Assembly: GCF_000712135.1 (NCBI RefSeq)
Contig: NZ_JOOE01000002.1
Span: forward strand, 372,001-436,000
DNA from: Sphingomonas sp. UNC305MFCol5.2
GTDB lineage: Bacteria > Pseudomonadota > Alphaproteobacteria > Sphingomonadales > Sphingomonadaceae
Direction: 5' to 3'
DNA: 64,000 bases
Shown one piece after another: positions 1-64,000 of this stretch (the first letter of the stretch is position 1; each line of letters opens with the position of its first letter). Position numbers and translations under genes: made by a program. The notes under the pieces are model-generated. The model saw only the letters and a list, made by a program, of their open reading frames with translations. It did no database searches and was not told where the DNA came from.

Positions 1-16
1 GCAAACCCTTCGACAT
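1..16 (-). CDS. Possible start of a divergent gene, cut by the window edge
   Basis: On the minus strand an ATG at 16 is followed by codons for M-S-K-G-L before the window ends. A strong purine-rich ribosome binding site (AGGGAGGGGG type) lies about 4 bases upstream, at roughly 18-27. That makes a real start codon likely, diverging from the MFS transporter gene. Nothing can be said about the product. Confidence 0.4.
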
Positions 17-87
17 TCCCCCTCCCTTCGCGGCTGTACCGCCCATGAATCCTTGGGCTTGTGCAACCCAACCTTCGCATTAATAAT

Positions 88-103
88 CCAAATTACATAA
101 TTC
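88..103. promoter_or_regulatory. AT-rich candidate operator upstream of the MFS gene
   Basis: The sequence CCAAATTACATAATTC lies in an AT-rich patch within the short divergent region (17-136). It contains the inverted arms AATTA/TAATT around CA. It matches 11 of 16 positions of the minus-strand sequence at the boxes upstream of the TonB receptor and the distal GH92 gene (CCAATTGACAAATTGC). That fits a shared site for the ROK regulator encoded downstream, but this is inference from similarity only. Confidence 0.3.
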
Positions 104-136
104 AACGGTCGAACAACGGCCGAGGAGAGGATTGCG

Positions 137-1465
137 ATGAGTGCATCCACGGGCAAGCTGAACCCCTCGGCGATCATAGCCGCGAGCCTGGCGGGGCTGT
201 TGTTCGGATTCGACACCGCAGTGATCGCGGGTGTGACCGACGCGCTGCGCGGCACTTTCGGCCTCTCGGCCGCCCAATTGGGAGCCGCAGTATCCGCTGC
301 TTTGGTCGGCACTTTGGTGGGGGCGCTCGGAGCGGGCAAACCCGGCGATCGCTATGGCAGCCGCACGATCCTGTTGTGGATCGCCATCGCTTATATCGTT
401 TCGGCGCTCGGGTCCGCGCTGAGCAGCGGCCTGACGATGCTCGTCGCCTTCCGCTTTCTCGGCGGCCTCGCGATCGGCGGATCGTCGGTGCTCGCACCGG
501 TCTATATCACAGAGGTCGCCCCGCCCGAGCGGCGCGGCATGCTGGTGGGCTTCTTCCAGCTGAGCATCGTGCTCGGGATCCTCGGCGCCTATGTCAGCAA
601 CTTCCTGATCGCGCAGGCAGTCGGCGGCGAGCTGGCGTGGCGGCTGAAGCTCGGGGTCGCGGCGGTACCGGCCCTCCTCTTCTTCGTCCTGATGCTTCGG
701 GTTCCGCAGAGCCCGCGCTGGCTCTTCCATCATGGGCGGACCGCGGAGGCCAGGAAGGCAATCGAGGCCTTGTCCATGGGCGATCCCGACACGCTGCTGG
801 GGCAGTTCGCCGAGGGCGCCACCGCGCCGGGCGACGACCGGCTGCGCTGGCGCCTGCACCGCCGCCCGATCCTGCTCGCAATTGGCCTTGCGATGTTCAA
901 CCAGCTCTCGGGCATCAATGCGATCCTCTATTATCTGGGCGACATCTTCGCCGCCGCAGGCTTCGACGCCGTCTCCGCCGATCTGCAGGCAGTCGCGATC
1001 GGCGTGGCGAATCTCCTCGCGACCATGCTCGGCATGGCGATCATCGATCGGGTCGGGCGCAAGCCGTTGCTGCTGATCGGTGCCATGGGCACCGCCATCG
1101 CGCTGACCTGCGTCGCCACGATCTATTCGACGGGCCATGGCCAGGCCCTGCTGTTGCCCGCATTGATCGGCTTCATCCTGTTCTTCGCGATCTCGCAAGG
1201 CGCGGTGATCTGGGTCTATCTGTCCGAAATCTTCCCCACCGCGGTGCGCGCGCGCGGCCAATCGCTCGGCAGCGCGACGCATTGGGGCATGAACGCGCTG
1301 ATCGCCTTCGGCTTTCCCGTAGTGGCGCAATATACTCAGGCACTGCCATTCTGGCTGTTCGCGGGCGCGATGCTGGTGCAGGCTGTAGTGATCTGGCGGT
1401 ACTTCCCCGAAACCCGGGGACTGTCGCTGGAAACCATGGGACGGACAGTCGAGGGTCGGGAATGA
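137..1465 (+). CDS. MFS sugar:proton symporter (sugar porter family)
   Basis: This 442-residue inner-membrane protein has the features of the sugar porter family of the major facilitator superfamily: about 12 hydrophobic segments, a PQSPRWL motif after helix 6 (family form PESPRWL), RVGRKPLLL in the central loop and FPETRGLSLE at the C-terminal end. The ATG at 137 is preceded by GAGGAGAGG at a suitable distance. It is the likely cytoplasmic entry route for the monosaccharide, probably mannose, released by the mannosidases encoded further right; the substrate is inferred from context. A ROK regulator follows 43 bases downstream in the same direction, so the two are probably co-transcribed. Confidence 0.9.
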   Translation: MSASTGKLNPSAIIAASLAGLLFGFDTAVIAGVTDALRGTFGLSAAQLGAAVSAALVGTLVGALGAGKPGDRYGSRTILLWIAIAYIVSALGSALSSGLTMLVAFRFLGGLAIGGSSVLAPVYITEVAPPERRGMLVGFFQLSIVLGILGAYVSNFLIAQAVGGELAWRLKLGVAAVPALLFFVLMLRVPQSPRWLFHHGRTAEARKAIEALSMGDPDTLLGQFAEGATAPGDDRLRWRLHRRPILLAIGLAMFNQLSGINAILYYLGDIFAAAGFDAVSADLQAVAIGVANLLATMLGMAIIDRVGRKPLLLIGAMGTAIALTCVATIYSTGHGQALLLPALIGFILFFAISQGAVIWVYLSEIFPTAVRARGQSLGSATHWGMNALIAFGFPVVAQYTQALPFWLFAGAMLVQAVVIWRYFPETRGLSLETMGRTVEGRE

Positions 1466-1508
1466 TACGCTTGAAGACGACGGCTTCGATGACTGATAGC
1501 GCTACCGC

Positions 1509-2696
1509 ATGACGGCCGCCGCCCCCAAAACCCGCCCCCGCCTTTCCGGCACCAATCTGGAGCGCGCCGCCGATCACAACCAGCGGGTGACTCTCCACGC
1601 CATCCGCGTGCTGGGTCCGCTCACGCGCGTCGAGCTCGCCGGCATCACCGGGCTGACCGGCCCGGCGATCGCCAACATCACCAAGCGCCTGCTCCAGGAC
1701 GGATTGATCGACGAAGCCGGCCAGCGCCGCGGCGGTCGTGGCCAGCCGCCGACCAAGCTCGTGGTGCGTGCCGACGCCTGCTACTCGATCGGCGTAAACA
1801 TCGATCGCGATCATATCACGATGGTGCTCGTCGATTTCTCCGGCGAGACGCTGACCCGCGTCTCCGAGGAAGTGAATTTCGCGCTGCCCGACCATGTCCG
1901 CGGGCTCTACCGCCGCTCGATCAGGAACATGCTGCGCAAGGCGAAGGTCGACGTTTCCAAGGTCGTCGGCGTCGGTGTCGCGGTCCCCGACGATCTCGGG
2001 CTCGTCGATCTGCCCGGTCGCCCGGCCGAGTATGCCGCATGGGACAAGACCAACATGGTCGATCTGTTCCGCGAGCCGCTGAACTTGCCGGTCTTCGTCG
2101 AGAACGACGCCGCCGCCGCGGCGATGGGCGAGATGCAATTGGGGCTCGGACATACCAACAACAGCTTCTTCTACGTCCTGATCTCGTCGGGCCTCGGCGG
2201 CGGACTGGTGGTGGACGGCTCCTATCTGCGCGGCGCCGACGGGCGCAGCGGCGAACTGGGTTTCATGCGCGCGGCTGCGGGCGAGGAGATCCAGCGGATG
2301 GTCTCGCTGTCGGGCCTCGCGCGGCATCTCGAGCGCAACGGGTGCCACCTCGCCGACGTGATGGGTGCCGCCGATCCTGACGAGGCGACCAATGCGTGCG
2401 TCGCCGCGTGGATCGAGGACGCCGCACGCCAGCTCACCGTGCCGCTCGACGCGATCAACTGCCTGATCAATCCCGCGGCGGTGCTGGTCGGGGGAAGGCT
2501 CCCGACCGCGATCCTCGAACGGCTGGCCGAGCGCGCCAACGAATTGATGCGCGAACGCGCGAACCTCCTGCCGACCGTTGCCCCGGTGATCCGCGCGGCG
2601 CTCTCGGAGGACGCGCCGGCGGTGGGCGCGGCGATCCTGCCGTTCAGCCATTTCCTGCTGCCCAAGCAGGCGGCCTTGTGGAAGGCATCGGCCTGA
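1509..2696 (+). CDS. ROK-family transcriptional regulator
   Basis: This 395-residue protein has an N-terminal winged helix-turn-helix (about residues 25-80, including TRVELAGITGLTGPAIANI) followed by a ROK sugar-kinase-like domain. The domain keeps the VENDAAAAAMGE segment and a glycine-rich SSGLGGGLVVDG loop. The CxCGxxGCxE zinc motif of active ROK kinases is not visible, and with the N-terminal DNA-binding domain this points to a repressor (NagC/Mlc/XylR type) rather than a kinase. It lies just after the sugar transporter and next to a mannosidase locus, so it is the best candidate regulator of that locus, with a mannose-related inducer as inference. Confidence 0.88.
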   Translation: MTAAAPKTRPRLSGTNLERAADHNQRVTLHAIRVLGPLTRVELAGITGLTGPAIANITKRLLQDGLIDEAGQRRGGRGQPPTKLVVRADACYSIGVNIDRDHITMVLVDFSGETLTRVSEEVNFALPDHVRGLYRRSIRNMLRKAKVDVSKVVGVGVAVPDDLGLVDLPGRPAEYAAWDKTNMVDLFREPLNLPVFVENDAAAAAMGEMQLGLGHTNNSFFYVLISSGLGGGLVVDGSYLRGADGRSGELGFMRAAAGEEIQRMVSLSGLARHLERNGCHLADVMGAADPDEATNACVAAWIEDAARQLTVPLDAINCLINPAAVLVGGRLPTAILERLAERANELMRERANLLPTVAPVIRAALSEDAPAVGAAILPFSHFLLPKQAALWKASA

Positions 2697-2907
2697 ACCA
2701 ACCAAAAGGTTGGCGATGCGCGACATCCAACCTTCCGGTTGGATCAGAAAAACGCGCATTCCCGCCGATTTTTCCGGCGTTCCTGACGCTTGGCGGTTTA
2801 CGAAGTTTACAATTCCTTCGCGTGCGCGCGAGGCAATCGCCAAGAATGGAGTGCGCATTGCGGGAATCGTGCTGCTCGGCCATGCGCGAACGGAAGCAGA
2901 ACAAATC

Positions 2908-2915
2908 CTACATTG
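2908..2915. repeat. Target site duplication, left copy (CTACATTG)
   Basis: An 8-bp direct repeat immediately outside the left inverted repeat, identical to 5779-5786. The length agrees with the IS1595 family. Confidence 0.88.
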
Positions 2916-2939
2916 GGCGCCTATCCCCCTTGCATACGT
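2916..2939 (+). repeat. Left terminal inverted repeat of the IS1595-type element
   Basis: 24 bp starting GGCGCCTATCCCCC and ending GCATACGT. It pairs with the right end with mismatches only at positions 5, 14, 15 and 16. It lies 26 bases before the transposase ATG, so the promoter of the transposase probably overlaps it. Confidence 0.9.
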
Positions 2940-2965
2940 AGAACGTTTCGGGTATATGCTTGTGC

Positions 2966-3865
2966 ATGGCAAAGCAGATCACCACCGCGCAGTTCTTCCG
3001 GCTCTTCCCGAACGATGAAGTCTGCCTTCAGCACCTGTTCGATGTGCGGTTCGGTCAGGGCTTCGCTTGCCCCTCGTGCGAGCGCCCGTCGAAGTGGTTC
3101 CGGATCAAGGCTGAGCGCGCCTATTCGTGCCAGTGGTGCGGTCATCACCTGCACCCGACTGTGGGCACCCCCTTCGAGCAGACCCGCACGCCGCTGCAGC
3201 TTTGGTTCTACGCCATCCACCTGTTCACGACGACGCGCCACGGTGTCAGCGGCAAGGAGCTGGAGCGCCAGTTGGGCGTGACCTACAAGACCGCTTGGCG
3301 CATGGCGAAGCTGATCCGCGAGCATATGGCGGATGTTGATGGCAACGAGCCGCTAGGCGGCTTCACGAAGCAGGTTGAAGTTGACGAGACCTTCGTGGGC
3401 GGGACGTTCCAGCGCGGCACTCGCGGCGGTGATCCGGCAGAGGGGAAGACCATCCTGTTCGGCATGATGGAGCGCGGCGGCAAGGTTATCGCTGAGGTGG
3501 TGGCGAACCGTAAGCGCGGTACGCTGCTCCCGCTTCTCAAGGGCAACGTGAAAGCTCACAGCATCGTCCACACCGATGAACATACCGCCTATCTCACGAT
3601 CGCTGCGGAGGGCTTCTTTCACGAAACGGTGAACCACGGCGCCGGACAGTACGTCTCGGCCAAGGGCTCAAGCGTCAACTCGATCGAGGGTTTCTGGCGG
3701 CACCTGAAATGCTCGATCGCTGGCACCCACATCAGCGTTAGCCCGAAGTACCTTGGCCGCTATGCCAAGGAATTCGAATACCGCTTCAATCGTCGCAACG
3801 ATCCGGCTTCGATGCTTCCGGAGCTTCTTTCGACTTTCCGGCCATTGAGTTCAAAGTGCGGTTGA
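2966..3865 (+). CDS. IS1595-family transposase (ISXO2-like DDE)
   Basis: This 299-residue protein has an N-terminal zinc ribbon (CPSC at about 33-36 and CQWC at about 53-56) followed by an ISXO2-like transposase core. The acidic residues can be read in VDETFVGG, HTDEHTAY and SVNSIEGFWRHLK, the family form of the catalytic triad. The ATG at 2966 is preferred to a TTG two codons upstream. No frameshift or stop interrupts it, and with intact ends the element may still be active. Its 3' end is overlapped in antisense by a small gene belonging to the cargo side. Confidence 0.93.
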   Translation: MAKQITTAQFFRLFPNDEVCLQHLFDVRFGQGFACPSCERPSKWFRIKAERAYSCQWCGHHLHPTVGTPFEQTRTPLQLWFYAIHLFTTTRHGVSGKELERQLGVTYKTAWRMAKLIREHMADVDGNEPLGGFTKQVEVDETFVGGTFQRGTRGGDPAEGKTILFGMMERGGKVIAEVVANRKRGTLLPLLKGNVKAHSIVHTDEHTAYLTIAAEGFFHETVNHGAGQYVSAKGSSVNSIEGFWRHLKCSIAGTHISVSPKYLGRYAKEFEYRFNRRNDPASMLPELLSTFRPLSSKCG

Positions 3866-3953
3866 ACGCAGCTTCGTCGCCGGTTTCGGTTTCGCGATCC
3901 TTCGCGAACTCATCCAGTTTCCCGGCCTCACGGGCCTCACGCAGCGTTGTCAT
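3786..3953 (-). CDS. Small 55-aa protein of the transposon cargo, antisense to the transposase end
   Basis: A 56-codon open frame too short for usual gene callers. It begins MTTLREAREAGKLDEF, is highly charged and helical in its first 35 residues, and ends in a charged low-complexity tail (KSKEAPEASKPDR). Its start overlaps the end of the 137-residue gene by 17 bases on the same strand, as in a coupled operon. Its last 80 bases run antisense to the transposase 3' end. From memory, short proteins of this kind accompany other IS1595-type transposases, but no search was run. No signal peptide, metal site or known domain is visible. Function is unknown. Confidence 0.5.
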   Translation of the reverse strand: MTTLREAREAGKLDEFAKDRETETGDEAAFNRTLNSMAGKSKEAPEASKPDRCDD

Positions 3954-4350
3954 AGGCTAGCCTCACCGGGGTACGTGGGCGCTCCCGGATTGATACGACC
4001 ATCGACCTATGGGTCTTTGAACGCTGGTGCCACAACAAGCCGGAGGTGATTGCTACGGCCAAAGTCCCAACCGCAATCATGAGTGTGAGAAGACCCCACA
4101 TATCTACCTTTGTCGGGTCGGCTCGAAACTGGCTGAGGACCTGTAAGGCGGGAACCAAGGCGCCCAGAAAGGCCCCCACCGTGCATAGGAAAATCTCCAT
4201 GACCGGCTCTTTTCGCATCTCGCCCAACTTCTCCAATTCGTCGTCCGTGATATAGTGGCATAGCGCTTGCGGCGAAAGAGTGACCTCTGTCGTTTGAGCG
4301 CCTGAAGGCATCTGCATAACGCTACCGCTAGCGGGTTGTTCAACCGCCAT
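3937..4350 (-). CDS. Two-helix membrane protein, transposon cargo
   Basis: A 137-residue protein not recognised as any named family. It has a polar N-terminal region (about 1-50, including ITDDELEKLGEMRKE) and two hydrophobic segments (about 51-70 and 84-106) separated by a short polar loop. It ends in a basic tail (SKTHRSM, RERPRTPVR). Both ends are probably cytoplasmic with a helical hairpin in the inner membrane; this topology is inferred. The start overlaps the end of the zinc-ribbon gene by 11 bases, which suggests coupled translation. Codon use looks less GC-biased than in the flanking host genes. Confidence 0.65.
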   Translation of the reverse strand: MAVEQPASGSVMQMPSGAQTTEVTLSPQALCHYITDDELEKLGEMRKEPVMEIFLCTVGAFLGALVPALQVLSQFRADPTKVDMWGLLTLMIAVGTLAVAITSGLLWHQRSKTHRSMVVSIRERPRTPVRLAYDNAA

Positions 4351-4681
4351 CTGAGCCGTCCGTTTCAGCGTCGGCTATTCTCGCTTTTACGATATTCAGG
4401 TTAAAGAAGCGGACGAAACCGCACTCCTCACATGTCGTTGCGGTGAGCGGCTGATAGGTGCCGCCAAAAGCCGGTATGTTTGTCAGAACCTCAACGCGAT
4501 AGGTATTCTCTAGCACATAACTCAGCGGGCTTCCGCAGACAGGACAGCCATCGTTGGGGTCGCGCGCCTTGCGGTTAATGTGAGCGGTTATTTCGTTTAC
4601 TTCGTCCTTCGAGAGTTTAATCTCGGTGACTGCTGGCACATTTGATGCCTGCCCTTTTGTTTTATCGTCCTCGGTCCCCAT
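4340..4681 (-). CDS. Zinc-ribbon protein, transposon cargo
   Basis: A 113-residue soluble protein. It has a charged N-terminus with a helical stretch (KLSKDEVNEITAHINRK), then CPVCGSP (about 46-52) and TTCEECGFVRFF (about 83-94). The two CxxC pairs, 37 residues apart, look like a zinc ribbon with the usual CxxCG knuckles. No catalytic motif is visible. It lies between the 289-residue and membrane-protein genes on the same strand and overlaps the latter, so it probably works with them. A role in nucleic-acid or protein binding is only a guess from the fold. Confidence 0.65.
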   Translation of the reverse strand: MGTEDDKTKGQASNVPAVTEIKLSKDEVNEITAHINRKARDPNDGCPVCGSPLSYVLENTYRVEVLTNIPAFGGTYQPLTATTCEECGFVRFFNLNIVKARIADAETDGSDGG

Positions 4682-4775
4682 GGGCGTTGGTTAGCAATAG
4701 GCTTCCTACGGAGTCAATTTGGGTACGTGAGAGGAGGCAACCCTTAAGGGTCTTGCTCAAGTGCCCGCAACGGGC

Positions 4776-5645
4776 TCACGCAGCATCTTCAATCTCCCCT
4801 CCGAAATCCATGATGACGAGCCGCACGATCTGCCCGTTCTTATATCCTGCCTTGCCTTGAACGCGGATCGTCGCTTTGCGGTTCACAGCGTTGGCGTAAG
4901 GATTGTTCTCTTCTTCGGCCACCGGATCATCGACTTCGGCCAGCAAGTACCCGCTTCGCTCCGGGTGTTCCACGCTCAATTTGCGCGTATGGAATGTGAA
5001 CCCATCGGTGCGAAGAACGAATTCTTGCAGAGGGCCGAACTCCTGGGCGACGCCTGATCGAATCTTGTCCGCGTCATCATTATCAACGGTGATTGCTTTC
5101 TGCTTGTCAGTCTCAAACTTCACCCTCTTGGCGGTGCGGCCGACTGGCGCAACCGCCTGAGCGGCTGCTGGACCCAGCTTCTCCAAAACCGCACCCAGAA
5201 GCTGCTGTAAGCCCATCGCCTCTTCGTGGCGGCGTTCGTCCGTCCGATCGCTGGCCGCAATTTGAGCAAGCATAAGGTCAGCCATTTTCTCGACTGCCTT
5301 CTGCGCTTCGGTCTGCCGACCGCTGTAGTATGAGAAGACGGCCTGCACCCAGTTCGACAGCATCTCCGCGCCGTTTGGCCCGAATACCTGAATGCCCAGT
5401 TGGAGAACTGCGGCGCTCTCCTGAAGGAGAGCGGCGACCGTCACGCTTCCCGCGACTGGCTCGCCAGCCTTCAACACAAGGAAGGCGCGTTCCCCCCGCT
5501 TGGGCAGACGCTTTTGCGTGAGCGCAACCAGCATGTCCGAAATTATTCGGTCGAAGCCTTGAAGAGATTCGCCAAAGAACCGCATGTCGATGCGATGGCC
5601 GTCCGCGTCGCCGCCCTCGAACGTAATCTGAAAGCCGTCTGACAT
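4776..5645 (-). CDS. 289-aa cargo protein of unknown function
   Basis: First gene of the cargo operon. The ATG at 5645 follows a GGGGAGAG ribosome binding site. The protein has no signal peptide. The N-terminal part (1-120) looks alpha/beta, with a phrase FFGESLQGFDRIISDM and a hydrophobic stretch near 85-115. A long helical, Ala/Glu/Gln-rich middle (about 120-170, possibly coiled) follows, then a beta-rich C-terminal part ending VIMDFGGEIED. I recall similar uncharacterised proteins in other proteobacteria (DUF7946-like) but cannot confirm this. It is the largest cargo gene, so it probably defines the module. Roles in defence, regulation or host adaptation are all open. Confidence 0.7.
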   Translation of the reverse strand: MSDGFQITFEGGDADGHRIDMRFFGESLQGFDRIISDMLVALTQKRLPKRGERAFLVLKAGEPVAGSVTVAALLQESAAVLQLGIQVFGPNGAEMLSNWVQAVFSYYSGRQTEAQKAVEKMADLMLAQIAASDRTDERRHEEAMGLQQLLGAVLEKLGPAAAQAVAPVGRTAKRVKFETDKQKAITVDNDDADKIRSGVAQEFGPLQEFVLRTDGFTFHTRKLSVEHPERSGYLLAEVDDPVAEEENNPYANAVNRKATIRVQGKAGYKNGQIVRLVIMDFGGEIEDAA

Positions 5646-5754
5646 CCAAGCTCTCCCCCATCGGGAAGGCTAAGTCATTGTCCCCCATTAAGTCAAAAGA
5701 GGCGATTTGGCGGGTCATGGCCGAAGGCCATACCACCCCCTGCGATTCCGATTC

Positions 5755-5778
5755 ACGTATGCGGAGGGGATAGACGCC
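5755..5778 (-). repeat. Right terminal inverted repeat of the IS1595-type element
   Basis: Read on the minus strand it starts GGCGTCTATCCCC and ends GCATACGT, matching the left end at 20 of 24 positions. Confidence 0.9.
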
Positions 5779-5786
5779 CTACATTG
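5779..5786. repeat. Target site duplication, right copy (CTACATTG)
   Basis: Identical to 2908-2915. It ends 6 bases before the stop codon of the homocysteine methyltransferase gene, so the insertion just missed that coding region. Confidence 0.88.
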
Positions 5787-5792
5787 CCAGCG

Positions 5793-6749
5793 CTATCCTA
5801 AGTTTCGGGCCGGCCGCGCGTTCAGCGCCTGCGCAATCTCCGTGACGTGCCGCAGATCGCCGCCGCAACAGGCGCCGAATATGTTGAGCCAGGGCATCCG
5901 AGCGGCAAGCTCCGCGTAAAGCTGGCCCAGCTCCTTCGGATCGCCCGCATCCAGTTCGGGCGCTTCATCGAGCTCGGCATGGCTGCGGCGCGAGGCGTTG
6001 GCGCGAAGGCCACGAATTCGCCGTGTCCAGTCCGCGTCGTGCAGCACGCCGGAGAAATGATCGGGATGCGCGCAATTGACCATGAAATACGCAGTCGCGC
6101 CGCCGGTCTGCGCATCGACCGCGCGGATCGCGTCGGCGAGCGACTGGCCGTCGGGAAGCCGGCCGTCGGTTTCGACGGTGAAGGAGATGACGACCGGCAA
6201 GCCCAGCTTCGTCGCGGCCTGCACCAGCCCGGCCGCTTCGCTCGCCTGGTTGAAGGTGAGGCCGGTGACCATGTCGATCTCGGTCGGCGCCAGCCAGCCG
6301 AGCTGCTCGGCATAATAGGCCGCTGCATCCTCCGCCGAAATCTTGCGCTCGGGCCGATAGGCGTCTCCGCGCGGGCCGATCGTCGCGCTGAGGACGATCG
6401 GAGGGCCGCCCTCGAAACGCGCGCGCATGCCGCTCGCCAGCGCGACCGCGTCTTCGTTCACTGCGCGCAGCTCACCGGGACTCTGGCCGAGGTCAGCCGC
6501 CCAGTGCCGATGCGCCTTCCACGTCGTGGTATCGAGAACGAAGCCCGCGCCGGTCTCGCGGGCAAGGTTCAGAAAGCCTTCGAAATAACGCTCCACCGCC
6601 GCCCTGCCCGCGGCTTCGGGCAGCAGCGTGTGCGCGGCGAACTCGCGGATCTCGATCCCGTGGTTGAAGATCAGATCGGTTTCCAGACCCGCATCGGTCA
6701 GGAAAAGATCGCCGCCAAGCTGCGGCAATGCGTCTCTGTATCGGGCCAT
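5793..6749 (-). CDS. mmuM: Homocysteine S-methyltransferase family protein
   Basis: A 318-residue cytoplasmic enzyme of the betaine-homocysteine/S-methylmethionine methyltransferase family, which moves a methyl group to homocysteine to make methionine. It starts with a LTDAGLETDLIF segment (family DGG/DAGxxT region). It carries the three zinc-binding cysteines in VNCAHP (about residue 226) and GACCGGD (about 294-295). The length is normal. The methyl donor cannot be told from sequence; S-methylmethionine is the usual one for proteins of this size. The gene stands alone, and its 3' end lies 15 bases from the transposon. Confidence 0.88.
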   Translation of the reverse strand: MARYRDALPQLGGDLFLTDAGLETDLIFNHGIEIREFAAHTLLPEAAGRAAVERYFEGFLNLARETGAGFVLDTTTWKAHRHWAADLGQSPGELRAVNEDAVALASGMRARFEGGPPIVLSATIGPRGDAYRPERKISAEDAAAYYAEQLGWLAPTEIDMVTGLTFNQASEAAGLVQAATKLGLPVVISFTVETDGRLPDGQSLADAIRAVDAQTGGATAYFMVNCAHPDHFSGVLHDADWTRRIRGLRANASRRSHAELDEAPELDAGDPKELGQLYAELAARMPWLNIFGACCGGDLRHVTEIAQALNARPARNLG

Positions 6750-6962
6750 CGTCCGTTTCTCCCCCGCGACGATCCAGCCGCGCTTTTATCATGCGGGCGA
6801 GATTAGACCAGTTCGTGAACGCATGAAGCGAATGGCAGCCAACGCCGACCTTGCGGACTCAGCGTAGCGCCAAGGCTTTTTCCAGAACCAGCCAATCGTA
6901 ATTCTCGACAAATTCTCATTTGGCTGATGAGGTTCGACTTTACGCGAGCCGGAGGGGCCATC

Positions 6963-7574
6963 ATGCGTGATCGAGGAATCTCTAGTCCGAGAACGAAGGC
7001 TTGGGTGGCGGGGGCATTTGCCCTGAGCGGAGCAATCGCATTGCTCTGGGGCCTGCAATCCCCTGATCCTGCATTGCAGGAGGCCTCGACCGCAAAGACG
7101 TTGGGTATAGTCGTTCTGGTAATCGCGCTGCTGATGGCGGCCAATTATCTCTACGCCCAGTCGCTCATCAACAAGATGCGGCGAGGCGACGACGTCATAG
7201 GCAGATGGACCGTCGCGCCTGATGCATTTGCAATATTTCGCGACAATGAACTCAGGCGAAAGAAGCGTAAAAATAATTGGCGCCTGCCTCGCGGCAACTG
7301 GCCGGAAGGACTCGAGGTGATATTCACGCGGCGATCCGTGCTTGTCGGGAATACCTGGTTTCGCCTTGCCACAAAAGGAATGTCGCGCTTTGCCAATGCT
7401 CGGATCGAGACTGATGCAGTCTCTTCTATCGAGTTCTCGATGCGACTGACAATCAGAGGTGCAGGCTCAACCCATCAAAGCGCGCGGTATAATGGGCATC
7501 TGCGGATACCGATCGCCGGAAGCGCGACTGTTGAAGCAGCGCGGGTGGTAGAATATTTCAAAGATTTGGTGTGA
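6963..7574 (+). CDS. Hypothetical membrane protein
   Basis: A 203-residue protein not recognised. The ATG at 6963 is chosen over an upstream one at 6927 because GGAGGGG lies at the right distance. It has two hydrophobic segments near the N-terminus (about 14-32 and 45-65). A cytoplasmic region of about 130 residues follows, with strands typical of a PH-like or membrane-proximal sensor fold (VFAIF-like and SSIEFSMRLTI phrases). Base composition is more AT-rich than in the neighbours. It converges with the GH92 gene, 12 bases apart, and has no evident link to mannose metabolism. Confidence 0.7.
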   Translation: MRDRGISSPRTKAWVAGAFALSGAIALLWGLQSPDPALQEASTAKTLGIVVLVIALLMAANYLYAQSLINKMRRGDDVIGRWTVAPDAFAIFRDNELRRKKRKNNWRLPRGNWPEGLEVIFTRRSVLVGNTWFRLATKGMSRFANARIETDAVSSIEFSMRLTIRGAGSTHQSARYNGHLRIPIAGSATVEAARVVEYFKDLV

Positions 7575-7586
7575 TGCGTCGGCTTG

Positions 7587-9914
7587 TTAGGCTGGAGGCC
7601 GCCCGAACGAGGGTGGGCGATCCGCCTTGGCGGTGCCGAAGCGCGAGGGCTGCTTGCCCATTTCGAAGACCAGCTCGCCGCCCTTCGCCAGATCGGCGTG
7701 GCTGATCCAGTTGCGCGTCCAGGGCTTGCCGTTCCAGCGCACCGACTGGATGTACGGGGCATCGGGGGCGTTGTTGCGGGCAACGATGCGTAGCGTCCTG
7801 CCCTGCCCCAGCCGCACCTCTGCCGCGTCGAACAGCGGCGAGCCGAATACATACACCGCGCTCACCGGATCGACGGGGTAGAAGCCCAGGGCGCTCAGCA
7901 CGAACCATGCGCTCATTTGGCCGCAATCGTCGTTGCCGATTTCGCCGTCGGGATCGGCCTTGTACATCTCGGTGCACAGACGGCGGATCATCGCCTGCGT
8001 CTTCCACGGCGCGCCGGCAAAGGCATAGAGATAAGCGACGTGGTGGTTGGGCTCGTTGCCGTGCGCATATTGGCCGACCAGCCCCGAAATGTCGGGCGGC
8101 GCGTTCTCGGGCAAGGTCGACGGCGCATTGAACAAGGCATCGAGCTGCTTCTCGAACGCCGCATCGCCGCCGAAATGCGCGATCAGGCCATGGACGTCGT
8201 GCTGGTTGAGGAAGGTCGCCTGCCAGCCATTTGCTTCGGTATAGTCGCGGTGCTTCTTGACGTCGTGGCCGAGCTGGACCGGATCGTAATTCGCCCACCA
8301 GCTGCCGTCTGAGAATTTTGGCTTGGCGAAGCGCGCCTGCGGATCGAGCACGTTGCGATAGTTGCGGCTGCGCTCGCGCAGCTTCTCGGCGTCGTCCTTC
8401 GCGCCCGCGGCGTCGGCGAGCACCGCCATCGCCCAATCGTCATAGGCATATTCCTGGGTGCGGCTGACCGATTCCCAGATCTTGTCGGCAGGGATGTAGC
8501 CGAGGTCGTAATAATAGCCGCGGCCGAGCGAGCCGTCGCTGTCCTTGAAATCGCGATCGAAGGCGCGGCGGCGGATATTGGGCCATGCCGCGGCATAATC
8601 GGCCTTGATGCCCTTGGCGTGTGCTTCGGCGAGCACCGACACCGAGTGCCAGCCGATCATGCAGCCGGTCTCGACGCCCTGGAGCTGCCAGACCGGCGGG
8701 CCATAGGGACTTTGCTGCGTTTGGCGGATCAGGTCGCGGGTGAACATCGCCGCGCGCTCGGGCTGGACGAGGGTGAGCAGGGGATGGAGCGCGCGATAGG
8801 TGTCCCACAAGGAATAGGTGCTGAACGCGGCCGTGTCGGCGGGCGCCTGATGTACCTCTCGGTCCATACCGACATAGCGGCCGTCGCGATCGGTGAAGAG
8901 CGTCGGCGCGAGGAAGCAATGGTAGAGCGCGCTCGCCATGATCGTGCGCTGGGCGGGCGTGCCGCCCTCGACGCGGACGGCATCGAGCTCCTTCGCCCAG
9001 GCGCGGCGCGCGGCGGTGGCGGCGCGGTCGAAGTCCCAGCCCGGCGCCTCGGCGGCGAGCGCGGCCTTGGCCCCCGCGACATCGACCGCCGAGATGCCGG
9101 TCTTGACGAGGATCGGCTCGCCGCCCGCCTCGTCGAAGAACAAGGCGACCTTGAGCTTGTTGCCGGCGACGACTTTCGCGCCCGCCGGTGCGGGCTTGTT
9201 GTCGTCGCCGAAGAACTGAACCCGGCTCGGCTTGCGCGAGAGCTGCATCGCGAAATGAATGTGCCGGCCCTTGGCCCAGCGATGTACCCGCCGGCTGCCG
9301 GTGAGCATGCCGTTCGCGTCGATCGCGAGCGAGGCCTGGTCGACGATGATGCCCTTGTCCCACACGTCGATGATCATGTGGGCGAAGTCGATCAGGATAT
9401 GCCCGGCGCCGGCGGGGAAATGGTAGCGGTGCAGGCCGGTGCGCTCGGTCGCGGTCAGCTCGGCGAGCACGCCGGATTCGAGTTTGACGCGGTAATAGCC
9501 GGGCTCGGCATGCTCTTCGGAGAAACGCTGGCGATAGCCCTTGTCGGGATCGTCGAGCTTGCCCGGATCGAGCTCGAGCGGCCCACGCGTCGGCACCACC
9601 AGCACGTCGAGCATGTCGCCGATGCCGGTGCCCGAGAGATGGGTGTGCGAGAAGCCCATGATCGACGTGTCGGTACGGTGATAGCCCGAGCATGCGTCCC
9701 AGCGGCTATTGTCGGTATCGGGGCTGAGCTGCACCATGCCGAAGGGCAAAGAGGCACCGGGAAAGGTGTGGCCGTGCCCGCCGGTGCCGATGAACAGGTC
9801 GGGCTTGCCGGCGGTGGCCTTCTGCACGCGGGCGAGCGCCGGCGCCGCTCTGGTCAAAGCGGCGAGCCCGGTGCCGGCGAGCAATTGGCGGCGATTTGCA
9901 GTGATCATGGTCAT
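7587..9914 (-). CDS. GH92 family alpha-mannosidase, exported
   Basis: A 775-residue enzyme of glycoside hydrolase family 92, calcium-dependent exo-alpha-mannosidases. An N-terminal twin-arginine-like signal (NRRQLLAGTGLAAL) points to export. Family signatures are GTGGHGHTFPGA near the N-terminus, SLWDTYRALHPLL in the middle, GNEPNHH at about 619 and GNDDCGQMSAW at about 660. The GNEP..HH form differs from the GNQP..QH of the two other GH92 proteins here, so the substrate preference may differ; alpha-1,2 linkages would be my guess. The start is the ATG that overlaps the TGA of the GH125 gene by one base (TGATG), which indicates translational coupling. It is the last gene of the block. Confidence 0.92.
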   Translation of the reverse strand: MTMITANRRQLLAGTGLAALTRAAPALARVQKATAGKPDLFIGTGGHGHTFPGASLPFGMVQLSPDTDNSRWDACSGYHRTDTSIMGFSHTHLSGTGIGDMLDVLVVPTRGPLELDPGKLDDPDKGYRQRFSEEHAEPGYYRVKLESGVLAELTATERTGLHRYHFPAGAGHILIDFAHMIIDVWDKGIIVDQASLAIDANGMLTGSRRVHRWAKGRHIHFAMQLSRKPSRVQFFGDDNKPAPAGAKVVAGNKLKVALFFDEAGGEPILVKTGISAVDVAGAKAALAAEAPGWDFDRAATAARRAWAKELDAVRVEGGTPAQRTIMASALYHCFLAPTLFTDRDGRYVGMDREVHQAPADTAAFSTYSLWDTYRALHPLLTLVQPERAAMFTRDLIRQTQQSPYGPPVWQLQGVETGCMIGWHSVSVLAEAHAKGIKADYAAAWPNIRRRAFDRDFKDSDGSLGRGYYYDLGYIPADKIWESVSRTQEYAYDDWAMAVLADAAGAKDDAEKLRERSRNYRNVLDPQARFAKPKFSDGSWWANYDPVQLGHDVKKHRDYTEANGWQATFLNQHDVHGLIAHFGGDAAFEKQLDALFNAPSTLPENAPPDISGLVGQYAHGNEPNHHVAYLYAFAGAPWKTQAMIRRLCTEMYKADPDGEIGNDDCGQMSAWFVLSALGFYPVDPVSAVYVFGSPLFDAAEVRLGQGRTLRIVARNNAPDAPYIQSVRWNGKPWTRNWISHADLAKGGELVFEMGKQPSRFGTAKADRPPSFGRPPA

Positions 9915-11347
9915 CAAATCCGGTTGGCAAGAAGCGAAGGCTTGCGCTTCGCGATATCGAGGATCAGCTCGCCGAACAGCCCGTTGGCCCAGGCGAACCA
10001 TTTGCGCGTGAAGTTGGTCGGGTCGTCCTTGTGGAAGCTCTCGTGCATGAAGCCGGTGCCGGCATGGGTCGCCTTGAGCCAGCGCAGGCATTGGAGGATC
10101 GTCGTATCGTCGTCGCTGTTGCGCGCATGGACGATGATCGACATCGGCCAGATCATGTCCATCCCCACATGGGGTCCGCCGATGCCCTGCCCCGCTTTGC
10201 CCTCGAAGAACCAGGGGTTGCGCTTGCTCCACGCGAGCGCCGCCGAGCGGCGGAACAGCGGGTCGTCGCGGTCCGCGGCACCGAGCAGCGCGAGTCCGCT
10301 CAGGCTCGGCACATTGGCGTCGTCCATGAAGATCGCATTGCCATAGCCGTCGACTTCATAGGCCCAGACCTCGCCGCCCTGCCCGTCCGCCATCTTGCCG
10401 TGCGCGTCGAGCGCGGCCTGCACTTCGGCGGCGAGCGCGAGGCAGTCCTGCGCCGCCGCGGCATCGCCACGCGCTTCGCGGTGCACCTGGGCGAGCATCT
10501 TGAGCGCCGACACCGCGAACAGGTTCGAGGGGATCAGGAACGGCAGCACCGTCGAATCGTCCGACGGGCGGAACATCGAATGGATCAGCCCGACTTTCCG
10601 GGTCGGCGCGCCATAGCCGCCGAGCATCACCGTCTCGGTCGGGGATTTGTCGACGCGCTGGAAATGATAGGGGCCCGGGCCGTCCTTGCGCTGCTGCTCG
10701 CGGAAGGTAGCGACGGCGCGCGCCATCGCCTGCGACCAGAGCGCGTCGAACGGGGCCTTGTCGCGCGTCGCGGTCCAATAGCCGTGGGCGAGGCGCATCG
10801 GATAGCAGAGCGAGTCGATCTCCCACTTCCGTTCGGCGACCCCCGGCTTCATGTCGGTCTTGTCGGTCTGCGACCATTCGAGATTGGTCTTCGCGGACAG
10901 GTCTTCCATGAAGGCGTTGGCGTAGGAATCGATCAGGATGCAGCGCGACTGGCGCTGGATCAGCCCGTGGAACAGCCGACGCAGCCCGGCATCCTTCGGC
11001 GCGAGGTGGACATAGGTCTGGAGCTGCGCCGAGCTGTCGCGCAGCCAGAGCGCGTTGATGTCGCCGGTGATGACGACCGCGTCGGGCTTGCCGTCGACGG
11101 TGCCGAGCTGCGCGACCGTGGTGTCGAGCGTGTTCGGGTAGCAATTCTCGAACAGCCAAGCGATTTCGGGATCGGCGATCCTGGCCTTCACGGCCTTGAT
11201 CTCGGCCTCGACCGCCTTGCTGACGAAGCGCCGCGCGCTGACCGGCGGGCGTTGCGAGACGAAGCCGTCCGCTGCCAGCGCGCGCGCCGGCAGCGCGGTT
11301 GCGGCCGCGAGCGCCCCGGCGCCCGCGATCACGTCACGGCGGTTCAT
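9914..11347 (-). CDS. GH125 family exo-alpha-1,6-mannosidase, exported
   Basis: A 477-residue protein. It starts with a twin-arginine-type signal ([25 protein letters not shown]) and continues into a metal-independent (alpha/alpha)6-barrel mannosidase domain. The [14 protein letters not shown] segment at about 95-108 and the C-terminal [11 protein letters not shown] and [16 protein letters not shown] phrases are characteristic of GH125. The family removes non-reducing alpha-1,6-linked mannose, which complements the GH92 enzymes acting on alpha-1,2/1,3 branches. It overlaps the upstream GH92 gene by 4 bases (ATGA) and the downstream one by 1 base, so the three are probably translated together. 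Confidence 0.92.
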
Positions 11348-13704
11348 TTACGCGCTCCCGGTGCGCTCATCGAGAAGGGCGCGGCGGCCTTGCTCGCGCC
11401 CCAGGTCTTGTTGGGCGTCGGGCCCATCACGAAGCGCAGGGTTCCGCCGCCTTGCAGGGCCTCGCGCGTGAGGAACGTCTTGTCGTGGCGCTGGCCGTTG
11501 AACGTCACCGACTGGATGTAGACGTTCTTCGGGCCGTTGTTCGCCGCCTCGATCGTCAGCGCCTTGCCGGAGGGCATGGTGAGCTTGACCTTCTGGAAGA
11601 GCGGGCTGCCGATCGCATATTCGCCGACGGTCGGCGTCACCGGATAGAAGCCCAGAGCCGAGAAGACGTACCAGGCCGAGGTCTGGCCATTGTCCTCGTC
11701 GCCCGGATAGCCATCGGGCGTCGCCGAATAGAGTTTCGCCATCACGTCGCGGACATGCGCCTGCGCCTTCCACGGCTGGCCGGCCCAGTCGTAGAGGTAG
11801 ATCATGTGCTGGATCGGCTGGTTGCCATGGGCGTATTGGCCCATGTTGACGATCTGCATCTCGCGCGTCTCATGGATGACCGAGCCGTAATAGCTGTTCT
11901 CGAAGATCGGCGGCAGCGTGAAGATCGAATCGAGCCGGTCGGTGAACTCCCGGTCGCCGCCCATCAAGTCGATCAGACCCTGCACGTCCTGCATCACCGA
12001 CCAGCTGTAATGCATCGAATTGCCCTCGGTGAAGGCGTCGCCCCAGGCATAGGGATTGAACGGCGTCATCCAGCTGCCGTCCTTGTTGCGGCCGCGCATC
12101 CAGCCCGATTCCGGATCGTAGAGCTTGCGGTAGTTCTGCGCCTGCGCGGCGTATTTCTTCGCCTCCTCGGTCTTGCCGAGCGCTGCGGCGAGGCGCGACA
12201 GCGAGAAATCGGCAGTGGCATATTCGAGCGTGCGCGCGGCATTCTCGTTGATGCCGGCGTCATAGGGGACATAGCCGAGCTGGTTGTACAGCTCGACGCC
12301 CTCGCGACCGACAGCAGTCAGGACATTGCCCTTCTTGTCCTTCGGGCGGCCTTGCGACGTGGTCGCGTTCTTGACCATCGCCTCGTACAGGGTCTCGACG
12401 TCGAAGCCGCGGACGCCGTTGAGATACGCGTCGGCGATGATGTTGGCCGAGTTCGAGCCGATCATCACGTCGCGGTGGCCGGGGCTCATCCACTCGGGAA
12501 GCCAGCCCGATTCTTTGTAGGTGTTGACCAGTCCCTGCATGATCTGGCTGTCGAGATCGGGATAGACGAGCGCGAAATAGGGAAAGACCGCGCGCCACGT
12601 GTCCCAGAAGCCGTTGTCGGTGAACAGCGGGCCATCGTGCACCTTGCCGTCATAAGGGCTGTAATGGACGGTCTTCCCCTGCGCGTCGATCTCGTGGAAC
12701 ATCCTCGGGAACAGCAGGATGCGGTACATCGCCGAATAGAAGGTACGGCGATTGTCGATGTTCGGATCGCTGACTTCGATCCGGCCGAGCTCGCGCTCCC
12801 ATGCCGCCTTGGCCTTGGCCTCGGTCTGGTCGAAGCTGTCGCGCCCGATCTCGCGCGTCAAATTGCGTTCGGCCTGTTCGGGGCTGATGAAGGAAGAGGC
12901 GACCTTCACCCCCACCTGCTCGCCGTCGCGGGTCTTGAAGCTGACCACCGCGCCGACATGCCCGCCCTTGCGCTTCAGATCGGCGGAGAGCTGGCCATTA
13001 TCGTCCCACGTCCGCGTGACGGTGAAGTCGTGATCGAATTCGGCGACGAACCAGTTATGGAAATTGTCGGGTACGCCGCCGTGATTGTTGCGGACATAGC
13101 CGGTGATCCGCCGCCGGGCCGGATCGATCGCCACCATCGATCCGCCGGTCTGGCCGTCGAGGATGATGTGCGCGTCATCGCTCTTCGGGAAGGTGAAGCG
13201 GAACTGCGCGGCGCGGTTGGTCGGCGCGACTTCGGCAGTCACGTCGTAATCGGCGAGATAGACCTTGTATTTGTAGGGCCGGCTCTCCTCGGCCTTGTGG
13301 CTGTACCAGCTTGCGCGCTCGTCCTGATCGATCTTGAGCGCCCCCGTTTCCGCGAACAGCGCGAATGCGGCGTAATCGTTCATCCACGGGCTCGGCTGGT
13401 GGGTCTGCTTGATGCCGTTGATCTTCTCGGCGTCGTATGTGTAGCCCCAGCCATTGCCCATCTTGCCGGTGACCGGGGTCCAGAAGTTCATCCCCCATGG
13501 CACCGCCACCGCGGGATAGGTGTTGCCGTAGGAGAGCCCATGGCTCGAATCGGTGCCCATCAGCGGGTTGACGAGATCGGACAGCGCTTCCTCCTGCGCG
13601 GTCTGGGCGTGCGCCATTGGCACGAGCAGCGGCGCGGGCAGGCACAGGCCGGTGGTGGCCAGCAGCGCGATCGCACCGCGCAGTGATCGAGCGAAGGTCT
13701 TCAA
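11344..13704 (-). CDS. GH92 family alpha-mannosidase, exported
   Basis: A 786-residue GH92 enzyme with a Sec signal peptide ending AHAQ (about residue 34). A mature N-terminus [22 protein letters not shown] follows, the classic GH92 opening. Other signatures are [24 protein letters not shown] at about 627 and [21 protein letters not shown] at about 668. The GNQP..QH and GDEDNGQ variants suggest a different leaving-group subsite from the GH92 encoded at the end of the operon. The start lies 22 bases after the GH43 stop, and the end overlaps the GH125 start by 4 bases. Confidence 0.93.
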
Positions 13705-13726
13705 CGCAGGTCTCCCCCTGAGATTT

Positions 13727-14782
13727 TCATTTTGCGCGGCCGATCGGACGCGGCGCGACGCCTTCGTTGGTCATCACCACCGGCTTGATCGTGCCGTCGG
13801 CGTTGAACTCCATGCGGTCGAGCGCGAGCTGGCGATGTTCGCCGCGCTCTTCGCCGAGCGGGCGGCGGTGATAGGCGATCACCCATTCGTCGGTGCCGGG
13901 CACGTTGACCACCGAATGGTGCCCAGCGCCGCGCGCGATCTTGAAGTCCTGTTGCAGGATCTTGCCCATCGGCTTGAACGGTCCGACCGGGCTCGGCCCC
14001 ATCGCGTATGCGACGCTGTAATCAGGGCCGGTCCAGCCGCCCTCGGACCACATCAGGTAATAGACGCCCTTGCGCTGGATCACGAACGAGCCCTCGACAT
14101 AGCCGGGGGGCGTGATCTCCTTGAACGTGGAGCCGTCGGCATGCGGGACGATGGTCTTGAGATCCTTACTCAACTTGACGACGTTGCAGTGCTGCCAGCC
14201 GCCATAATAGAGATAGACCTGCCCGTCCTTGTCGCGAAACGCGAACGGGTCGATCGGCTGGGCGCCATTGTGGAACTTGCCGATCAGCGGCTTGCCGATC
14301 GCGTCCTTGAACGGCCCGCCGGGCGTGTCGCTCATCGCCAGCCCGATCCCGCCCAACTCGCCATCCTTCTGGATGTCATTGGCGCTGAAGAACATGTAAT
14401 ATTTGCCGTTCGCCGCGATCACCGAAGGCGCCCAGATCGCGAAGGCCGCCCAGCCGGCATTCTTCACGTCGAACACATGCTCGTGCTTCGTCCAATGGAC
14501 GAGATCGGGCGAGGAGAAGGCATTGAAGAAGGTCTGGATACCGTAGGACGGGCGGACCATCTTCTGCTTGCGCAGTTCGATTTGCGCGGGCGTGAAGCCC
14601 GGCGAAACATCGGGCACCGCGCCGTGATCCGAATAGGTCGGATAAATCCAATAGCGGTCCCCGAAGGCATGGATCTCCGGATCGGCATACCAGCCCGGCA
14701 CGATCGGATTGGGCGCGGGCGCCGAAGCCGTGACGAGCAGCACCGCCGCTGCCGCCAGACCGGTTTGCATCATTCGCCGCAT
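13727..14782 (-). CDS. GH43 family glycoside hydrolase, exported
   Basis: A 351-residue five-bladed beta-propeller enzyme. The start at 14782 is preferred because an AGGAAG site precedes it and it gives a clean signal sequence (RRMMQTGLAAAAVLLVTASA). GH43 hallmarks are GWYADPEIHAFGDRYW with the catalytic base at about Asp34, IDPFAF at about 178, and EGSFVIQRKGVYYLMWSEGG with the likely acid at about Glu230. Family members usually act on arabinose, xylose or galactose linkages. A role in a mannan locus could mean a decorated glycan; the substrate is unknown. It lies between the receptor and the second GH92. Confidence 0.87.
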   Translation of the reverse strand: MRRMMQTGLAAAAVLLVTASAPAPNPIVPGWYADPEIHAFGDRYWIYPTYSDHGAVPDVSPGFTPAQIELRKQKMVRPSYGIQTFFNAFSSPDLVHWTKHEHVFDVKNAGWAAFAIWAPSVIAANGKYYMFFSANDIQKDGELGGIGLAMSDTPGGPFKDAIGKPLIGKFHNGAQPIDPFAFRDKDGQVYLYYGGWQHCNVVKLSKDLKTIVPHADGSTFKEITPPGYVEGSFVIQRKGVYYLMWSEGGWTGPDYSVAYAMGPSPVGPFKPMGKILQQDFKIARGAGHHSVVNVPGTDEWVIAYHRRPLGEERGEHRQLALDRMEFNADGTIKPVVMTNEGVAPRPIGRAK

Positions 14783-14849
14783 GCCGCTTCTTCCTGCAGA
14801 ATCAACCGTGCATCCCATGTGGCACGCAAGGCCCCCGCGGTACAAAGAT

Positions 14850-14880
14850 GGAGGTGATCCGGGGGGAACGGATCACCTCC
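14850..14880 (-). terminator. Strong hairpin between the TonB receptor and GH43 genes
   Basis: A perfect 11-bp stem (GGAGGTGATCC with GGATCACCTCC) around a 9-base loop lies 44 bases after the receptor stop codon in the transcript. There is only a short T-rich stretch after it (ATCTTTGTA), so it may be a weak terminator, an mRNA end protector or both. It would lower expression of the downstream hydrolases relative to the receptor. The arms also match the 16S rRNA 3' end and its complement. Confidence 0.55.
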
Positions 14881-14924
14881 TAGGCGCCTTGGGGGGCGAT
14901 TACGTGTGCGTCAGGGACGACGCG

Positions 14925-17900
14925 TCAGAACTTGAATGCCATGCCCAGATAGAAGCGGCGGCCCGAATAGACGTTCGAGATGAAGCGGTCCTTCGTGTCG
15001 TTGCCCAGATGCTGGCGCTGTTCGGACTTGGTGAGGTTGATGACCGAGCCGGTGATCTGGAGGTTCTTGTACACGTCGAACGCCGCGTTGAGATCGACCT
15101 GATCGTACGGATCGTCATAGACGTTGAGGCCCGAGGACAGTCCGCGCACGACCTCGCCACGGCGATTGTACGAAGCACGCAGCAGGACCGGGCCGTGTTC
15201 GTAGAAGACCGAGGCGTTGAGCTGGGTCTTCGCGCTGCCGACCAGCGCCGATTCACCCAGCTTGGTCCCGTTCAGCGTGACGTCGGCCTGCGAGGTGTCG
15301 TTATAGGTGAAGTTCACCTGCGCGCCGAGGCCGAAGTCCAGCGTGTGCTGGGCATAGACTTCGATACCCTGCGACACCGCGCTCGTGCCGTTTGCCTGAG
15401 TCGAATATTGCTGGACCGTCACGGTCTGGCCGGCGACCTCCTGCGGAAGATCGATCACGACCGGCACGATGAAGTCCTTCACGTCCTTGCGGAACAGCGT
15501 GAAACCCAGCACCGAGCCGCGGTGGAAATACCATTCCACGCCGGCGTCATACTGCCAGGCGTTGAACGGCTTCAGATTGAAATTGCCGCCGTCGCCGAAC
15601 CAGCCCGGCAGCGCGCCGAACTGGGCGCGATCGAAGACGAACGCATCCGAGTTGAACGTCAGACCGCGCGAGCCCGCGAGATCGCCATAGCCTGGCCGGG
15701 CAATGACCTTCGACGCTGCCGCACGCAGCAGCAGGTTGGGCATCGCCTCCCACGAGATGTTGAAGCTCGGCAGGAAGTCGGTGTAGCTCTTGCTCTCCGA
15801 ATTGGGGCTGAACACCTTCACCTGGCGCTGCGATTCCGGGATCACCGTACAATTGCCGTCGGCGCCTACCGGCTTGTTCGGGTCGAACGGCCCGCCAGGC
15901 CCGTTCACGCAATATTCGTTCTCGTAGGTGATCCGGTCGGTCGACGTGCCGTCCTGTTTCGTATTGACCACGCGCAGGCCGATATTGCCGCGGATATTGT
16001 CCGTTTTGAAGTTTGCCTGGGCATAGCCGGCCCAGATCTTCTCGCGGATGTTGTACACGTTCTGCGGCTCGGGAACGCGAACCGGCCCGTTATAGGTCTT
16101 GTTCAGATAGCCGATATAGTTCTGGATGTTGATCGCCGGGAAAGCGGACGTCTGGAACCCGCCGGCGATGTTGCCGAGCGAATCCGGGTAGAAGATTTCC
16201 GGCAATGCCAATGCGCCGCCCGGCGTATCCTGGAAGCGCAGCGTATTGGCGGCGTCCGAATACCATTCGAACTTGCCGGTCTCGCGATGGATGCGGCCGT
16301 CGCGCCACTTCGCACCGACCTGGATCGAGTCGATGAACGACGCGTCGAACTTCCGGGTCACGTCGACCTGCGCGTAGCGCTGAGAAATCGAGCTGTTGGT
16401 GAAGCCCGAGCCCGTCGAACCAAGATCGATCTGGGCGACGCCGTTCAGCATGTTCTGGATCACGTTGGGCGAGAATTCCATCGCGATCGACTGATCGGTG
16501 AAGTTCCACGCGCTGAGCGAATTGCCGTTGACGGTGCCTGCGCGCGGCTTGGCCTGGGCGTAGAACTGGAACGACGGACCGCCAGTGGCCTTTGTCTTGC
16601 CGAACACGAAATCGACGTTGAGGTGGCCGAGCTCCCAATTGCCGCGCACGTCATAGGTGTTGGAGACGCTCTTCTCGCGGACATAGGTGTCCTGCGGTGC
16701 CGGGGTTTCCATCGTGCACATGTTACCGGGCACGCGGCAGCCGGTGCCTTCGGCCGGAACCTGGAATGTCGCGCCGGTCAGGACCGTGCCGCTCTTGTCG
16801 AACGTCGCGTCGGTGAAGAAATTGCCATAGCCCCATTCGGGGACCTTGATGGTGCTGCGCGTATAATCACCGTTGAGCTGGAACCGGAAATAGTTCGCGG
16901 AGATCTCCAGATTGTCGAACGGCCTGGTCTGCATCGTCGCCTGGATGCCGAGGCGCTTGCGCTTCTGCTCCATGATCGTTTCGGCGACCGATTGGGGAGC
17001 CCAATAGCCGCTGTAGTGCGTGCCGCTTTGCGTGGTCTGCCCGGCATCGTCGCCGCTGTTCCAATAGTCGATCGCGGAATCATTGGCGAAGGTTTTGCCG
17101 TTGACGTCGGTCGCGGGGTTGGTGGCCTTGTCGTCGGTCCACCAATGCCAGCTGTCGCCGGACGCGCTGAGCGAGCGATTGGTGCGCACCTGATAGGTGG
17201 CGCCGACCAGGAAGCCCAAGGTCTTGTCTTCGTTGCGCCAGGAGAGCAGCCCCGAGACGTTCGGCTCGATCTTCTTGGTGACGTCCGACGTGGTACCTTC
17301 GGCCGACACGCTGCCCGACCAGGGCTCGAGTTCGAAGGGCTTGCGCGTGTGGTTGATGATGATGCCGCCGACGCCGCCTTCATCGAGGCGCGCTTCGGGC
17401 GACTTGAACACTTCGACGCTGCCGATCAGGCTCGAGGGCAGCAGCAGATAGTTGAACGAGCGCGAGGGATCGCCGCTGTCGGCGGAGGCGATGAAGTTGC
17501 CGTTGAGCTCGGTCAGCGTCAGGTCCGAGCTGAGGCCGCGGATGCTGACCCGGCTGCCTTCGCCGCCGTCACGGTCGATGATGATGCCGGGCACGCGCTG
17601 CAGCGAATCCGCCACGTTCTTGTCGGGGAACTTGCCGACGTCCTCCGCGGTGATCACGTCGACGAATGCGTTGGCGTTGCGCTTCTGCGACAGGCTCTGC
17701 TCGATCGAGGCGCGAAAGCCGGTGACGACGATATCGCCTTCCTGACCTTCAGCCGCGGGCGCGGCGTCCTGAGCCGGCGCGTCCTGCGCGGTGCCTGCAC
17801 CCTGCGTGGTCGCGGCATCCGGCGTGCCCGTCGCGTCCTGCGCATGCGCCGTACCGGCAAGCGCAACGAGCACGCTCGCCGAAAGCATCAGGTAGCGCGC

Positions 17901-17951
17901 GACTCGCTTGTGCGAGGATCCGCGAGACCGTTCGATCTGCCCGAAATTCAT
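14925..17951 (-). CDS. TonB-dependent receptor (carbohydrate type)
   Basis: A 1008-residue outer-membrane receptor. It has a signal peptide ending AHAQ at about residue 38, an Ala/Gln/Asp-rich linker to about 70, then a TonB-box-like segment GDIVVTGF. The plug domain has VITAEDVGKFPDKNVADS and VPGIIIDRDGGEGSRVSIRG, and the barrel closes with a C-terminal aromatic strand ending YLGMAFKF. The size and plug phrases match the large TonB receptors that proteobacteria use for oligosaccharides without a SusD partner. GGGAGGAG lies 6 bases before the ATG. It is surrounded by mannosidases, so mannosyl oligosaccharides are the inferred ligand. Confidence 0.93.
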   Translation of the reverse strand: MNFGQIERSRGSSHKRVARYLMLSASVLVALAGTAHAQDATGTPDAATTQGAGTAQDAPAQDAAPAAEGQEGDIVVTGFRASIEQSLSQKRNANAFVDVITAEDVGKFPDKNVADSLQRVPGIIIDRDGGEGSRVSIRGLSSDLTLTELNGNFIASADSGDPSRSFNYLLLPSSLIGSVEVFKSPEARLDEGGVGGIIINHTRKPFELEPWSGSVSAEGTTSDVTKKIEPNVSGLLSWRNEDKTLGFLVGATYQVRTNRSLSASGDSWHWWTDDKATNPATDVNGKTFANDSAIDYWNSGDDAGQTTQSGTHYSGYWAPQSVAETIMEQKRKRLGIQATMQTRPFDNLEISANYFRFQLNGDYTRSTIKVPEWGYGNFFTDATFDKSGTVLTGATFQVPAEGTGCRVPGNMCTMETPAPQDTYVREKSVSNTYDVRGNWELGHLNVDFVFGKTKATGGPSFQFYAQAKPRAGTVNGNSLSAWNFTDQSIAMEFSPNVIQNMLNGVAQIDLGSTGSGFTNSSISQRYAQVDVTRKFDASFIDSIQVGAKWRDGRIHRETGKFEWYSDAANTLRFQDTPGGALALPEIFYPDSLGNIAGGFQTSAFPAINIQNYIGYLNKTYNGPVRVPEPQNVYNIREKIWAGYAQANFKTDNIRGNIGLRVVNTKQDGTSTDRITYENEYCVNGPGGPFDPNKPVGADGNCTVIPESQRQVKVFSPNSESKSYTDFLPSFNISWEAMPNLLLRAAASKVIARPGYGDLAGSRGLTFNSDAFVFDRAQFGALPGWFGDGGNFNLKPFNAWQYDAGVEWYFHRGSVLGFTLFRKDVKDFIVPVVIDLPQEVAGQTVTVQQYSTQANGTSAVSQGIEVYAQHTLDFGLGAQVNFTYNDTSQADVTLNGTKLGESALVGSAKTQLNASVFYEHGPVLLRASYNRRGEVVRGLSSGLNVYDDPYDQVDLNAAFDVYKNLQITGSVINLTKSEQRQHLGNDTKDRFISNVYSGRRFYLGMAFKF

Positions 17952-18060
17952 TTTACTCTCCTCCCGATTCGCCGCGACGTCCTCGCCTCCGGCCTTTTGT
18001 GTGTCCCCGCGCCGGCCTTCGGCCTTTGCGCTCGGCGTCCATCCTGAATATTAAAAGCAA

Positions 18061-18072
18061 TTTGTCAATTGG
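18061..18072. promoter_or_regulatory. Shared box TTTGTCAATTGG upstream of the TonB receptor
   Basis: Twelve bases identical to a site upstream of the distal GH92 gene (22590-22601). Both lie about 110 bases before a minus-strand start codon. Read on the minus strand the box is CCAATTGACAAA and contains a perfect -35 hexamer TTGACA. The match to a -10 at 16-18 bases is poor (CAGGAT), so the box could instead be an operator, perhaps for the ROK protein. Confidence 0.45.
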
Positions 18073-18146
18073 ATCGAGTTGGTATGTGTGCGGCCCCCGA
18101 CGATCCGTTGAAGAGATCGCCGCTGCCTGCGGTTTGCCGTTGAAAA

Positions 18147-20093
18147 CTAGGGTGTTGCGGGCGCCGCGACGGGCTCCCACAGGGGCTTTGCCATGCGGGC
18201 GAAGGCTTCGGCTGGTGCCTTGGCGACCTCGCGGTCATAGGTCAGCAGGCCGTTGATCTCGCCTTCGACATCGGTGGTCTGGGTATAGACCGACGCGCTC
18301 AGGCCATGGACCCTGGCTTGCCGGACGATCTCCTCGAACTTGCGCCGATAGCGCGCGAGATAGTCCTTGGCATCGGTTGTCACCTGATAGCTCCAGCGCT
18401 TGTCGTTGCGCCACAAATGGCCCTCGATCGGCCAGCCGACCCCGCCATATTCGCCGATCACGATCGCGCGCTCGGCCTGCCGGGTCGGTACCTTGGGCAC
18501 GTCCTCATAGGTGTGGATGTCGAACATGTCCGACGCGCCGGGCGCGACGTCGAGCCAGCCGCTATCGGCATTGACCAGCCGGCTCGGGTCCATGCCTTTC
18601 ACGAAGCGCGCGAGCGTGGCGGAGTCGTACTGGCCCCAGCCCTCGTTGTTGACCACCCATGTCACGATCGAGGGGAAGGCGCGCAGATCGCCGATCATCT
18701 GCGAGAGCTCGGTCTGCTGGTCGCTCATCACGTCCGACGAGAGCACGGCCTGGCTCTGGCTGGTGCCCGCGAGGAACTGGTCCTCGCCGCCGCCCGACGG
18801 CATGTCCTGCCAGATCAGCATGCCCATGTGATCGGCGTCGTAATAATAGCGCGCCGGCTCCACCTTGATGTGCTTCCGGACCATGTTGAATCCAGCTTTC
18901 TTGAGGAATTCGAGATCGTAGCGCATCGCCGCTTCGGAGGGCGGGGTGAGCAGACCGTCGGGCCACCAGCCCTGATCGAGCGTGCCGTTCTGGAAATAGG
19001 GCTTGTTGTTGAGCAGCAGCATCGGCTGGCCGGTCACCGTTCCCGGGCCGACCGAGATCTTGCGCATCGCGAAATAGGCCTTCACCCGATCGCGCGGGGC
19101 GCCGGCCACCTGCGCCGCGGCATAGGTGTCCGCCTCGCCACGCGTGAAGCGCGCATCATAAGCGGCGCGGTCGCGCTCGGGCTTGCCGGCCCAGGGATCC
19201 TTCACCGTCACCAGCTCGGCGACCAGATCGTAGAGGAACGGATCTTCGGGCGACCAGAGATGCGCGTCGGGGATCGCGATGCTGGCGTGGCGATTGGCGC
19301 GCAGGATCGTCGAGGCGATCGTCCTGTTGCCCGATTTGACGCTGAGGCGCACCGCGTCGGTGTCGCTCGCCCAGGCGCTCAGCGCGACATCGACTTCGAC
19401 CTTGCCGGTATCCACGTTCGGCGTCGCGCGGACATCGGCGATGTGGAGCCTGGGCACCGGCTCGAGCCACACCGTCTGCCAGATTCCGCTCGACGCGGTG
19501 TACCAGATGCCTTCGGGGTTCAGGATCTGCTTGCCGCGCGGCTGGCTGCCGGCGCTGGTGGGATCGGCGACCTGCACGACGATCTCGTTGGCCCCCGGCT
19601 TCAGCGCCGCGGTGATGTCGAAGCCGAAGCTGTCGGATCCGCCCTTGTGTGCGCCGACCGGGGCACCGTTGACCCAGACGATCGCCGAATAATCGACTGC
19701 ACCGAAATTGAGCATGACGTTCTGCCCGGCCCAGTCAGCGGGGATCGTGAACTCGCGGCGATACCAGATCCGGTCCTCGGGCAGCACTTTGCGAGCGACT
19801 CCCGACAGGTGGGACTCCACCGCGAACGGCACGAGGATCTTGCCGTCCATCGCCTGCGGCTGCGACGCGCCGGCCTTGGCGATCGCATAGTCCCACAGCC
19901 CGTTGAGGTTCTGCCACTGGTCACGCTGGAGCTGCGGCCGCGGATAGCTGCGCCAGGCGTTCTCGGGCGTCACCGCCCTGCCCCAGCGCGTCGAGATCGC
20001 GCCGGTATAGACGGCGTCGCCGCGCGGGGCCTGCTGGGCGAGGGCCGTGGTGGGAAGCAGCGCCAGCATTGAAGCGAGAGTCAATGATCGCAT
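18147..20093 (-). CDS. GH2 family glycoside hydrolase, exported
   Basis: A 648-residue enzyme with a Sec signal ending ALAQQ (about residue 20). It has an N-terminal jelly-roll sugar-binding domain (IWYRREFTIPADWAG, VWVNGAPVGAHKGG), an immunoglobulin-like middle domain and a TIM barrel. The barrel carries the acid/base in VVNNEGWGQ (about Glu484) and the nucleophile in VIGEYGG (about Glu548). Length and motifs fit the exo-acting GH2 group (beta-galactosidase, beta-mannosidase or beta-glucuronidase). In this locus beta-mannosidase would suit the core of N-glycans, but the sequence does not decide. It follows the distal GH92 gene by 10 bases. Confidence 0.88.
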   Translation of the reverse strand: MRSLTLASMLALLPTTALAQQAPRGDAVYTGAISTRWGRAVTPENAWRSYPRPQLQRDQWQNLNGLWDYAIAKAGASQPQAMDGKILVPFAVESHLSGVARKVLPEDRIWYRREFTIPADWAGQNVMLNFGAVDYSAIVWVNGAPVGAHKGGSDSFGFDITAALKPGANEIVVQVADPTSAGSQPRGKQILNPEGIWYTASSGIWQTVWLEPVPRLHIADVRATPNVDTGKVEVDVALSAWASDTDAVRLSVKSGNRTIASTILRANRHASIAIPDAHLWSPEDPFLYDLVAELVTVKDPWAGKPERDRAAYDARFTRGEADTYAAAQVAGAPRDRVKAYFAMRKISVGPGTVTGQPMLLLNNKPYFQNGTLDQGWWPDGLLTPPSEAAMRYDLEFLKKAGFNMVRKHIKVEPARYYYDADHMGMLIWQDMPSGGGEDQFLAGTSQSQAVLSSDVMSDQQTELSQMIGDLRAFPSIVTWVVNNEGWGQYDSATLARFVKGMDPSRLVNADSGWLDVAPGASDMFDIHTYEDVPKVPTRQAERAIVIGEYGGVGWPIEGHLWRNDKRWSYQVTTDAKDYLARYRRKFEEIVRQARVHGLSASVYTQTTDVEGEINGLLTYDREVAKAPAEAFARMAKPLWEPVAAPATP

Positions 20094-20103
20094 GTCTCTC
20101 TCC

Positions 20104-22482
20104 TCAGTGCCGCGTCAACGAAGGCGGCGCGTCGCCGGGAGCGCTGCCCCAGGCGGGGTTCGGCTTCGGCCCCATGACCAGCACCAGCTTCGCGCCGTTG
20201 GCGATGTCGGAATGGCGGAACCACGGTTTGCTCCATGCCCGGCCGTTGAGCGTGGCCGACTGGATGTAGAGGTTCTTCGCCGAATTGTTGCGCGCCACGA
20301 TCTCGAGCGTCTTGCCGTTGACCATCTGAAGCACCGAGCGATCGAAGATCGGGCTGCCGAGGATATATTCGTCGCTCGACGGATCGACCGGGTAGAAGCC
20401 GAGCGCGCTCAGCGCGTACCAGGACGAAGTCGCGCCCTGATCGTCCATCCCCGGATAGCCATAGCCGCTCTCGTCGCTGCCATAGAGATCGGCGAGGACG
20501 CGCCGGGTCAGCTCCTGCGTCTTCCACGGCTGGCCGCTCCACGCATAGAGATAGGGCGCGTGCTGATCGGGCTGATTGCCCTGCACGAACTGGCCGATCA
20601 TGCCGGTGCAGTCGCGGCAGATGCCCTTGGGATTGTACGGCTTCGAGAAGAATGCATCGAGCTTGGCGTTGAAGCCCGCGCGGCCGCCGAGCGCGTCGAT
20701 CAACCCTTGCACGTCGTGCGGCACGAGCCAGAGCGTCGACCAGCCCGACGCCTCCTTCATCATGAAGTTGTAATAGGGCTCGGCCGGATCGAACGGGCTG
20801 ATCCACTTGCCGTCGGCGGTGCGCCCGCGGACGAAGCCGATCGACGGGTCGAACACGTTGCGCCAATTGGCCGCGCGCTTGCGGAACAGCCGCGCATCGT
20901 TGCGCTTGCCCAGCCGATCGGCGAACTCGGCGAGCGCATGATCGTCCCAGGCATATTCGAGCGTCTTGGCCGCCCCCGCCTTGCCACCGGCATGAGGCGG
21001 GCTGGGATTGCCTTCGGGGATCTCGTCCGAGACCCAGCCCTGCTTCTGATACTCGCTCAGAAAATCACGCGGCCCCTTTGGATCCACGGCATTTTTCCGA
21101 AGGAATTCGTACGCCGCGGCATAATCGAACGGGATCCCGCGCCGCATCGCACCGAGATACAGGAACACCGCATTGTCGCCGTGGAACGAGCTGTTCATGA
21201 AGCCCCGCTCGCGCGCCATGTCGAGCTCGGACTGCATGATGTCGCGCACCACTTCGGGCTCCATCAGCTCGAGCAGCACGATCTGGTTGCGCCCGGTATC
21301 CCAGAAAGGCACCGGCCCGTAACGGTCATACGCCACGGACTGCGTCTTTCCATGGCTGTCGGTGAACTGCTCGCCCTTGCGCGCCACCAGTCGCGGGCTG
21401 GCGAAGGACTGGAACAGGGCCGAATAGAAGAGCATCCGCTGCTTCGGCGTGCCACCGGTCACTTGCACCCGATTGAGCAATTTCGCCCATTCGGCGCGCG
21501 CCTTGCCATGCACGTCGTCGAAATCCCAGCCGGGGCTCTCGGTGCGCAGCCGCTGTTCGGCCGCTTCGTAACTGGCGCCGTGCGCGATCTTGACGAGCAC
21601 CGGCTCGCCCTGCGCGGTAGTGAAGTCGAGATAGGAGCCGGCGAAACCGCCCTCGATCGTCCGCGCGCCGGGCAGAACATCCTTGTCGCCGATGCCGTAG
21701 CCACGCTGGTTGCCCGGCGACTTGCGGAAGGTACCGAAGCTCTTGAACGGCTTCGAGAACTCCGCGACGAAATAGCGCCCGTCGCGCGCTTCGTTATCCC
21801 TTTGCGCGGCCACGATACCGCGCACGCTATGGTCGCCGACGATCTCGACCTCGCCGCCGCGCCCCTGCAGATTGAGGATCACATGCGCGCGCTCGGTCGC
21901 CGGGAAGGTGAAGCGCATCAGCGCGGTCGCCTGCGTCGCGGTGAGTTCGACCTTCGTCTTGAAGCTGTCGAGAAACACCGAATAATAACCCGGCGCCGCC
22001 TTCTCGCGCGCTTTGTCGTAATAGGCCTGGCTGTAGACCGGCGGCACGGTCCAGTCGCCGACCACCGGCATCAGCATCGGCGTCGCCCGTGCGCCATAGG
22101 TCGGGCCACCGCCGCCGGTGAAGCCGATCATCGTCGGGCTGGTATAGTAATAGGGCGTCGCGACTCCGGTGGGGTAGCTCAGCTCGACGTTGAAGTTGAC
22201 CGGCGCCGCCTCGACCGCGCTGTGCGGCAGCCGCGCGCCCGGCGAAGTGATCCCCGAATATAGCGGCTCACCCGCGGGCGGCGCGTTGCCGATCAGTTCG
22301 GGCCTATCGAGCGGCGCGGTGCCGACCAGCGGATTTGCCTCGTCGACCGGCTCGCGCGCCCGGCGATCGCTCTGGGCATGGACGGCGCTGCCCAACGCGA
22401 AGCTGCACACCGTGGCCAACAGGAGTCCTGCACCGGCCGAGCGGAGGCTGCGGGACTCGCGAGAGCGCACGACTGCCAGCAT
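20104..22482 (-). CDS. GH92 family alpha-mannosidase, divergent, exported
   Basis: A 792-residue protein. The start at 22482 is chosen because GGAGGAGG lies 8-9 bases upstream and the result is a proper signal peptide (to SAVHAQ, about residue 38); upstream ATGs would add a non-signal extension. It has GH92 marks: FWDTGRNQIVLLEL, GNQPDQHAPYLYAW at about 635, and GYPGMDDQGATSSWYALSALGFYP near 675. The N-terminal region after the signal is less canonical than in the other two (NPLVGTAPLDRPELIGNAPP). The GMDDQG sequence also departs from the usual GNEDxGQ. It may act on a different linkage. It is the first gene of the minus-strand block. Confidence 0.88.
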   Translation of the reverse strand: MLAVVRSRESRSLRSAGAGLLLATVCSFALGSAVHAQSDRRAREPVDEANPLVGTAPLDRPELIGNAPPAGEPLYSGITSPGARLPHSAVEAAPVNFNVELSYPTGVATPYYYTSPTMIGFTGGGGPTYGARATPMLMPVVGDWTVPPVYSQAYYDKAREKAAPGYYSVFLDSFKTKVELTATQATALMRFTFPATERAHVILNLQGRGGEVEIVGDHSVRGIVAAQRDNEARDGRYFVAEFSKPFKSFGTFRKSPGNQRGYGIGDKDVLPGARTIEGGFAGSYLDFTTAQGEPVLVKIAHGASYEAAEQRLRTESPGWDFDDVHGKARAEWAKLLNRVQVTGGTPKQRMLFYSALFQSFASPRLVARKGEQFTDSHGKTQSVAYDRYGPVPFWDTGRNQIVLLELMEPEVVRDIMQSELDMARERGFMNSSFHGDNAVFLYLGAMRRGIPFDYAAAYEFLRKNAVDPKGPRDFLSEYQKQGWVSDEIPEGNPSPPHAGGKAGAAKTLEYAWDDHALAEFADRLGKRNDARLFRKRAANWRNVFDPSIGFVRGRTADGKWISPFDPAEPYYNFMMKEASGWSTLWLVPHDVQGLIDALGGRAGFNAKLDAFFSKPYNPKGICRDCTGMIGQFVQGNQPDQHAPYLYAWSGQPWKTQELTRRVLADLYGSDESGYGYPGMDDQGATSSWYALSALGFYPVDPSSDEYILGSPIFDRSVLQMVNGKTLEIVARNNSAKNLYIQSATLNGRAWSKPWFRHSDIANGAKLVLVMGPKPNPAWGSAPGDAPPSLTRH

Positions 22483-22589
22483 TTCGGGGGCCTCCTCCAT
22501 GTGGGCCTCTGCGTGCCCGTTCCATCCGCAGCGAGTCCCTTTCGGGCCCGCCATCGTCGTCCCGATCAAAATGCGATTAAATAAATCAT

Positions 22590-22601
22590 TTTGTCAATTG
22601 G
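22590..22601. promoter_or_regulatory. Shared box TTTGTCAATTGG upstream of the distal GH92 gene
   Basis: Second copy of the box at 18061-18072, 107 bases upstream of the GH92 start. It sits in a short AT-rich patch (22565-22612) within an otherwise GC-rich 368-base gap (22483-22850). The rest of that gap holds a palindromic repeat (22673-22815) and nothing else I can identify. Confidence 0.45.
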
Positions 22602-22672
22602 TTTCAAAAACCAGTCGGCGCGCGGCTTGCCGAAGAACACATTCGCGCGCCAGGGCTGTAACGACCTTCAGA

Positions 22673-22815
22673 TTCCCCTCCCTTTTAGGGAAGGGTTAGG
22701 GGTGGGTACGGAAAGCCGGGCTCGATGCCCGGTCTTTCCTTCTTTTCCTGAGCCGCTCGATGGGTTCGCTGCGCTCGCACCCACCCCCCGCCCCTCCCTT
22801 GCAGGGAGGGGAGTT
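22673..22815. repeat. Dispersed nested-palindrome repeat, copy A1
   Basis: About 140 bp with GC-rich outer arms (CCCCTCCC... and ...TTGCAGGGAGGGGAG), inner GGGTGGG/CCCACCC arms and a central hairpin AAAGCCGGGCTCGATGCCCGG followed by T-rich sequence. The same unit recurs at 35843, 48380, 51324 and, inverted, 59522. This copy has a slightly decayed left arm (CCCTTTTAGGG). Confidence 0.85.
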
Positions 22816-22850
22816 GCAAGTGCTTCGCAGCAGGATCAATCTCAGGCGAG

Positions 22851-22927
22851 TGGTGACCCGGAGAGGATTCGAACCTCCGACCTCTCGATTAGGAATCGCT
22901 TGCTCTATCCTGCTGAGCTACCGGGCC
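22851..22927 (-). tRNA. tRNA-Arg (anticodon CCT)
   Basis: A 77-nt cloverleaf on the minus strand with a 7-bp acceptor stem (GGCCCGG with CCGGGTC, one G-U), a standard D arm, T arm GGAGG-TTCGAAT-CCTCT and an encoded CCA end. The seven-base anticodon loop TTCCTAA gives CCT, reading AGG codons. The anticodon stem has only three Watson-Crick pairs, with two purine-purine oppositions at its top. Confidence 0.93.
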
Positions 22928-22961
22928 ACGCCGCCGCTGGTAGCCAGCGGGGCGACAGGAA

Positions 22962-23417
22962 TCAATTGCGCCGCTCGGGCGGCACCACCGGCACGAGCAA
23001 CGGCGCGACCGGCACGCCCTCCTCGGCCAGTTCCTGCGCCTGCTCGGCGGTCGCCTGGCCGTGGATTTGCGCGGTCGGCTCGTCGCCGAGATGCATCGCA
23101 CGCGCCTTGTCGGCGAAGGCGGTGCCCACCCATTGCGATGTCTCGAGCATCTTCGCCTGCGCCGCCGCAATCATCTCCATCGCGGCCTTCACCACCTCAG
23201 CGGGCGGCGCATCGCCCGACGGCGCCGGAATCGGCCCGGCCGCGCGATTGCCCTTGGCACCGACATTGGGCGCCATCACTGCCTTGGCGACCTCGCCGTC
23301 GCCGCAGATCGGGCACGCGACCAGCCCCGCCGCACGCTGCTCTTCCCACGCCGCGCTCGATCCGAACCATGCCTCGAAGACGTGGCCGCCGCCGCATTTG
23401 AGATCGAAGACGATCAT
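22962..23417 (-). CDS. DUF1178 family protein
   Basis: A 151-residue protein starting MIVFDLKCGGGHVFEAWF. It has a zinc-knuckle-like CPICGDGEVAKAVMAPNVG segment (about residues 35-55), diagnostic of DUF1178. The C-terminal half is helical with an AAQAKMLETSQWVGTAFADKAR segment of the family and an acidic tail. The function is not known. The start ATG overlaps the stop of the nitrilase gene (ATGA), and the gene closes the comF-grxC-nitrilase-DUF1178 run. Confidence 0.88.
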   Translation of the reverse strand: MIVFDLKCGGGHVFEAWFGSSAAWEEQRAAGLVACPICGDGEVAKAVMAPNVGAKGNRAAGPIPAPSGDAPPAEVVKAAMEMIAAAQAKMLETSQWVGTAFADKARAMHLGDEPTAQIHGQATAEQAQELAEEGVPVAPLLVPVVPPERRN

Positions 23418-24259
23418 AGCGCCTCCACCGGCGGGATCGCGCGGCGATGCTTGAGCACCGGCACCCGGGCTCGCGCCGCCTCGATACGCGCCGGATCGAT
23501 CTCGGCGAAACCGACACCCGCCGCCTCGCCCATGTCGAGCAGCAATTCGCCCCAGGGGTCGGCGACCAGCGAATGGCCGTACGTCGCGCGCCCGTCGGCG
23601 TGCATGCCGGCCTGCGCCGCCGCGATCACGAAGGCCGCCGCCTCGATCGCGCGGGCGCGCATCAGCACGTGCCAATGCGCCGCACCGGTCGGCCGGGTGA
23701 ACGCTGCCGGCACCGCCAGCAAGGTCGCGCCGGCGTCGCTCAGCGCGCGGAACAGATCCGGGAAGCGCAGATCGTAGCAAATCGCCAGCCCCAGCACGCC
23801 CAGCGGCGTGGCCACCGTCACCGCACGCTCGCCCGGCGCATAGCTGCTCGATTCGCGCCAGCTCTCGCCGCTCGGCAAGTCGACGTCGAACAGATGCATC
23901 TTGTCATAGCGCGCCCGAATCGCGCCCGTGTCGTCGATCACGAAGCCACGATTGGCGAGCCTGCCGTCGTCGCGCAGCACCGCGAGGCTGCCCAGGTGCA
24001 CCCACAGCCCATGCTTCGCCGCCGCCTCGCGCACCGCCGCGAGCACGCGGTCGTCCTCCTCGCGCACCAGCGATCCCGCCGCGCGATCCCGGTCCCGATC
24101 GAGCAGTCCCGACATTTCCGGCGTGAACAGCATCGCAGCCCCGCCCGCCTTGGCCTGTTCGACGCCCTCGACGAGGGTACGGGCGTTCTCGGCGGGATCG
24201 ATCCCGCTGGTCATTTGGAGCAGGGCTGCTCTCTCGACGGAGCTCGAGACGGGATTCAT
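23414..24259 (-). CDS. Carbon-nitrogen hydrolase (Nit1-like amidase)
   Basis: A 281-residue member of the nitrilase superfamily with the Glu-Lys-Cys triad readable as FTPEMSG (Glu48), YDKMHLFD (Lys120) and AICYDLRFP (Cys161). The DKMHLFDVD and CYDLRFPDLFR phrases match the Nit1/deaminated glutathione amidase branch, which hydrolyses deaminated glutathione to alpha-ketoglutarate and Cys-Gly. That specific role fits the neighbouring glutaredoxin but is inferred. It overlaps grxC upstream and the DUF1178 gene downstream by 4 bases each. Confidence 0.88.
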   Translation of the reverse strand: MNPVSSSVERAALLQMTSGIDPAENARTLVEGVEQAKAGGAAMLFTPEMSGLLDRDRDRAAGSLVREEDDRVLAAVREAAAKHGLWVHLGSLAVLRDDGRLANRGFVIDDTGAIRARYDKMHLFDVDLPSGESWRESSSYAPGERAVTVATPLGVLGLAICYDLRFPDLFRALSDAGATLLAVPAAFTRPTGAAHWHVLMRARAIEAAAFVIAAAQAGMHADGRATYGHSLVADPWGELLLDMGEAAGVGFAEIDPARIEAARARVPVLKHRRAIPPVEAL

Positions 24260-24513
24260 GCGGCCAAAAGCGGGTCCAGTCCGCCCTGACGGTCGAGCGC
24301 GGCGAGATCGTCCGATCCGCCGATATGTTTGCCGTCGATAAATATCTGCGGGACGCTGGTGCGGCCATCGGCGCGCTGGATCATCTCGGCGCGCCGCGGC
24401 CCGCCCATGCTGATGTCGATCTCTTCATACTCGACTCCCTTCGAATCGAGCAGCGCCTTGGCGCGATAGCAATATCCGCAGAAGGCGGTGGTGTAGATTT
24501 CGATCTTGGCCAT
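24256..24513 (-). CDS. grxC: Glutaredoxin 3
   Basis: An 85-residue thioredoxin-fold protein with the dithiol active site FCGYCYRAK (Cys12, Cys15), the TSVPQIFIDG cis-proline segment and the GGSDDLAAL glutathione-binding turn. Length and motifs match bacterial GrxC, a glutathione-dependent disulfide reductase. The active site has Gly-Tyr where E. coli has Pro-Tyr. It is coupled to the downstream nitrilase-family gene. Confidence 0.92.
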   Translation of the reverse strand: MAKIEIYTTAFCGYCYRAKALLDSKGVEYEEIDISMGGPRRAEMIQRADGRTSVPQIFIDGKHIGGSDDLAALDRQGGLDPLLAA

Positions 24514-24547
24514 GTCTCTCCCGAGTTGTGATCGGCGACCGCGCTTG

Positions 24548-25279
24548 TCAATCCGGCGCTTCCTCTCCCAGAACGCGTGCCCAGCAAAGAAGGATCACTT
24601 TGTCGGCGCCGCCACGCTTGAGCACACGCGCGCAGACCGCCGCGGTCGCGCCGCTGGTGTGCACGTCGTCGATCAGCACCACGGTCTTGCCCGCGAGCCG
24701 CGCCTTCGCGCCATTTGCCAGCGCAAACGCCCCTGCCACGGCCTTTGCCCGTCCCCGCACGCCCAGCCCGCGCAGCACCGGCGTCGCCTTCGTCCGCCGC
24801 AATATTGCATCCTCGACGGGCACACCGCTCGTCTTCGAGAGCGCCGCGGCGATCAATGCCGCCTGGTTGAACCCGCGCGACCAGATCCGCCAGCGGTGGA
24901 GCGGCACCGGCACCAATAATTCGGCGCCCTCGGGCATCAGCCGCGCCATCGCCCGCGCCATCGTGCCCGCGCAGGCCAGCCGCCCCGAATATTTGAGCTT
25001 GAGCGCCACTTCGCGCGCGACCTCGCCATAGGCCACTGCCGCGCGCACGCCGTCATGCGGGGGCGGTTCGGCCAGGCATTCTGCGCAATGCGCGCCCTCG
25101 CCGCGATCGAATTCGAAGGGTAATTGGCAGCGCGCGCACCAAGGCGGTCCGAGGAAGCGCAGGCTACCCCAGCACCGGGCGCAGAAGCGGTGATCGGCGG
25201 CAGTCATTTCGCCGCAGCCCGGGCAGCGCGGCGGCAGCGCGAGGTCGGCGAGCCGTGCAAGGGAAGCGAGCGCAGCCAT
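24548..25279 (-). CDS. ComF family protein (double zinc ribbon and phosphoribosyltransferase)
   Basis: A 243-residue protein. Four CxxC pairs lie in the first 70 residues (CPGCGE, CARCWG, CARCQL, CAEC). A type I phosphoribosyltransferase domain follows, with LVPVPLHRWRIWSRGFNQA and the PRPP loop VVLIDDVHTSGATA. ComF proteins are linked to DNA uptake in naturally transformable bacteria, but here the role is uncharacterised. The start ATG at 25279 overlaps the start codon of the divergent methyltransferase gene by two bases (CATG). Confidence 0.9.
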   Translation of the reverse strand: MAALASLARLADLALPPRCPGCGEMTAADHRFCARCWGSLRFLGPPWCARCQLPFEFDRGEGAHCAECLAEPPPHDGVRAAVAYGEVAREVALKLKYSGRLACAGTMARAMARLMPEGAELLVPVPLHRWRIWSRGFNQAALIAAALSKTSGVPVEDAILRRTKATPVLRGLGVRGRAKAVAGAFALANGAKARLAGKTVVLIDDVHTSGATAAVCARVLKRGGADKVILLCWARVLGEEAPD

Positions 25280-26174
25280 GCCGCTCCTTGTCGCGGGCGC
25301 CGCGCCGCTGCACAAGCCGCGCGTGTCCGACTCTGAAAACGCATCCGAAATCTTCTCGCGCGCCGCCCGCCGCCGCCGCCGCGACCGCGCCGCTCCGGGC
25401 TTTGCCGGCTTCGCCTTTCTGCGCGAGCATATGCTGGAAGGGTTGCTCGAGCGGCTCGATGCAGTGCGGCGCGAGTTCCGCGACGTTCTCGATCTGGGCA
25501 GCTTCGCCGGCGACCTCGATATCCCCGGCGCACGCATCGCCCACCTCGACGCTGGCTTCGGCTTCGCCAAGGCCTCCGGCGGCGTGCAGGGTGACGAAGA
25601 TCGCCTGCCCTTCGCCGATGCGTCCTTCGATCTGGTGGTGTCGGTCGGCGTGCTCGATCAGGTCAACGATGTTCCCGGCGCGCTCGTGCTCGCGCGCCGC
25701 GTGCTGCGCCCCGACGGGCTGTTTCTCGGTGCCTTCGCCGGTGCCGGCACATTGTCGACGCTGCGCGGCTGCATGAAAGAGGCCGAGGCCGACCGCCCGG
25801 CGGCGCGCTTCCATCCGCAGATCGACGTGCGCGCGGCGGGCGACCTGCTGGCCCGCGCCGGCTTCGCGCTGCCGGTCGCCGATGTCGAGACCCTGCTGGT
25901 GCGCTATGCCGGCCTACCCAATTTGCTACGCGACCTGCGCGGCATGGCGGCGACCAATCTGCTCCCGGACCCCGCGCCGCTCACGCGCGACGCCCTTGTC
26001 CGGGCCTCGGCCGCCTTCGCCGACCGTGCCGAGCCTGACGGCCGTACGCCTGAGCGTTTCGAGATCATCTATCTGACTGGCTGGGCGCCCGACCCCTCGC
26101 AGCCCAAGCCCGCCCGCCGCGGCAGCGCCACCACTTCGCTGGCCGACGCGCTCAAGCCGAAGCGGCCGGACTAG
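25278..26174 (+). CDS. Class I SAM-dependent methyltransferase (NDUFAF5/BioC-like)
   Basis: A 298-residue protein with an IFSRAARRRRRDRAA segment near the N-terminus, typical of the NDUFAF5-like group. A degenerate SAM motif VLDLGSFAGDL follows, then HLDAGFGFAKA, DEDRLPFADASFDLVVSVGVLDQVND and LRPDGLFLGAFAG. Human NDUFAF5 hydroxylates a complex I subunit, while bacterial relatives are annotated as methyltransferases; the substrate here is unknown. The ATG at 25278 overlaps the comF start on the other strand, and a GTG at about 25323 is an alternative that would avoid the overlap. It converges with the Nudix gene, the two sharing the stop sequence CTAG. Confidence 0.85.
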   Translation: MPLLVAGAAPLHKPRVSDSENASEIFSRAARRRRRDRAAPGFAGFAFLREHMLEGLLERLDAVRREFRDVLDLGSFAGDLDIPGARIAHLDAGFGFAKASGGVQGDEDRLPFADASFDLVVSVGVLDQVNDVPGALVLARRVLRPDGLFLGAFAGAGTLSTLRGCMKEAEADRPAARFHPQIDVRAAGDLLARAGFALPVADVETLLVRYAGLPNLLRDLRGMAATNLLPDPAPLTRDALVRASAAFADRAEPDGRTPERFEIIYLTGWAPDPSQPKPARRGSATTSLADALKPKRPD

Positions 26175-26584
26175 AGCAGGCGCTCCAGCGCATCGACCAG
26201 CGGGACATCCGCCGGAGGCATCGCCAGCCCACGCATCTCGGCGGGGCGGACCCATCGCAGCGCGCTTGCGTGCCGCGGCTCGGGCGCTCCCTCCCATGTG
26301 TGCGCAACGTAAAGCAGCAACACTAGATGCCGCTCGCCTAGCCCCTCGCTGGCGAAGGCGATCGGGGCCAGCGCCTCGATCGCGATTTCGATGCCCAGTT
26401 CCTCGGTCAGCTCGCGCACCAGCGCCGCCTCCGGGATTTCGCCCGGCTCGACCTTGCCGCCCGGGAATTCCCACAGCCCGGCCATCGGTTTGCCCGGCGG
26501 GCGCTGCTGCACGAGCACGCGCCCCTCGCCGTCAACCAGCGCGATCGCCACGACCAGCAACAGTCCAGAAGTCTTTCTCGACAC
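26171..26584 (-). CDS. mutT: MutT-type Nudix hydrolase
   Basis: A 137-residue protein with a full Nudix box (GGKVEPGE through RELTEELG, about residues 42-64) and the MutT-like QQRPPGKPMAGLWEFPG lead-in. It most likely hydrolyses 8-oxo-dGTP to the monophosphate to prevent A:T to C:G changes, as MutT does; Nudix substrates are hard to predict exactly. Length is typical. The 3' end overlaps the methyltransferase gene by 4 bases. Confidence 0.9.
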   Translation of the reverse strand: MSRKTSGLLLVVAIALVDGEGRVLVQQRPPGKPMAGLWEFPGGKVEPGEIPEAALVRELTEELGIEIAIEALAPIAFASEGLGERHLVLLLYVAHTWEGAPEPRHASALRWVRPAEMRGLAMPPADVPLVDALERLL

Positions 26585-26640
26585 TTCGTTAATTCTCTTT
26601 CGCTAATTTTCGCCGGTCCTCTGGGGGAGAAGCGGGCATT

Positions 26641-26823
26641 ATGCGAGCCCTTACCAAGTCTATCCTTCGCCTGATCCGTGATTCCAAAGCGGCGACGGCA
26701 ATCGAATACGGCCTGATCTGCGCGCTGATCGTGCTTGCCATCATGGCGGCCTTGCTCGCGCTCGGAACAGTCACCAGCGAAATGTGGGATAATGTCAGCA
26801 CCAAGGTCCAGACCGCAGGCTGA
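26641..26823 (+). CDS. Flp/Fap-family pilin, divergent copy
   Basis: A 60-residue type IVb pilin precursor: a basic leader (RALTKSILRLIRDSKA), the ATAIEYGLI processing-site context with Glu at +5, then one hydrophobic helix. GGGGGAG precedes the ATG. It differs from the two following pilins: the leader lacks the usual Gly at the cleavage site (SKAAT instead of KGAT) and the helix contains Cys. No tad/cpa assembly genes are in the window, so the machinery must be elsewhere. Confidence 0.85.
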   Translation: MRALTKSILRLIRDSKAATAIEYGLICALIVLAIMAALLALGTVTSEMWDNVSTKVQTAG

Positions 26824-26955
26824 ACATGGTTAACAACTTGGAAACGGCCCGATTTATACGTTTCTTTACTTCCCTCCGTTAGATCAGTTGATGCCGTACC
26901 GGATTTCCGGGCCGGCCGGGTGAATGAAGTAGTTCTAGAACGTTGGAGACCGGTT

Positions 26956-27123
26956 ATGCAGAAGATTCGCAACTTCGTTAAGAATTCCAAGGGCGCCACC
27001 GCGATCGAGTACGGCCTGATCGCCGCTCTCATCGCCGTCGCCGCCATCGCAGCGATGCAGGGTCTGGGCAATCAGCTCAAGACGACCTTCAGCAACGTCA
27101 CGTCGAACATGAAGGCTACCTAA
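26956..27123 (+). CDS. Flp family type IVb pilin
   Basis: A 55-residue pilin precursor starting MQKIRNFVKNSKGATAIEYG. The conserved GATAIEY site is cut by a prepilin peptidase after the Gly, and a hydrophobic helix follows. The ATG at 26956 is preferred to an upstream GTG at 26920, since it gives the normal short basic leader. It is nearly identical to the next gene, including a shared tail (TTFSNVTSNMKA), so the pair is a recent tandem duplication. Confidence 0.88.
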   Translation: MQKIRNFVKNSKGATAIEYGLIAALIAVAAIAAMQGLGNQLKTTFSNVTSNMKAT

Positions 27124-27149
27124 GCCTTTCTCGACGAAAGCAAACGGAA

Positions 27150-27179
27150 AGGGCGGCGGAACGCAGGTTCCGCCGCCCT
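27150..27179. terminator. Hairpin after the second pilin gene
   Basis: A perfect 13-bp stem AGGGCGGCGGAAC/GTTCCGCCGCCCT with a GCAG loop, not followed by a T run. It is nearly the same hairpin as the one after the third pilin gene, so it was copied in the same duplication. It probably modulates transcript stability or read-through. Confidence 0.6.
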
Positions 27180-27201
27180 ATTGCAAAAGGGGGTTCTGAC
27201 C

Positions 27202-27369
27202 ATGCTTAAGATCCGCAATTTCGTTCGCAATACCCGCGGCGCCACGGCCATCGAATATGGCCTGATCGCCGCGCTCATCGCCGTCGCCGCCATCGCTGCG
27301 ATGCAGGGCCTGGGCAATCAGCTCACGACGACCTTCAGCAACGTCACGTCGAACATGAAGGCTTCGTAA
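27202..27369 (+). CDS. Flp family type IVb pilin, tandem copy
   Basis: A 55-residue pilin precursor (MLKIRNFVRNTRGATAIEYG). It differs from the preceding pilin mostly in the leader and at two or three positions after it. The ATG at 27202 follows an AAAGGGGG ribosome site. Tandem near-identical Flp pilins may raise dosage of the major subunit of a Tad-type pilus used in surface attachment. Confidence 0.88.
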   Translation: MLKIRNFVRNTRGATAIEYGLIAALIAVAAIAAMQGLGNQLTTTFSNVTSNMKAS

Positions 27370-27386
27370 GCCTTGTCCGACTGAAG

Positions 27387-27434
27387 CAAACGAAAGGGGC
27401 GGCGGAACACAGGTTCCGCCGCCCCTTTCGTTTG
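27387..27434. terminator. Bidirectional terminator between the pilins and accA
   Basis: A perfect 22-bp inverted repeat (CAAACGAAAGGGGCGGCGGAAC and its complement) with an ACAG loop, placed between the convergent third pilin and accA genes. The arms end in CTTTCGTTTG on both strands, so it can act in both directions. Confidence 0.75.
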
Positions 27435-27452
27435 TCGCACCAAAGACCGGGG

Positions 27453-28400
27453 TCAGACACGGCCCATTGCGAGGAACTTGCCGCGCCGCGCCTGACGCAG
27501 CGACTCGGGCGACATGCCGTCGAGCGCGTCCAGCGCCTTTTCCACTGCGTCGCCCAGCGCCAGCACCGCCGCACCCGGATCGCGATGCGCACCGCCCAGC
27601 GGCTCGCCGATGATCCCGTCGATCACTTTGAGGTCCTTCAGGTGCTGCGCGGTCACCTTCATCGCCTCGGCGGCGTCGGCGGCCTTGTCGGCCGTGCGCC
27701 ACAGGATCGAGGCGCAGCCTTCCGGCGAGATCACCGAATAGACTGCGTGTTCCATCATCAGCACGGTATTGCCCGCCGCGAGCGCCACCGCGCCGCCCGA
27801 CCCCCCCTCGCCGAGGATCGTCGCGACCAGCGGCACGCCGAGATTGAGGCATTGCTCGGTCGAGCGGGCGATCGCCTCGGCCTGACCGCGCTCCTCGGCC
27901 TGCACGCCGGGAAACGCGCCCGATGTGTCGACAAGGGTGATCACCGGCAGCCGGAACTTGTCGGCGAGCTGCATCAGGCGGATCGCCTTGCGATAGCCCT
28001 CCGGCTTGCCCATGCCGAAATTATGCTTGAGCCGGCTCGCGGTATCGTCGCCCTTTTCGTGGCCAATCACCATTACCCTGCGGCCACGGAAGCGCCCCAG
28101 CCCGCCGATGATCGCATTGTCGTCGGCAAAGGCGCGGTCGCCGCCCAGCGGCATGAAGTCCTCGATCAGCCCCGCGACATAATGCTTGAAATGCGGCCGC
28201 TCGGGATGCCGCGCGACTTGCGTCTTCTGCCACGGCGTGAGCCTGGCATAGGTGTCGTGGAGCAGGCGCTCGGCCTTGGCCTGGAGCGGCGCGATCTCCG
28301 CCTGGATATCCACCGCGCCGCCCTCGGCGGTGCGGCGCAGCTCGTCGATCCGGCTCTGCAGCTCGGCGATCGGTTTCTCGAAGTCGAGGAAGGTTGCCAT
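27453..28400 (-). CDS. accA: Acetyl-CoA carboxylase carboxyltransferase subunit alpha
   Basis: A 315-residue cytoplasmic protein matching AccA over its full length. The N-terminal [19 protein letters not shown] region is followed by the crotonase-fold core with [39 protein letters not shown] and [16 protein letters not shown]. With AccD it transfers the carboxyl group from biotin to acetyl-CoA, forming malonyl-CoA for fatty acid synthesis. It follows xerD by 11 bases on the same strand. Its product is essential in most bacteria. Confidence 0.97.
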
Positions 28401-28411
28401 CGCCTCGGCGG

Positions 28412-29353
28412 TTAGGACGCGCCGGGCTTCGCGTCAACGCGCGCGGCACCCGGTGCCTTGGCCAAGGCCTCGCCCAGCGGATGCCGCTGATTGACCAGAT
28501 CGACCAGTCTTTTGCTGTCGACATGCGTGTAGATCTCGGTCGTTGCGATATCCGCATGCCCCAGCATCGCCTGCAGCGCGCGCAGGTCCGCGCCGCCCTC
28601 CAGCAGATGCGTCGCGAAGGCGTGGCGCAGCACGTGCGGGCTCACGCGATCGGGCGGGATCCCCGCCTCCGCCGCCAGCGCGCGGACGAGCTGATAGAGC
28701 CGCACCCGCGAGAGGTGCGCCTTACCCGAGGGAAACAGCCAGGGCCGCCCCACCGCGACATGCGCGTGCCACACCGCCACTGCCGCCCGCGCCCGGTCCG
28801 AGATCGGCACCAACCGCTCACGCCCGCCTTTTCCCTTGAGGATCAGATAGGGCCGGTCGGGCGCCACTGCGTTGCGCGGCAGCGACACCAATTCGGTGGC
28901 ACGCAGTCCCGATCCGTAGAGCAATTCGATCAATGCCGCGAGCCGCAGGTCTAGCGGATCGGCGGGCACCCGCGCCTGCCGCGCCGCGATCACCGCGAAC
29001 ATCGCGTCGACATCCTCGATGCTCAGCACTTTCGGAAGCGCCCGCGACGTACCCGGCCGTGGCAGCGCCGCGCTCGGATCGTCGGCTCGAAGGCCCTCGT
29101 CCGCCAGGAACGCATAGAAGCGCCGCAGCGCCGCCGCCTTGCGCGCTACGGTCGAGCGCGCCAGCGCCTGCCATTCGCCCGCCAGTCGTTCGAGTTCCTG
29201 GACGCCCGCTTCGCCCAGCCGCCCCTCCAGCACTTCGGAGGCCAGCCGCAGATCCGTGCCATAGGCAGCGATGGTATTCCCAGCAGCACCCGCTTCGGCT
29301 CGCATCATTTCGAGGAAGCGCTCGATCAGCGCGTGATCGGCAAATCCGGTCAA
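28412..29353 (-). CDS. xerD: Site-specific tyrosine recombinase XerD
   Basis: A 313-residue recombinase with an N-terminal SAM-like core-binding domain and a catalytic domain. The catalytic set is Arg151 (GSGLRATEL), a Lys in LKGKGGRER, His240 and Arg243 ([14 protein letters not shown]), His266 ([14 protein letters not shown]) and Tyr275. With XerC it resolves chromosome dimers at dif; the assignment to XerD rather than XerC is by overall similarity. The best start is a TTG at 29353 that overlaps the preceding stop (TTGA); a later ATG would shorten the N-terminal domain. The context with accA is host-like, not that of a phage integrase. Confidence 0.9.
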
Positions 29354-31134
29354 GCCGACCGCGTCACCGCCTCGACGGCGATCATCCGCGCATAATTGAC
29401 CATCCCCGCCGCGCGCATCGCCGCGACGATGTGGAACAGCGCCTCGGGGGCGACATGGTCCCAGCTCACCGATTGCATGCCCACGCCGGCGAGCAATGCC
29501 ACCGTCGCCGCGTCGCCGCGCTGCCCGGCGGCGTCGATCGCCTGCGTCCAGGCATTGACCCCGCCGATCGGCACGTCGAGCGTCGCCGCCACGCTCTGCG
29601 CATCGCCCGCGCTCAACCGGCCGAGACCGGCCAGCCCCGCGGCCAGCATCTGCGCCTTGCGCCGCGATCCGGTGTCCGCAAAGCCCGTGACATCGCCCAC
29701 GGCCATCCGCGACTCGCCCGGATCGGCGAGCGCGAGCAAGGCCCAGCCCTCGCTGCGAGGCTTGACCACGCCCCGCCATTCGAGCGCCGCGTTCTCATAT
29801 CCCGACGACAGCATCGCCGCGATCAGCCGGTCGGGATCCTCGACCTTGTCGTTTGCCGGGATCCACGAAGCTGCACGCGCGGTCAGGATCAGCCGGGCAT
29901 AGCGCGCGCGCGGGCTGTCTGCGCCGTCCCACAAGGTCCGCAGCGCCTTGACGCGGTTGCTCACATCGCCGTCGGTATAGGCAGTGCGCAGGTCGCGCGC
30001 GATCGTCTGGCCGGGACCCGAATCGCCGCTTTGTTCGATCTCCGAATAGAGATCGACCAGCCCCGCGTTGGAAAACACGCCCGCCGTAGCTGCGAGCTCG
30101 GCCGCCGCCGCACGCGCCGCCGGATCGATATTGGGCGCGAGCGCCTGCCAGTAACGGACCTGTGGGCCCGCGGTCTGGTAGAGCTCGGCCGGCACCTCGA
30201 CACCCGTCGCGGTCGCCAGTCCCCAGCGCCACGCGGTCAGCTGGGGCACCGAATTCCATTCGATCGTCACCGCGCGGCGCCCCTGCGCGCCGGTGCCGAG
30301 CACCTTCTCGGCGAGCAGATTATCGATGTCCGATGGGCTCGTCCCCGAACGCGCACGGTCGAACAACTGGCCCGCCTCATTGGGCTTGCCGGCGAGCCCG
30401 GCGCACATCGCCTGCGCCAGCGCCCAGCCGCGCTGCTGGATCGCCGCCGCACCCTTGCCGGTGAGCGGGCAGAGCGCCGCCGGATCACCGGTGGCCAGCG
30501 CAGTCTGCATCGCCACCTGATAGAGCCAGGTCGTGTAGTTCTCTGCGTCGATGTCGTCGATCACGGCGCGTGCGGCATTGGCTTCGCCCATGCGCAGCAA
30601 CGCCCAGGCGCGGTCGGCCGCGAAATCGGCGCCGTTGACGTTAGCCGGCGTATCGAGCGGCGACATCAGCGCACGCCGGAGCACGATCGACGCCCATCGC
30701 GAGGCGATCGGCGCATTCATCCGACGCATCAACACCTGCAGCCAGCGCCCGTCGCTCCGCCCGAACGAATCGGCGGGGAACGCGGTGTTGCCCGCGGCAA
30801 GCACGCCCACCCGATCGAGCGAATGTCGCGCGAATTCGGGAAGCTCGTATCGCGACAGATCGACCGTGGCCGCTTGCGGCACCTCGCCCTCGGCCACGTT
30901 CCCCAAGCTATTGTCGAGGGGCAGCGTCACACCCTCTACCGGCGCGACCGGTGCGGCGGCTCGTGTCGGCGCAGGGGCCGGCCCAGGCGCCGGCGCGGGC
31001 GTCGGTGCGGGATCGTCGAAGCCCGGCGGCAGCAGCGATTCGGGCGTATCCTGCCCCAGCGCGGGCATCCCCACGCCGGCGAGCAGCAGCGCCGCAAAGC
31101 CGATCCGCGAAACCTTATTTCGTGAGGTTATCAA
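29350..31134 (-). CDS. Exported helical-repeat protein of unknown function
   Basis: A 594-residue protein with a signal peptide (to about residue 27, ending PALGQ). A proline/alanine linker (about 40-62, PAPAPGPAPAP) is followed by a long helical region with many Ala-rich amphipathic segments, resembling TPR/SEL1-like repeats without a clear consensus. It is probably periplasmic. The likely start is a TTG at 31134, with GGAGAAGGTGG about 11 bases upstream. It overlaps the 45-residue membrane peptide gene at its start and xerD at its end, so it belongs to that operon. I do not recognise a named family. Confidence 0.75.
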   Translation of the reverse strand: MITSRNKVSRIGFAALLLAGVGMPALGQDTPESLLPPGFDDPAPTPAPAPGPAPAPTRAAAPVAPVEGVTLPLDNSLGNVAEGEVPQAATVDLSRYELPEFARHSLDRVGVLAAGNTAFPADSFGRSDGRWLQVLMRRMNAPIASRWASIVLRRALMSPLDTPANVNGADFAADRAWALLRMGEANAARAVIDDIDAENYTTWLYQVAMQTALATGDPAALCPLTGKGAAAIQQRGWALAQAMCAGLAGKPNEAGQLFDRARSGTSPSDIDNLLAEKVLGTGAQGRRAVTIEWNSVPQLTAWRWGLATATGVEVPAELYQTAGPQVRYWQALAPNIDPAARAAAAELAATAGVFSNAGLVDLYSEIEQSGDSGPGQTIARDLRTAYTDGDVSNRVKALRTLWDGADSPRARYARLILTARAASWIPANDKVEDPDRLIAAMLSSGYENAALEWRGVVKPRSEGWALLALADPGESRMAVGDVTGFADTGSRRKAQMLAAGLAGLGRLSAGDAQSVAATLDVPIGGVNAWTQAIDAAGQRGDAATVALLAGVGMQSVSWDHVAPEALFHIVAAMRAAGMVNYARMIAVEAVTRSA

Positions 31135-31252
31135 GCGGGACCACCTTCTCCATGCGAACCGGTTCCTGCTCGGTGCTGCGCGTCGAGAGGAAGACGATTC
31201 CTCCGATCAGCACGAGGAGGAGGACAATGAGCACAACGAGGAAACGGGACAT
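31115..31252 (-). CDS. Small single-pass membrane peptide (45 aa)
   Basis: A 45-residue frame: MSRFLVVLIVLLLVLIGG as one transmembrane helix, then a charged tail (STRSTEQEPVRMEKVVPLD). It overlaps the start of the 594-residue protein gene by 20 bases on the same strand, in a different frame. The clean hydrophobic-then-charged design and operon position support a real gene with the tail in the periplasm. The function is unknown. Confidence 0.65.
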   Translation of the reverse strand: MSRFLVVLIVLLLVLIGGIVFLSTRSTEQEPVRMEKVVPLDNLTK

Positions 31253-31325
31253 GGAAAGGTCCGTAAATTGAGAATTGCGCGGGCCTTTTGCCCGAGACCC
31301 GCCCTCGCTGTATAGCCCCCCGACG

Positions 31326-31865
31326 ATGTTGCAAGCGCCCGCTCCTGACTGCCCCTGGAAGGGCAAGCCGATCGTGCTCGTCGGGCTGATGGGTGCCGGC
31401 AAGACCACGGTCGGCCGGCGCCTCGCGCAGCGCATGCGGCTGCCCTTCGTCGACGCCGATCACGAGATCGAGGCCGCGGCGGGCATGACGATATCGGACA
31501 TCTTCGAGAAGTTCGGCGAACCCTATTTCCGCGCCGGCGAACGCCGCGTCATCGCCCGGCTGATCGACGGCACGCCCAAGGTGATCGCCACCGGCGGCGG
31601 CGCCTTTATCAACGACGATACCCGTGGCCTGATTCTCGATCAGGCGATCGCGATCTGGCTCGACGCCGAGCCCACGGTACTCGCCGACCGCGTCCGCCGC
31701 CGCGACACCCGCCCGCTGCTGCGCGGCCGCGATCCCGAGGAGATCCTCACCGAATTGGCGGCGGTAAGAAATCCTTTCTATGCGCTCGCGCCAATCCGCG
31801 TGCAGAGCATAGCGGCTCCGCACGACACCACCGTCGACGAAATTCTGAAGGCGATCTGTACTTGA
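31326..31865 (+). CDS. aroK: Shikimate kinase
   Basis: A 179-residue P-loop kinase with Walker A GLMGAGKTTVGRRL, the DADHEIE shikimate-binding motif, FRAGERRVI and the GGGAF loop. It phosphorylates shikimate at the 3-hydroxyl with ATP, step five of the aromatic amino acid pathway. The ATG at 31326 fits the family start; an upstream frame extension is excluded. It is coupled to aroB through a TTGA overlap, the classic aroK-aroB pair. Confidence 0.95.
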   Translation: MLQAPAPDCPWKGKPIVLVGLMGAGKTTVGRRLAQRMRLPFVDADHEIEAAAGMTISDIFEKFGEPYFRAGERRVIARLIDGTPKVIATGGGAFINDDTRGLILDQAIAIWLDAEPTVLADRVRRRDTRPLLRGRDPEEILTELAAVRNPFYALAPIRVQSIAAPHDTTVDEILKAICT

Positions 31866-32953
31866 ATACCGTTCCCGTCGCGTTGGGCGACCGCAGCTAC
31901 GACGTCCGCATCGAAGCCGGGCTGCTCGCCCGCGCCGGCGAGGCGCTGGCGCCTTTCGCCAAGGGACGCCGCTTCGTCATCGTCACCGACGAGAATGTGC
32001 GCGCGCAGCTCGAAACGCTGCAGGCCAGCCTCGGCACGCCCAGCGAGGCGGTCATCCTCCCGCCGGGCGAATCGACCAAGAGCTGGAGCCAGCTCGAGGC
32101 ACTCACCGATCGGCTGCTCGAATTGGGGATAGAGCGCAGCGACCATGTCATCGCGCTCGGCGGCGGCGTGATCGGCGATCTGGTCGGCTTCGCCACCTCG
32201 ATCCTCAAGCGCGGTTGCAACTTCATCCAGATCCCCACCACCTTGCTAGCGCAGGTCGACAGCTCGGTCGGCGGCAAGACCGCGATCAACAGCCGCGCCG
32301 GCAAGAATCTGATCGGCGCCTTCCACCAGCCGAGCATCGTGCTGATCGATCCGCAAGTGCTCGACACGCTCCCGCCGCGCGAGCTCCGTGCCGGCTACGC
32401 CGAGGTAGTGAAGTACGGCCTGATCGACGATTTTGCGTTCTTCGAGTGGTGCGAAGCCAACGCCGCAGCCTTGCTGGCAGGCGATCCGCAAGCGCGAGAA
32501 ATTGCAATTTCGCATTCGGTAGCCGCCAAGGCACGGATCGTTGCCGAAGACGAGCGCGAGACAACCGGCAAGCGCGCGCTTCTTAATCTCGGCCACACCT
32601 TCGGCCACGCATTGGAGGCCGAGACTGGATTCTCCGACGCGCTGCTCCACGGCGAAGGCGTCGCCGCGGGCATGGCGCTCGCCTTCGCTTATTCGGCGCG
32701 ACTGGGGCTCTGCCCGGGTCAGGAAGCCGAACGCGTCGCCGCCCACCTCCGCGCGATCGGACTGCCGGACGGCCTCGCCGCCGCGGGGATCACTGCCTCG
32801 GGCGCGCGTCTCGTCGAGCATATGCTACACGACAAGAAGATGGCGGCCGGCACGCTGCCTTTCCTGCTTGCCCGCGGGATCGGCCAGACTTTCCTCGACA
32901 AGACTGTGGACCTGAAGGACGTCGAAGACTTTCTCGACGCACAGCCGCGCTAG
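31862..32953 (+). CDS. aroB: 3-dehydroquinate synthase
   Basis: A 363-residue NAD- and metal-dependent enzyme converting DAHP to 3-dehydroquinate. Family segments are PPGESTKSWSQ, ALGGGVIGDLVGFATSI, IPTTLLAQVDSSVGGKTAIN, HQPSIVLIDP, and the metal ligands in GYAEVVKYG, LNLGHTFGHALE and LLHGEGVAAGM. The start is a TTG at 31862 overlapping the aroK stop (TTGA). No ATG gives a comparable length. Confidence 0.96.
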   Translation: MNTVPVALGDRSYDVRIEAGLLARAGEALAPFAKGRRFVIVTDENVRAQLETLQASLGTPSEAVILPPGESTKSWSQLEALTDRLLELGIERSDHVIALGGGVIGDLVGFATSILKRGCNFIQIPTTLLAQVDSSVGGKTAINSRAGKNLIGAFHQPSIVLIDPQVLDTLPPRELRAGYAEVVKYGLIDDFAFFEWCEANAAALLAGDPQAREIAISHSVAAKARIVAEDERETTGKRALLNLGHTFGHALEAETGFSDALLHGEGVAAGMALAFAYSARLGLCPGQEAERVAAHLRAIGLPDGLAAAGITASGARLVEHMLHDKKMAAGTLPFLLARGIGQTFLDKTVDLKDVEDFLDAQPR

Positions 32954-33156
32954 GGCATTTCCTCCCCCTGACACCGACTCACAAACTGTACCCCGGCGAC
33001 GGCCGGGAGCCAGCTGCAATCCCGGGTGAGAGCATCCCCACCCAATTGGCCACCCCGATGCGGGCACCGGACTCTGCCGGGAACGGGCAGATACGCGTAA
33101 GATCGTCGCCCCTCGCCAACGCGCGTCAGAGTTCCGCGCGATCTAGCCTGGGCCGT

Positions 33157-33837
33157 TCAAGCCCCCGCATCCGGACCAGGGCAGTGCCTCCGGGCCTCGC
33201 CGGTGGCTTCGCACCATTTCCAATCGAGCTTGAGTGTTCCCTTGGTAGCTTGCGGCCGGCCATCGGCTCCTAGCGCGGGCAGGAACATCGCACGCTTGAG
33301 AATCAACGGGCACATCCCTCCCGCCAACGCATTGGTCGTGCCGGTGCGCGTGATCCTGCAATTCTGCGCGCGACCAAAGGCCGTGATGTCGAAGCTGAGC
33401 TCGATCTTGCCGGTCATCATGTGATGCCCCGCAATCGCCGGATAATCCGCAAAGGTGATCCAATGCGCCCGCCCCATCGGGATCGCGCCGCCAAACTGGC
33501 CGTCGTCCCGTGCGGGGTTCCAGCGGATGATGAAGCTATACTCCTGCGCGATTGGCTTTCCGTCCTTCACTGGCGGCTCGAAGATGTTTCGCGCCGCCAC
33601 CAACGCACAACTCGGCCGCCTGAGCACCGCCAGCGCCTCGTTCGGTGCCACCGAGCAGCGCAGTTCGCCGGTCTCGCTGATCTTCAGCGTGATCGGAACG
33701 TCGCCGTGAAGCTTTTGCTCAAGCGCCTCTGCCGGATAGAGTGCAGACCCAGCATCGATAATCAAAGGTTCAGGATCGGCCGCCGCCAACAGGAACGGCA
33801 TGCTCGCGCCCAGTAAAGTCGCCCCAATCGCCCGCAT
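33157..33837 (-). CDS. Exported protein with TonB C-terminal-like domains
   Basis: A 226-residue protein with a signal peptide (MRAIGATLLGASMPFLLAAA). Two regions resemble the TonB carboxyl-terminal fold seen in energy-transducer-like proteins: YPAEALEQKLHGDVPITLKISETGELRC with a following LRRPSCALVAARNIFEP, and a second copy ending PLILKRAMFLPALGADG. There is no transmembrane anchor beyond the signal, so it is probably a stand-alone periplasmic relative, not an energy transducer. The 203-base gap after aroB (32954-33156) holds no gene I can see. Confidence 0.7.
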   Translation of the reverse strand: MRAIGATLLGASMPFLLAAADPEPLIIDAGSALYPAEALEQKLHGDVPITLKISETGELRCSVAPNEALAVLRRPSCALVAARNIFEPPVKDGKPIAQEYSFIIRWNPARDDGQFGGAIPMGRAHWITFADYPAIAGHHMMTGKIELSFDITAFGRAQNCRITRTGTTNALAGGMCPLILKRAMFLPALGADGRPQATKGTLKLDWKWCEATGEARRHCPGPDAGA

Positions 33838-33956
33838 CGGTCTTCTCCCTTTTGTACCAGCCTAGAAGGTGATCCGGCACATTGGGAAGCCCAGCCGCAC
33901 GGCCCCCGGTTCACCGCTCAGTTGCCGTTCATCGCCGATCCGCATAGCAACGCGCC

Positions 33957-35831
33957 ATGCGTATTCTCCTACCCGCACTCGCCGCGCTCGTGATCACTGC
34001 CCCCGCTATGGCCCAGCAAGCCGGCCCAGCGCCGATCCTCACAACGCCCGAGGCAAAGGACGTGTGGACTCATGCCGAGCCGCAGGTCGCCCGCGTCACG
34101 CATGTCGATCTCGACCTCGACGTGAGTTTCGAGAGCAAGACGCTGTCCGGCCGCGCCTTGCTCGACATCCTGCCCGCGCGCGGCGCGAAGCAGATCGTCC
34201 TCGATATCGACGATCTCGACATCACCGAAGTCACCGGCGCAGACCGCAAGCCGCTGCATTACACCGTCGGCCCGCGCGACAAGGAACTCGGCTCGGCGCT
34301 CACCATCGACTTGCCCACCAGCGGCAACCAGATTGCGATCCGCTACTCGACCAGGCCGGGCGCCAGCGCGCTGCAATGGCTCGCGCCCGAGCTGACCGCG
34401 GGCAAGAAGGTGCCGTACCTCTTCAGCCAGGGTCAGCCGATCAACAACCGCAGCTGGATCCCGACGCAGGACAGCCCCGGCATCCGCCAGACCTGGTCGG
34501 CGACGCTCATCGTGCCCGACGGCTTCGTCGCAGTGATGAGCGGCGAGCGGCTTGACGGCGCGAAGGGCGAGCTGGTCCCCCACCAGAAGCGCCGCTTCCG
34601 TTTCAGGATGGACAAGCCCGTTCCGCCCTATCTCATCGCGATGGCGGTCGGCGATCTCGCCTTCAAGGCCACCGGCCCGCGTTCGGGCGTGTGGAGCGAG
34701 CCCTCTATGGTCGAGGGCGCCGCGTATGAAGTGGGCGACGTCGAAAAGATGATCGACGCCGCGGAAGCGCTCTACGGTCCCTATCGCTGGGGCCGCTACG
34801 ACATGCTGGTATTGCCGCCCAGCTTCCCGTTCGGCGGGATGGAGAATCCCACGCTCACTTTCCTCACGCCGACGATCATCACCGGCGACCGCTCGAACAC
34901 CGACGTCGTCGCGCACGAGCTCGCGCACAGCTGGTCGGGCAACCTCGTCACCAACGCGACTTGGTCCGATTCGTGGCTCAACGAGGGCTTCACCACCTAT
35001 TTCGAAAACCGCATCATGGAGGCGGTCTACGGCAAGGAGCGCGCCGCGATGTACGCCGATCTCGATTGGGACGGCCTGCAGAGCGACATTACCGATGCCG
35101 GCGGCCAATCCGCGCCGACCACGCGCCTCCACGGCGAGCCCGGCGCCACCGCCGGGCAGCTCGATTATTTCAAGGGCTCGACCTTCCTGCGCACGATCGA
35201 GCGCGCGGTCGGCCGCGAGCGCTTCGATGCGTATCTCCGTTCCTATTTCGATCGCCACGCCTTCCAGCCGCAGACCACCGCGGGCTTCCTCGCCGATATC
35301 CGCAAGAACCTGATCAAGGGCGACAAGGCGCTCGAGGACAAGCTCCAGCTCGATCGCTGGGCATATCAGCCCGGCCTTCCCGAGAACGCGGTCCACGTCC
35401 AGTCGGCGACCTTGGCGAAGGTCGATGCCCAGCTCGCCGCGGTCAAGGCGGGCGGCCCGGTCTCGGCGGTCGATCCAAAAGGCTGGGCGACCCAGCAATG
35501 GCTGCGCTTCCTCAACGGCCTGCCGCGCCAGCAAACGCCTGCGCGTCTCAAGGAACTCGACGAGGCGCTCCTCCTGTCGGGCTCGACCAACGCCTATGTC
35601 CGCTCGGCCTGGGCCGAGCTGGCGATCGCCAACCGTTATGATCCCGCGCTCAACTCGATCCAGGTCTTCGTGAACAGCGTCGGCCGCGGGCTGCTGATCC
35701 GCCCGATCTACGAAGGGCTGATGAAGCAGGGCGAATGGGGCCAGCCGATCGCCAGGCGCTTCTTCGAGGAAGCCCGCGCGAGCTACCATCCGGTGACTGC
35801 CGCGCAGATCGAGAAAATCGTCGGCAAGTAA
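33957..35831 (+). CDS. M1 family metallo-aminopeptidase (leukotriene A4 hydrolase-like), exported
   Basis: A 624-residue protein with a signal peptide ending AMAQQ (about residue 20). It has a beta-sandwich N-terminal domain, the exopeptidase motif GGMEN (293-297) and the zinc site HELAHSW (320-326) with the third ligand Glu343 in WLNEGFTTYFE. A C-terminal helical domain of the leukotriene A4 hydrolase type follows. It removes N-terminal residues from peptides, probably in the periplasm. The closest group is the bacterial LTA4H-like aminopeptidases; epoxide hydrolase activity is not implied. Confidence 0.92.
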   Translation: MRILLPALAALVITAPAMAQQAGPAPILTTPEAKDVWTHAEPQVARVTHVDLDLDVSFESKTLSGRALLDILPARGAKQIVLDIDDLDITEVTGADRKPLHYTVGPRDKELGSALTIDLPTSGNQIAIRYSTRPGASALQWLAPELTAGKKVPYLFSQGQPINNRSWIPTQDSPGIRQTWSATLIVPDGFVAVMSGERLDGAKGELVPHQKRRFRFRMDKPVPPYLIAMAVGDLAFKATGPRSGVWSEPSMVEGAAYEVGDVEKMIDAAEALYGPYRWGRYDMLVLPPSFPFGGMENPTLTFLTPTIITGDRSNTDVVAHELAHSWSGNLVTNATWSDSWLNEGFTTYFENRIMEAVYGKERAAMYADLDWDGLQSDITDAGGQSAPTTRLHGEPGATAGQLDYFKGSTFLRTIERAVGRERFDAYLRSYFDRHAFQPQTTAGFLADIRKNLIKGDKALEDKLQLDRWAYQPGLPENAVHVQSATLAKVDAQLAAVKAGGPVSAVDPKGWATQQWLRFLNGLPRQQTPARLKELDEALLLSGSTNAYVRSAWAELAIANRYDPALNSIQVFVNSVGRGLLIRPIYEGLMKQGEWGQPIARRFFEEARASYHPVTAAQIEKIVGK

Positions 35832-35842
35832 GCCCCCAGTTA

Positions 35843-35995
35843 TTCCCTTTCCGTGCAAGGGAGGGGCTAGGGGTGGGTTAGAAAAGGTCGGGCTCGATGC
35901 CCGGCCTTTTCTTCATTCCAGGCAGCTCGGTGGGCTCCCCCGGCCTGCGCCGGGGTCGCACCCACCCCCGACCCCTCCCTTGCAGGGAGGGGAGT
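35843..35995. repeat. Dispersed nested-palindrome repeat, copy A2
   Basis: Same unit as at 22673, directly after the aminopeptidase stop. The central stem AAAAGGtCGGGC-TCGAT-GCCCGGCCTTTT followed by CTT resembles an intrinsic terminator. This copy has an extra CCCCCGGCCTGCGCCGGGG hairpin. Confidence 0.87.
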
Positions 35996-36047
35996 TGTTT
36001 GGGGCACGTTTCGCCTTAAGCTCCGTCCACAACCTTGGGGGATCACT

Positions 36048-37640
36048 ATGGCCGGCCTGCAAGTCAATCGACGCCAGGCGCTTGCCCTGTCGCTCACCAG
36101 TCTCGGCGCCGCCGCGCTGCCGAGCTTTGCCTTCGCGCAGGACGTTCTCGCCGATCCCGCGATCGACGGCATTGTCGCGCGCTTCATGACCGTATTCGAG
36201 ACGCCCGGCATCGCCGTCGCGGTGATCCGCCCCGGCCAGCCCGTCTATCTCAAAGGCTATGGCGTCCGCACGCTCGGTAAGCCCGCACCGGTCGGTATCC
36301 ATACCCGCTTCGGCATCGCCTCGAACTCCAAGGCGTTCACCGCCGCGTCGCTCGCGATGCTGGTCGAGGAAGGCAAGGTCGCGTGGGACAAGCCGGTCAA
36401 GGATTACCTTCCCGACTTCCGCATGCACGATCCGCGCGTCACCGAATTGCTCACGGTGCGCGACCTGCTCGTCCACAATAGCGGGCTCGCGCTCGGCGCC
36501 GGCGACCTGATGCAATTCCCCGCCACCGAACGCCCCGCCAGCGACGCGCTGAAAGCCCTGCCCTTCCTCGCCGCCGAGCGCGGCTTCCGCACCGGCTATG
36601 CCTATGACAACATCCTCTATGTCGTCGCCGGCCTGCTGATCGAGAAGCTCTCGGGCAAGCCGTGGCACGCCTTCGTCTCCGAACGGCTGCTTGGGCCCAT
36701 CGGCATGACCGACGCGGTGCCTGCGCTCCGCTTCCTCACCACCTCCGACGTCGCCGGCCGCCATGCCCGGCTCGGTCCGCCGGTGCGCGGTATGGGGCCG
36801 ATGGAAGTCATCGCCCCGGACGAGGGGATCATGACCGACGCGGCCGGCGGCATCAACGCCAGCGTCAGCGATGTCGCCAAATGGCTCCAGCTCCAGCTCG
36901 CCGGCGGCAAGCTCCCCGATGGCCGCGCTTTGTGGAGTCCCGCGCAGCAGGCCGAGATGTGGAAGCCGCAGACGATCGTCGCCTCGTCCGATGGCCCGAG
37001 CGACGCCTGGCCCGCCCGCGGCGTCACCCAGACCTATGCGCTCGGCTGGTTCATCCAGGATTTCCGCGGCGAGCGGCTGGTCCACCATTCGGGCGGTCTC
37101 TCGGGTCAGGTCACCCAGACCGCGATGCTCCCCGGCCGCAAGGCCGCGGTGGTCGTGCTCTCGAACACCGAGGACGCGGTCTCCGGTGGCATCCGCAATG
37201 CACTGCTCGACCTGATCATCGGCGCCCCCGCCTTCGACTGGGTCGCAGCGGTGCAGGCACGAGTGAAGAAGCAGGAGGCCGAGGGTCTTGCCGAGTTGGG
37301 CAGCGGTGGCGTCGACAAGGCCCCGGCGGGTGACCCCAGCCTGCCGCTCTCCGCTTATGCCGGGCGCTACCGCGATCCCTGGTACGGCGACATCGTCGTC
37401 ACCACGCGCGGCAAGGGTCTCCATATCGATTTCCTGCCCACCCCCGTTTTCAAGAGCATGCTCGAGCCGTGGGGCACGGACACTTTCCGTACGCGTTTCC
37501 CCAAGGGCGCGGGCGAAGACGCCACGGTCACTTTCGCCGTTGCGAACGGCAAGGTCACCGGCATCACGATGAAGCCGCTCTCGCCGCTCGCCGATTTCAG
37601 CTACGACTTCCAGCACCTCGCCTTCGTGCCGGTGGGCTGA
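36048..37640 (+). CDS. Serine hydrolase, class C beta-lactamase fold
   Basis: A 530-residue protein with a signal sequence (ending AFAQ, about residue 31). The beta-lactamase/D-aminopeptidase domain has SNSK as the SxxK motif (Ser92, Lys95), YDN as YxN near residue 185 and HSGG at about 350. A C-terminal beta-barrel domain of the DUF3471 type begins near residue 430 (LSAYAGRYRDPWYGDIVV). Such enzymes act as esterases, peptidases or DD-peptidases. The substrate is unknown, and resistance to beta-lactams should not be assumed. Confidence 0.88.
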   Translation: MAGLQVNRRQALALSLTSLGAAALPSFAFAQDVLADPAIDGIVARFMTVFETPGIAVAVIRPGQPVYLKGYGVRTLGKPAPVGIHTRFGIASNSKAFTAASLAMLVEEGKVAWDKPVKDYLPDFRMHDPRVTELLTVRDLLVHNSGLALGAGDLMQFPATERPASDALKALPFLAAERGFRTGYAYDNILYVVAGLLIEKLSGKPWHAFVSERLLGPIGMTDAVPALRFLTTSDVAGRHARLGPPVRGMGPMEVIAPDEGIMTDAAGGINASVSDVAKWLQLQLAGGKLPDGRALWSPAQQAEMWKPQTIVASSDGPSDAWPARGVTQTYALGWFIQDFRGERLVHHSGGLSGQVTQTAMLPGRKAAVVVLSNTEDAVSGGIRNALLDLIIGAPAFDWVAAVQARVKKQEAEGLAELGSGGVDKAPAGDPSLPLSAYAGRYRDPWYGDIVVTTRGKGLHIDFLPTPVFKSMLEPWGTDTFRTRFPKGAGEDATVTFAVANGKVTGITMKPLSPLADFSYDFQHLAFVPVG

Positions 37641-37647
37641 GCGCGGA

Positions 37648-38460
37648 TCAGGCGCCGGGCCGCTTGCGGATTCGCTCGCCCGGATAGACCGCGAGATTGT
37701 CGAAATACGCGTGCACGTCGGCATAGTCGCCGGCCGCATTGCGCGGTGCCCAGCTCGGATCACCGCCGCCGTGGAAGGTGCTGAACAGGAATGTGCTGAT
37801 CAGTCCCTCCGCGTCCGACGTGCCGCGAAGGCGAACCCCCTCCTGCGCCGAGACCAGGGTGCCGTCGACATAGAGGCGGACGAAACCGCTCGCCCGGTCC
37901 GCTGCATCGTTCACGCGCACATGGAGCGAGACCGCGTAATATCTGTCGACCGCGAAGGCGAAGGACCGCACGGCGCGGCCATCCTCGCCATATTGGTCGC
38001 CTTGGTCCTGGTGGTAGGTGTACGTCACCGCCCGGCCGTTCTCGCGCCACATCACCCGCGCGCTCCAGCCATCGGGACGCAGCGCCTTGCCGCCGGCAAT
38101 CGGGCGGGCCGGGCCCAGCCCGTGCATCTTCCCGCCCAGCACGAACTGGAAGTCGCGATCGAACCGCACGTCATAGTTCAGCGTATAGTCGCTGCCCGCC
38201 TGTCCGAGCGGGATCACGCGCACCATCACGCCGCTGCCGGTCGGCCCGCCGACATAGGTCGTCCGAAGCGCCCGGCCGCCACCGACACCCTCACCTGCCA
38301 CCGCGACGAGCCGCGAGTCCTGCGCGAGAAGCCGGTAGACCGCGCCTTGATCGGATTCGAAATCCTCGGCGAGCACTGGTGTCGGCGGCATAGTGTGCGC
38401 TGCCCCGTTCGACGCGTCCAGGGCCGCGACCGCCAACGCGAATGCTGCCCGTCTTTTCAT
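37648..38460 (-). CDS. Exported protein with PL14-like beta-jelly-roll domain
   Basis: A 270-residue protein with a signal peptide (RRAAFALAVAALDASNGAAH). A concanavalin-like jelly roll follows, with GGKMHGLGPARPIAGG, GWSARVMWRENG and YTYHQDQGDQYGEDG. These phrases match the polysaccharide lyase family 14-like domain found in alginate lyases and related eukaryotic and bacterial proteins. A lyase activity on uronic polysaccharides is possible but not shown. The start ATG overlaps the stop of the DUF423 gene (ATGA), although the other genes of that run are membrane and energy functions. Confidence 0.78.
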   Translation of the reverse strand: MKRRAAFALAVAALDASNGAAHTMPPTPVLAEDFESDQGAVYRLLAQDSRLVAVAGEGVGGGRALRTTYVGGPTGSGVMVRVIPLGQAGSDYTLNYDVRFDRDFQFVLGGKMHGLGPARPIAGGKALRPDGWSARVMWRENGRAVTYTYHQDQGDQYGEDGRAVRSFAFAVDRYYAVSLHVRVNDAADRASGFVRLYVDGTLVSAQEGVRLRGTSDAEGLISTFLFSTFHGGGDPSWAPRNAAGDYADVHAYFDNLAVYPGERIRKRPGA

Positions 38461-38795
38461 GTCTTCGCCCGCGCCGCCGTCACCGCGAGGCAGATCCAAC
38501 CCGCGATCAGCGCTGTGCCTCCGATCGGCGTGATTGCGCCCAGCCAGCGCGGCAGCCCCAGCGCCATCAGATACAGCGTCCCCGCGAATATCCCCGCCCC
38601 GCCGACGAACAGCCACGGAGAAACACGCGCGCCCATCCGCACCGCCACCAGCGCCGCGACGGCGTGGACGAGCTGATACTGCCCGCCGGTCCGCAGCCAT
38701 TCCGCCGCCTGGCCCGTGACGCCGTGCGCCCCGAACGCCCCGGCCGCCACCGCCAGCGCCCCCGAAAGCGCCGCGAGCACCGTCAGCAGTCTCAC
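38457..38795 (-). CDS. DUF423 family small membrane protein
   Basis: A 112-residue protein with four hydrophobic helices and the family phrases AAGAFGAHG and GGTALIAGWICLA. The start is taken as a GTG at 38795 overlapping the dgkA stop (GTGA), giving the normal DUF423 length. A second GTG one codon upstream is possible. The function of the family (YgdD-like) is unknown. Confidence 0.85.
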   Translation of the reverse strand: MRLLTVLAALSGALAVAAGAFGAHGVTGQAAEWLRTGGQYQLVHAVAALVAVRMGARVSPWLFVGGAGIFAGTLYLMALGLPRWLGAITPIGGTALIAGWICLAVTAARAKT

Positions 38796-39169
38796 CACCC
38801 GATCTCCGCCAGAAACTTCGGCGCCGTCGCCACCACCATCGCGATACCCACGATCACCGCAGCGATGCTGATCGACAGCACCGCTCCCGCCAGCATGTCC
38901 TTGGCGACCTTGATCGAGGGATGGATGCCCGGGTGGAGCAAGTCGATCACTGCCTCCATCGCCGAGTTGAGCAGTTCGAGCGCCAGCACCAGCGCGCAGG
39001 TCACCGCCACCAGCCCCCACCAGACCGGCGCCGGCCGCAGCACGATCAGGGCCAGCAGCGCGCTGCCCGCCAGCGCGGTCTGGGTACGAAAGCTCGCCTC
39101 GCGCGCCCAGCCGGTGCGAATGCCCTCCAGCGCGAATCCCATCCGCTCGCGGAAGGGCCGGTTCTTCAT
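38792..39169 (-). CDS. dgkA: Diacylglycerol kinase
   Basis: A 125-residue integral membrane kinase with three predicted helices and the active-site signature ELLNSAMEAVIDL. An amphipathic N-terminus (RERMGFALEGIRTGW) precedes helix 1. It phosphorylates diacylglycerol to phosphatidic acid, recycling lipid from membrane-derived processes. It overlaps kefB by 4 bases upstream and DUF423 by 4 bases downstream. Confidence 0.93.
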   Translation of the reverse strand: MKNRPFRERMGFALEGIRTGWAREASFRTQTALAGSALLALIVLRPAPVWWGLVAVTCALVLALELLNSAMEAVIDLLHPGIHPSIKVAKDMLAGAVLSISIAAVIVGIAMVVATAPKFLAEIGW

Positions 39170-40947
39170 CGCGGTTCCAGATCGGCCTCGGCGGCAGCGG
39201 CCTGGCCAGCCTGACTGAACATCGAATCGCGCGCGGCATAGATGTCGCCGGTCTCACGCTGGAGCTTCAGCCGCTCGTAATCGCGGCGGCGATATTCGGC
39301 CTCGGTCTTGTCGATCTCGGCGCCGTCGACGCCCACTGCGTCCATCGCGCGCCGCGCCATCACGATCGCGCTCTCCAGCAATTCGCGCACCGCGCCCGCG
39401 ATCGGCGCGCCCTTCATCTTCATTACCGACCGCCGGTCATAGGCGCGCACGAAGATCGTCGCCTTCGGAAAGGCATGGTGGATCCCCTCCAGCGCCTCGG
39501 TATCGAGCCCGTCCCCGTCCTGGCAGAACAGCAGCAATTCGGCATCGGCAGCGCCCGCCTGGCGGAGAATGTCGGTCCGCGTGCCGTCGCCATAATAGAC
39601 CTTCATCCCGAAGGTGCCCGCGGTCTCGATCATCTCCACATCGGTATCGACCAGAGTCACCGGGATGCCCTGCCCGATCAGCATCTGCGCCACCGTTTGC
39701 CCGAAGCGGCCATAGCCGACCACCACCGCGTTCGACCCCTCATGCTGCGGCGTCTCCATCCCGTCGGCACTCCGCTCGGGCTCGGTGCGCAGCTTCTTCG
39801 TCGCCATCATCAGGAACGGCGTCGTCGCCATCGACAGCGTCACGATCGCCCCGAAGATGCTCGCCGCCTCGCCGGTGATCAGCATCGCCGATTGCGCCTG
39901 CGCGAACAGCACGAAGCCGAACTCGCCGCCCTGGCTCAGCAGCACGCCCAGCGCGAAAGCCGGCCGCCGCTTCATTCCGAACAGTATGCCCAGCCCCATG
40001 ATCATCGCGGCCTTGGTCGCGATCAGCGCCAGCGCCATCCCCGCGACGAACAGCGGCCGCTCGGCGATCGCGTGCAGATTGAGCGTCATCCCCACCGCGA
40101 GGAAGAACAGTCCCAGCAGGATCGCGCGGAACGGCTCGACATCGGCCTCGAGCTCGTGGCGATACGGCGAGTCCGCCAGCATCACGCCTGCGATGAACGC
40201 GCCCAGAGCCGCCGACAGCCCGAGCATCTCCATCACCGCCGCGCTGGCGATCACGGTGAACAGCCCCGCGAACACGAACATCTCGCGCTCGCCGAGATTG
40301 CCGATCAGCCGGAAGGCCGGGCGCAGCACATAGCGCCCGACAAGGACCAGCCCGACGATCGCGGCGACGGTGTAGATCCCGAGCAGCCAGCCCGGCGGCC
40401 CGTGCAGGTCCGCGGGGTTGCGCGACATCGCCGCGACGATGGTGATCAGCGGCACGATCGACAGATCCTGGAACAGCAGGATCGCGAAGGCGCGCTCGCC
40501 CAGCGGCGTGCGCAACCGTCCCGCCGATTGCAGCAGCGGCAGCACCTGCGCGGTCGAGGAGAGCGCGAGCGGCAGGCCCAGCGCCAGCGCGGCGGCCGGC
40601 GTCGGCTCGGCGGCAAACCAGACGATCCCGGCGACCGCGAGCCCGCACAGGCTCACCTGCATCAGTCCGAGCCCGAAAATGTCGCGCCGCATCCGCCAGA
40701 GCCGCGACGGGCTCAACTCGAGCCCGACGAGGAACAGCAGCAAGGCGATGCCGAGCTCGGCGATGCCCAATTTGCCCTCGGCGTCGCCCACCAGCCCCAG
40801 CAATTGCGGCCCGACCACCGCACCGGCGACGAGGAAGCCCAGGGTCGCGCCGAGCCCGAGCCGGCGGAAGATCAGGACGAAGACGAGCGCGAAGCCGAGC
40901 AACGGCACGCCGTCACGAAGCAGCGAAAGGCCGGAATGATCCTCCAT
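39166..40947 (-). CDS. CPA2 cation:proton antiporter with TrkA-N domain (KefB/KefC-like)
   Basis: A 593-residue protein. An N-terminal transporter domain of about 12 helices (to residue 380) has ALLLFLVGLELSPSRLWRMR and LALSSTAQVLPLL segments. A cytoplasmic RCK/TrkA-N domain follows from about 405 (NAVVVGYGRFGQTVAQML). This layout is that of glutathione-gated potassium efflux systems (KefB/KefC), though the ion and gating ligand are not shown. The ATG at 40947 shares one base with the preceding stop (TGATG). Confidence 0.9.
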   Translation of the reverse strand: MEDHSGLSLLRDGVPLLGFALVFVLIFRRLGLGATLGFLVAGAVVGPQLLGLVGDAEGKLGIAELGIALLLFLVGLELSPSRLWRMRRDIFGLGLMQVSLCGLAVAGIVWFAAEPTPAAALALGLPLALSSTAQVLPLLQSAGRLRTPLGERAFAILLFQDLSIVPLITIVAAMSRNPADLHGPPGWLLGIYTVAAIVGLVLVGRYVLRPAFRLIGNLGEREMFVFAGLFTVIASAAVMEMLGLSAALGAFIAGVMLADSPYRHELEADVEPFRAILLGLFFLAVGMTLNLHAIAERPLFVAGMALALIATKAAMIMGLGILFGMKRRPAFALGVLLSQGGEFGFVLFAQAQSAMLITGEAASIFGAIVTLSMATTPFLMMATKKLRTEPERSADGMETPQHEGSNAVVVGYGRFGQTVAQMLIGQGIPVTLVDTDVEMIETAGTFGMKVYYGDGTRTDILRQAGAADAELLLFCQDGDGLDTEALEGIHHAFPKATIFVRAYDRRSVMKMKGAPIAGAVRELLESAIVMARRAMDAVGVDGAEIDKTEAEYRRRDYERLKLQRETGDIYAARDSMFSQAGQAAAAEADLEPR

Positions 40948-41372
40948 CAGCCGCGCGCCTGCAGCGCAGCCTCGGCTGCCGCCTCGAACGCCAGCCGGAT
41001 CGCCGCATGGCGCCCGCGATGCGCGATTGCCGGCGCGAGGATGTCGAGCCCCGGCCAGTCTGGCGGATCGCTTCGCGCGGCGGCCAGCCACGCGGCCAGT
41101 TCGTCGCGCGCCGCAGCGATCTCCTCAGGGCTGCGCCCCACGACATGCGCGCCCATCAGCGATGCCGATGCCTGTCCCAGCGCGCAGGCCCGGACCAGCA
41201 TCCCCACTGCGCCGACGCGGCCCTCGCCGTCGAGATCCACATCGACGGTAACCCGGCTTCCGCACACCGGCGAGCGCTTCTCGACGCTGCCGGCCGGGTT
41301 CGCCAGCCGTTCGTGAAAGGGAATCTCGGCGGCGAGCCGAAGGATCTGAGTGTTGTATAGCGGCGCGTTCAT
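40947..41372 (-). CDS. Fe-S cluster scaffold-like protein (NifU/IscU N-terminal family)
   Basis: A 141-residue protein with the NifU_N/IscU fold: YNTQILRLAAEIPFHERL, SPVCGSRV (Cys37) and VRACALGQASASL (Cys63). The third scaffold cysteine of IscU is not visible; the matching C-terminal segment reads GRHAAIRLAFEA. It may be a degenerate scaffold or carrier used with another Fe-S system. It is coupled to kefB, whose start overlaps its stop by one base. Confidence 0.8.
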   Translation of the reverse strand: MNAPLYNTQILRLAAEIPFHERLANPAGSVEKRSPVCGSRVTVDVDLDGEGRVGAVGMLVRACALGQASASLMGAHVVGRSPEEIAAARDELAAWLAAARSDPPDWPGLDILAPAIAHRGRHAAIRLAFEAAAEAALQARG

Positions 41373-41422
41373 GTCCCTTCGACTTAAGGGACCCGGGCCG
41401 AGGATGCGACCCCCACAATAAA

Positions 41423-41547
41423 AATCCTCCCCCGCAAGGGGGAGGTGTCGCCGAAGGCGACGGAGGGGGAGGAAGCACCAACGTAACGACGTGCTTCCTC
41501 CCCCTCCGTCATGCTTCGCATGCCACCTCCCCCTTGCGGGGAAGGAT
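41423..41547. repeat. Palindromic repeat of family B
   Basis: A 125-bp near-perfect palindrome. The arms CCTCCCCCGCAAGGGGGAGG...GACGGAGGGGGAGGAAGCAC and their complement are centred on a short AACGTAACGACGT segment. It fills the gap between the NifU-like and cvpA genes. A half copy occurs at 59424-59476. Confidence 0.85.
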
Positions 41548-41550
41548 AAT

Positions 41551-42117
41551 CTACTTCGCCGCGCTGCTGGAATTCTCCGTCGCGGCGTTGTCGTCATCTC
41601 CGCCGAACACCGGCTCGCCCTTGCGCCGCCGATCGACGAAGTCCGCCACCGTCGCGCTCGATTTGTCGAGCAAGGGATAGGTCATCGAATGCGTGATCCA
41701 GTCGGGCCGTCCGGTCGGTCCGCCGCCGACGGTGTCGAACACGAGCACCAGCAGCAGGAAGCCGATGCTCACCAGCACCAGTCCCTTGAGTGCTCCGAAA
41801 CCGAAGCCCAGCGCCCGGTCGATCGGTCCGAGGATGCTGTCGCGCATCCGCGAGCCGATCGTGTTGGCGATCAGCCGCCCACCCAGATAGGTCGCGCCCG
41901 CGAGGATCGCGAAGGCGAGCACCGCCCCGCCCTGCGCGGTGCCCACTGCGCCCGACAACAATTCGGCAAAAGGCGCATGGAACAGCTTGAGCACCAGCAC
42001 GACCATCAGCCACGCGCCCAGCGCCAGCACCTCGGTCACGAACCCGCGGATGAAGCCCAGCACCGCCGCCCCGCCGATCGCGAGCAGCACGACGATATCG
42101 AGTCCGGTCAAAGCCAT
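41551..42117 (-). CDS. CvpA family membrane protein
   Basis: A 188-residue protein with four hydrophobic segments in the first 125 residues and the CvpA opening MALTGLDIVVLLAIGGAAVLGFIRGFVTEV, ending in a charged, disordered tail. CvpA is linked to colicin V production and, more broadly, envelope stress resistance. In many sphingomonads it lies near radA and purF; here radA is 7 kb away and no purF is present. Confidence 0.87.
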   Translation of the reverse strand: MALTGLDIVVLLAIGGAAVLGFIRGFVTEVLALGAWLMVVLVLKLFHAPFAELLSGAVGTAQGGAVLAFAILAGATYLGGRLIANTIGSRMRDSILGPIDRALGFGFGALKGLVLVSIGFLLLVLVFDTVGGGPTGRPDWITHSMTYPLLDKSSATVADFVDRRRKGEPVFGGDDDNAATENSSSAAK

Positions 42118-42349
42118 GAAACGCGTCCCTCCCGCCGCCCTGATAATCGCCTGCCGGGCACGGCGAAAGGCACCAAATCCGCTTTCGACGCAGGCTCGCC
42201 GGCGAATCGCAAGAATAGGATTCGAGCGGCTTAACTTCGCACTTTTCCCGCGAATCGTGAACGTTCGTTGCGCGAAAATGTAAGATTGTTACGTGACGAT
42301 TTGCGCTGATCTCGACAATTTCAAAGAGCGTGGCGGGATGCTGACATAG

Positions 42350-42367
42350 CAAATCCTACATTGCCAG
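42350..42367. repeat. 18-bp sequence identical to the transposon's target site
   Basis: CAAATCCTACATTGCCAG here equals the sequence reconstructed at the transposon insertion point (2902-2915 joined to 5787-5790). It lies in the 278-base gap between cvpA and the lipocalin gene (42118-42395). The gap otherwise shows only AT-rich sequence near 42240-42330, probably the cvpA promoter region. It may be a regulatory site or part of a dispersed short repeat. Confidence 0.6.
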
Positions 42368-42395
42368 GTCGAAAGCAGACGGCTGACCGGCCCGC

Positions 42396-42959
42396 TCACC
42401 CCTGCCGCGTGATCCTGAGCGCCCAGCGGTCATAGCCCAGCGCCTCGACGCGCTTGAGCAAAGCTTCGGCCACGGCAGGAGCGGGTTTCGCCTCGCGGCT
42501 CAGCAGCCAGAGATAGCGTCCGCTCGGCTCGCCGACGATCGACCATTCATAATCATCGCCATGATCGAGCACCCAATAATCGCCGGTGTAGAGCGGTCCG
42601 AAGAACGACACCTTGAGCTTGGCGTTGGTCGCATCGTCGGCGACGATCGCATGGCCCTCGATATAGCCGCGCTCGCCGCGGGGTCCGCCCTGTACGCCGC
42701 TGTTGACGATGCTGATCCGACCGTCCTCGTCCAGCGCATATTCCGCCGTCACGCCGTCGAGCCCCTTCTGGAAGCGGTTCTCGTGCCGGGCGAGCTCGAA
42801 CCATTTGCCGAGATAGCGCGCCAGCTCGACCGGCTTTGCGGGCTCGGGCACTTGCGGATTGATCACCGGCGGCCGCGTCGCACGCGAATAGAGGAACAGG
42901 CCGCCAATGGCAGCGGCGGCGACGCCGGTGGCGATCTTGATCGCAGTCGATTGCTTCAT
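42396..42959 (-). CDS. Bacterial lipocalin family protein
   Basis: A 187-residue protein with a single N-terminal membrane anchor (about residues 5-25) but no lipobox cysteine. The eight-stranded lipocalin barrel opens with the GxW motif YLGKWFELARHENRF. It continues with YALDEDGRISIVNSG, FFGPLYTGDYWVLDHGDDYEWSIVGEPSGRYLWLLSR, the Blc signature. Blc proteins bind lysophospholipids or fatty acids at the envelope. The start at 42959 avoids a longer unlikely extension. Confidence 0.9.
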   Translation of the reverse strand: MKQSTAIKIATGVAAAAIGGLFLYSRATRPPVINPQVPEPAKPVELARYLGKWFELARHENRFQKGLDGVTAEYALDEDGRISIVNSGVQGGPRGERGYIEGHAIVADDATNAKLKVSFFGPLYTGDYWVLDHGDDYEWSIVGEPSGRYLWLLSREAKPAPAVAEALLKRVEALGYDRWALRITRQG

Positions 42960-43129
42960 GGCGCCATAGTGCGATGCCGCACGGCGGATTGATAGCCCTT
43001 CCGCGCCGACGGCGGATGCCGCGGAATCGTCTCCCCGCGTCGTCTTCACGTGTTGGCGCAAAACCATTGCCAAGCCTGCTCAGTCCTGAGGGAATGCCGC
43101 TATAGTATTGCGTAAAAAGGGAGGCGCTT

Positions 43130-46100
43130 GTGCGGCTAGGCGGTCGACACGGAGCGTTTGCGCGGCGGGCAAGAGTCTTTTTCACCTATCGCGCGGTGTT
43201 GCTCTGCAGCGTCGGAGCCGTGCTGGCATCGGGGGCGGCGCAGGCGCAGGTGGCGCCGCCGCCTCCACCGATTGTCCCCGCACCACCGCCTTCGCCCGAA
43301 TCAGCTCCCTCCACCACTGCGGGTCAGGTCACAGCCGCGGCGCCGACGCTGCGCTTCTGGGACGGCGGCAATCCCGCGCTGCACCAGAACAATGCGATCG
43401 ACGGCGGCTCCGGCATCTGGAGCGCGACCGCGCCGAACTGGACCGATGCCGCCGGCGCGATCAACGGCCCGATGCAGCCGGTACCGGCCTTTGCGGAGTT
43501 CCGGGGCGCTCCAGGCACGGTGACGATCGACGACAGCCAAGGCATTCCGGCGATCAGCTCGATGCTGTTCGGCGTCAGCGGCTATCGCCTGACCGGCGGC
43601 CAGCTCCGGCTGGATGGCGGCGCCTTCACGTCGATCCGTACCGCCGACGGCGCGACCGCGCAGATCGACAGCAGCCTGATCGGCGACAGCGGCTTGCTCT
43701 ACAACGCGCTGGGCACGCTGATCCTCACCGGAAACAACAGCTATACCGGCGGCACGCGCGTCGACGGCGGTACGCTGATCGGCAACACGCATTCGATCCG
43801 CGGCGAACTGGAGAACGGCGGCAGCGTCGTCTTCGACCAGGCCTTCGACGATACGTTCCAGGGCAATATCAGCGGGTTGTTCAGCACATGGGGGCTGATG
43901 ACCAAACGTGGCGCGGGCACCCTGACGCTGACCGGCGGCAACCAGCTCGACTGGAATGTCGAGCAAGGCGGCCTGATCGCCCAGGGCGAAGGGTTCGGCG
44001 GCAATATCCAGGTGTCCGATGGCGCACGGCTGACACTCAGCTCGGGCGATACCGCCGGCGTCACTTCGACCTATCGCTACGCCCTGTCGGGCGCCGGCCG
44101 GTTCGACGCCGCGGGCAAGGGTCTGCTCGTCCTGGCTGCCAATTCGGGCGGCTTTACCGGCCATAGCGAAGTGCAGGACACCGCGCTGCGCGTCGAGGGG
44201 ACGCTGGGCGGTTCGCTGCATGTCGGCGCGGGCGGACGGCTGGGCGGCACCGGCACGGTCGGCGACGTCACGGTCGGTGCGGGCGGGCGGCTGATCGGCG
44301 CGCCCGACGAGACGCTGAAGCTCGCATCGCTCGCGCTCGACTCCGGCGCGATCATCGACGCGCGGCTGGGCACGGTCGGCACGCCGCAGCTGTTCCAGGT
44401 CAATGGCGACCTGACGCTCGACGGCACGCTCAACGTCGCCGGAACCGGTCCGATCGGCGCGGGCATCTATCGCCTGATCTCCTATTCGGGCGCGCTCACC
44501 GATAACGGCCTCGCCATCGGCAGCCTGCCCGCGGGGCAGGAGCGCTCCTTGGTCTCGATCCGCACGTCGGTCCCGTGGTCGGTCGATCTCGTTTCCGAGA
44601 TCGGCGGCAGCCCGATGCAGTTTTGGGACGGCAGCGATCCGACGCGCTTCAACAACGGAATCGTCGATGGCGGCCCCGGCGTGTGGCGCCGCGACCTCGC
44701 CGGCTGGACCGATAGCGGCGGCAAGAAGAACCGGACCAGCATCGGGACCGCCTTCTCGGTATTCGAGGGGCGCGGTGGGCAAGTGGTGATCGACGCCGGC
44801 AATGCAGGCGCGATCCAGACCGGCGGGATGCAGTTCGCCGTCACCGGCTATACGCTCTCCGGCAGCGGCCTTCGTCTCGCCGGCAACGAGCGCACGATCT
44901 TCCGCGTGGGCGACGGCAGCGAATGGGCGTCCACTATGGTCGCCGAGATTTCCGCGCCGATCTCCGGCTTCACGCGCCTCGTCAAGGCCGATGCCGGCAC
45001 GCTGATCCTCTCCGGCGCCAACAGCTATACCGGCCCGACCGAGGTCGAGGGCGGGACGCTGATCGGCAACACCGGTTCGATCCGCAACACCCTGCTCAAC
45101 GCCGGCACCACCGTGTTCGATCAACGCGAGAACGCCACTTTCGGCCATATGATCGTCGGCCTGAACGGACGATCGGGCGACATGATCAAGCGCGGCAGCG
45201 GTGTGCTCACCCTCGCCAAGGAAAGCCGGCTCGACTGGACCGTCGAGGAAGGCCGGCTGGTCGCGCAGGCCGATCGCTACAAGAGCGAAGTCACGACGTT
45301 GCTCGGCGGCGGCGAGCTCCAGCTGGATACGCCTGCCGATGTTTCGATGGCCACCTTGTTCCGCGGCGATGGCCGCCTCACCAAGACCGGCAGCGGCATG
45401 CTGGTGCTGACCGGCCATTCGCGGACCTTCGAAGGCACCACCCGAGTCGCCGGCGGCGAGTTGCTGGTCGACGGTACGCTGGCCGGCCATGTCGTCGTCG
45501 AAGACAAGGCAATGCTCTCGGGTGATGGCTGGGTGGGTTCGCTGTTCGTGAAGCGCGGCGGAACGCTCTCGCCGCGGCCGAGCCCCGGGTCACCCGATGC
45601 GGGATCGGTCACGTCGATGCGGGTTCTCGGCGATCTCACGTTCGAACCCGGCGCGCGCTTCGAAGTCGATGTCGATCCCCAGGGCGTGCTCAGCGACATG
45701 GTCTATGTCGAGGGCGTCGCGCATCTCGCCGGTTCGGTCTTTCACATCGGCAGCAGCGGCACCTATCGACCCTCCGCCACCTATACGATCCTGATCGCCG
45801 ACGGCGGGATCGAGGGCCGGTTCGACAGCGTCGCCTCGTCCTACGCCTTCCTTACCCCGCGGCTCGACTACACGCTGTCGGCGGTCAGGTTGACGCTCGA
45901 CCGTAACGACGTGCAGTTCCAGGATGTCGCCTTGAGCGAGAACCAGCGCGCAGTGGGCACGGCGCTGCAGACCATGGTCGCGGGGCCGCTATACGACGCG
46001 GTCGTCGTCGCCGACGCGGAAAATGCCCGGCTCGCCTTCGACAGCGTCTCGGGCGATTTCCACGCCTCGCTGCGCACTGCCCTGGTCGAGGACAGCCGCC

Positions 46101-46957
46101 TGACGCGCGACACTGCGCTCGCGCGGATGCGGGCGCCGCTCGCGCAGCCCGGCATATCGGCCTGGGGTCAGGCGATCGGCGGCTGGGGCCATTATGGCAG
46201 CGACGGCAACGCCGCGCGGCTCGAGCGATCGGCGGCGGGCGGGCTTGCCGGGATCGAGGCGCAAATCCCCGACCATGACGTCCGGCTCGGCGTGTTCGGC
46301 GGCTATCACCACGCCGATCTGCGCGGCAGCGGCGACGCCGATGTGGATAGCTATCACACCGGCCTCTATGCCGGCGCGCGGTTCGGCGCTTTCGCCGCGC
46401 GCACCGGCGTGGTGTTCAGCTGGCAGGACGTCGCGACCCGGCGCGCGATCGCCGGGCTCGGCGAACAGCTCCGCGCCGAGTACGGCGCCTCGACCGCACA
46501 GGCCTTCGCCGAGCTCGCCTGGCGCCTCGAGCTGGGCGGCGCCGCGCTCGAACCCTTCGCGAACATCGCCCATGTCGCGCTCGACGTCGAACAGGGACAG
46601 GAACGCGGCGGCACCGCGGCGCTCGCGCTGGCGCACGGCACCATGGCCACCAACTATGCCACTTTGGGCCTGCGCGGCGAGACCATGCTCCCGATCGGCG
46701 GCGGCAAGCTCTCGCTGCACGGCACGGCGGGCTGGCAGCATGTGTTCGGGGACAGAGTGCCCGGCGTCACGATGCTGCTGGACGGCGCCCGGTTCGAGAG
46801 CGTCGGCCTGCCGATCGCGGAGGACGGCTTCGCCGGCGGGCTGGGCATCGCAGCGGCGATCGGCGAGCGGCTGGAGGTGAGCCTCGATTATCGCGCCGCC
46901 GTCTCGCGCCGCAACCTCGACCAGACCGCCAGCGCGGCGCTGACGTTCCGCTTCTGA
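43130..46957 (+). CDS. Autotransporter with duplicated beta-helix passenger
   Basis: A 1275-residue surface protein with a GTG start at 43130. The signal peptide ends AQAQ at about residue 40, and a proline-rich stretch (41-60) follows. The passenger is built of autotransporter-associated beta-strand repeats. Two long modules can be seen: FWDGGNPALHQNN at about 76 with LILTGNNSYTGGTRVDGGTLIG, and FWDGSDPTRFNN at about 497 with LILSGANSYTGPTEVEGGTLIG. A C-terminal autotransporter barrel (about 1010-1275) ends in the aromatic strand LTFRF. It is probably surface-exposed and adhesive; the ligand is unknown. No passenger protease motif is evident. Confidence 0.9.
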   Translation: MRLGGRHGAFARRARVFFTYRAVLLCSVGAVLASGAAQAQVAPPPPPIVPAPPPSPESAPSTTAGQVTAAAPTLRFWDGGNPALHQNNAIDGGSGIWSATAPNWTDAAGAINGPMQPVPAFAEFRGAPGTVTIDDSQGIPAISSMLFGVSGYRLTGGQLRLDGGAFTSIRTADGATAQIDSSLIGDSGLLYNALGTLILTGNNSYTGGTRVDGGTLIGNTHSIRGELENGGSVVFDQAFDDTFQGNISGLFSTWGLMTKRGAGTLTLTGGNQLDWNVEQGGLIAQGEGFGGNIQVSDGARLTLSSGDTAGVTSTYRYALSGAGRFDAAGKGLLVLAANSGGFTGHSEVQDTALRVEGTLGGSLHVGAGGRLGGTGTVGDVTVGAGGRLIGAPDETLKLASLALDSGAIIDARLGTVGTPQLFQVNGDLTLDGTLNVAGTGPIGAGIYRLISYSGALTDNGLAIGSLPAGQERSLVSIRTSVPWSVDLVSEIGGSPMQFWDGSDPTRFNNGIVDGGPGVWRRDLAGWTDSGGKKNRTSIGTAFSVFEGRGGQVVIDAGNAGAIQTGGMQFAVTGYTLSGSGLRLAGNERTIFRVGDGSEWASTMVAEISAPISGFTRLVKADAGTLILSGANSYTGPTEVEGGTLIGNTGSIRNTLLNAGTTVFDQRENATFGHMIVGLNGRSGDMIKRGSGVLTLAKESRLDWTVEEGRLVAQADRYKSEVTTLLGGGELQLDTPADVSMATLFRGDGRLTKTGSGMLVLTGHSRTFEGTTRVAGGELLVDGTLAGHVVVEDKAMLSGDGWVGSLFVKRGGTLSPRPSPGSPDAGSVTSMRVLGDLTFEPGARFEVDVDPQGVLSDMVYVEGVAHLAGSVFHIGSSGTYRPSATYTILIADGGIEGRFDSVASSYAFLTPRLDYTLSAVRLTLDRNDVQFQDVALSENQRAVGTALQTMVAGPLYDAVVVADAENARLAFDSVSGDFHASLRTALVEDSRLTRDTALARMRAPLAQPGISAWGQAIGGWGHYGSDGNAARLERSAAGGLAGIEAQIPDHDVRLGVFGGYHHADLRGSGDADVDSYHTGLYAGARFGAFAARTGVVFSWQDVATRRAIAGLGEQLRAEYGASTAQAFAELAWRLELGGAALEPFANIAHVALDVEQGQERGGTAALALAHGTMATNYATLGLRGETMLPIGGGKLSLHGTAGWQHVFGDRVPGVTMLLDGARFESVGLPIAEDGFAGGLGIAAAIGERLEVSLDYRAAVSRRNLDQTASAALTFRF

Positions 46958-46982
46958 GGTCGGTAGAGAGCGAGATACATAT

Positions 46983-47071
46983 TCCCCCTCCGTTCGTTTC
47001 GAGCGTAGTCGAGAAACAGGTTTTGAGCGCGGACCAGGTTTCTCGACTTCGCTCGAAACGAACGGGGAAAG
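46983..47071. repeat. Palindromic repeat of family C
   Basis: An 89-bp inverted repeat with arms CCGTTCGTTTCGAGCGTAGTC-GAGAAACaGG and CC-aGGTTTCTCGACTTCGCTCGAAACGAACGG around TTTTGAGCGCGGA. It lies between the convergent autotransporter and DJ-1/PfpI genes and may terminate both transcripts. Only one copy was seen in this window. Confidence 0.8.
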
Positions 47072-47109
47072 GTTAAGCCATTAGGCTCTAAGGGCTGACG
47101 GTTTATGGC

Positions 47110-47730
47110 TCAGGCCGCGATCGGGGTCGTCACCGGCAGGAACGGCGCAACCGCGGCCATCGCCTGCGCGACATAGGCCTGCTTCTCGCCCACCGGCGCG
47201 ACGTAATGGATCGCCTCCTCGGCATCGCGGACGCTTGCAAGCCGGGCGATGATCCACGCTGCGAGATATTGCGACGACAGGCACCCGCCCGCCGTCGCGA
47301 CATTGCCGTGCGCCACGAACGGCGTGTCGAGCACGGTCACGCCGGCCTCGATCACCCAGGGCTTGGTCGTCAGGTCGGTGCAGGCGGGAAGATCCCCCAC
47401 CAGCCCGAGCTTCGCGAGCAGCAACGTCCCCGAGCATTGCGCGCCGATCAGCTGGCGGGCGGGATCGAGCGTCAGCCGCGCCAGCAGCGCCGGGTCGGCG
47501 GCGATCTCGCGCGTCTTGATGCCGCTGCCGATGATCACTGCATCGGCTTCGGCCGCGAATTCGAGCGGTTGCTGCCGCCGGACGGTCACGCCGTTCATCG
47601 ACGTGACTTCGGGCGTCGGCGAAGCGATCTGCGCGCGCCACCCCTTCGCCTTCATCCGGTTGAGGATCGCGGCGGCGACGAACGAGTCCAGCTCGTTGAA
47701 ACCGTCGAACGTCAGAACGGCAATCTGCAT
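47110..47730 (-). CDS. DJ-1/PfpI family protein
   Basis: A 206-residue class I glutamine-amidotransferase-like protein starting MQIAVLTFDGFNELD. The nucleophile elbow is GAQCSGTLLLAKLG (Cys99), and an HGNVATAGGCLSSQYLAAW segment follows. Relatives include chaperone/glyoxalase-like proteins and the amidase domain of GlxA regulators; there is no HTH domain here. The activity cannot be assigned. Confidence 0.87.
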   Translation of the reverse strand: MQIAVLTFDGFNELDSFVAAAILNRMKAKGWRAQIASPTPEVTSMNGVTVRRQQPLEFAAEADAVIIGSGIKTREIAADPALLARLTLDPARQLIGAQCSGTLLLAKLGLVGDLPACTDLTTKPWVIEAGVTVLDTPFVAHGNVATAGGCLSSQYLAAWIIARLASVRDAEEAIHYVAPVGEKQAYVAQAMAAVAPFLPVTTPIAA

Positions 47731-47862
47731 GGCGACCTCCTGTCGAGGCTCCCTACCATCGCGGCCAGCCCGGGCAAATGTTCGCATGGGAGCATTGCGG
47801 ACTTCTTCACTCGGCCAGCCCTGATGATATGGTGGCGGAGCCCGTTCCTCCGGAGTTCGCCA

Positions 47863-48294
47863 ATGCGCCCTGTCTTCTTCGCCTGCCTCGCTCTGGCCAC
47901 GACCGCGACCCCGGCATTTGCCCAGCGCGCGGCGCTCGATCCGCAGACCGCCGTCTACGAATTGCGCATCTATTATCCCGCGCCCGGCAAGCTCGCCGCG
48001 CTCAACGCCCGGTTTCGCGAGCATACGCTCAAGCTTTTCGAGAAACACGGCATGCGCAACGTCGCTTACTGGAACGAGCAGCCGACCAAGGACGCGCCCG
48101 AGGGACGCGTGGTCTATGTGCTCGCTTATCCCAGCCGCGAGGCACGCGAGGCGGACTGGAAGGCGTTCGGCGCGGATCCCGAGTGGCGCGCAGTGGTCGC
48201 CGCATCCGAGGCCGCCGGCAAGCTGGTGACGAAGGTCGACAGCGTGTTCATGACGATGGCCGATTACTCGCCGCCCATCACGCTGCCGCGCTGA
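47863..48294 (+). CDS. NIPSNAP family protein, exported
   Basis: A 143-residue protein with a signal peptide (RPVFFACLALATTATPAFAQ) and a ferredoxin-like NIPSNAP domain: VYELRIYYPAPGKLAALNARFREHTLKLFEKHGM, then YWNEQP and YVLAYPSREAREADWKAF. The function of bacterial NIPSNAP proteins is poorly known. It is divergent from the DJ-1/PfpI gene, 132 bases apart. Confidence 0.88.
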   Translation: MRPVFFACLALATTATPAFAQRAALDPQTAVYELRIYYPAPGKLAALNARFREHTLKLFEKHGMRNVAYWNEQPTKDAPEGRVVYVLAYPSREAREADWKAFGADPEWRAVVAASEAAGKLVTKVDSVFMTMADYSPPITLPR

Positions 48295-48379
48295 GGGACT
48301 TGGGGGTCTCGCGACCGGTGATTGCGGACTGTGTTGAGCGGCGCGCATGCTCCGAGATTGGTGAGGGCGGCCGTTCGGT

Positions 48380-48520
48380 CCTCCCCTCCCTGCAAGGGAG
48401 GGGTCAGGGGTGGGTAGAAAAGAGCGGGCTCGATGCCCGGTCTTTTCTTTCTTCCAGGCACATCGCTGGGCTCGCTGGCGCTCGCACCCACCCCCAGCCC
48501 CTCCCTTGCAGGGAGGGGAG
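48380..48520. repeat. Dispersed nested-palindrome repeat, copy A3
   Basis: Same unit as at 22673, between the convergent NIPSNAP and radA genes. Outer arms CTCCCCTCCCTGCAAGGGAGGGG and CCCCTCCCTTGCAGGGAGGGGAG are both present and are themselves palindromes. Confidence 0.88.
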
Positions 48521-48525
48521 CAGCT

Positions 48526-49893
48526 TCACCGCCCCAGCAAGTGATCCACGAACGCCCCGAGCGACTTGAACCCCGCCAGTTGCAGCCCGCCGGTATCGGC
48601 CTGCGCCGCCGGGGCCATCGCGCGGCCGAAGCCGAGCTTGGCCGCCTCGCGACAGCGCAATGCGCCATGCGCCACCGGCCGCACCTCGCCTGACAAGGCG
48701 ACTTCGCCGAACGCGATCGCGTCGGCGGGCACCGGCCGCTCCGCCAGCGCCGAGACCAGGGCCGCCGCCACCGCGAGATCCGCCGCGGGATCCTGTACCC
48801 GGTAGCCGCCCGAGACATTGAGATAGACCTCGCACGACGAGAAGCTCAGCCCGCAGCGCGCCTCGAGCACCGCGAGGATCATCGCCAGCCGGCCGCTGTC
48901 CCAGCCGACCACCGCGCGCCGCGGCGTGGCACCGCTCGCCAGCCGCACGGTCAGCGCCTGCACTTCGACGAGCACCGGCCGCGTGCCCTCCAGCGCGGGG
49001 AAGACGATCGTTCCCGTCACGCTCTCGTCGCGGTGCGTCAGGAACAGCGACGAGGGATTGCCGATCTCGGCCAGCCCTTCGCTCTGCATCGCGAACACGC
49101 CGATCTCGTCGGTGCCGCCGAACCGGTTCTTGACCGCGCGCAGGATGCGATATTGGTGGCTGCGCTCGCCCTCGAACGCGAGCACGGTATCGACCATATG
49201 CTCGAGCACGCGCGGCCCCGCGATGCTGCCGTCCTTGGTGACATGGCCGACCAGCACCAGCGCCGTCCCGCGCTCCTTGGCGAAGCGGATCAGCTCGCCC
49301 GCACTTGCGCGCACCTGGCTCACCGTTCCCGGCGCGCCCTCGATCAGGTCCGAGTGCATCGTCTGGATCGAATCGATCACGAGCAACGCCGGCGCCGGGC
49401 CTTCGCCGAGCGTGGTCAGGATATCGCGCACCGACGTCGCCGCGGCGAGCTGCACCGGCGCGTTGCCCAGCCCCAGCCGCCGCGCGCGCAGCCGCACCTG
49501 GTCCGCCGCCTCCTCGCCCGAGACATAAGCGACGCTCAGCCCGCGGCTGGCGATCTTCGCCGCCGCCTGGAGCAGCAGAGTCGACTTGCCGATCCCCGGA
49601 TCGCCGCCGATCAGCGTCGCGCTCCCCTCGACGAAGCCGCCGCCCAGCGCGCGATCGAGCTCGGCGATGCCGGTGCCCGTCCGCTCGGGCAGCGCGATGT
49701 CGGTGTCGAGCCCGACGAGCTGGATCGCCCGCCCGCCCGACTGGAGGTTATGCTTCGCCTGGAACGGCGTGACGACGCCGCCGGCATCCTCCACCAAAGT
49801 ATTCCAGTCGCCGCAATCGCCGCATTGCCCCGCCCATTGCGAGGACACCGACCCGCAGGCCTGGCACACATAACGCTTCTTCGGCTTTGCCAT
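48526..49893 (-). CDS. radA: DNA repair protein RadA
   Basis: A 455-residue protein with an N-terminal C4 zinc finger (Cys10, 13, 24, 27), a RecA-like ATPase (Walker A GGDPGIGKSTLL, Lys103; LLVIDSIQTM) and the KNRFGGTDEIG RadA motif near 258. The C-terminal domain is Lon-protease-like without the serine-lysine dyad. RadA drives branch migration and strand extension during recombination. The length is complete. Confidence 0.96.
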   Translation of the reverse strand: MAKPKKRYVCQACGSVSSQWAGQCGDCGDWNTLVEDAGGVVTPFQAKHNLQSGGRAIQLVGLDTDIALPERTGTGIAELDRALGGGFVEGSATLIGGDPGIGKSTLLLQAAAKIASRGLSVAYVSGEEAADQVRLRARRLGLGNAPVQLAAATSVRDILTTLGEGPAPALLVIDSIQTMHSDLIEGAPGTVSQVRASAGELIRFAKERGTALVLVGHVTKDGSIAGPRVLEHMVDTVLAFEGERSHQYRILRAVKNRFGGTDEIGVFAMQSEGLAEIGNPSSLFLTHRDESVTGTIVFPALEGTRPVLVEVQALTVRLASGATPRRAVVGWDSGRLAMILAVLEARCGLSFSSCEVYLNVSGGYRVQDPAADLAVAAALVSALAERPVPADAIAFGEVALSGEVRPVAHGALRCREAAKLGFGRAMAPAAQADTGGLQLAGFKSLGAFVDHLLGR

Positions 49894-50005
49894 GCCGCCA
49901 CGCTAGCGTAGGAACAGGAAGGGAACAACTGCATTTCGCCAACGCACCGCCCTTGCGTCCCGGAACTTGTCGATTACAGATGTAATCGTCCAAAGGGAGG
50001 CCGAA

Positions 50006-51304
50006 ATGATCCGATTGCTCGTCGCTGCGTTGCTGATGTCCGCGCTCTTCCCGGTCGCCGCACGGGCGCAGACCGGCCAATGGATCCTCGCCACCGATCG
50101 CTGGGGCAACAAGGAATATTCGACGCTGAACCTCGCCGCCGACGGCAAGACCCTGACCGGCGATTGGGACGGCGACGCGGCCGCGGGCACGGTTCGCGGG
50201 CGCCGTCTCAGCTTCGCGGTGAAGGACGGACGTGGGGCATCGTACCTCTTCGAAGGCGAGGTCCGCGGCGAGCGCATCGAAGGCACCGCCGACTTTCCCG
50301 ACAACAACGATCCCTCGGCGCGCGTCCGGCACCCGTTCACTGCCAGCCGCGTGCCCGATCGGCCGCCGGGCGGTCCGCGGGTCCATGATTTCCGCCCGAG
50401 CGACTATTCGAACAGCTTCTCGCCCGATCGCCCGCCCGTCCTGACGATCTGGCCCGGCGATACGGTGCGCACCACGACGATCGACTCCGGCGGAATGGAC
50501 GCGCAGGGCGTCACCCGCGCATTGTTCGGCAACCCGCAGACCGGCCCCTTCTTCATCGCCGGCGCGGCGCAGGGCGACACGGTGATCGTGCATATCAAGC
50601 GCCTTCGGCTGAACCGCGACTGGGCCGACAGCCTCGACACGATCGTCGGCCGCGCACTGGGTTCATCGCTGGTCCCCGAGGCCGGGAAGCTCGGCAAGCC
50701 GGTCCGCTGGCGGCTGGACCGCGACGCCGGCTACGCCACGCCCGACGGCGCCAGCGGCGCGCTGCGCGATTTCCGCGTGCCGGTCCGCCCGATGCTCGGC
50801 GGGCTGGCGCTGGCGAGCGGCTTCGGCGCGCCGCCTTTGTCGACCGGCGACACCGGCCGGGCCGGAGGCAATATGGACTTCCCGGAGGTCGTCGAGGGCA
50901 ACAGCGTCTGGCTGCCGGTGCAGCAGCCGGGCGGGCTGCTCTATCTCGGCGACGCGCATGCCCGCCAGGGCGACGGCGAGACATCGCAATATGCGCTGGA
51001 GACTTCGATGGACGTCGAGTTCACCGTCGAGCTCGTCAAGCGCAAGGCGGTGCCGATGCCGCGCGTCGAATCCCCCACCGAATTGATGGTGCTCGGCCAG
51101 GCCGGCTCGCTCGACGAGGCGCTCAAGCAGGCGAGCACCGGGCTGATCCAGTGGCTCCGCCAGGATTACGGGTTGTCGCTTTCCGAGGCGGCACAGGTGA
51201 TGGGCAGTGCGGTCCGCTTCACTGTCCCCAATCTCGCGGGCCGGAGCGTCGGCGTGGCGGCGCGGATCGACAAGGCGCTGCTGCCGGCCCGGGCCGGACG
51301 ATAG
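50006..51304 (+). CDS. Acetamidase/formamidase family protein, exported
   Basis: A 432-residue protein. The start at 50006 follows AAAGGGAGG and gives a signal peptide ending AARAQ. After an extra N-terminal beta domain (about 25-110) comes an FmdA/AmdA-like fold: RPPVLTIWPGDTVRTTTID, GNPQTGPFFIAGAAQGDTVIVHI, a GDTGRAGGNMDFPEVVEGNSVWLPV metal-site segment and LGDAHARQGDGE. The family hydrolyses small amides to ammonia and acid. The signal peptide and extra domain are unlike the cytoplasmic enzymes, so the real substrate may differ. Confidence 0.87.
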   Translation: MIRLLVAALLMSALFPVAARAQTGQWILATDRWGNKEYSTLNLAADGKTLTGDWDGDAAAGTVRGRRLSFAVKDGRGASYLFEGEVRGERIEGTADFPDNNDPSARVRHPFTASRVPDRPPGGPRVHDFRPSDYSNSFSPDRPPVLTIWPGDTVRTTTIDSGGMDAQGVTRALFGNPQTGPFFIAGAAQGDTVIVHIKRLRLNRDWADSLDTIVGRALGSSLVPEAGKLGKPVRWRLDRDAGYATPDGASGALRDFRVPVRPMLGGLALASGFGAPPLSTGDTGRAGGNMDFPEVVEGNSVWLPVQQPGGLLYLGDAHARQGDGETSQYALETSMDVEFTVELVKRKAVPMPRVESPTELMVLGQAGSLDEALKQASTGLIQWLRQDYGLSLSEAAQVMGSAVRFTVPNLAGRSVGVAARIDKALLPARAGR

Positions 51305-51323
51305 GGGGATCGACCCTAAACTC

Positions 51324-51460
51324 TTCCCCCTCCCTGCAAGGGAGGGGTCAGGGGTGGGTAAGAAAAGGCCGGGCTCGATGCCCGGCCTTTTCTTCCACGC
51401 ATCTCGAAGGGCTCGCTACGCTCGCACCCACCCCCTGCCCCTCCCTTGCAGGGAGGGGAG
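51324..51460. repeat. Dispersed nested-palindrome repeat, copy A4
   Basis: Same unit as at 22673, directly after the amidase-like gene. The central stem GAAAAGGCCGGGC-TCGAT-GCCCGGCCTTTTC is a perfect 13-bp stem followed by TTCC. Confidence 0.88.
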
Positions 51461-51471
51461 TCTGATCGTGA

Positions 51472-52689
51472 ATGGCAATCCACCCAAAGGCCCCGAACTT
51501 GCCCCTCACCCCGGCCCCCGCTATCGCCCCCGCGATGCAAGCGTCCGACCTCCGCGTCGCCCTGTTCAGCGGCAATTATAATTACGTACGCGACGGTGCG
51601 AACCAGGCGCTCAACAAGCTCGCCGATTATCTGCTGCGCCAGGGCGTGACGCTGCGGGTCTATTCGCCGACCACCGACACGCCTGCATTCCCGCCCACGG
51701 GCGATCTGGTGAGTGTGCCCGCGCTGCCGGTCCCGGGCGGCCGCGCCGAATATAAGTTCGCGTGGCATCTGCCGCGCACCACGCGCGAGGACCTCGCCGC
51801 CTTCAAGCCCAACCTCGTCCATGTCTCGGCGCCCGAAATACTCGGCCACCGCGCAGTGAGCTGGGCGCGCGACCGCGGCATCGCCACCGTCGCCTCGCTC
51901 CACACCCGTTTCGAGACCTATCCGGCCTATTACGGCATCGGCTTCCTCGCGCCGCTGATGATCAAGGGGCTGACCCGCTTCTACAATCGCGTCGATCAGG
52001 TCGTGACGCCGGGCGAGTCCATGGCCGAGCTGATCCGCTCGTGGGGCGTCACCACTCCGGTCCGCATCTGGTCGCGCGGCGTCGACCATCAGCGCTTCCG
52101 CCCCACCCGCCGCGACCTCGAGTGGCGCCGCGGCCTCGGCATCGCCGACGACGAATTCGCGGTCGGCTTTCTCGGCCGCCTCGTGCTGGAAAAGGGCCTC
52201 GACATCTTCGCCGACGTCTGCGCCGCCTTGCGCGAGCGCGACGTGCCTCACCGCGTCCTCGTCATCGGCGACGGCCCTGCGCGCAACTGGTTCGCCGAGC
52301 GCGCGCCCGAAGCCGTGTTCGCCGGCTTCCAGCGCGGCGACGATCTCGCCCGTGCGGTCGCCTCGATGGACGTGCTGTTCAATCCTTCGGTCACCGAGAC
52401 CTTCGGCAACGTCACGCTCGAGGCGATGGCCTGCGGCGTCCCCGTCGTCGCCGCACGCGCGACCGGCGCGGTCGATCTGATCGAGGACGGGGTCAACGGC
52501 TATCTCGTCCCCCCGCGCGACGTGACCGCTTATGCCGACGCGATCGCCCGCCTCGTCGCCGATCCCGCGCTGCACAAGGCGCAGGGCGCCGCCGGCCACG
52601 CGAAGGCGCAGACCTATCAATGGGACGCGATCAACCAGAAGGTGATCGATACCTATCTCGAAGTGATGGATCGGCGCGCGAAAGCCTGA
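51472..52689 (+). CDS. Glycosyltransferase family 4 protein
   Basis: A 405-residue GT-B glycosyltransferase. Starts at 51472 or 51535 are both possible; the second (MQASDLRVALFSGNYNYVRDG) matches the usual N-terminus, and neither has a good ribosome site. The donor-binding half has GFLGRLVLEKGLDIF and the EX7E motif in SVTETFGNVTLEAMACGVPVV. Relatives include alpha-mannosyltransferases and glucuronosyl-lipid transferases of glycolipid or sphingolipid synthesis. The specific sugar is not determined. Confidence 0.88.
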   Translation: MAIHPKAPNLPLTPAPAIAPAMQASDLRVALFSGNYNYVRDGANQALNKLADYLLRQGVTLRVYSPTTDTPAFPPTGDLVSVPALPVPGGRAEYKFAWHLPRTTREDLAAFKPNLVHVSAPEILGHRAVSWARDRGIATVASLHTRFETYPAYYGIGFLAPLMIKGLTRFYNRVDQVVTPGESMAELIRSWGVTTPVRIWSRGVDHQRFRPTRRDLEWRRGLGIADDEFAVGFLGRLVLEKGLDIFADVCAALRERDVPHRVLVIGDGPARNWFAERAPEAVFAGFQRGDDLARAVASMDVLFNPSVTETFGNVTLEAMACGVPVVAARATGAVDLIEDGVNGYLVPPRDVTAYADAIARLVADPALHKAQGAAGHAKAQTYQWDAINQKVIDTYLEVMDRRAKA

Positions 52690-52692
52690 GCG

Positions 52693-53040
52693 TCAGAGCG
52701 CGGCGAGATGGCTCACGATCGAAGGATGGAGCCGCGTTCCGAACTTGACGCCTGCCGCACCGTCACGCACCCAGCAGATCCGTCCACCGATCGGCGCGAG
52801 ATGCGCCAGCGCGATGAGCACTTCGTCGCCCACGACATAATCGGTCGCCATGATCCTGCAGCCGTCGGTGGAGACATCGACGACCTCGGCGCGGACGCGA
52901 AGCTTGCTCCCGCGCGCGCGCACGCTCGCCTGGATATCGGCCGGCTTGCGGTCGTTCGCCCGGCGCTCGCCTTGCGAAATCCGCGACGGCAGCGAAGCGC
53001 CCCGCGTGCCCGGTACCAATTCCACGACTGCCTGGAACAT
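52693..53040 (-). CDS. PilZ domain protein
   Basis: A 115-residue protein, with the start at 53040 chosen because GGGGTG lies 6 bases upstream. A basic stretch RRANDRKPADIQASVR is followed by DVSTDGCRI (the D/NxSxxG motif), together the c-di-GMP binding pattern of PilZ, and by a six-stranded barrel. The first arginine motif (RxxxR) can be read only loosely, so binding should not be taken for granted. It converges with the glycosyltransferase gene, 3 bases apart. Confidence 0.85.
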   Translation of the reverse strand: MFQAVVELVPGTRGASLPSRISQGERRANDRKPADIQASVRARGSKLRVRAEVVDVSTDGCRIMATDYVVGDEVLIALAHLAPIGGRICWVRDGAAGVKFGTRLHPSIVSHLAAL

Positions 53041-53094
53041 GCTGTTCACCCCTAGGAAATCAGGGTTACTTATCATGCGTTAAGAAAGCATATC

Positions 53095-53592
53095 TCAGCC
53101 CCGTACGAACAAGTTGCGCAGCCATAAAGGCCCGTTGCGCGCCGCCGCCCGCCAGTCGCCATCTTCGTCGATATTGTCGGGTTGGTAGCCCTTGGGATCG
53201 AGCAGCTTGAGCCGCGCCCCCCTGAACGCCGCGGAATTGCGCGTGACCAGGGTCAGGCCATGCTCCAGCGCCGTGGCGGCGAACAAAGCGTCGCGCGTAT
53301 CGGCGAGCGGAACTTGCCCGCGGCGGCGCGCCACCGCGGCGTCGAGCGGCAGGATATGGCCTTCGAACGCCGGCACCACCTGCTGGTCGATCCAGCCGCG
53401 CAGCGCCGCGCCCGCCGCCTTGTCGCTGCGTGCGGTCCGCTGGGCCACCGCCTCCAGCTCGACCAGCGTGATCGCCGAGACGAACAGCCGTTCGCGCGCC
53501 ACGCCCGCGGCCCAGCCGGCAAGCCCCGGATCGGCATCGCCCGCGCGTGCCTTGCGCAGTTCGAAGACGATCGGAGTGTCGAGCAGATACAT
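53095..53592 (-). CDS. PIN-domain ribonuclease toxin (VapC-like)
   Basis: A 165-residue PIN-domain protein with the acidic residues of the nuclease site in YLLDTPIVFEL, TLVELEAV, and DTRDALFAATA; a TRN segment (LVTRNSAAF) follows as in VapC. It would cleave RNA when free of antitoxin. The start overlaps the antitoxin stop (TGATG; a GTG one codon earlier is also possible). A C-terminal extension (about 140-165, DEDGDWRAAARNGPLWLRN) goes beyond the usual VapC length. Confidence 0.88.
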   Translation of the reverse strand: MYLLDTPIVFELRKARAGDADPGLAGWAAGVARERLFVSAITLVELEAVAQRTARSDKAAGAALRGWIDQQVVPAFEGHILPLDAAVARRRGQVPLADTRDALFAATALEHGLTLVTRNSAAFRGARLKLLDPKGYQPDNIDEDGDWRAAARNGPLWLRNLFVRG

Positions 53593-53831
53593 CACCAGTC
53601 CTCGCGCCGGTCCCAGCCCGCGGCGGGACCGGGCTCGGCATCGTCCGCGCCGGGCATCGCCAGCAGGTCGACGATGCTCTCGCGCTGGCCGCTCATCTGC
53701 CGAAACGCCTGGATGCTCATCAGCACATGCGTGGGCCGTCCGCGATCGGTGACGAATACGGGTTCGAGCCGCGCGAGTCGCTTCGCGGCGCTCACGTCCT
53801 GGTTGAATTCGCGGCTGCTGATCACCTTCAT
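53592..53831 (-). CDS. Phd/YefM-type antitoxin
   Basis: A 79-residue protein with the N-terminal DNA-binding fold of Phd/YefM (MKVISSREFNQDVSAAKR, PVFVTDRGRPTHVLMSIQAF). A disordered C-terminal tail (GADDAEPGPAAGWDRREDW) would wrap the toxin. It precedes and overlaps the PIN toxin gene, the normal order. The operator region directly upstream suggests self-repression. Confidence 0.88.
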   Translation of the reverse strand: MKVISSREFNQDVSAAKRLARLEPVFVTDRGRPTHVLMSIQAFRQMSGQRESIVDLLAMPGADDAEPGPAAGWDRREDW

Positions 53832-53832
53832 A

Positions 53833-53877
53833 ACGTGCCTACGTACCTATATTGTCCGCGTTGTCATGTAGGTACGT
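53833..53877. promoter_or_regulatory. Operator of the toxin-antitoxin operon
   Basis: Three half-sites lie directly before the antitoxin ATG: ACGTGCCTA (53833-53841), ACGTACCTA (53841-53849) and the exact inverse TAGGTACGT (53869-53877). Perfect 9-bp arms separated by 19 bases, with a near-copy beside one, fit cooperative autorepression by a Phd-type complex. Confidence 0.7.
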
Positions 53878-54036
53878 TACTACTGTGTGCGCGACACGCA
53901 ACAGAAACATCCGCCTGGCCGGAAAAATGCATTCGCCTGCAGGAATTGCAGTTGCGCCGGGCCCGCCGGCCGCGCTCCCTGAGGCGACGCGACGGGCACG
54001 AAGCTGCCGCGCGAGGGGATGTTTTGGGGAGGCTAT

Positions 54037-55401
54037 ATGCTCGAAATACTGGAAAATGCCTGGTTCACGCTGACCGACGTGCTCAGTCCGCACGGCCCGG
54101 CCGTCCATGCCGCGAAAACCTATTCGCCGGCGGACTTCAGCGTCCATTTCTTCCTGCAGCTCGCAGTGATCATCCTCGCCTGCCGCGTCGTCGGCTGGCT
54201 GGGCCAGAAATTCTTGCACCAACCGCAGGTCGTCGGCGAGATGATCGCCGGCGTCGTCCTCGGGCCCTCGCTGCTCGGGCTGTTCTTCCCCGATCTCCAG
54301 CTCGCGATCTTCCCCAAGGAGACGCGCAACGTCCTCTATGTCGGCGCGCAATTGGGCGTCGGCCTGTACATGTTCATGGTCGGCCTCACGCTGCGTCTCG
54401 ACCATTTCCAGTCCAAGGCGAAGAGCGCCGCGACCGTATCGGCCGCCGGCATCGCCGCGCCGTTCCTGCTCGCCGCGCTGATCACGCCGTTCCTGCTGAG
54501 CGTACCGGGACTGTTCACGCCGGGCATCAGCCAGTCCAATGCCACCTTGTTCATGGGCGCGTGCATCGCGCTGACCGCCTTCCCGATGCTGGCACGCATC
54601 ATCAACGAGCGCGGCCTCGCCAATTCCTCGCTCGGCACGCTCTCGCTCACCGCCGGCGCGTTCGACGACGCGGCATCGTGGTGCGTGCTCGCCGTGGTGC
54701 TCGCCACGTTCGGCGCGGGCCCCGGCGTCGCAGTGATCGCGATCGGCGGCGCCGTCCTCTACGCCGGCTTCATGATCCTCTACGGCCGCAAGCTGCTTGC
54801 CCCGCTGGGCCGCGCCGTCGAGGCACGCGGCGAGATGAGCAGCCAGGTGCTCGCGATCACCATGCTGCTCTTCTGTCTCTCGGCCTTCCTGATGGACGCG
54901 ATCGGCATCCACGCGATCTTCGGCGGCTTCCTGATCGGCGCCTGCATGCCGCGCGGGCTGTTCGTCGAGGAACTCAAGCGCAAGGTCGAGCCGCTCGCAG
55001 TCGTCCTCCTGCTGCCGATGTTCTTCACTTATTCGGGACTCAACACCCGGATGGACATGGTCAACTCCGTATCGCTGCTGCTGATCGCATTGGGTATCCT
55101 GGCGGTGTCGGTGCTCGCCAAGTTCGGCGCCTGCTATGCCGCGGCGCGCTTCTCGGGCGAGGACAACCGCACGGCACTCGGCATCGGCGCGCTGATGAAC
55201 TCGCGGGGGCTGATGGAGCTGATCATCATCAATATCGGCCTGCAAAAGGGCATCATCGGCCCCACTTTGTTCTCGATGCTGGTGCTGATGGCGATCGTCA
55301 CCACCGTGATGGCCACCCCGGTGTTCGAGATCGTCTATGGCAGGAAAGCCCGCGAGAGCGGCGAGCTCGACCAGATCGACGGCCGCCTCGCCACTGCCTG
55401 A
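54037..55401 (+). CDS. CPA-type cation:proton antiporter
   Basis: A 454-residue membrane protein with about 12-13 helices and no TrkA-N domain. The start at 54037 has GGGGAGG at 54026-54032; an ATG at 54019 is spaced badly. Transport-core segments are LHQPQVVGEMIAGVVLGPSLLG, FMVGLTLRLDHF, ACIALTAFPMLARIINERGL and MNSRGLMELIIINIG, as in the KefB/NhaP-like group. It probably exchanges Na+ or K+ for H+. It shows no close similarity to the KefB-like protein at 39166 beyond the fold. Confidence 0.9.
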   Translation: MLEILENAWFTLTDVLSPHGPAVHAAKTYSPADFSVHFFLQLAVIILACRVVGWLGQKFLHQPQVVGEMIAGVVLGPSLLGLFFPDLQLAIFPKETRNVLYVGAQLGVGLYMFMVGLTLRLDHFQSKAKSAATVSAAGIAAPFLLAALITPFLLSVPGLFTPGISQSNATLFMGACIALTAFPMLARIINERGLANSSLGTLSLTAGAFDDAASWCVLAVVLATFGAGPGVAVIAIGGAVLYAGFMILYGRKLLAPLGRAVEARGEMSSQVLAITMLLFCLSAFLMDAIGIHAIFGGFLIGACMPRGLFVEELKRKVEPLAVVLLLPMFFTYSGLNTRMDMVNSVSLLLIALGILAVSVLAKFGACYAAARFSGEDNRTALGIGALMNSRGLMELIIINIGLQKGIIGPTLFSMLVLMAIVTTVMATPVFEIVYGRKARESGELDQIDGRLATA

Positions 55402-55413
55402 AGTTCCCCCTGT

Positions 55414-55448
55414 GCCCGCTCCGTGCGCATCGCGGAGCGGGCTTTTTT
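55414..55448 (+). terminator. Intrinsic terminator of the antiporter gene
   Basis: A perfect 10-bp stem GCCCGCTCCG/CGGAGCGGGC with a 9-base loop, followed by six T residues, 13 bases after the stop codon. Confidence 0.93.
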
Positions 55449-55469
55449 CGGGACGAGTATCCGACAGGA

Positions 55470-55943
55470 TCAGAGCTTGCCCTCCGCGAGCAACTCGCGG
55501 GTGCGCTTCAGTGTCGACAGCAGGGCAGCCTTATACCCGTTGTCGCCGTCGAGTTGGGCTTGGTCCGCCTGCTCCTCGGGGCTGTTCGGCGCTTTGCCGC
55601 GCAGGCCGAGATAGCAATAGAAGCGCAATTGAAGCGCGCCGTCCTCGTCCTCGTAGAGCTCGTTGACGATCACGCCTTCGCGCAGGCCGGCCGCCTGGAA
55701 GAAGCTGGCCTTGCGTTCCGGCTCCAGCACGACGATCTCGCGCAGCTCGGCGCCGCCGATCGTGGCTTCGCGGATGAAATGCGTCGCGCTTTCCTCCACG
55801 ACCTCGCAACGGGTGCAGAGGCCGGGCGGAAGGAACAGGCGCGCGTCACGGGCCTTCAGCTCGAGCCCGGCCCAGGCCTGCCCGCGGGTCAGCCTGGTTT
55901 CGCCCTCGGGGTTCACCGGAACGGTGGCGGTCGAATAGATCAT
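55470..55943 (-). CDS. AtaL-like (DUF1857) SRPBCC-fold protein
   Basis: A 157-residue protein opening MIYSTATVPVNPEGETRLTRGQAWAGLELKARDA, typical of the AtaL-like/DUF1857 family. The single-domain helix-grip fold ends in a helical tail LKRTRELLAEGKL. The function is unknown; fold relatives bind hydrophobic ligands. It follows the NmrA-type gene by 26 bases, so the two are probably co-transcribed. Confidence 0.82.
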   Translation of the reverse strand: MIYSTATVPVNPEGETRLTRGQAWAGLELKARDARLFLPPGLCTRCEVVEESATHFIREATIGGAELREIVVLEPERKASFFQAAGLREGVIVNELYEDEDGALQLRFYCYLGLRGKAPNSPEEQADQAQLDGDNGYKAALLSTLKRTRELLAEGKL

Positions 55944-55969
55944 GGCGATTCTCCTTGTCGCGCGCTGCT

Positions 55970-56833
55970 TCAGGCCCCGATTTCGGCGGCGAATTCGCGA
56001 TAGGTGCGCAAGGGGCGGCCCAGCAGCGCAGTGAGGCGCTCGACATCGCCGGCGGCGGGGACCATCCCCTCGGTCTGGAAGCGATCGGCCATCAGGCGCA
56101 TGTCGTACGCCATCCAATGAGGCGCGAACTGTCGCAGGTTCTGCTCGAAGCCGGCGGTATCGTCGCCTGGATAAGCGATCGGGCGACCAAGGACCTCGGT
56201 CCAGATCGCGGCGATGTCAGCACCCGTCAGCGTATCGGGGCCGACGATCGTGATCCGCTCGAGCGGAAGCGGCGCGCTGGCCTGCTCGCGGCGGATAAGC
56301 TCGATCGCCGCGATCTCCCCCAGGTCGCGCGCGTCGATCATCGCGAGCCCCTTGCCGCCGATCGGCATCGGATACACGCCGTAACCGGTCACCACGTCCT
56401 TGATGGTGGCGTCGTTCTGGATGAAATAAGCGGGGCGCAGGATCGTGGCGTTGAAGCCCATCTGCTCGATCATCCGCTCGACGCCGAACTTGCCCGCGAA
56501 ATGCGGCACGTTCACGTAAAGATCGCTGTGGATCACCGAGAGATAGACGATCCGCTGAATGCCGGCTTCGCGGGCGAGATTGAGCGCGATCAGCGCCTGG
56601 GTGAATTCGTCGGCCACCACTGCGTTGAGCAGGAACAGCGTCGAGACGCCCGCGAAGGCGCCGCGCAGCGAGTCGATGTCGAGCAGGTCGCCCTGAACGA
56701 CGGTGACGCCCGCCGGCAGGCTCGCCTTCGCGGGATCGCGGACGAGCGCGCGCACATCGGCGCCGCGATGGATGAGCTGATCGACGACGTGGCGCCCGAT
56801 TTGGCCGGTAGCGCCGGTAACGAGGATGGTCAT
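55970..56833 (-). CDS. NmrA-like NAD(P)-binding protein
   Basis: A 287-residue atypical short-chain dehydrogenase with the dinucleotide motif VTGATGQIGRHVV at the N-terminus and VVQGDLLDIDSL. The catalytic Tyr-Lys pair of classic SDRs is absent, as in NmrA/HSCARG-type redox sensors and quinone reductases. The start at 56833 follows CAGGAG. It is divergent from a LysR-type regulator gene, which probably controls it. Confidence 0.88.
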   Translation of the reverse strand: MTILVTGATGQIGRHVVDQLIHRGADVRALVRDPAKASLPAGVTVVQGDLLDIDSLRGAFAGVSTLFLLNAVVADEFTQALIALNLAREAGIQRIVYLSVIHSDLYVNVPHFAGKFGVERMIEQMGFNATILRPAYFIQNDATIKDVVTGYGVYPMPIGGKGLAMIDARDLGEIAAIELIRREQASAPLPLERITIVGPDTLTGADIAAIWTEVLGRPIAYPGDDTAGFEQNLRQFAPHWMAYDMRLMADRFQTEGMVPAAGDVERLTALLGRPLRTYREFAAEIGA

Positions 56834-56850
56834 GGGATAACTCCTGGTTG

Positions 56851-56864
56851 ATGCCAAATGGCAT
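56851..56864. promoter_or_regulatory. Palindrome ATGCCA-AA-TGGCAT in the NmrA/LysR divergent region
   Basis: A perfect 6-bp inverted repeat with a 2-base spacer, 18 bases upstream of the NmrA-like start and 74 bases from the LysR start. It is a candidate binding site for the divergently encoded LysR protein. Confidence 0.45.
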
Positions 56865-56937
56865 TCCCGGAAATTAGTGATCCACATGCGCGCCAATAGA
56901 CGCTATATCTGGACATACCGTCTCACTGGTGGAACAC

Positions 56938-57834
56938 ATGGACCTGCTCGCCCTCGCCGATTTCAATCTTGTCGCCCGGCACGGCGGATTTGGACGCGCT
57001 GCGCGCGCCGCCGGGCGGCCCAAGGCCACCTTGTCCCGCCGGGTCGCGGAGCTGGAGGCCAGCCTCGACGTGCGGCTGTTCGAGCGCGGGGCGCGCATGC
57101 TCAAGCTGACCGAGGAGGGCCGCACGCTCCATCAGCGGACGGGCGCGTTGCTCACCGAGATCAACGAGACCGCGGCTGCCATCGCTTCCGGCGGGCACAC
57201 GCCGCGCGGGCGACTGCGGATCAGCGCGCCCTTGCTGTTCTCGCAGATCGCGATGGGAAAGATCGCCGCGGGTTTCGCCGCGCGCTTCCCCGAAATCCGG
57301 CTCGAAGTGACGACCGAGGATCGGCCAGTTGACATGATCGAGGAAGGCTATGACCTCGTGATCCGCGTCAATCCGGCGCCGGACCAGAGCCTTGTCGGTC
57401 GCGCCTTCCTGCGCGATCGGCTGGTGGTGGTGGCGAGCCCTTCCGTCGCCCGGCCGACGGAGGGCATGGCAGCGCCCGCGGTGGTTCGCGGATCGCTCGA
57501 TCAGGCCGGGGACTGGAAAGTGAAGACTCCGGACGGAGAGCTGCGCATCGTAGTCGAGCCGGTTCTCAGCGTGTCGTCGATGGTCATGAACCGCGACGCG
57601 GTTCGCGCGGGGGCCGGTGTCGGACGGCTTCCCGTGTCGCTCGTCAGCCACGATCTGGCTGCCGGAACCCTGGTGCATTGGGGCGACATCGACGGTCCGG
57701 AAATCGCCCTGTGGGCGCTCTATCCTTCGCGCCGCTTGCTGAGCGCCCGCGTATCGGCGTTCCTCGACTATCTCAAATCGGCCTTCCCGACCGGAGAACC
57801 CGACGAACTGGCCGCCTTTCTCGCCGATAAATGA
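56938..57834 (+). CDS. LysR family transcriptional regulator
   Basis: A 298-residue protein with an N-terminal winged HTH (residues 1-60; LVARHGGFGRAARAAGRPKATLSRRVAELE) and a periplasmic-binding-like effector domain from about 88 (GRLRISAPLLFSQIA). The HTH and linker resemble the AaeR/PecT-like branch that often represses an adjacent dehydrogenase. The ATG at 56938 is preferred to a GTG at 56929. It likely senses a small molecule handled by the NmrA/AtaL-like pair. Confidence 0.9.
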   Translation: MDLLALADFNLVARHGGFGRAARAAGRPKATLSRRVAELEASLDVRLFERGARMLKLTEEGRTLHQRTGALLTEINETAAAIASGGHTPRGRLRISAPLLFSQIAMGKIAAGFAARFPEIRLEVTTEDRPVDMIEEGYDLVIRVNPAPDQSLVGRAFLRDRLVVVASPSVARPTEGMAAPAVVRGSLDQAGDWKVKTPDGELRIVVEPVLSVSSMVMNRDAVRAGAGVGRLPVSLVSHDLAAGTLVHWGDIDGPEIALWALYPSRRLLSARVSAFLDYLKSAFPTGEPDELAAFLADK

Positions 57835-57843
57835 AGGCGTCGA

Positions 57844-59376
57844 TTAGACGCCGGACGGCACGCCGTCGTTGATCTCGCGGATCGCCGCGCGATGCAGCGG
57901 CAGGTCCTCGATCGCCCGCTCGCTGAACGTGCGGATCCGCGCGAACAATTTCTCCGCCGCCTCCACATTCGGGAAATCGCTGCGTCCCGACGAGAGATCG
58001 GTGCGGAATTCCATTCCGTAGAGGATGTACTGATAATTGAAGAAGGCGAAGCTCTCGAGATCGAGGATGAAGTCGAAGCGGCTCGGCGGACGCCAGCGCC
58101 ATTGCCGCAGCAAAGCCTGCAGTGCCTCGGGAATCGAGGCAGGATCCGCATTGTCGCGCCAGAACGGCTCCTCGCGCCGGCTCAGGCAATAATGGAGCTT
58201 CAGGAAGTTGATGATGTTCTCGTAGCGCGCGGCCATCAGCCGGTTGAAGCGTTCGGCCGGCGCATCGACCGGGCCGTTATGCGGGAACAGCTCGGCGATC
58301 ATGCCGACCGCGGCCTCGATCAACACCACCCCGGTTGATTCCAGCGGCTCGAGAAAACCTCCCGAAAGCCCCACCGCGACGCAGTTCTTCAGCCATTGCG
58401 CCTCGCGATAGCCGGGCTCGAACGGGATGATCCGCGCCTTGTAATCGTCATGGCCGATATAATCGCGCAGCACGCCGGCCGCCTCCGCGTCCGACATATG
58501 CGCCGACGAATAGACGCAGCCGATCCCGCGCGCGCCTTCGAGGCCGATGTCCCAGGTCCAGCCCGCTCCGTGCGCGGTGGCGATGGTGAAGCTCTCGATC
58601 GGCGCGTCGGGCCGGTCATAGGGAATCTTGCAGGCCAGTGCGCGATCGGTGAACAATTGGTGCTTCACCGATTTGAACGGCGAACCCAGCGCCTTGCCGA
58701 TCAGCTCGGCCCGGAAGCCCGAGCAATCGACAAAGAGGTCCGCCTCGAGCGCGCCGTGCGCGTCGGCATGGATGCGCGCGATGCTGCCGTCCTCGGCCAG
58801 CTCGACGCCGGTCAGCAGCCCCCGGAGATGGCGGACGCCTAGCGCGACCGCACGCGCCTCGAGCACCTCGGCAAGCCGCCGCGCGTCGAAATGATAGGCA
58901 TAGTTGAGCGGGCCGGCATAATCGCCTTCCCCCGCGCGTTTGGGCGCGCGCCGCGCCTCGGCCACCCGGTTCTGGATCGTCACTGCCTCGGCGAAGGGCG
59001 GCCGCGTCGCCTCGTTCTGGAGCAGCCAATAGGGCACGAGGCTGGCGCCTTCGGTGTAGAAGGGCGCCTCGAACGGATGGAGGTAATGATGGCGCGCGCC
59101 GTCCGGCCCGGGCGCGTGCAGCCAGTCGTCGAAGCGGATGCCCTGCTTGAACGTCGCCGATGCCGCGCGGATGAAATGCGTCTCGTCGATGCCGAGGAAC
59201 TGCAGCGTCGAGCGGATCGTCGGAAACGCGCCCTCGCCCACCCCGATGATGCCGATCTCGGGCGATTCGAGCAACGTGATCTCGATCCGCCCCTCGAAGA
59301 AGCGCGCGAGATAGGCCGCGGTCAACCAACCCGCCGTACCTCCCCCGACAACGATGATCCCCCGCTTCTCCGGCAT
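57844..59376 (-). CDS. Flavin-dependent tryptophan-halogenase-like protein
   Basis: A 510-residue FAD protein with GGGTAG (11-16), the catalytic-lysine segment FKQGIRFDDWL (Lys78, matching Lys79 of PrnA) and FLEPLESTGVVLIEAAVGM carrying the conserved glutamate. The WxWxIP halogenase motif is altered: here it reads GWTWDIGLE (about 272-280), lacking the proline. Such halogenase-like proteins are common in sphingomonads beside TonB receptors and may act on a different aromatic substrate. No flavin reductase or biosynthetic genes are adjacent. Confidence 0.88.
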   Translation of the reverse strand: MPEKRGIIVVGGGTAGWLTAAYLARFFEGRIEITLLESPEIGIIGVGEGAFPTIRSTLQFLGIDETHFIRAASATFKQGIRFDDWLHAPGPDGARHHYLHPFEAPFYTEGASLVPYWLLQNEATRPPFAEAVTIQNRVAEARRAPKRAGEGDYAGPLNYAYHFDARRLAEVLEARAVALGVRHLRGLLTGVELAEDGSIARIHADAHGALEADLFVDCSGFRAELIGKALGSPFKSVKHQLFTDRALACKIPYDRPDAPIESFTIATAHGAGWTWDIGLEGARGIGCVYSSAHMSDAEAAGVLRDYIGHDDYKARIIPFEPGYREAQWLKNCVAVGLSGGFLEPLESTGVVLIEAAVGMIAELFPHNGPVDAPAERFNRLMAARYENIINFLKLHYCLSRREEPFWRDNADPASIPEALQALLRQWRWRPPSRFDFILDLESFAFFNYQYILYGMEFRTDLSSGRSDFPNVEAAEKLFARIRTFSERAIEDLPLHRAAIREINDGVPSGV

Positions 59377-59423
59377 ATCCGACTTGCTAGCAGCGGGTGG
59401 CGAGCGTGGATAGGCGGCCCATC

Positions 59424-59476
59424 AATCCTCCTCGCGAAGCGGGGGAGGTGGCATGCGAAGCATGACGGAGGGGGGC
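59424..59476. repeat. Palindromic repeat of family B, half copy
   Basis: CCTCCTCGCGAAGCGGGGGAGGTGGCATGCGAAGCATGACGGAGG corresponds to one arm of the palindrome at 41423-41547, with the variable GCATGCGAAGCATG segment instead of TCGCCGAAGGCGA. Confidence 0.75.
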
Positions 59477-59521
59477 TAACCGCAAGCGGGTCGCTAGCAC
59501 GTATCGACATTCAACAAACTG

Positions 59522-59674
59522 ACTCCCCTCCCTGCAAGGGAGGGGCTGGGGGTGGGTGCGACTCCGGCGAAGGCCGGGGGAGCCCATCGAGCGGCTCGGA
59601 AAAAGAAAGAAAGGCCGGGCGTCGAGCCCGGCTTTCCTTACCCACCCCTAACCCCTCCCTTGCAGGGAGGGGAA
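59522..59674. repeat. Dispersed nested-palindrome repeat, copy A5 (inverted)
   Basis: Same unit as at 22673 but in the opposite orientation relative to the window: the GGTGGGTGCGA side comes first and the AAAGGCCGGGC/GCCCGGCTTT hairpin last. Confidence 0.87.
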
Positions 59675-59736
59675 TCTGAATGTCGGAACGGCCTGACGAC
59701 CAAGCCCCTGCCGCCACTCGCGCGCGGCCCTCCCCA

Positions 59737-60084
59737 CTACGCCGGAGAGGAATGCACCGGATGACGCCAGTCGAAGGCGAGCGGAGCCTCGCGGAACGCG
59801 AAGCGGTCGAGGTGGCGGGCCACTGCGCCCTTCAGCCCTTCGAGCTGCTCCTCCGAGGACGCGTCGATGCGCACCTCGAGCCCCGTCTCGGCGACGTTGA
59901 AGGTCGCGACGGCGTCGCCCGGATGGTTGGCGCCGCGGGCGTCCCGGGGGAAGATCACCGTCCCGTTCTCGGGCGTGAACTCCACCTGCAGGTTGTGCGA
60001 CCAGTGCTTGCACAATTGCTGGAGATATTTGCTCGCACTCGACGTCGGCACCAAGGCCGTTGCGCTCGAAGTCGTGATCGTCAT
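59737..60084 (-). CDS. DUF2218 family protein
   Basis: A 115-residue protein. The start at 60084 follows AAGGAACGGGAC and gives the normal family length; an in-frame ATG at 60147 would add about 21 residues. The pattern SASKYLQQLCKHWSHNLQVEF, FNVAETGLEVRI and LDRFAFREAP matches DUF2218, which often contains an early CKHW metal-site-like motif. The function is unknown. It lies downstream of a PadR regulator on the same strand and is its likely target or partner. Confidence 0.85.
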   Translation of the reverse strand: MTITTSSATALVPTSSASKYLQQLCKHWSHNLQVEFTPENGTVIFPRDARGANHPGDAVATFNVAETGLEVRIDASSEEQLEGLKGAVARHLDRFAFREAPLAFDWRHPVHSSPA

Positions 60085-60149
60085 GTCCCGTTCCTTCCCT
60101 TGCGGCGCCAGCCCCAGCCGGCGCCGCAGCATCTCCAGTCGCGGCATTT

Positions 60150-60740
60150 TCAGAGCCGCTCGATCTTCCGCGCCGCCTCGTCGAGAATGTCGGCGACGGC
60201 ATGCAACGTCTCGGGATCAACTTCCGAGCCGCCCAGTCGCTCCTGCAACACGGCGCGCAAATTGCCCATCGCACGGCGAATCGGGCCGCCGCTGGTCCGC
60301 GCCTGGTGTTCGCCGAGCGCGGCGAGCCGCTGGAACAGCGCCTCGACCTCGGCCGCCTTCTCCTTGAGTTCCGCGGTCCCCGCCTCGGTGATCGCGAACG
60401 CCTTGCGCGTGCCCTCGGCCTTCGCCTCGACCAGCCCCATGTCGTCGAGCATGGTCAGCGTCGGATAGATCACGCCGGGGCTCGGGGCATAAGCGCCGCC
60501 CGAGCGTTCCTCGATCTCGCGGATCAGATCATAGCCGTGGCGCGGCTGTTCCTCGATCAGCTTGAGCAGGACGAGCCGAAGCTCGCTCCCGTCGAACATC
60601 CGCCGTCCGCGGCCGCCTTCACGGCCCGGGTGCATGCCGCCCCAGCCACCGCCGAAGCCGCGGCCCCAGCCGCGCGGTCCGCCATGCCGGCCGCCGCATT
60701 CATGGCCGCGCTCGCGGCCGTGGTGAAATCCAAATCGCAT
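60150..60740 (-). CDS. PadR family transcriptional regulator with His/Gly-rich N-terminus
   Basis: A 196-residue protein. A His/Gly/Arg-rich N-terminal segment (about 1-45, FHHGRERGHECGGRHGG) is followed by a PadR winged helix (LRLVLLKLIEEQPRHGYDLIREIEERSGG, SPGVIYPTLTMLDDMGLV) and a C-terminal helical dimerisation region. The His-rich part, with one Cys, could bind metal ions. The start at 60740 follows AAGGA. The palindrome directly upstream is its likely operator. Confidence 0.88.
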   Translation of the reverse strand: MRFGFHHGRERGHECGGRHGGPRGWGRGFGGGWGGMHPGREGGRGRRMFDGSELRLVLLKLIEEQPRHGYDLIREIEERSGGAYAPSPGVIYPTLTMLDDMGLVEAKAEGTRKAFAITEAGTAELKEKAAEVEALFQRLAALGEHQARTSGGPIRRAMGNLRAVLQERLGGSEVDPETLHAVADILDEAARKIERL

Positions 60741-60774
60741 CTCAAATCCTTTTTTAGCGAGTCGTGATGCGTCT

Positions 60775-60786
60775 AAGATATATCTT
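60775..60786. promoter_or_regulatory. Palindrome AAGATATATCTT upstream of the PadR gene
   Basis: A perfect 12-bp palindrome 34 bases before the PadR start codon and 72 bases before the divergent rarA start. PadR proteins usually bind AT-rich inverted repeats at their own promoters, so autoregulation is likely. Confidence 0.6.
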
Positions 60787-60857
60787 GAAAGCATCCGCGC
60801 AAGCCCTTTCGCCTAACCTTTTGTAACCTTTCGTCGGGCCGCCTATCTCTGAGAGCT

Positions 60858-62177
60858 ATGGCCGACCTCTTCGCCACCGACGAACAAGCCGCTCCCGCCG
60901 AGGCCCCCACCACCGGGCCCCTGGCCGATCGCCTGCGCCCCCAGGCGCTCGATCAGGTCGTCGGCCAGGAGCACCTGACCGGCCCCGAAGGCGCGATCGG
61001 ACGGATGGTCGCCGCGGGCAAGCTCAGCTCGATCATCCTCTGGGGCCCGCCCGGCACCGGCAAGACCACGATCGCCCGCCTCCTCGCCGACGCGGTGGGC
61101 CTCCGCTTCGTCGCGATCTCGGCGGTCTTCTCGGGCGTAGCCGATTTGAAGAAGGTCTTCGCCGAGGCCCGCGAATATGCCCGGATCGGCCGCAAGACCC
61201 TGCTCTTCGTGGACGAGATCCACCGCTTCAACCGCGCCCAGCAGGACGGCTTCCTGCCTTATGTCGAGGACGGCACCGTCACCCTCGTCGGCGCCACCAC
61301 CGAGAACCCGTCATTCGAATTGAACGCCGCGTTGCTCAGCCGCGCGCAGGTCCTCATCCTCCACCGGCTGGATCACAAGGCGCTCTGCAAGCTGCTCGAT
61401 CGCGCCGAGGAGCTCGAGGAACGCCCCCTCCCCCTCACGCCCGAGGCGCGCGACGCGCTGGTCGCCAGCGCCGATGGCGACGGGCGCTTCCTGCTCAACC
61501 AGGCCGAGACGCTCTTTTCGGTCAGCTTCGAGACGCCGCTCGATCCGTCCGCGCTGGGCGACTTTCTCCAGCGCCGCGTCGCGGTCTACGACAAGGACCG
61601 CGAGGGGCATTACAACCTCATCTCGGCGCTCCACAAATCGATCCGCGGCAGCGATCCGCAGGCCGCGCTTTATTACCTCGCCCGCATGCTCACCGCCGGC
61701 GAGGAGCCGCTCTATGTGCTGCGCCGCCTCACGCGCGCGGCGGTCGAGGATATCGGCCTCGCCGATCCGAATGCGCTGGTCCAGTGCATCGCCGCCAAGG
61801 ACACGTACGACTTTCTCGGCTCTCCCGAGGGCGAGCTCGCGATCGCGCAGGCGTGCCTCTATCTCGCCACCGCGCCCAAATCGAATGCAGCCTATGCCGC
61901 GCAAAAGGCGGCATGGCGCTCGGCGAAGGAGACCGGCTCGCTGATGCCGCCGGCCAACATCCTCAACGCCCCCACCAAGCTGATGAAGCAGATCGGCTAC
62001 GGCAAGGGCTATACCTACGATCACGACGCCGAGGACGGCTTTTCGGGCGACAATTACTGGCCCGGGGAGATGACGCCCCAGACCTTCTACGCCCCCACCG
62101 ATCGCGGCATGGAAAAACGCATCGCCGAGCGCATGGCATGGTGGAACGAGATGCGCGAGAAGCGCCGCGATGGATAG
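60858..62177 (+). CDS. rarA: Replication-associated recombination protein RarA
   Basis: A 439-residue AAA+ ATPase (MgsA/WRNIP1 family). It has Walker A GPPGTGKTTIARLL, Walker B LLFVDEIHRFNRAQQDGFLPYVEDG, sensor 1 LVGATTENPSFELN and a C-terminal tetramerisation region with PPANILNAPTKLMKQIGYGKGY. It acts at stalled replication forks. The length is complete, and it diverges from the PadR gene. Confidence 0.95.
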   Translation: MADLFATDEQAAPAEAPTTGPLADRLRPQALDQVVGQEHLTGPEGAIGRMVAAGKLSSIILWGPPGTGKTTIARLLADAVGLRFVAISAVFSGVADLKKVFAEAREYARIGRKTLLFVDEIHRFNRAQQDGFLPYVEDGTVTLVGATTENPSFELNAALLSRAQVLILHRLDHKALCKLLDRAEELEERPLPLTPEARDALVASADGDGRFLLNQAETLFSVSFETPLDPSALGDFLQRRVAVYDKDREGHYNLISALHKSIRGSDPQAALYYLARMLTAGEEPLYVLRRLTRAAVEDIGLADPNALVQCIAAKDTYDFLGSPEGELAIAQACLYLATAPKSNAAYAAQKAAWRSAKETGSLMPPANILNAPTKLMKQIGYGKGYTYDHDAEDGFSGDNYWPGEMTPQTFYAPTDRGMEKRIAERMAWWNEMREKRRDG

Positions 62178-62187
62178 CGCGCTCCTG

Positions 62188-62288
62188 TATCCCGGCGGAG
62201 GCCGGGGCCCAGTATCGGAGCGGCTAATGGGGTCGACGCACCTCGCGAAGGACATCGCAGCTGGGCCCCGGCCTTCGCCGGGGAACAA
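62188..62288. repeat. Palindromic repeat of family D
   Basis: A 101-bp element with inverted arms CTCCTGTATCCCCGGCGGAGGCCGGGGCCCA-like (left) and TGGGCCCCGGCCTTCGCCGGGGAAC (right) around a less symmetric centre. It fills the gap between rarA and the YjbR genes. Confidence 0.75.
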
Positions 62289-62300
62289 GGAGGCCGAGAC

Positions 62301-62648
62301 GTGAAGGACTGGGACGACGCCTGCGCCTTCGCCCGCACGCTCCCCGATGTCGAGATGGCGTCGTGGTGGGGCACGCTCTGCCCGAAGATCAACGGCAAGG
62401 GCTTCCTGTCGCCTGGCCGGGAGAAAAACAGCTTCGCGCTGATGGTCACCCATCCCGAAAAGGAGATGCTGTTCGAGACCGATCCCGAGACCTTCTGGCA
62501 GACCGATCACTATGCCAATTATCCGATGCTTCTCGTCCGCTACGGCACCGTGAGCCGCGAACGGATCGAGCTCTACATCCAGCGCGCCTGGTGGGATCGC
62601 GCGAAGAAGCCGCAGCGCGTCGCCGCGGGCATGGCGGAGCGGCCGTGA
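62301..62648 (+). CDS. MmcQ/YjbR family protein, first copy
   Basis: A 115-residue protein starting at a GTG (62301) preceded by AAGGAGG. YjbR-fold phrases are DACAFARTLPDVEMASWWG, LCPKINGKGFLS and a C-terminal LYIQRAWWDRAKKPQR. The family has a MmcQ-like DNA-binding fold; the function is unknown. It overlaps the second copy by 4 bases (GTGA). Confidence 0.87.
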   Translation: MKDWDDACAFARTLPDVEMASWWGTLCPKINGKGFLSPGREKNSFALMVTHPEKEMLFETDPETFWQTDHYANYPMLLVRYGTVSRERIELYIQRAWWDRAKKPQRVAAGMAERP

Positions 62649-62998
62649 GCTTCGGCTGGGAGGAAGCGGTCGCCTATACGCTCGGCTTTCCGGGCGTGAC
62701 GATGGGCGCGGGCGCCAAGGGTTCGGTCTCGCCGCAGATCCGCGGCCGTCAGATCATCTCGCAGGGGCGTGCAACCGGCACCTACCTCCTTCGCGCCACT
62801 CGTGAGGAAATCGAGATACTCAAGGAAACCGATCCGGGAACCTTCTGGCAGACGCCGCAATATCAGGGCTGGCCGACCGTGCTGGTCAACGCCGCAAGCG
62901 CGGAGCCCGAGCGAATGAAGCTGCTGATCGCGCGGACATGGTGGGATCGGGCGAGCGGAGCGCAGCGCGTCGCCGCTGGAAAAGTAGAGCGGCCCTGA
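62645..62998 (+). CDS. MmcQ/YjbR family protein, second copy
   Basis: A 117-residue protein with a GTG start overlapping the stop of the first copy. It has the same fold and matching phrases (AVAYTLGFPGVTMG, KETDPGTFWQTPQYQGWP, IARTWWDRASGAQR), so the two arose by tandem duplication and have since diverged to roughly a third identity. Confidence 0.87.
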   Translation: MSFGWEEAVAYTLGFPGVTMGAGAKGSVSPQIRGRQIISQGRATGTYLLRATREEIEILKETDPGTFWQTPQYQGWPTVLVNAASAEPERMKLLIARTWWDRASGAQRVAAGKVERP

Positions 62999-63855
62999 AC
63001 TTCACCAGCTTCATCGCGATCGATTGGTCGGGCCAGGCGGTCGAGCGCCCCAGGGGTCTAGCGGTCGCCCATGCCGCTGCGGGCACCGCGGCGCCCGAGC
63101 TGATCGACCGGCGCTGGTCGCGGCAGGACATCCTCGAATGGCTCGAACAGCTCGCCGCCGCCGGCACCCGCGCGCTGATCGGTCTCGACCTCTCCCCCGC
63201 TTTCCCCTTCCACGATGAGGGCGCCTATTTCCCCGGTTGGGATGCTTCGCCGCCGGACGGCCCCGCGCTCTGGAAACTGGTGGACGATCTGAGCGCCAGG
63301 GACCCGCATCTCGCCGCGACCAGCTTCGTCGGCCACGCGCACGCGCGCCGCCATTTCCGCCAGCGCGGCGACTGCGGCGATCTGTTCCCGCCCGGCCGCG
63401 GGCGCTTCCGGGTGTGCGAGCACGGGCAGGAAGCGATGCGGCTCTCGCCGTACAGCTGCTTCAACCTCGTCGGAGCGAGCCAGGTCGGCAAATCGAGCCT
63501 GACGGGCATGCGCGTGCTCCACCGCCTGCGCGGCACGATCGGGCTATGGCCGTTCGATCCGCTGCCCGAAAGCGGACCAGTGCTGGTGGAGATCTACACG
63601 TCGCTAGCCGCGCGGCTCGCGGGGATGCGCAAGGGCATTTCCAAGATACGCGACGCCGAGACACTCGACCTGATGCTCGCCGCGTTCGGATCCGGGCCGC
63701 ACGCCCCGCTTCCCCGCTATGACGACCATGCCACCGACGCGATCCTCTCCGCTGCCTGGCTTCGCGTCGCCGCGTCGCAGCCCGAACTTTGGGCTCCTTC
63801 CGGCCTGACGCCCGATCTGGCACGAACGGAGGGCTGGACCTTCGGCGTTCCCTGA
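62938..63855 (+). CDS. DUF429-like (RNase H-fold) protein
   Basis: A frame of 305 residues. The N-terminal core begins NFTSFIAIDWSGQAVERPRG, and IGLDLSPAFPFHDEG gives the paired acidic strands of an RNase H-like fold. YSCFNLVGASQVGKSS and PVLVEIYTSLAARLAG follow, and the C-terminal part has DDHATDAILSAAWLR. This resembles DUF429. The start is uncertain: the ATG at 62938 overlaps the preceding gene by 61 bases, whereas a CTG at 62995 would give the CTGA overlap parallel to the upstream GTGA pair. Confidence 0.78.
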   Translation: MVGSGERSAARRRWKSRAALNFTSFIAIDWSGQAVERPRGLAVAHAAAGTAAPELIDRRWSRQDILEWLEQLAAAGTRALIGLDLSPAFPFHDEGAYFPGWDASPPDGPALWKLVDDLSARDPHLAATSFVGHAHARRHFRQRGDCGDLFPPGRGRFRVCEHGQEAMRLSPYSCFNLVGASQVGKSSLTGMRVLHRLRGTIGLWPFDPLPESGPVLVEIYTSLAARLAGMRKGISKIRDAETLDLMLAAFGSGPHAPLPRYDDHATDAILSAAWLRVAASQPELWAPSGLTPDLARTEGWTFGVP

Positions 63856-63872
63856 AGCAAAGGAGCGCGAAT

Positions 63873-63948
63873 GCCGGATTAGCTCAGCTGGTAGAGCAGC
63901 GGTTTTGTAAACCGAAGGTCGCGGGTTCGATTCCTGCATCCGGCACCA
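63873..63948 (+). tRNA. tRNA-Thr (anticodon TGT)
   Basis: A 76-nt cloverleaf: acceptor GCCGGAT/ATCCGGC, D arm GCTCAGCTGGTAGAGC, anticodon loop TTTGTAA giving TGT (reads ACA), T arm GCGGG-TTCGATT-CCTGC, and encoded CCA. Confidence 0.96.
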
Positions 63949-63960
63949 TTTGTGGCAGGT

Positions 63961-64000
63961 TCAGGCAAACCGCGCCGCTTCCCCGATCGCGTCCCAGACC
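63961..64000 (-). CDS. Possible 3' end of a gene running off the right edge
   Basis: On the minus strand the last 40 bases read as V-W-D-A-I-G-E-A-A-R-F-A and a TGA stop at 63963-63961. The composition is that of a coding C-terminus and the stop lies just beyond the tRNA. The fragment is too short to name. Confidence 0.35.
   Translation of the reverse strand, partial: VWDAIGEAARFA

Follow-up and report, generated by a model that had tools for sequence, protein, structure and literature searches.

The window analyzed here, a stretch of 64,000 nucleotides from Sphingomonas sp. UNC305MFCol5.2, carries a complete transposon lying 5 bp away from a match to the LexA-box consensus, and across this element and its relatives insertion points were statistically associated with exact GTTC-N7-GTTC boxes. 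With moderate confidence, set slightly above even, we read the element as an instance of a chassis likely to move exchangeable cargo among SOS-type sites, other operators and palindromes, with a predicted conflict module as its present cargo. The association with LexA-type boxes is new to our knowledge; searches of an open-access library returned no description of it. The features of the locus are the following.

2888..2902, no strand: LexA-type box GAACGGAAGCAGAAC (GAAC-N7-GAAC), separated by 5 bp from the target duplication (exact-pattern scan)
2908..2915, no strand: target-site duplication, left copy, CTACATTG (sequence and paralogous-copy alignment)
2916..2939, forward strand: left terminal inverted repeat, 24 bp (sequence)
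2960..3865, forward strand: IS1595-family DDE transposase with zinc ribbon, 301 aa, TTG at 2960 and ATG at 2966 (domain matches and motifs)
3786..3953, reverse strand: 55-aa chassis ORF, antisense to and overlapping the transposase 3′ end (homologues at the same place in relatives)
3937..4350, reverse strand: cargo, 137 aa, two predicted transmembrane (TM) helices, weakly SLATT-like (homologue in L106)
4340..4681, reverse strand: cargo, 113 aa, CPVC and CEEC motifs, zinc-ribbon-like (sequence)
4776..5645, reverse strand: cargo, 289 aa, DUF7946-DUF7947, with a predicted small beta-barrel C-terminus (domain matches and prediction)
5755..5778, reverse strand: right terminal inverted repeat, 24 bp (sequence)
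5779..5786, no strand: target-site duplication, right copy, CTACATTG (sequence and paralogous-copy alignment)

A sequence-only reading of this DNA had described an intact IS1595-type transposon with 24-bp ends, an 8-bp duplication and an unbroken transposase, its non-transposition genes lying on the opposite strand, and all of this was confirmed. The two ends match each other (GGCGCCTATCCCCCTTGCATACGT on the left and GGCGTCTATCCCCTCCGCATACGT, as reverse complement, on the right), the duplication CTACATTG is perfect, and reverse-strand ORFs lie between the ends. The span of 2908..5786 given at the time held in that the element is real, but it takes in the duplication, which lies outside the element proper (2,863 bp, 2916-5778). 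The transposase bears the motifs VDETFVGG, HTDEHTAY and NSIEGFWRHLK and matched PF12762 (DDE_Tnp_IS1595) at 126.4 bits (cut-off 27), NF033547 at 194.5 bits (cut-off 75) and, with its N-terminal zinc ribbon, PF12760 (Zn_ribbon_IS1595) at 39.7 bits (cut-off 25.4). The terminal inverted repeats and 8-bp target duplication are those expected of the IS1595 family, and the three non-transposition genes between the ends (3937-5645) those of its passenger-carrying members. Judged by its sequence, the element is a member of the IS1595 family, every feature tested being present. A DDE transposase would shift it by cut-and-paste or copy-paste. Passenger genes are known within the IS1595 family; Siguier and colleagues reportedly described, in 2009, IS1595-family insertion sequences with passenger genes ('transporter IS').

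The element occurs once in its own genome, and approximately 220 bp of its left flank recur elsewhere in the same genome. When the left and right flanks were joined by script before alignment, five paralogs of the target repeat within this genome (L154-L158, 69-75% identical) aligned straight across the junction without a break; thus, the uninterrupted pre-insertion target is seen. A clean empty site had been sought in relatives, where the ROK gene was found and the right-hand neighbor was absent, and the paralogous copies were taken instead. The possibility raised earlier that the cargo occurs at this locus in relatives devoid of the transposase found no instance, all five genes being absent from the stretches around left-flank (ROK gene) matches in relatives (L135-L153), a comparison in which synteny is weak because the right-flank gene does not stand beside the ROK gene.

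Searches with the transposase returned matches in 36 of 201 genus genomes at E 1e-30 and, at 1e-60, in 41 of 397 family and 29 of 396 order genomes, these sets overlapping. Longer stretches were fetched around 14 of the 40 non-own genus places, 40 of the 44 family places and two plasmid places; 16 order-search places, 14 of them new, and 20 further weak genus-search places, the latter constituting a control group from another IS1595 clade, were fetched later. The TATCCCC end motif on both sides, together with a perfect 8- or 9-bp duplication, delimited 45 of the 57 first-round loci (window included). Two more, L035 and L039, were bounded by an inverted repeat and duplication, L044 and L045 had other ends, and eight loci could not be bounded. 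The 47 bounded first-round elements, each having a TATCCCC-type end at the transposase side, if not at both, together with a perfect duplication, were retained as the first set; element length ranged from 1.6 to 3.5 kb. In a tree of 69 transposases the first-round elements fell into three groups (support 98/98, 100/100 and 100/99), each split off by a single branch and separate from the control group, and the transposase of the window belongs to group (clade) one.

Of the four reverse-strand ORFs, the first three overlap or nearly so, and all four had been counted as cargo. That count was reduced to three genes, since the 55-aa ORF travels with the transposase in relatives: a homologue overlapping the transposase 3′ end was detected by tblastn in 14 of the 18 closest (group-one) bounded elements, and BLASTP added L101, L105 and L132, bringing the total to 17. 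Over its non-overlapping part the ORF displayed a pN/pS of 0.47 at a pS of 0.72, which is near saturation. By BLASTP, similar small ORFs connected eight of the 12 group-three elements with one another, with a weak link to group one as well; small ORFs linked 10 of the 15 group-two elements to each other only, the group-two ORF at this position having no similarity to the small ORFs of the other groups at E 1e-3. At that level, similarity between the predicted ORFs does not support a single origin across the three clades. The 55-aa product may be an accessory or regulator of transposition.

The related elements form a family with the same ends and different cargo, and a chassis made up of the ends, the transposase and the 55-aa antisense ORF likely carries that cargo as an exchangeable load. 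Modules mix: the two-TM gene is common to the window element (L001) and L106 only (55% over 123 aa), and L106 shares with L102 a 303-aa gene (57%) that is absent from L001. A 300-aa cargo family recurs in L033, L093, L097, L104, L105 and L107, a gene pair in L032 and L098, a two-gene set in L040, L124 and L127, and a VapD/Cas2-like gene in L130 and L133; for most cargo ORFs, BLASTP found no partner among the bounded elements. Assignment of the 300-aa family to the DUF7946 superfamily, from a likeness seen by eye, was abandoned upon a profile-comparison probability of 0.2%. A predicted membrane protein was present in 28 of the 35 clade-one and clade-two elements compared to 32 of 126 equal-sized flank windows scored by the same hydropathy rule (Fisher p 1.2e-8), and in none of the 12 clade-three cargoes.

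Few known families were recognized in the cargo overall. Pfam matches included DUF4747 and Peptidase_M78 in group one, little in group two and, in group three together with L044 and L045, DUF5343 twice and DUF433, MerR, SLFN_AlbA_2, N6_Mtase, Methylase_S and Cas2 once each, among others. PADLOC models matched group-one cargo (PDC-S42 in four proteins; capP, RmrA, PDC-M69B, PD-Lambda-2_B and RexB in one each) and that of group three with L044 and L045 (BstA, a type I methylase and others), and no family among the 21 clade-two cargo proteins. In the flank control, 32 flanking ORFs likewise yielded 24 PADLOC families, and defence-family matches were not visibly enriched in cargo over flanking genes, families being counted rather than total matching proteins. 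The matches in relatives were accordingly dropped as support for defence cargo, and because flanking ORFs matched too we claim no defence enrichment.

In the window, a 94-bp gap separates the ORF of the 113-aa Cys4 protein from that of the DUF7946-DUF7947 protein. The latter matched phrog_5147 (E 1.3e-23) and the 303-aa cargo protein of L106 matched phrog_4506 (E 2.2e-27), so both have phage relatives. The Cys4 protein gave sub-threshold zinc-ribbon matches only and phrog_4293 at E 1.4e-4. The two-TM protein scored 14.1 and 13.4 bits against the NCBIfam SLATT models (cut-offs 40 and 41), and five of its 16 homologues touched SLATT_2 at E up to 0.1, the best at 0.0099. The DUF7946 gene was found in three of 201 genus and six of 397 family genomes, the window genome being counted in both, and a related transposase was absent from all six stretches fetched around other DUF7946 matches (L057-L062). 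By eye, the gene adjoins a repressor-like gene in L061, in a prophage-like setting. Besides its one recurrence in an element, in L106 with a different partner, the two-TM gene was seen at three loci that lack the transposase, those of Qipengyuania, Altererythrobacter and a Sphingopyxis MAG; at two of these a Cys4 ORF is its neighbor. A viral-contig scan with the two-TM alignment and a plasmid tblastn with two cargo proteins were empty or uninformative. The earlier expectation of a conserved cargo recurring between these ends was thus not upheld: the set of four genes was found together in the window element alone, its cargo genes also occur apart and outside elements, and relatives with the same ends mostly bear other cargo.

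Assignment of the window cargo to a known defence system was rejected, a PADLOC search of the five window proteins up to E 1 having returned no family. The function of the cargo is the weakest part of our account. We infer that it is likely a phage-derived, membrane-linked conflict module, in which the DUF7946 protein may sense something cytosolic and the two-TM protein may act at the membrane; most likely, such phage-derived genes would serve exclusion or abortive defence, working at the membrane or through it. It is less likely, if a serious contender, that the cargo plays no part in phage defence, being either a mere selfish passenger or a toxin-antitoxin pair that stabilizes the element. 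Related elements gain and lose cargo freely, and domains of toxin-antitoxin type occur in clade-three cargo (DUF433 with MerR, and a Cas2/VapD-like match); the window's own cargo, however, matched no toxin or antitoxin family in domain and PADLOC searches, and DUF7946 also stands alone elsewhere.

PMC12700426 gives the LexA motif of Caulobacter as GTTCN7GTTC, and the box at 2888-2902 fits it in one of its two orientations. An exact GTTC-N7-GTTC lay within 60 bp of 10 of the 47 first-set sites (L001, L035, L036, L038, L102, L103, L108, L110, L116 and L125) compared to 13 of 4578 control windows (p 1.6e-16), and other spacings (3-6 and 8-12) were found at zero to two sites each. Since the association had first been noticed in this set, it was re-examined on the later-fetched elements, where three of 11 sites (L200, L201 and L206) had an exact box compared to four of 944 control windows (p 1.2e-5). 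With one mismatch allowed, enrichment was lower (16 of 47 sites against 6.3%, and four of 11 against 6.4%). The exact box was absent within 60 bp from 45 of the 58 sites, and from all 13 sites of the other IS1595 clade, which are too few for a firm contrast. Four other sites (L033, L118, L120 and L208) correspond to the loop of a CCTGA..TCAGG palindrome.

The lexA gene starts 66-80 bp from L102, L103 and L116, having been identified by tblastn beside L102 and L116 and separately matched as LexA repressor beside L103. At these sites the duplication, by eye, touches the -35 hexamer. L107, L113, L201 and L204 stand 65-77 bp from members of one regulator family (51-71% identical) that by eye looks LexA-like, of the S24 type; a PDB sequence search with this regulator found no match. 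The elements at these sites share about 64-81% nucleotide identity in BLAST pieces and diverge by some 19-36% where aligned, so their insertions were separate events; resemblance between flanks is limited to the lexA set on the one hand and the regulator set on the other. uvrA was dropped as an SOS gene beside L038, its 3′ end facing the element.

That boxes lie on either side of the element suggests target choice, in which case proximity to LexA boxes would reflect where the element lands rather than selection after insertion, and the feature recognized may be LexA-bound, bent or open promoter DNA. In its fullest form, which we put forward tentatively, a sphingomonad transposon lineage would home to LexA-controlled promoters, including that of lexA, recognizing the operator or bound LexA, and would thereby spread interchangeable membrane-linked immunity cargo. 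For the window element itself, the attraction may be the repeat rather than LexA, since its box sits in a repeat present at least five more times in the genome.

An ordinary passenger-carrying IS1595 element preferring AT-rich intergenic promoter DNA might strike LexA boxes incidentally. Such a preference would agree with the duplications being 70% A+T against 42% in the flanks and with 41 of 58 insertion points falling outside ORFs of 150 or more aa, against 652 of 4200 random points. It would not, however, predict that exact boxes should be found at 13 of 58 sites in the two sets combined and in only six of 232 promoter-like windows upstream of ORFs (p 2.5e-9; 11 of 56, p 1.8e-7, with the three lexA sites counted once), nor that enrichment should be confined to the 7-base spacing, and we regard this explanation as unlikely. 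More improbable still is an association arising after insertion, elements near SOS promoters being kept as their transposase or cargo becomes damage-inducible. The window's box, at the transposase end and 57 bp from the transposase ORF start, is placed in keeping with this reading, but boxes across sites stand at the transposase end in seven of 13 cases and at the cargo end in six (one overlapping the duplication), which argues against a fixed orientation, and internal boxes occur in only five of the 58 elements. Were target choice real, a DDE transposon would read an SOS operator as its landing signal. Landing sites chosen in this manner would be unusual among transposons; they would link the placement of mobile elements to how the host responds to DNA damage, and would offer a small system in which targeting guided by host factors could be tested. 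New small defence or exclusion genes would then be worth seeking in these elements between the antisense ORF and the right end.

The two-TM protein resembles SLATT two-TM effectors in being short and in having its two TM helices side by side, but falls short of their models (14.1 bits against a cut-off of 40). With defence-island and toxin-antitoxin passenger transposons the elements share small size, mobility and a cargo of one to four genes, and models for BstA, type I methyltransferase, RmrA, capP or RexB are matched in some relatives; the window's own cargo differs in matching no PADLOC model. The four insertions in palindrome loops recall REP-palindrome-targeting insertion sequences, from which the present elements differ in that most of their sites are no such palindrome and LexA-type boxes are hit more often. 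Among the closest known counterparts are also IS1595 elements with passenger genes, which have the same DDE transposase with zinc ribbon, inverted repeats, 8-bp duplication and extra genes inside. Set against these, the bounded relatives described here carry exchangeable reverse-strand cargo and have in common an antisense ORF of 55-66 aa, two of their clades bear membrane-rich cargo, and their insertion points are associated with LexA-type boxes.

To compare the two ends of each element, the outer six bases were scored across the 47 first-round elements bounded by a perfect duplication and a TATCCCC-type end on at least the transposase side (282 positions), using 5000 shuffles within the transposase clades as the null. 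Although these bases differ from element to element (2916-2921 and 5773-5778 in the window element), the left and right ends of the same element were identical at 240 of the 282 positions, as opposed to 166 on average, and never more than 197, after shuffling. The matching of the outer bases within an element may be due to homogenisation of the ends or to co-adapted recognition.

The window element was found inserted in a repeat of ~220 bp (about 2697-2915 and 5787-5793), at least six copies of which, including L154-L158, are present in the genome of Sphingomonas sp. UNC305MFCol5.2. This repeat contains CCAACC..GGTTGG palindromes and a GAAC-N7-GAAC box of the LexA type. The flanking genes, as assigned by eye, are:

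137-1465, putative sugar transporter
1509-2696, putative ROK regulator
5793-6749, putative homocysteine S-methyltransferase

A 9-bp duplication was found at the related loci L033, L106, L118, L120 and L208. At L033, L118, L120 and L208 the element has inserted into a CCTGA..TCAGG repeat palindrome, within its loop; the L106 site matches this palindrome only in part. In the flanks of both L038 and L125, an ORF near the insertion has, by eye, the look of a retron-kind reverse transcriptase. In Qipengyuania vesicularis (L049, about 7676-8366), a Cys4 ORF is paired with the 2-TM gene that is also cargo of the window element, without a transposase, and their neighbours on the two sides resemble fabG and dnaN.

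In the other IS1595 group, used as a control, the ends are TATATAC-like, and a recurring GTCAAG-flanked motif also seems to be the insertion site at L173, L174, L175, L177 and L178. Also in this group, L044 is a 4.3-kb element whose cargo, judging from matches listed for its set as a whole and not by member, includes type I methylase-like and, probably, BstA-like genes.
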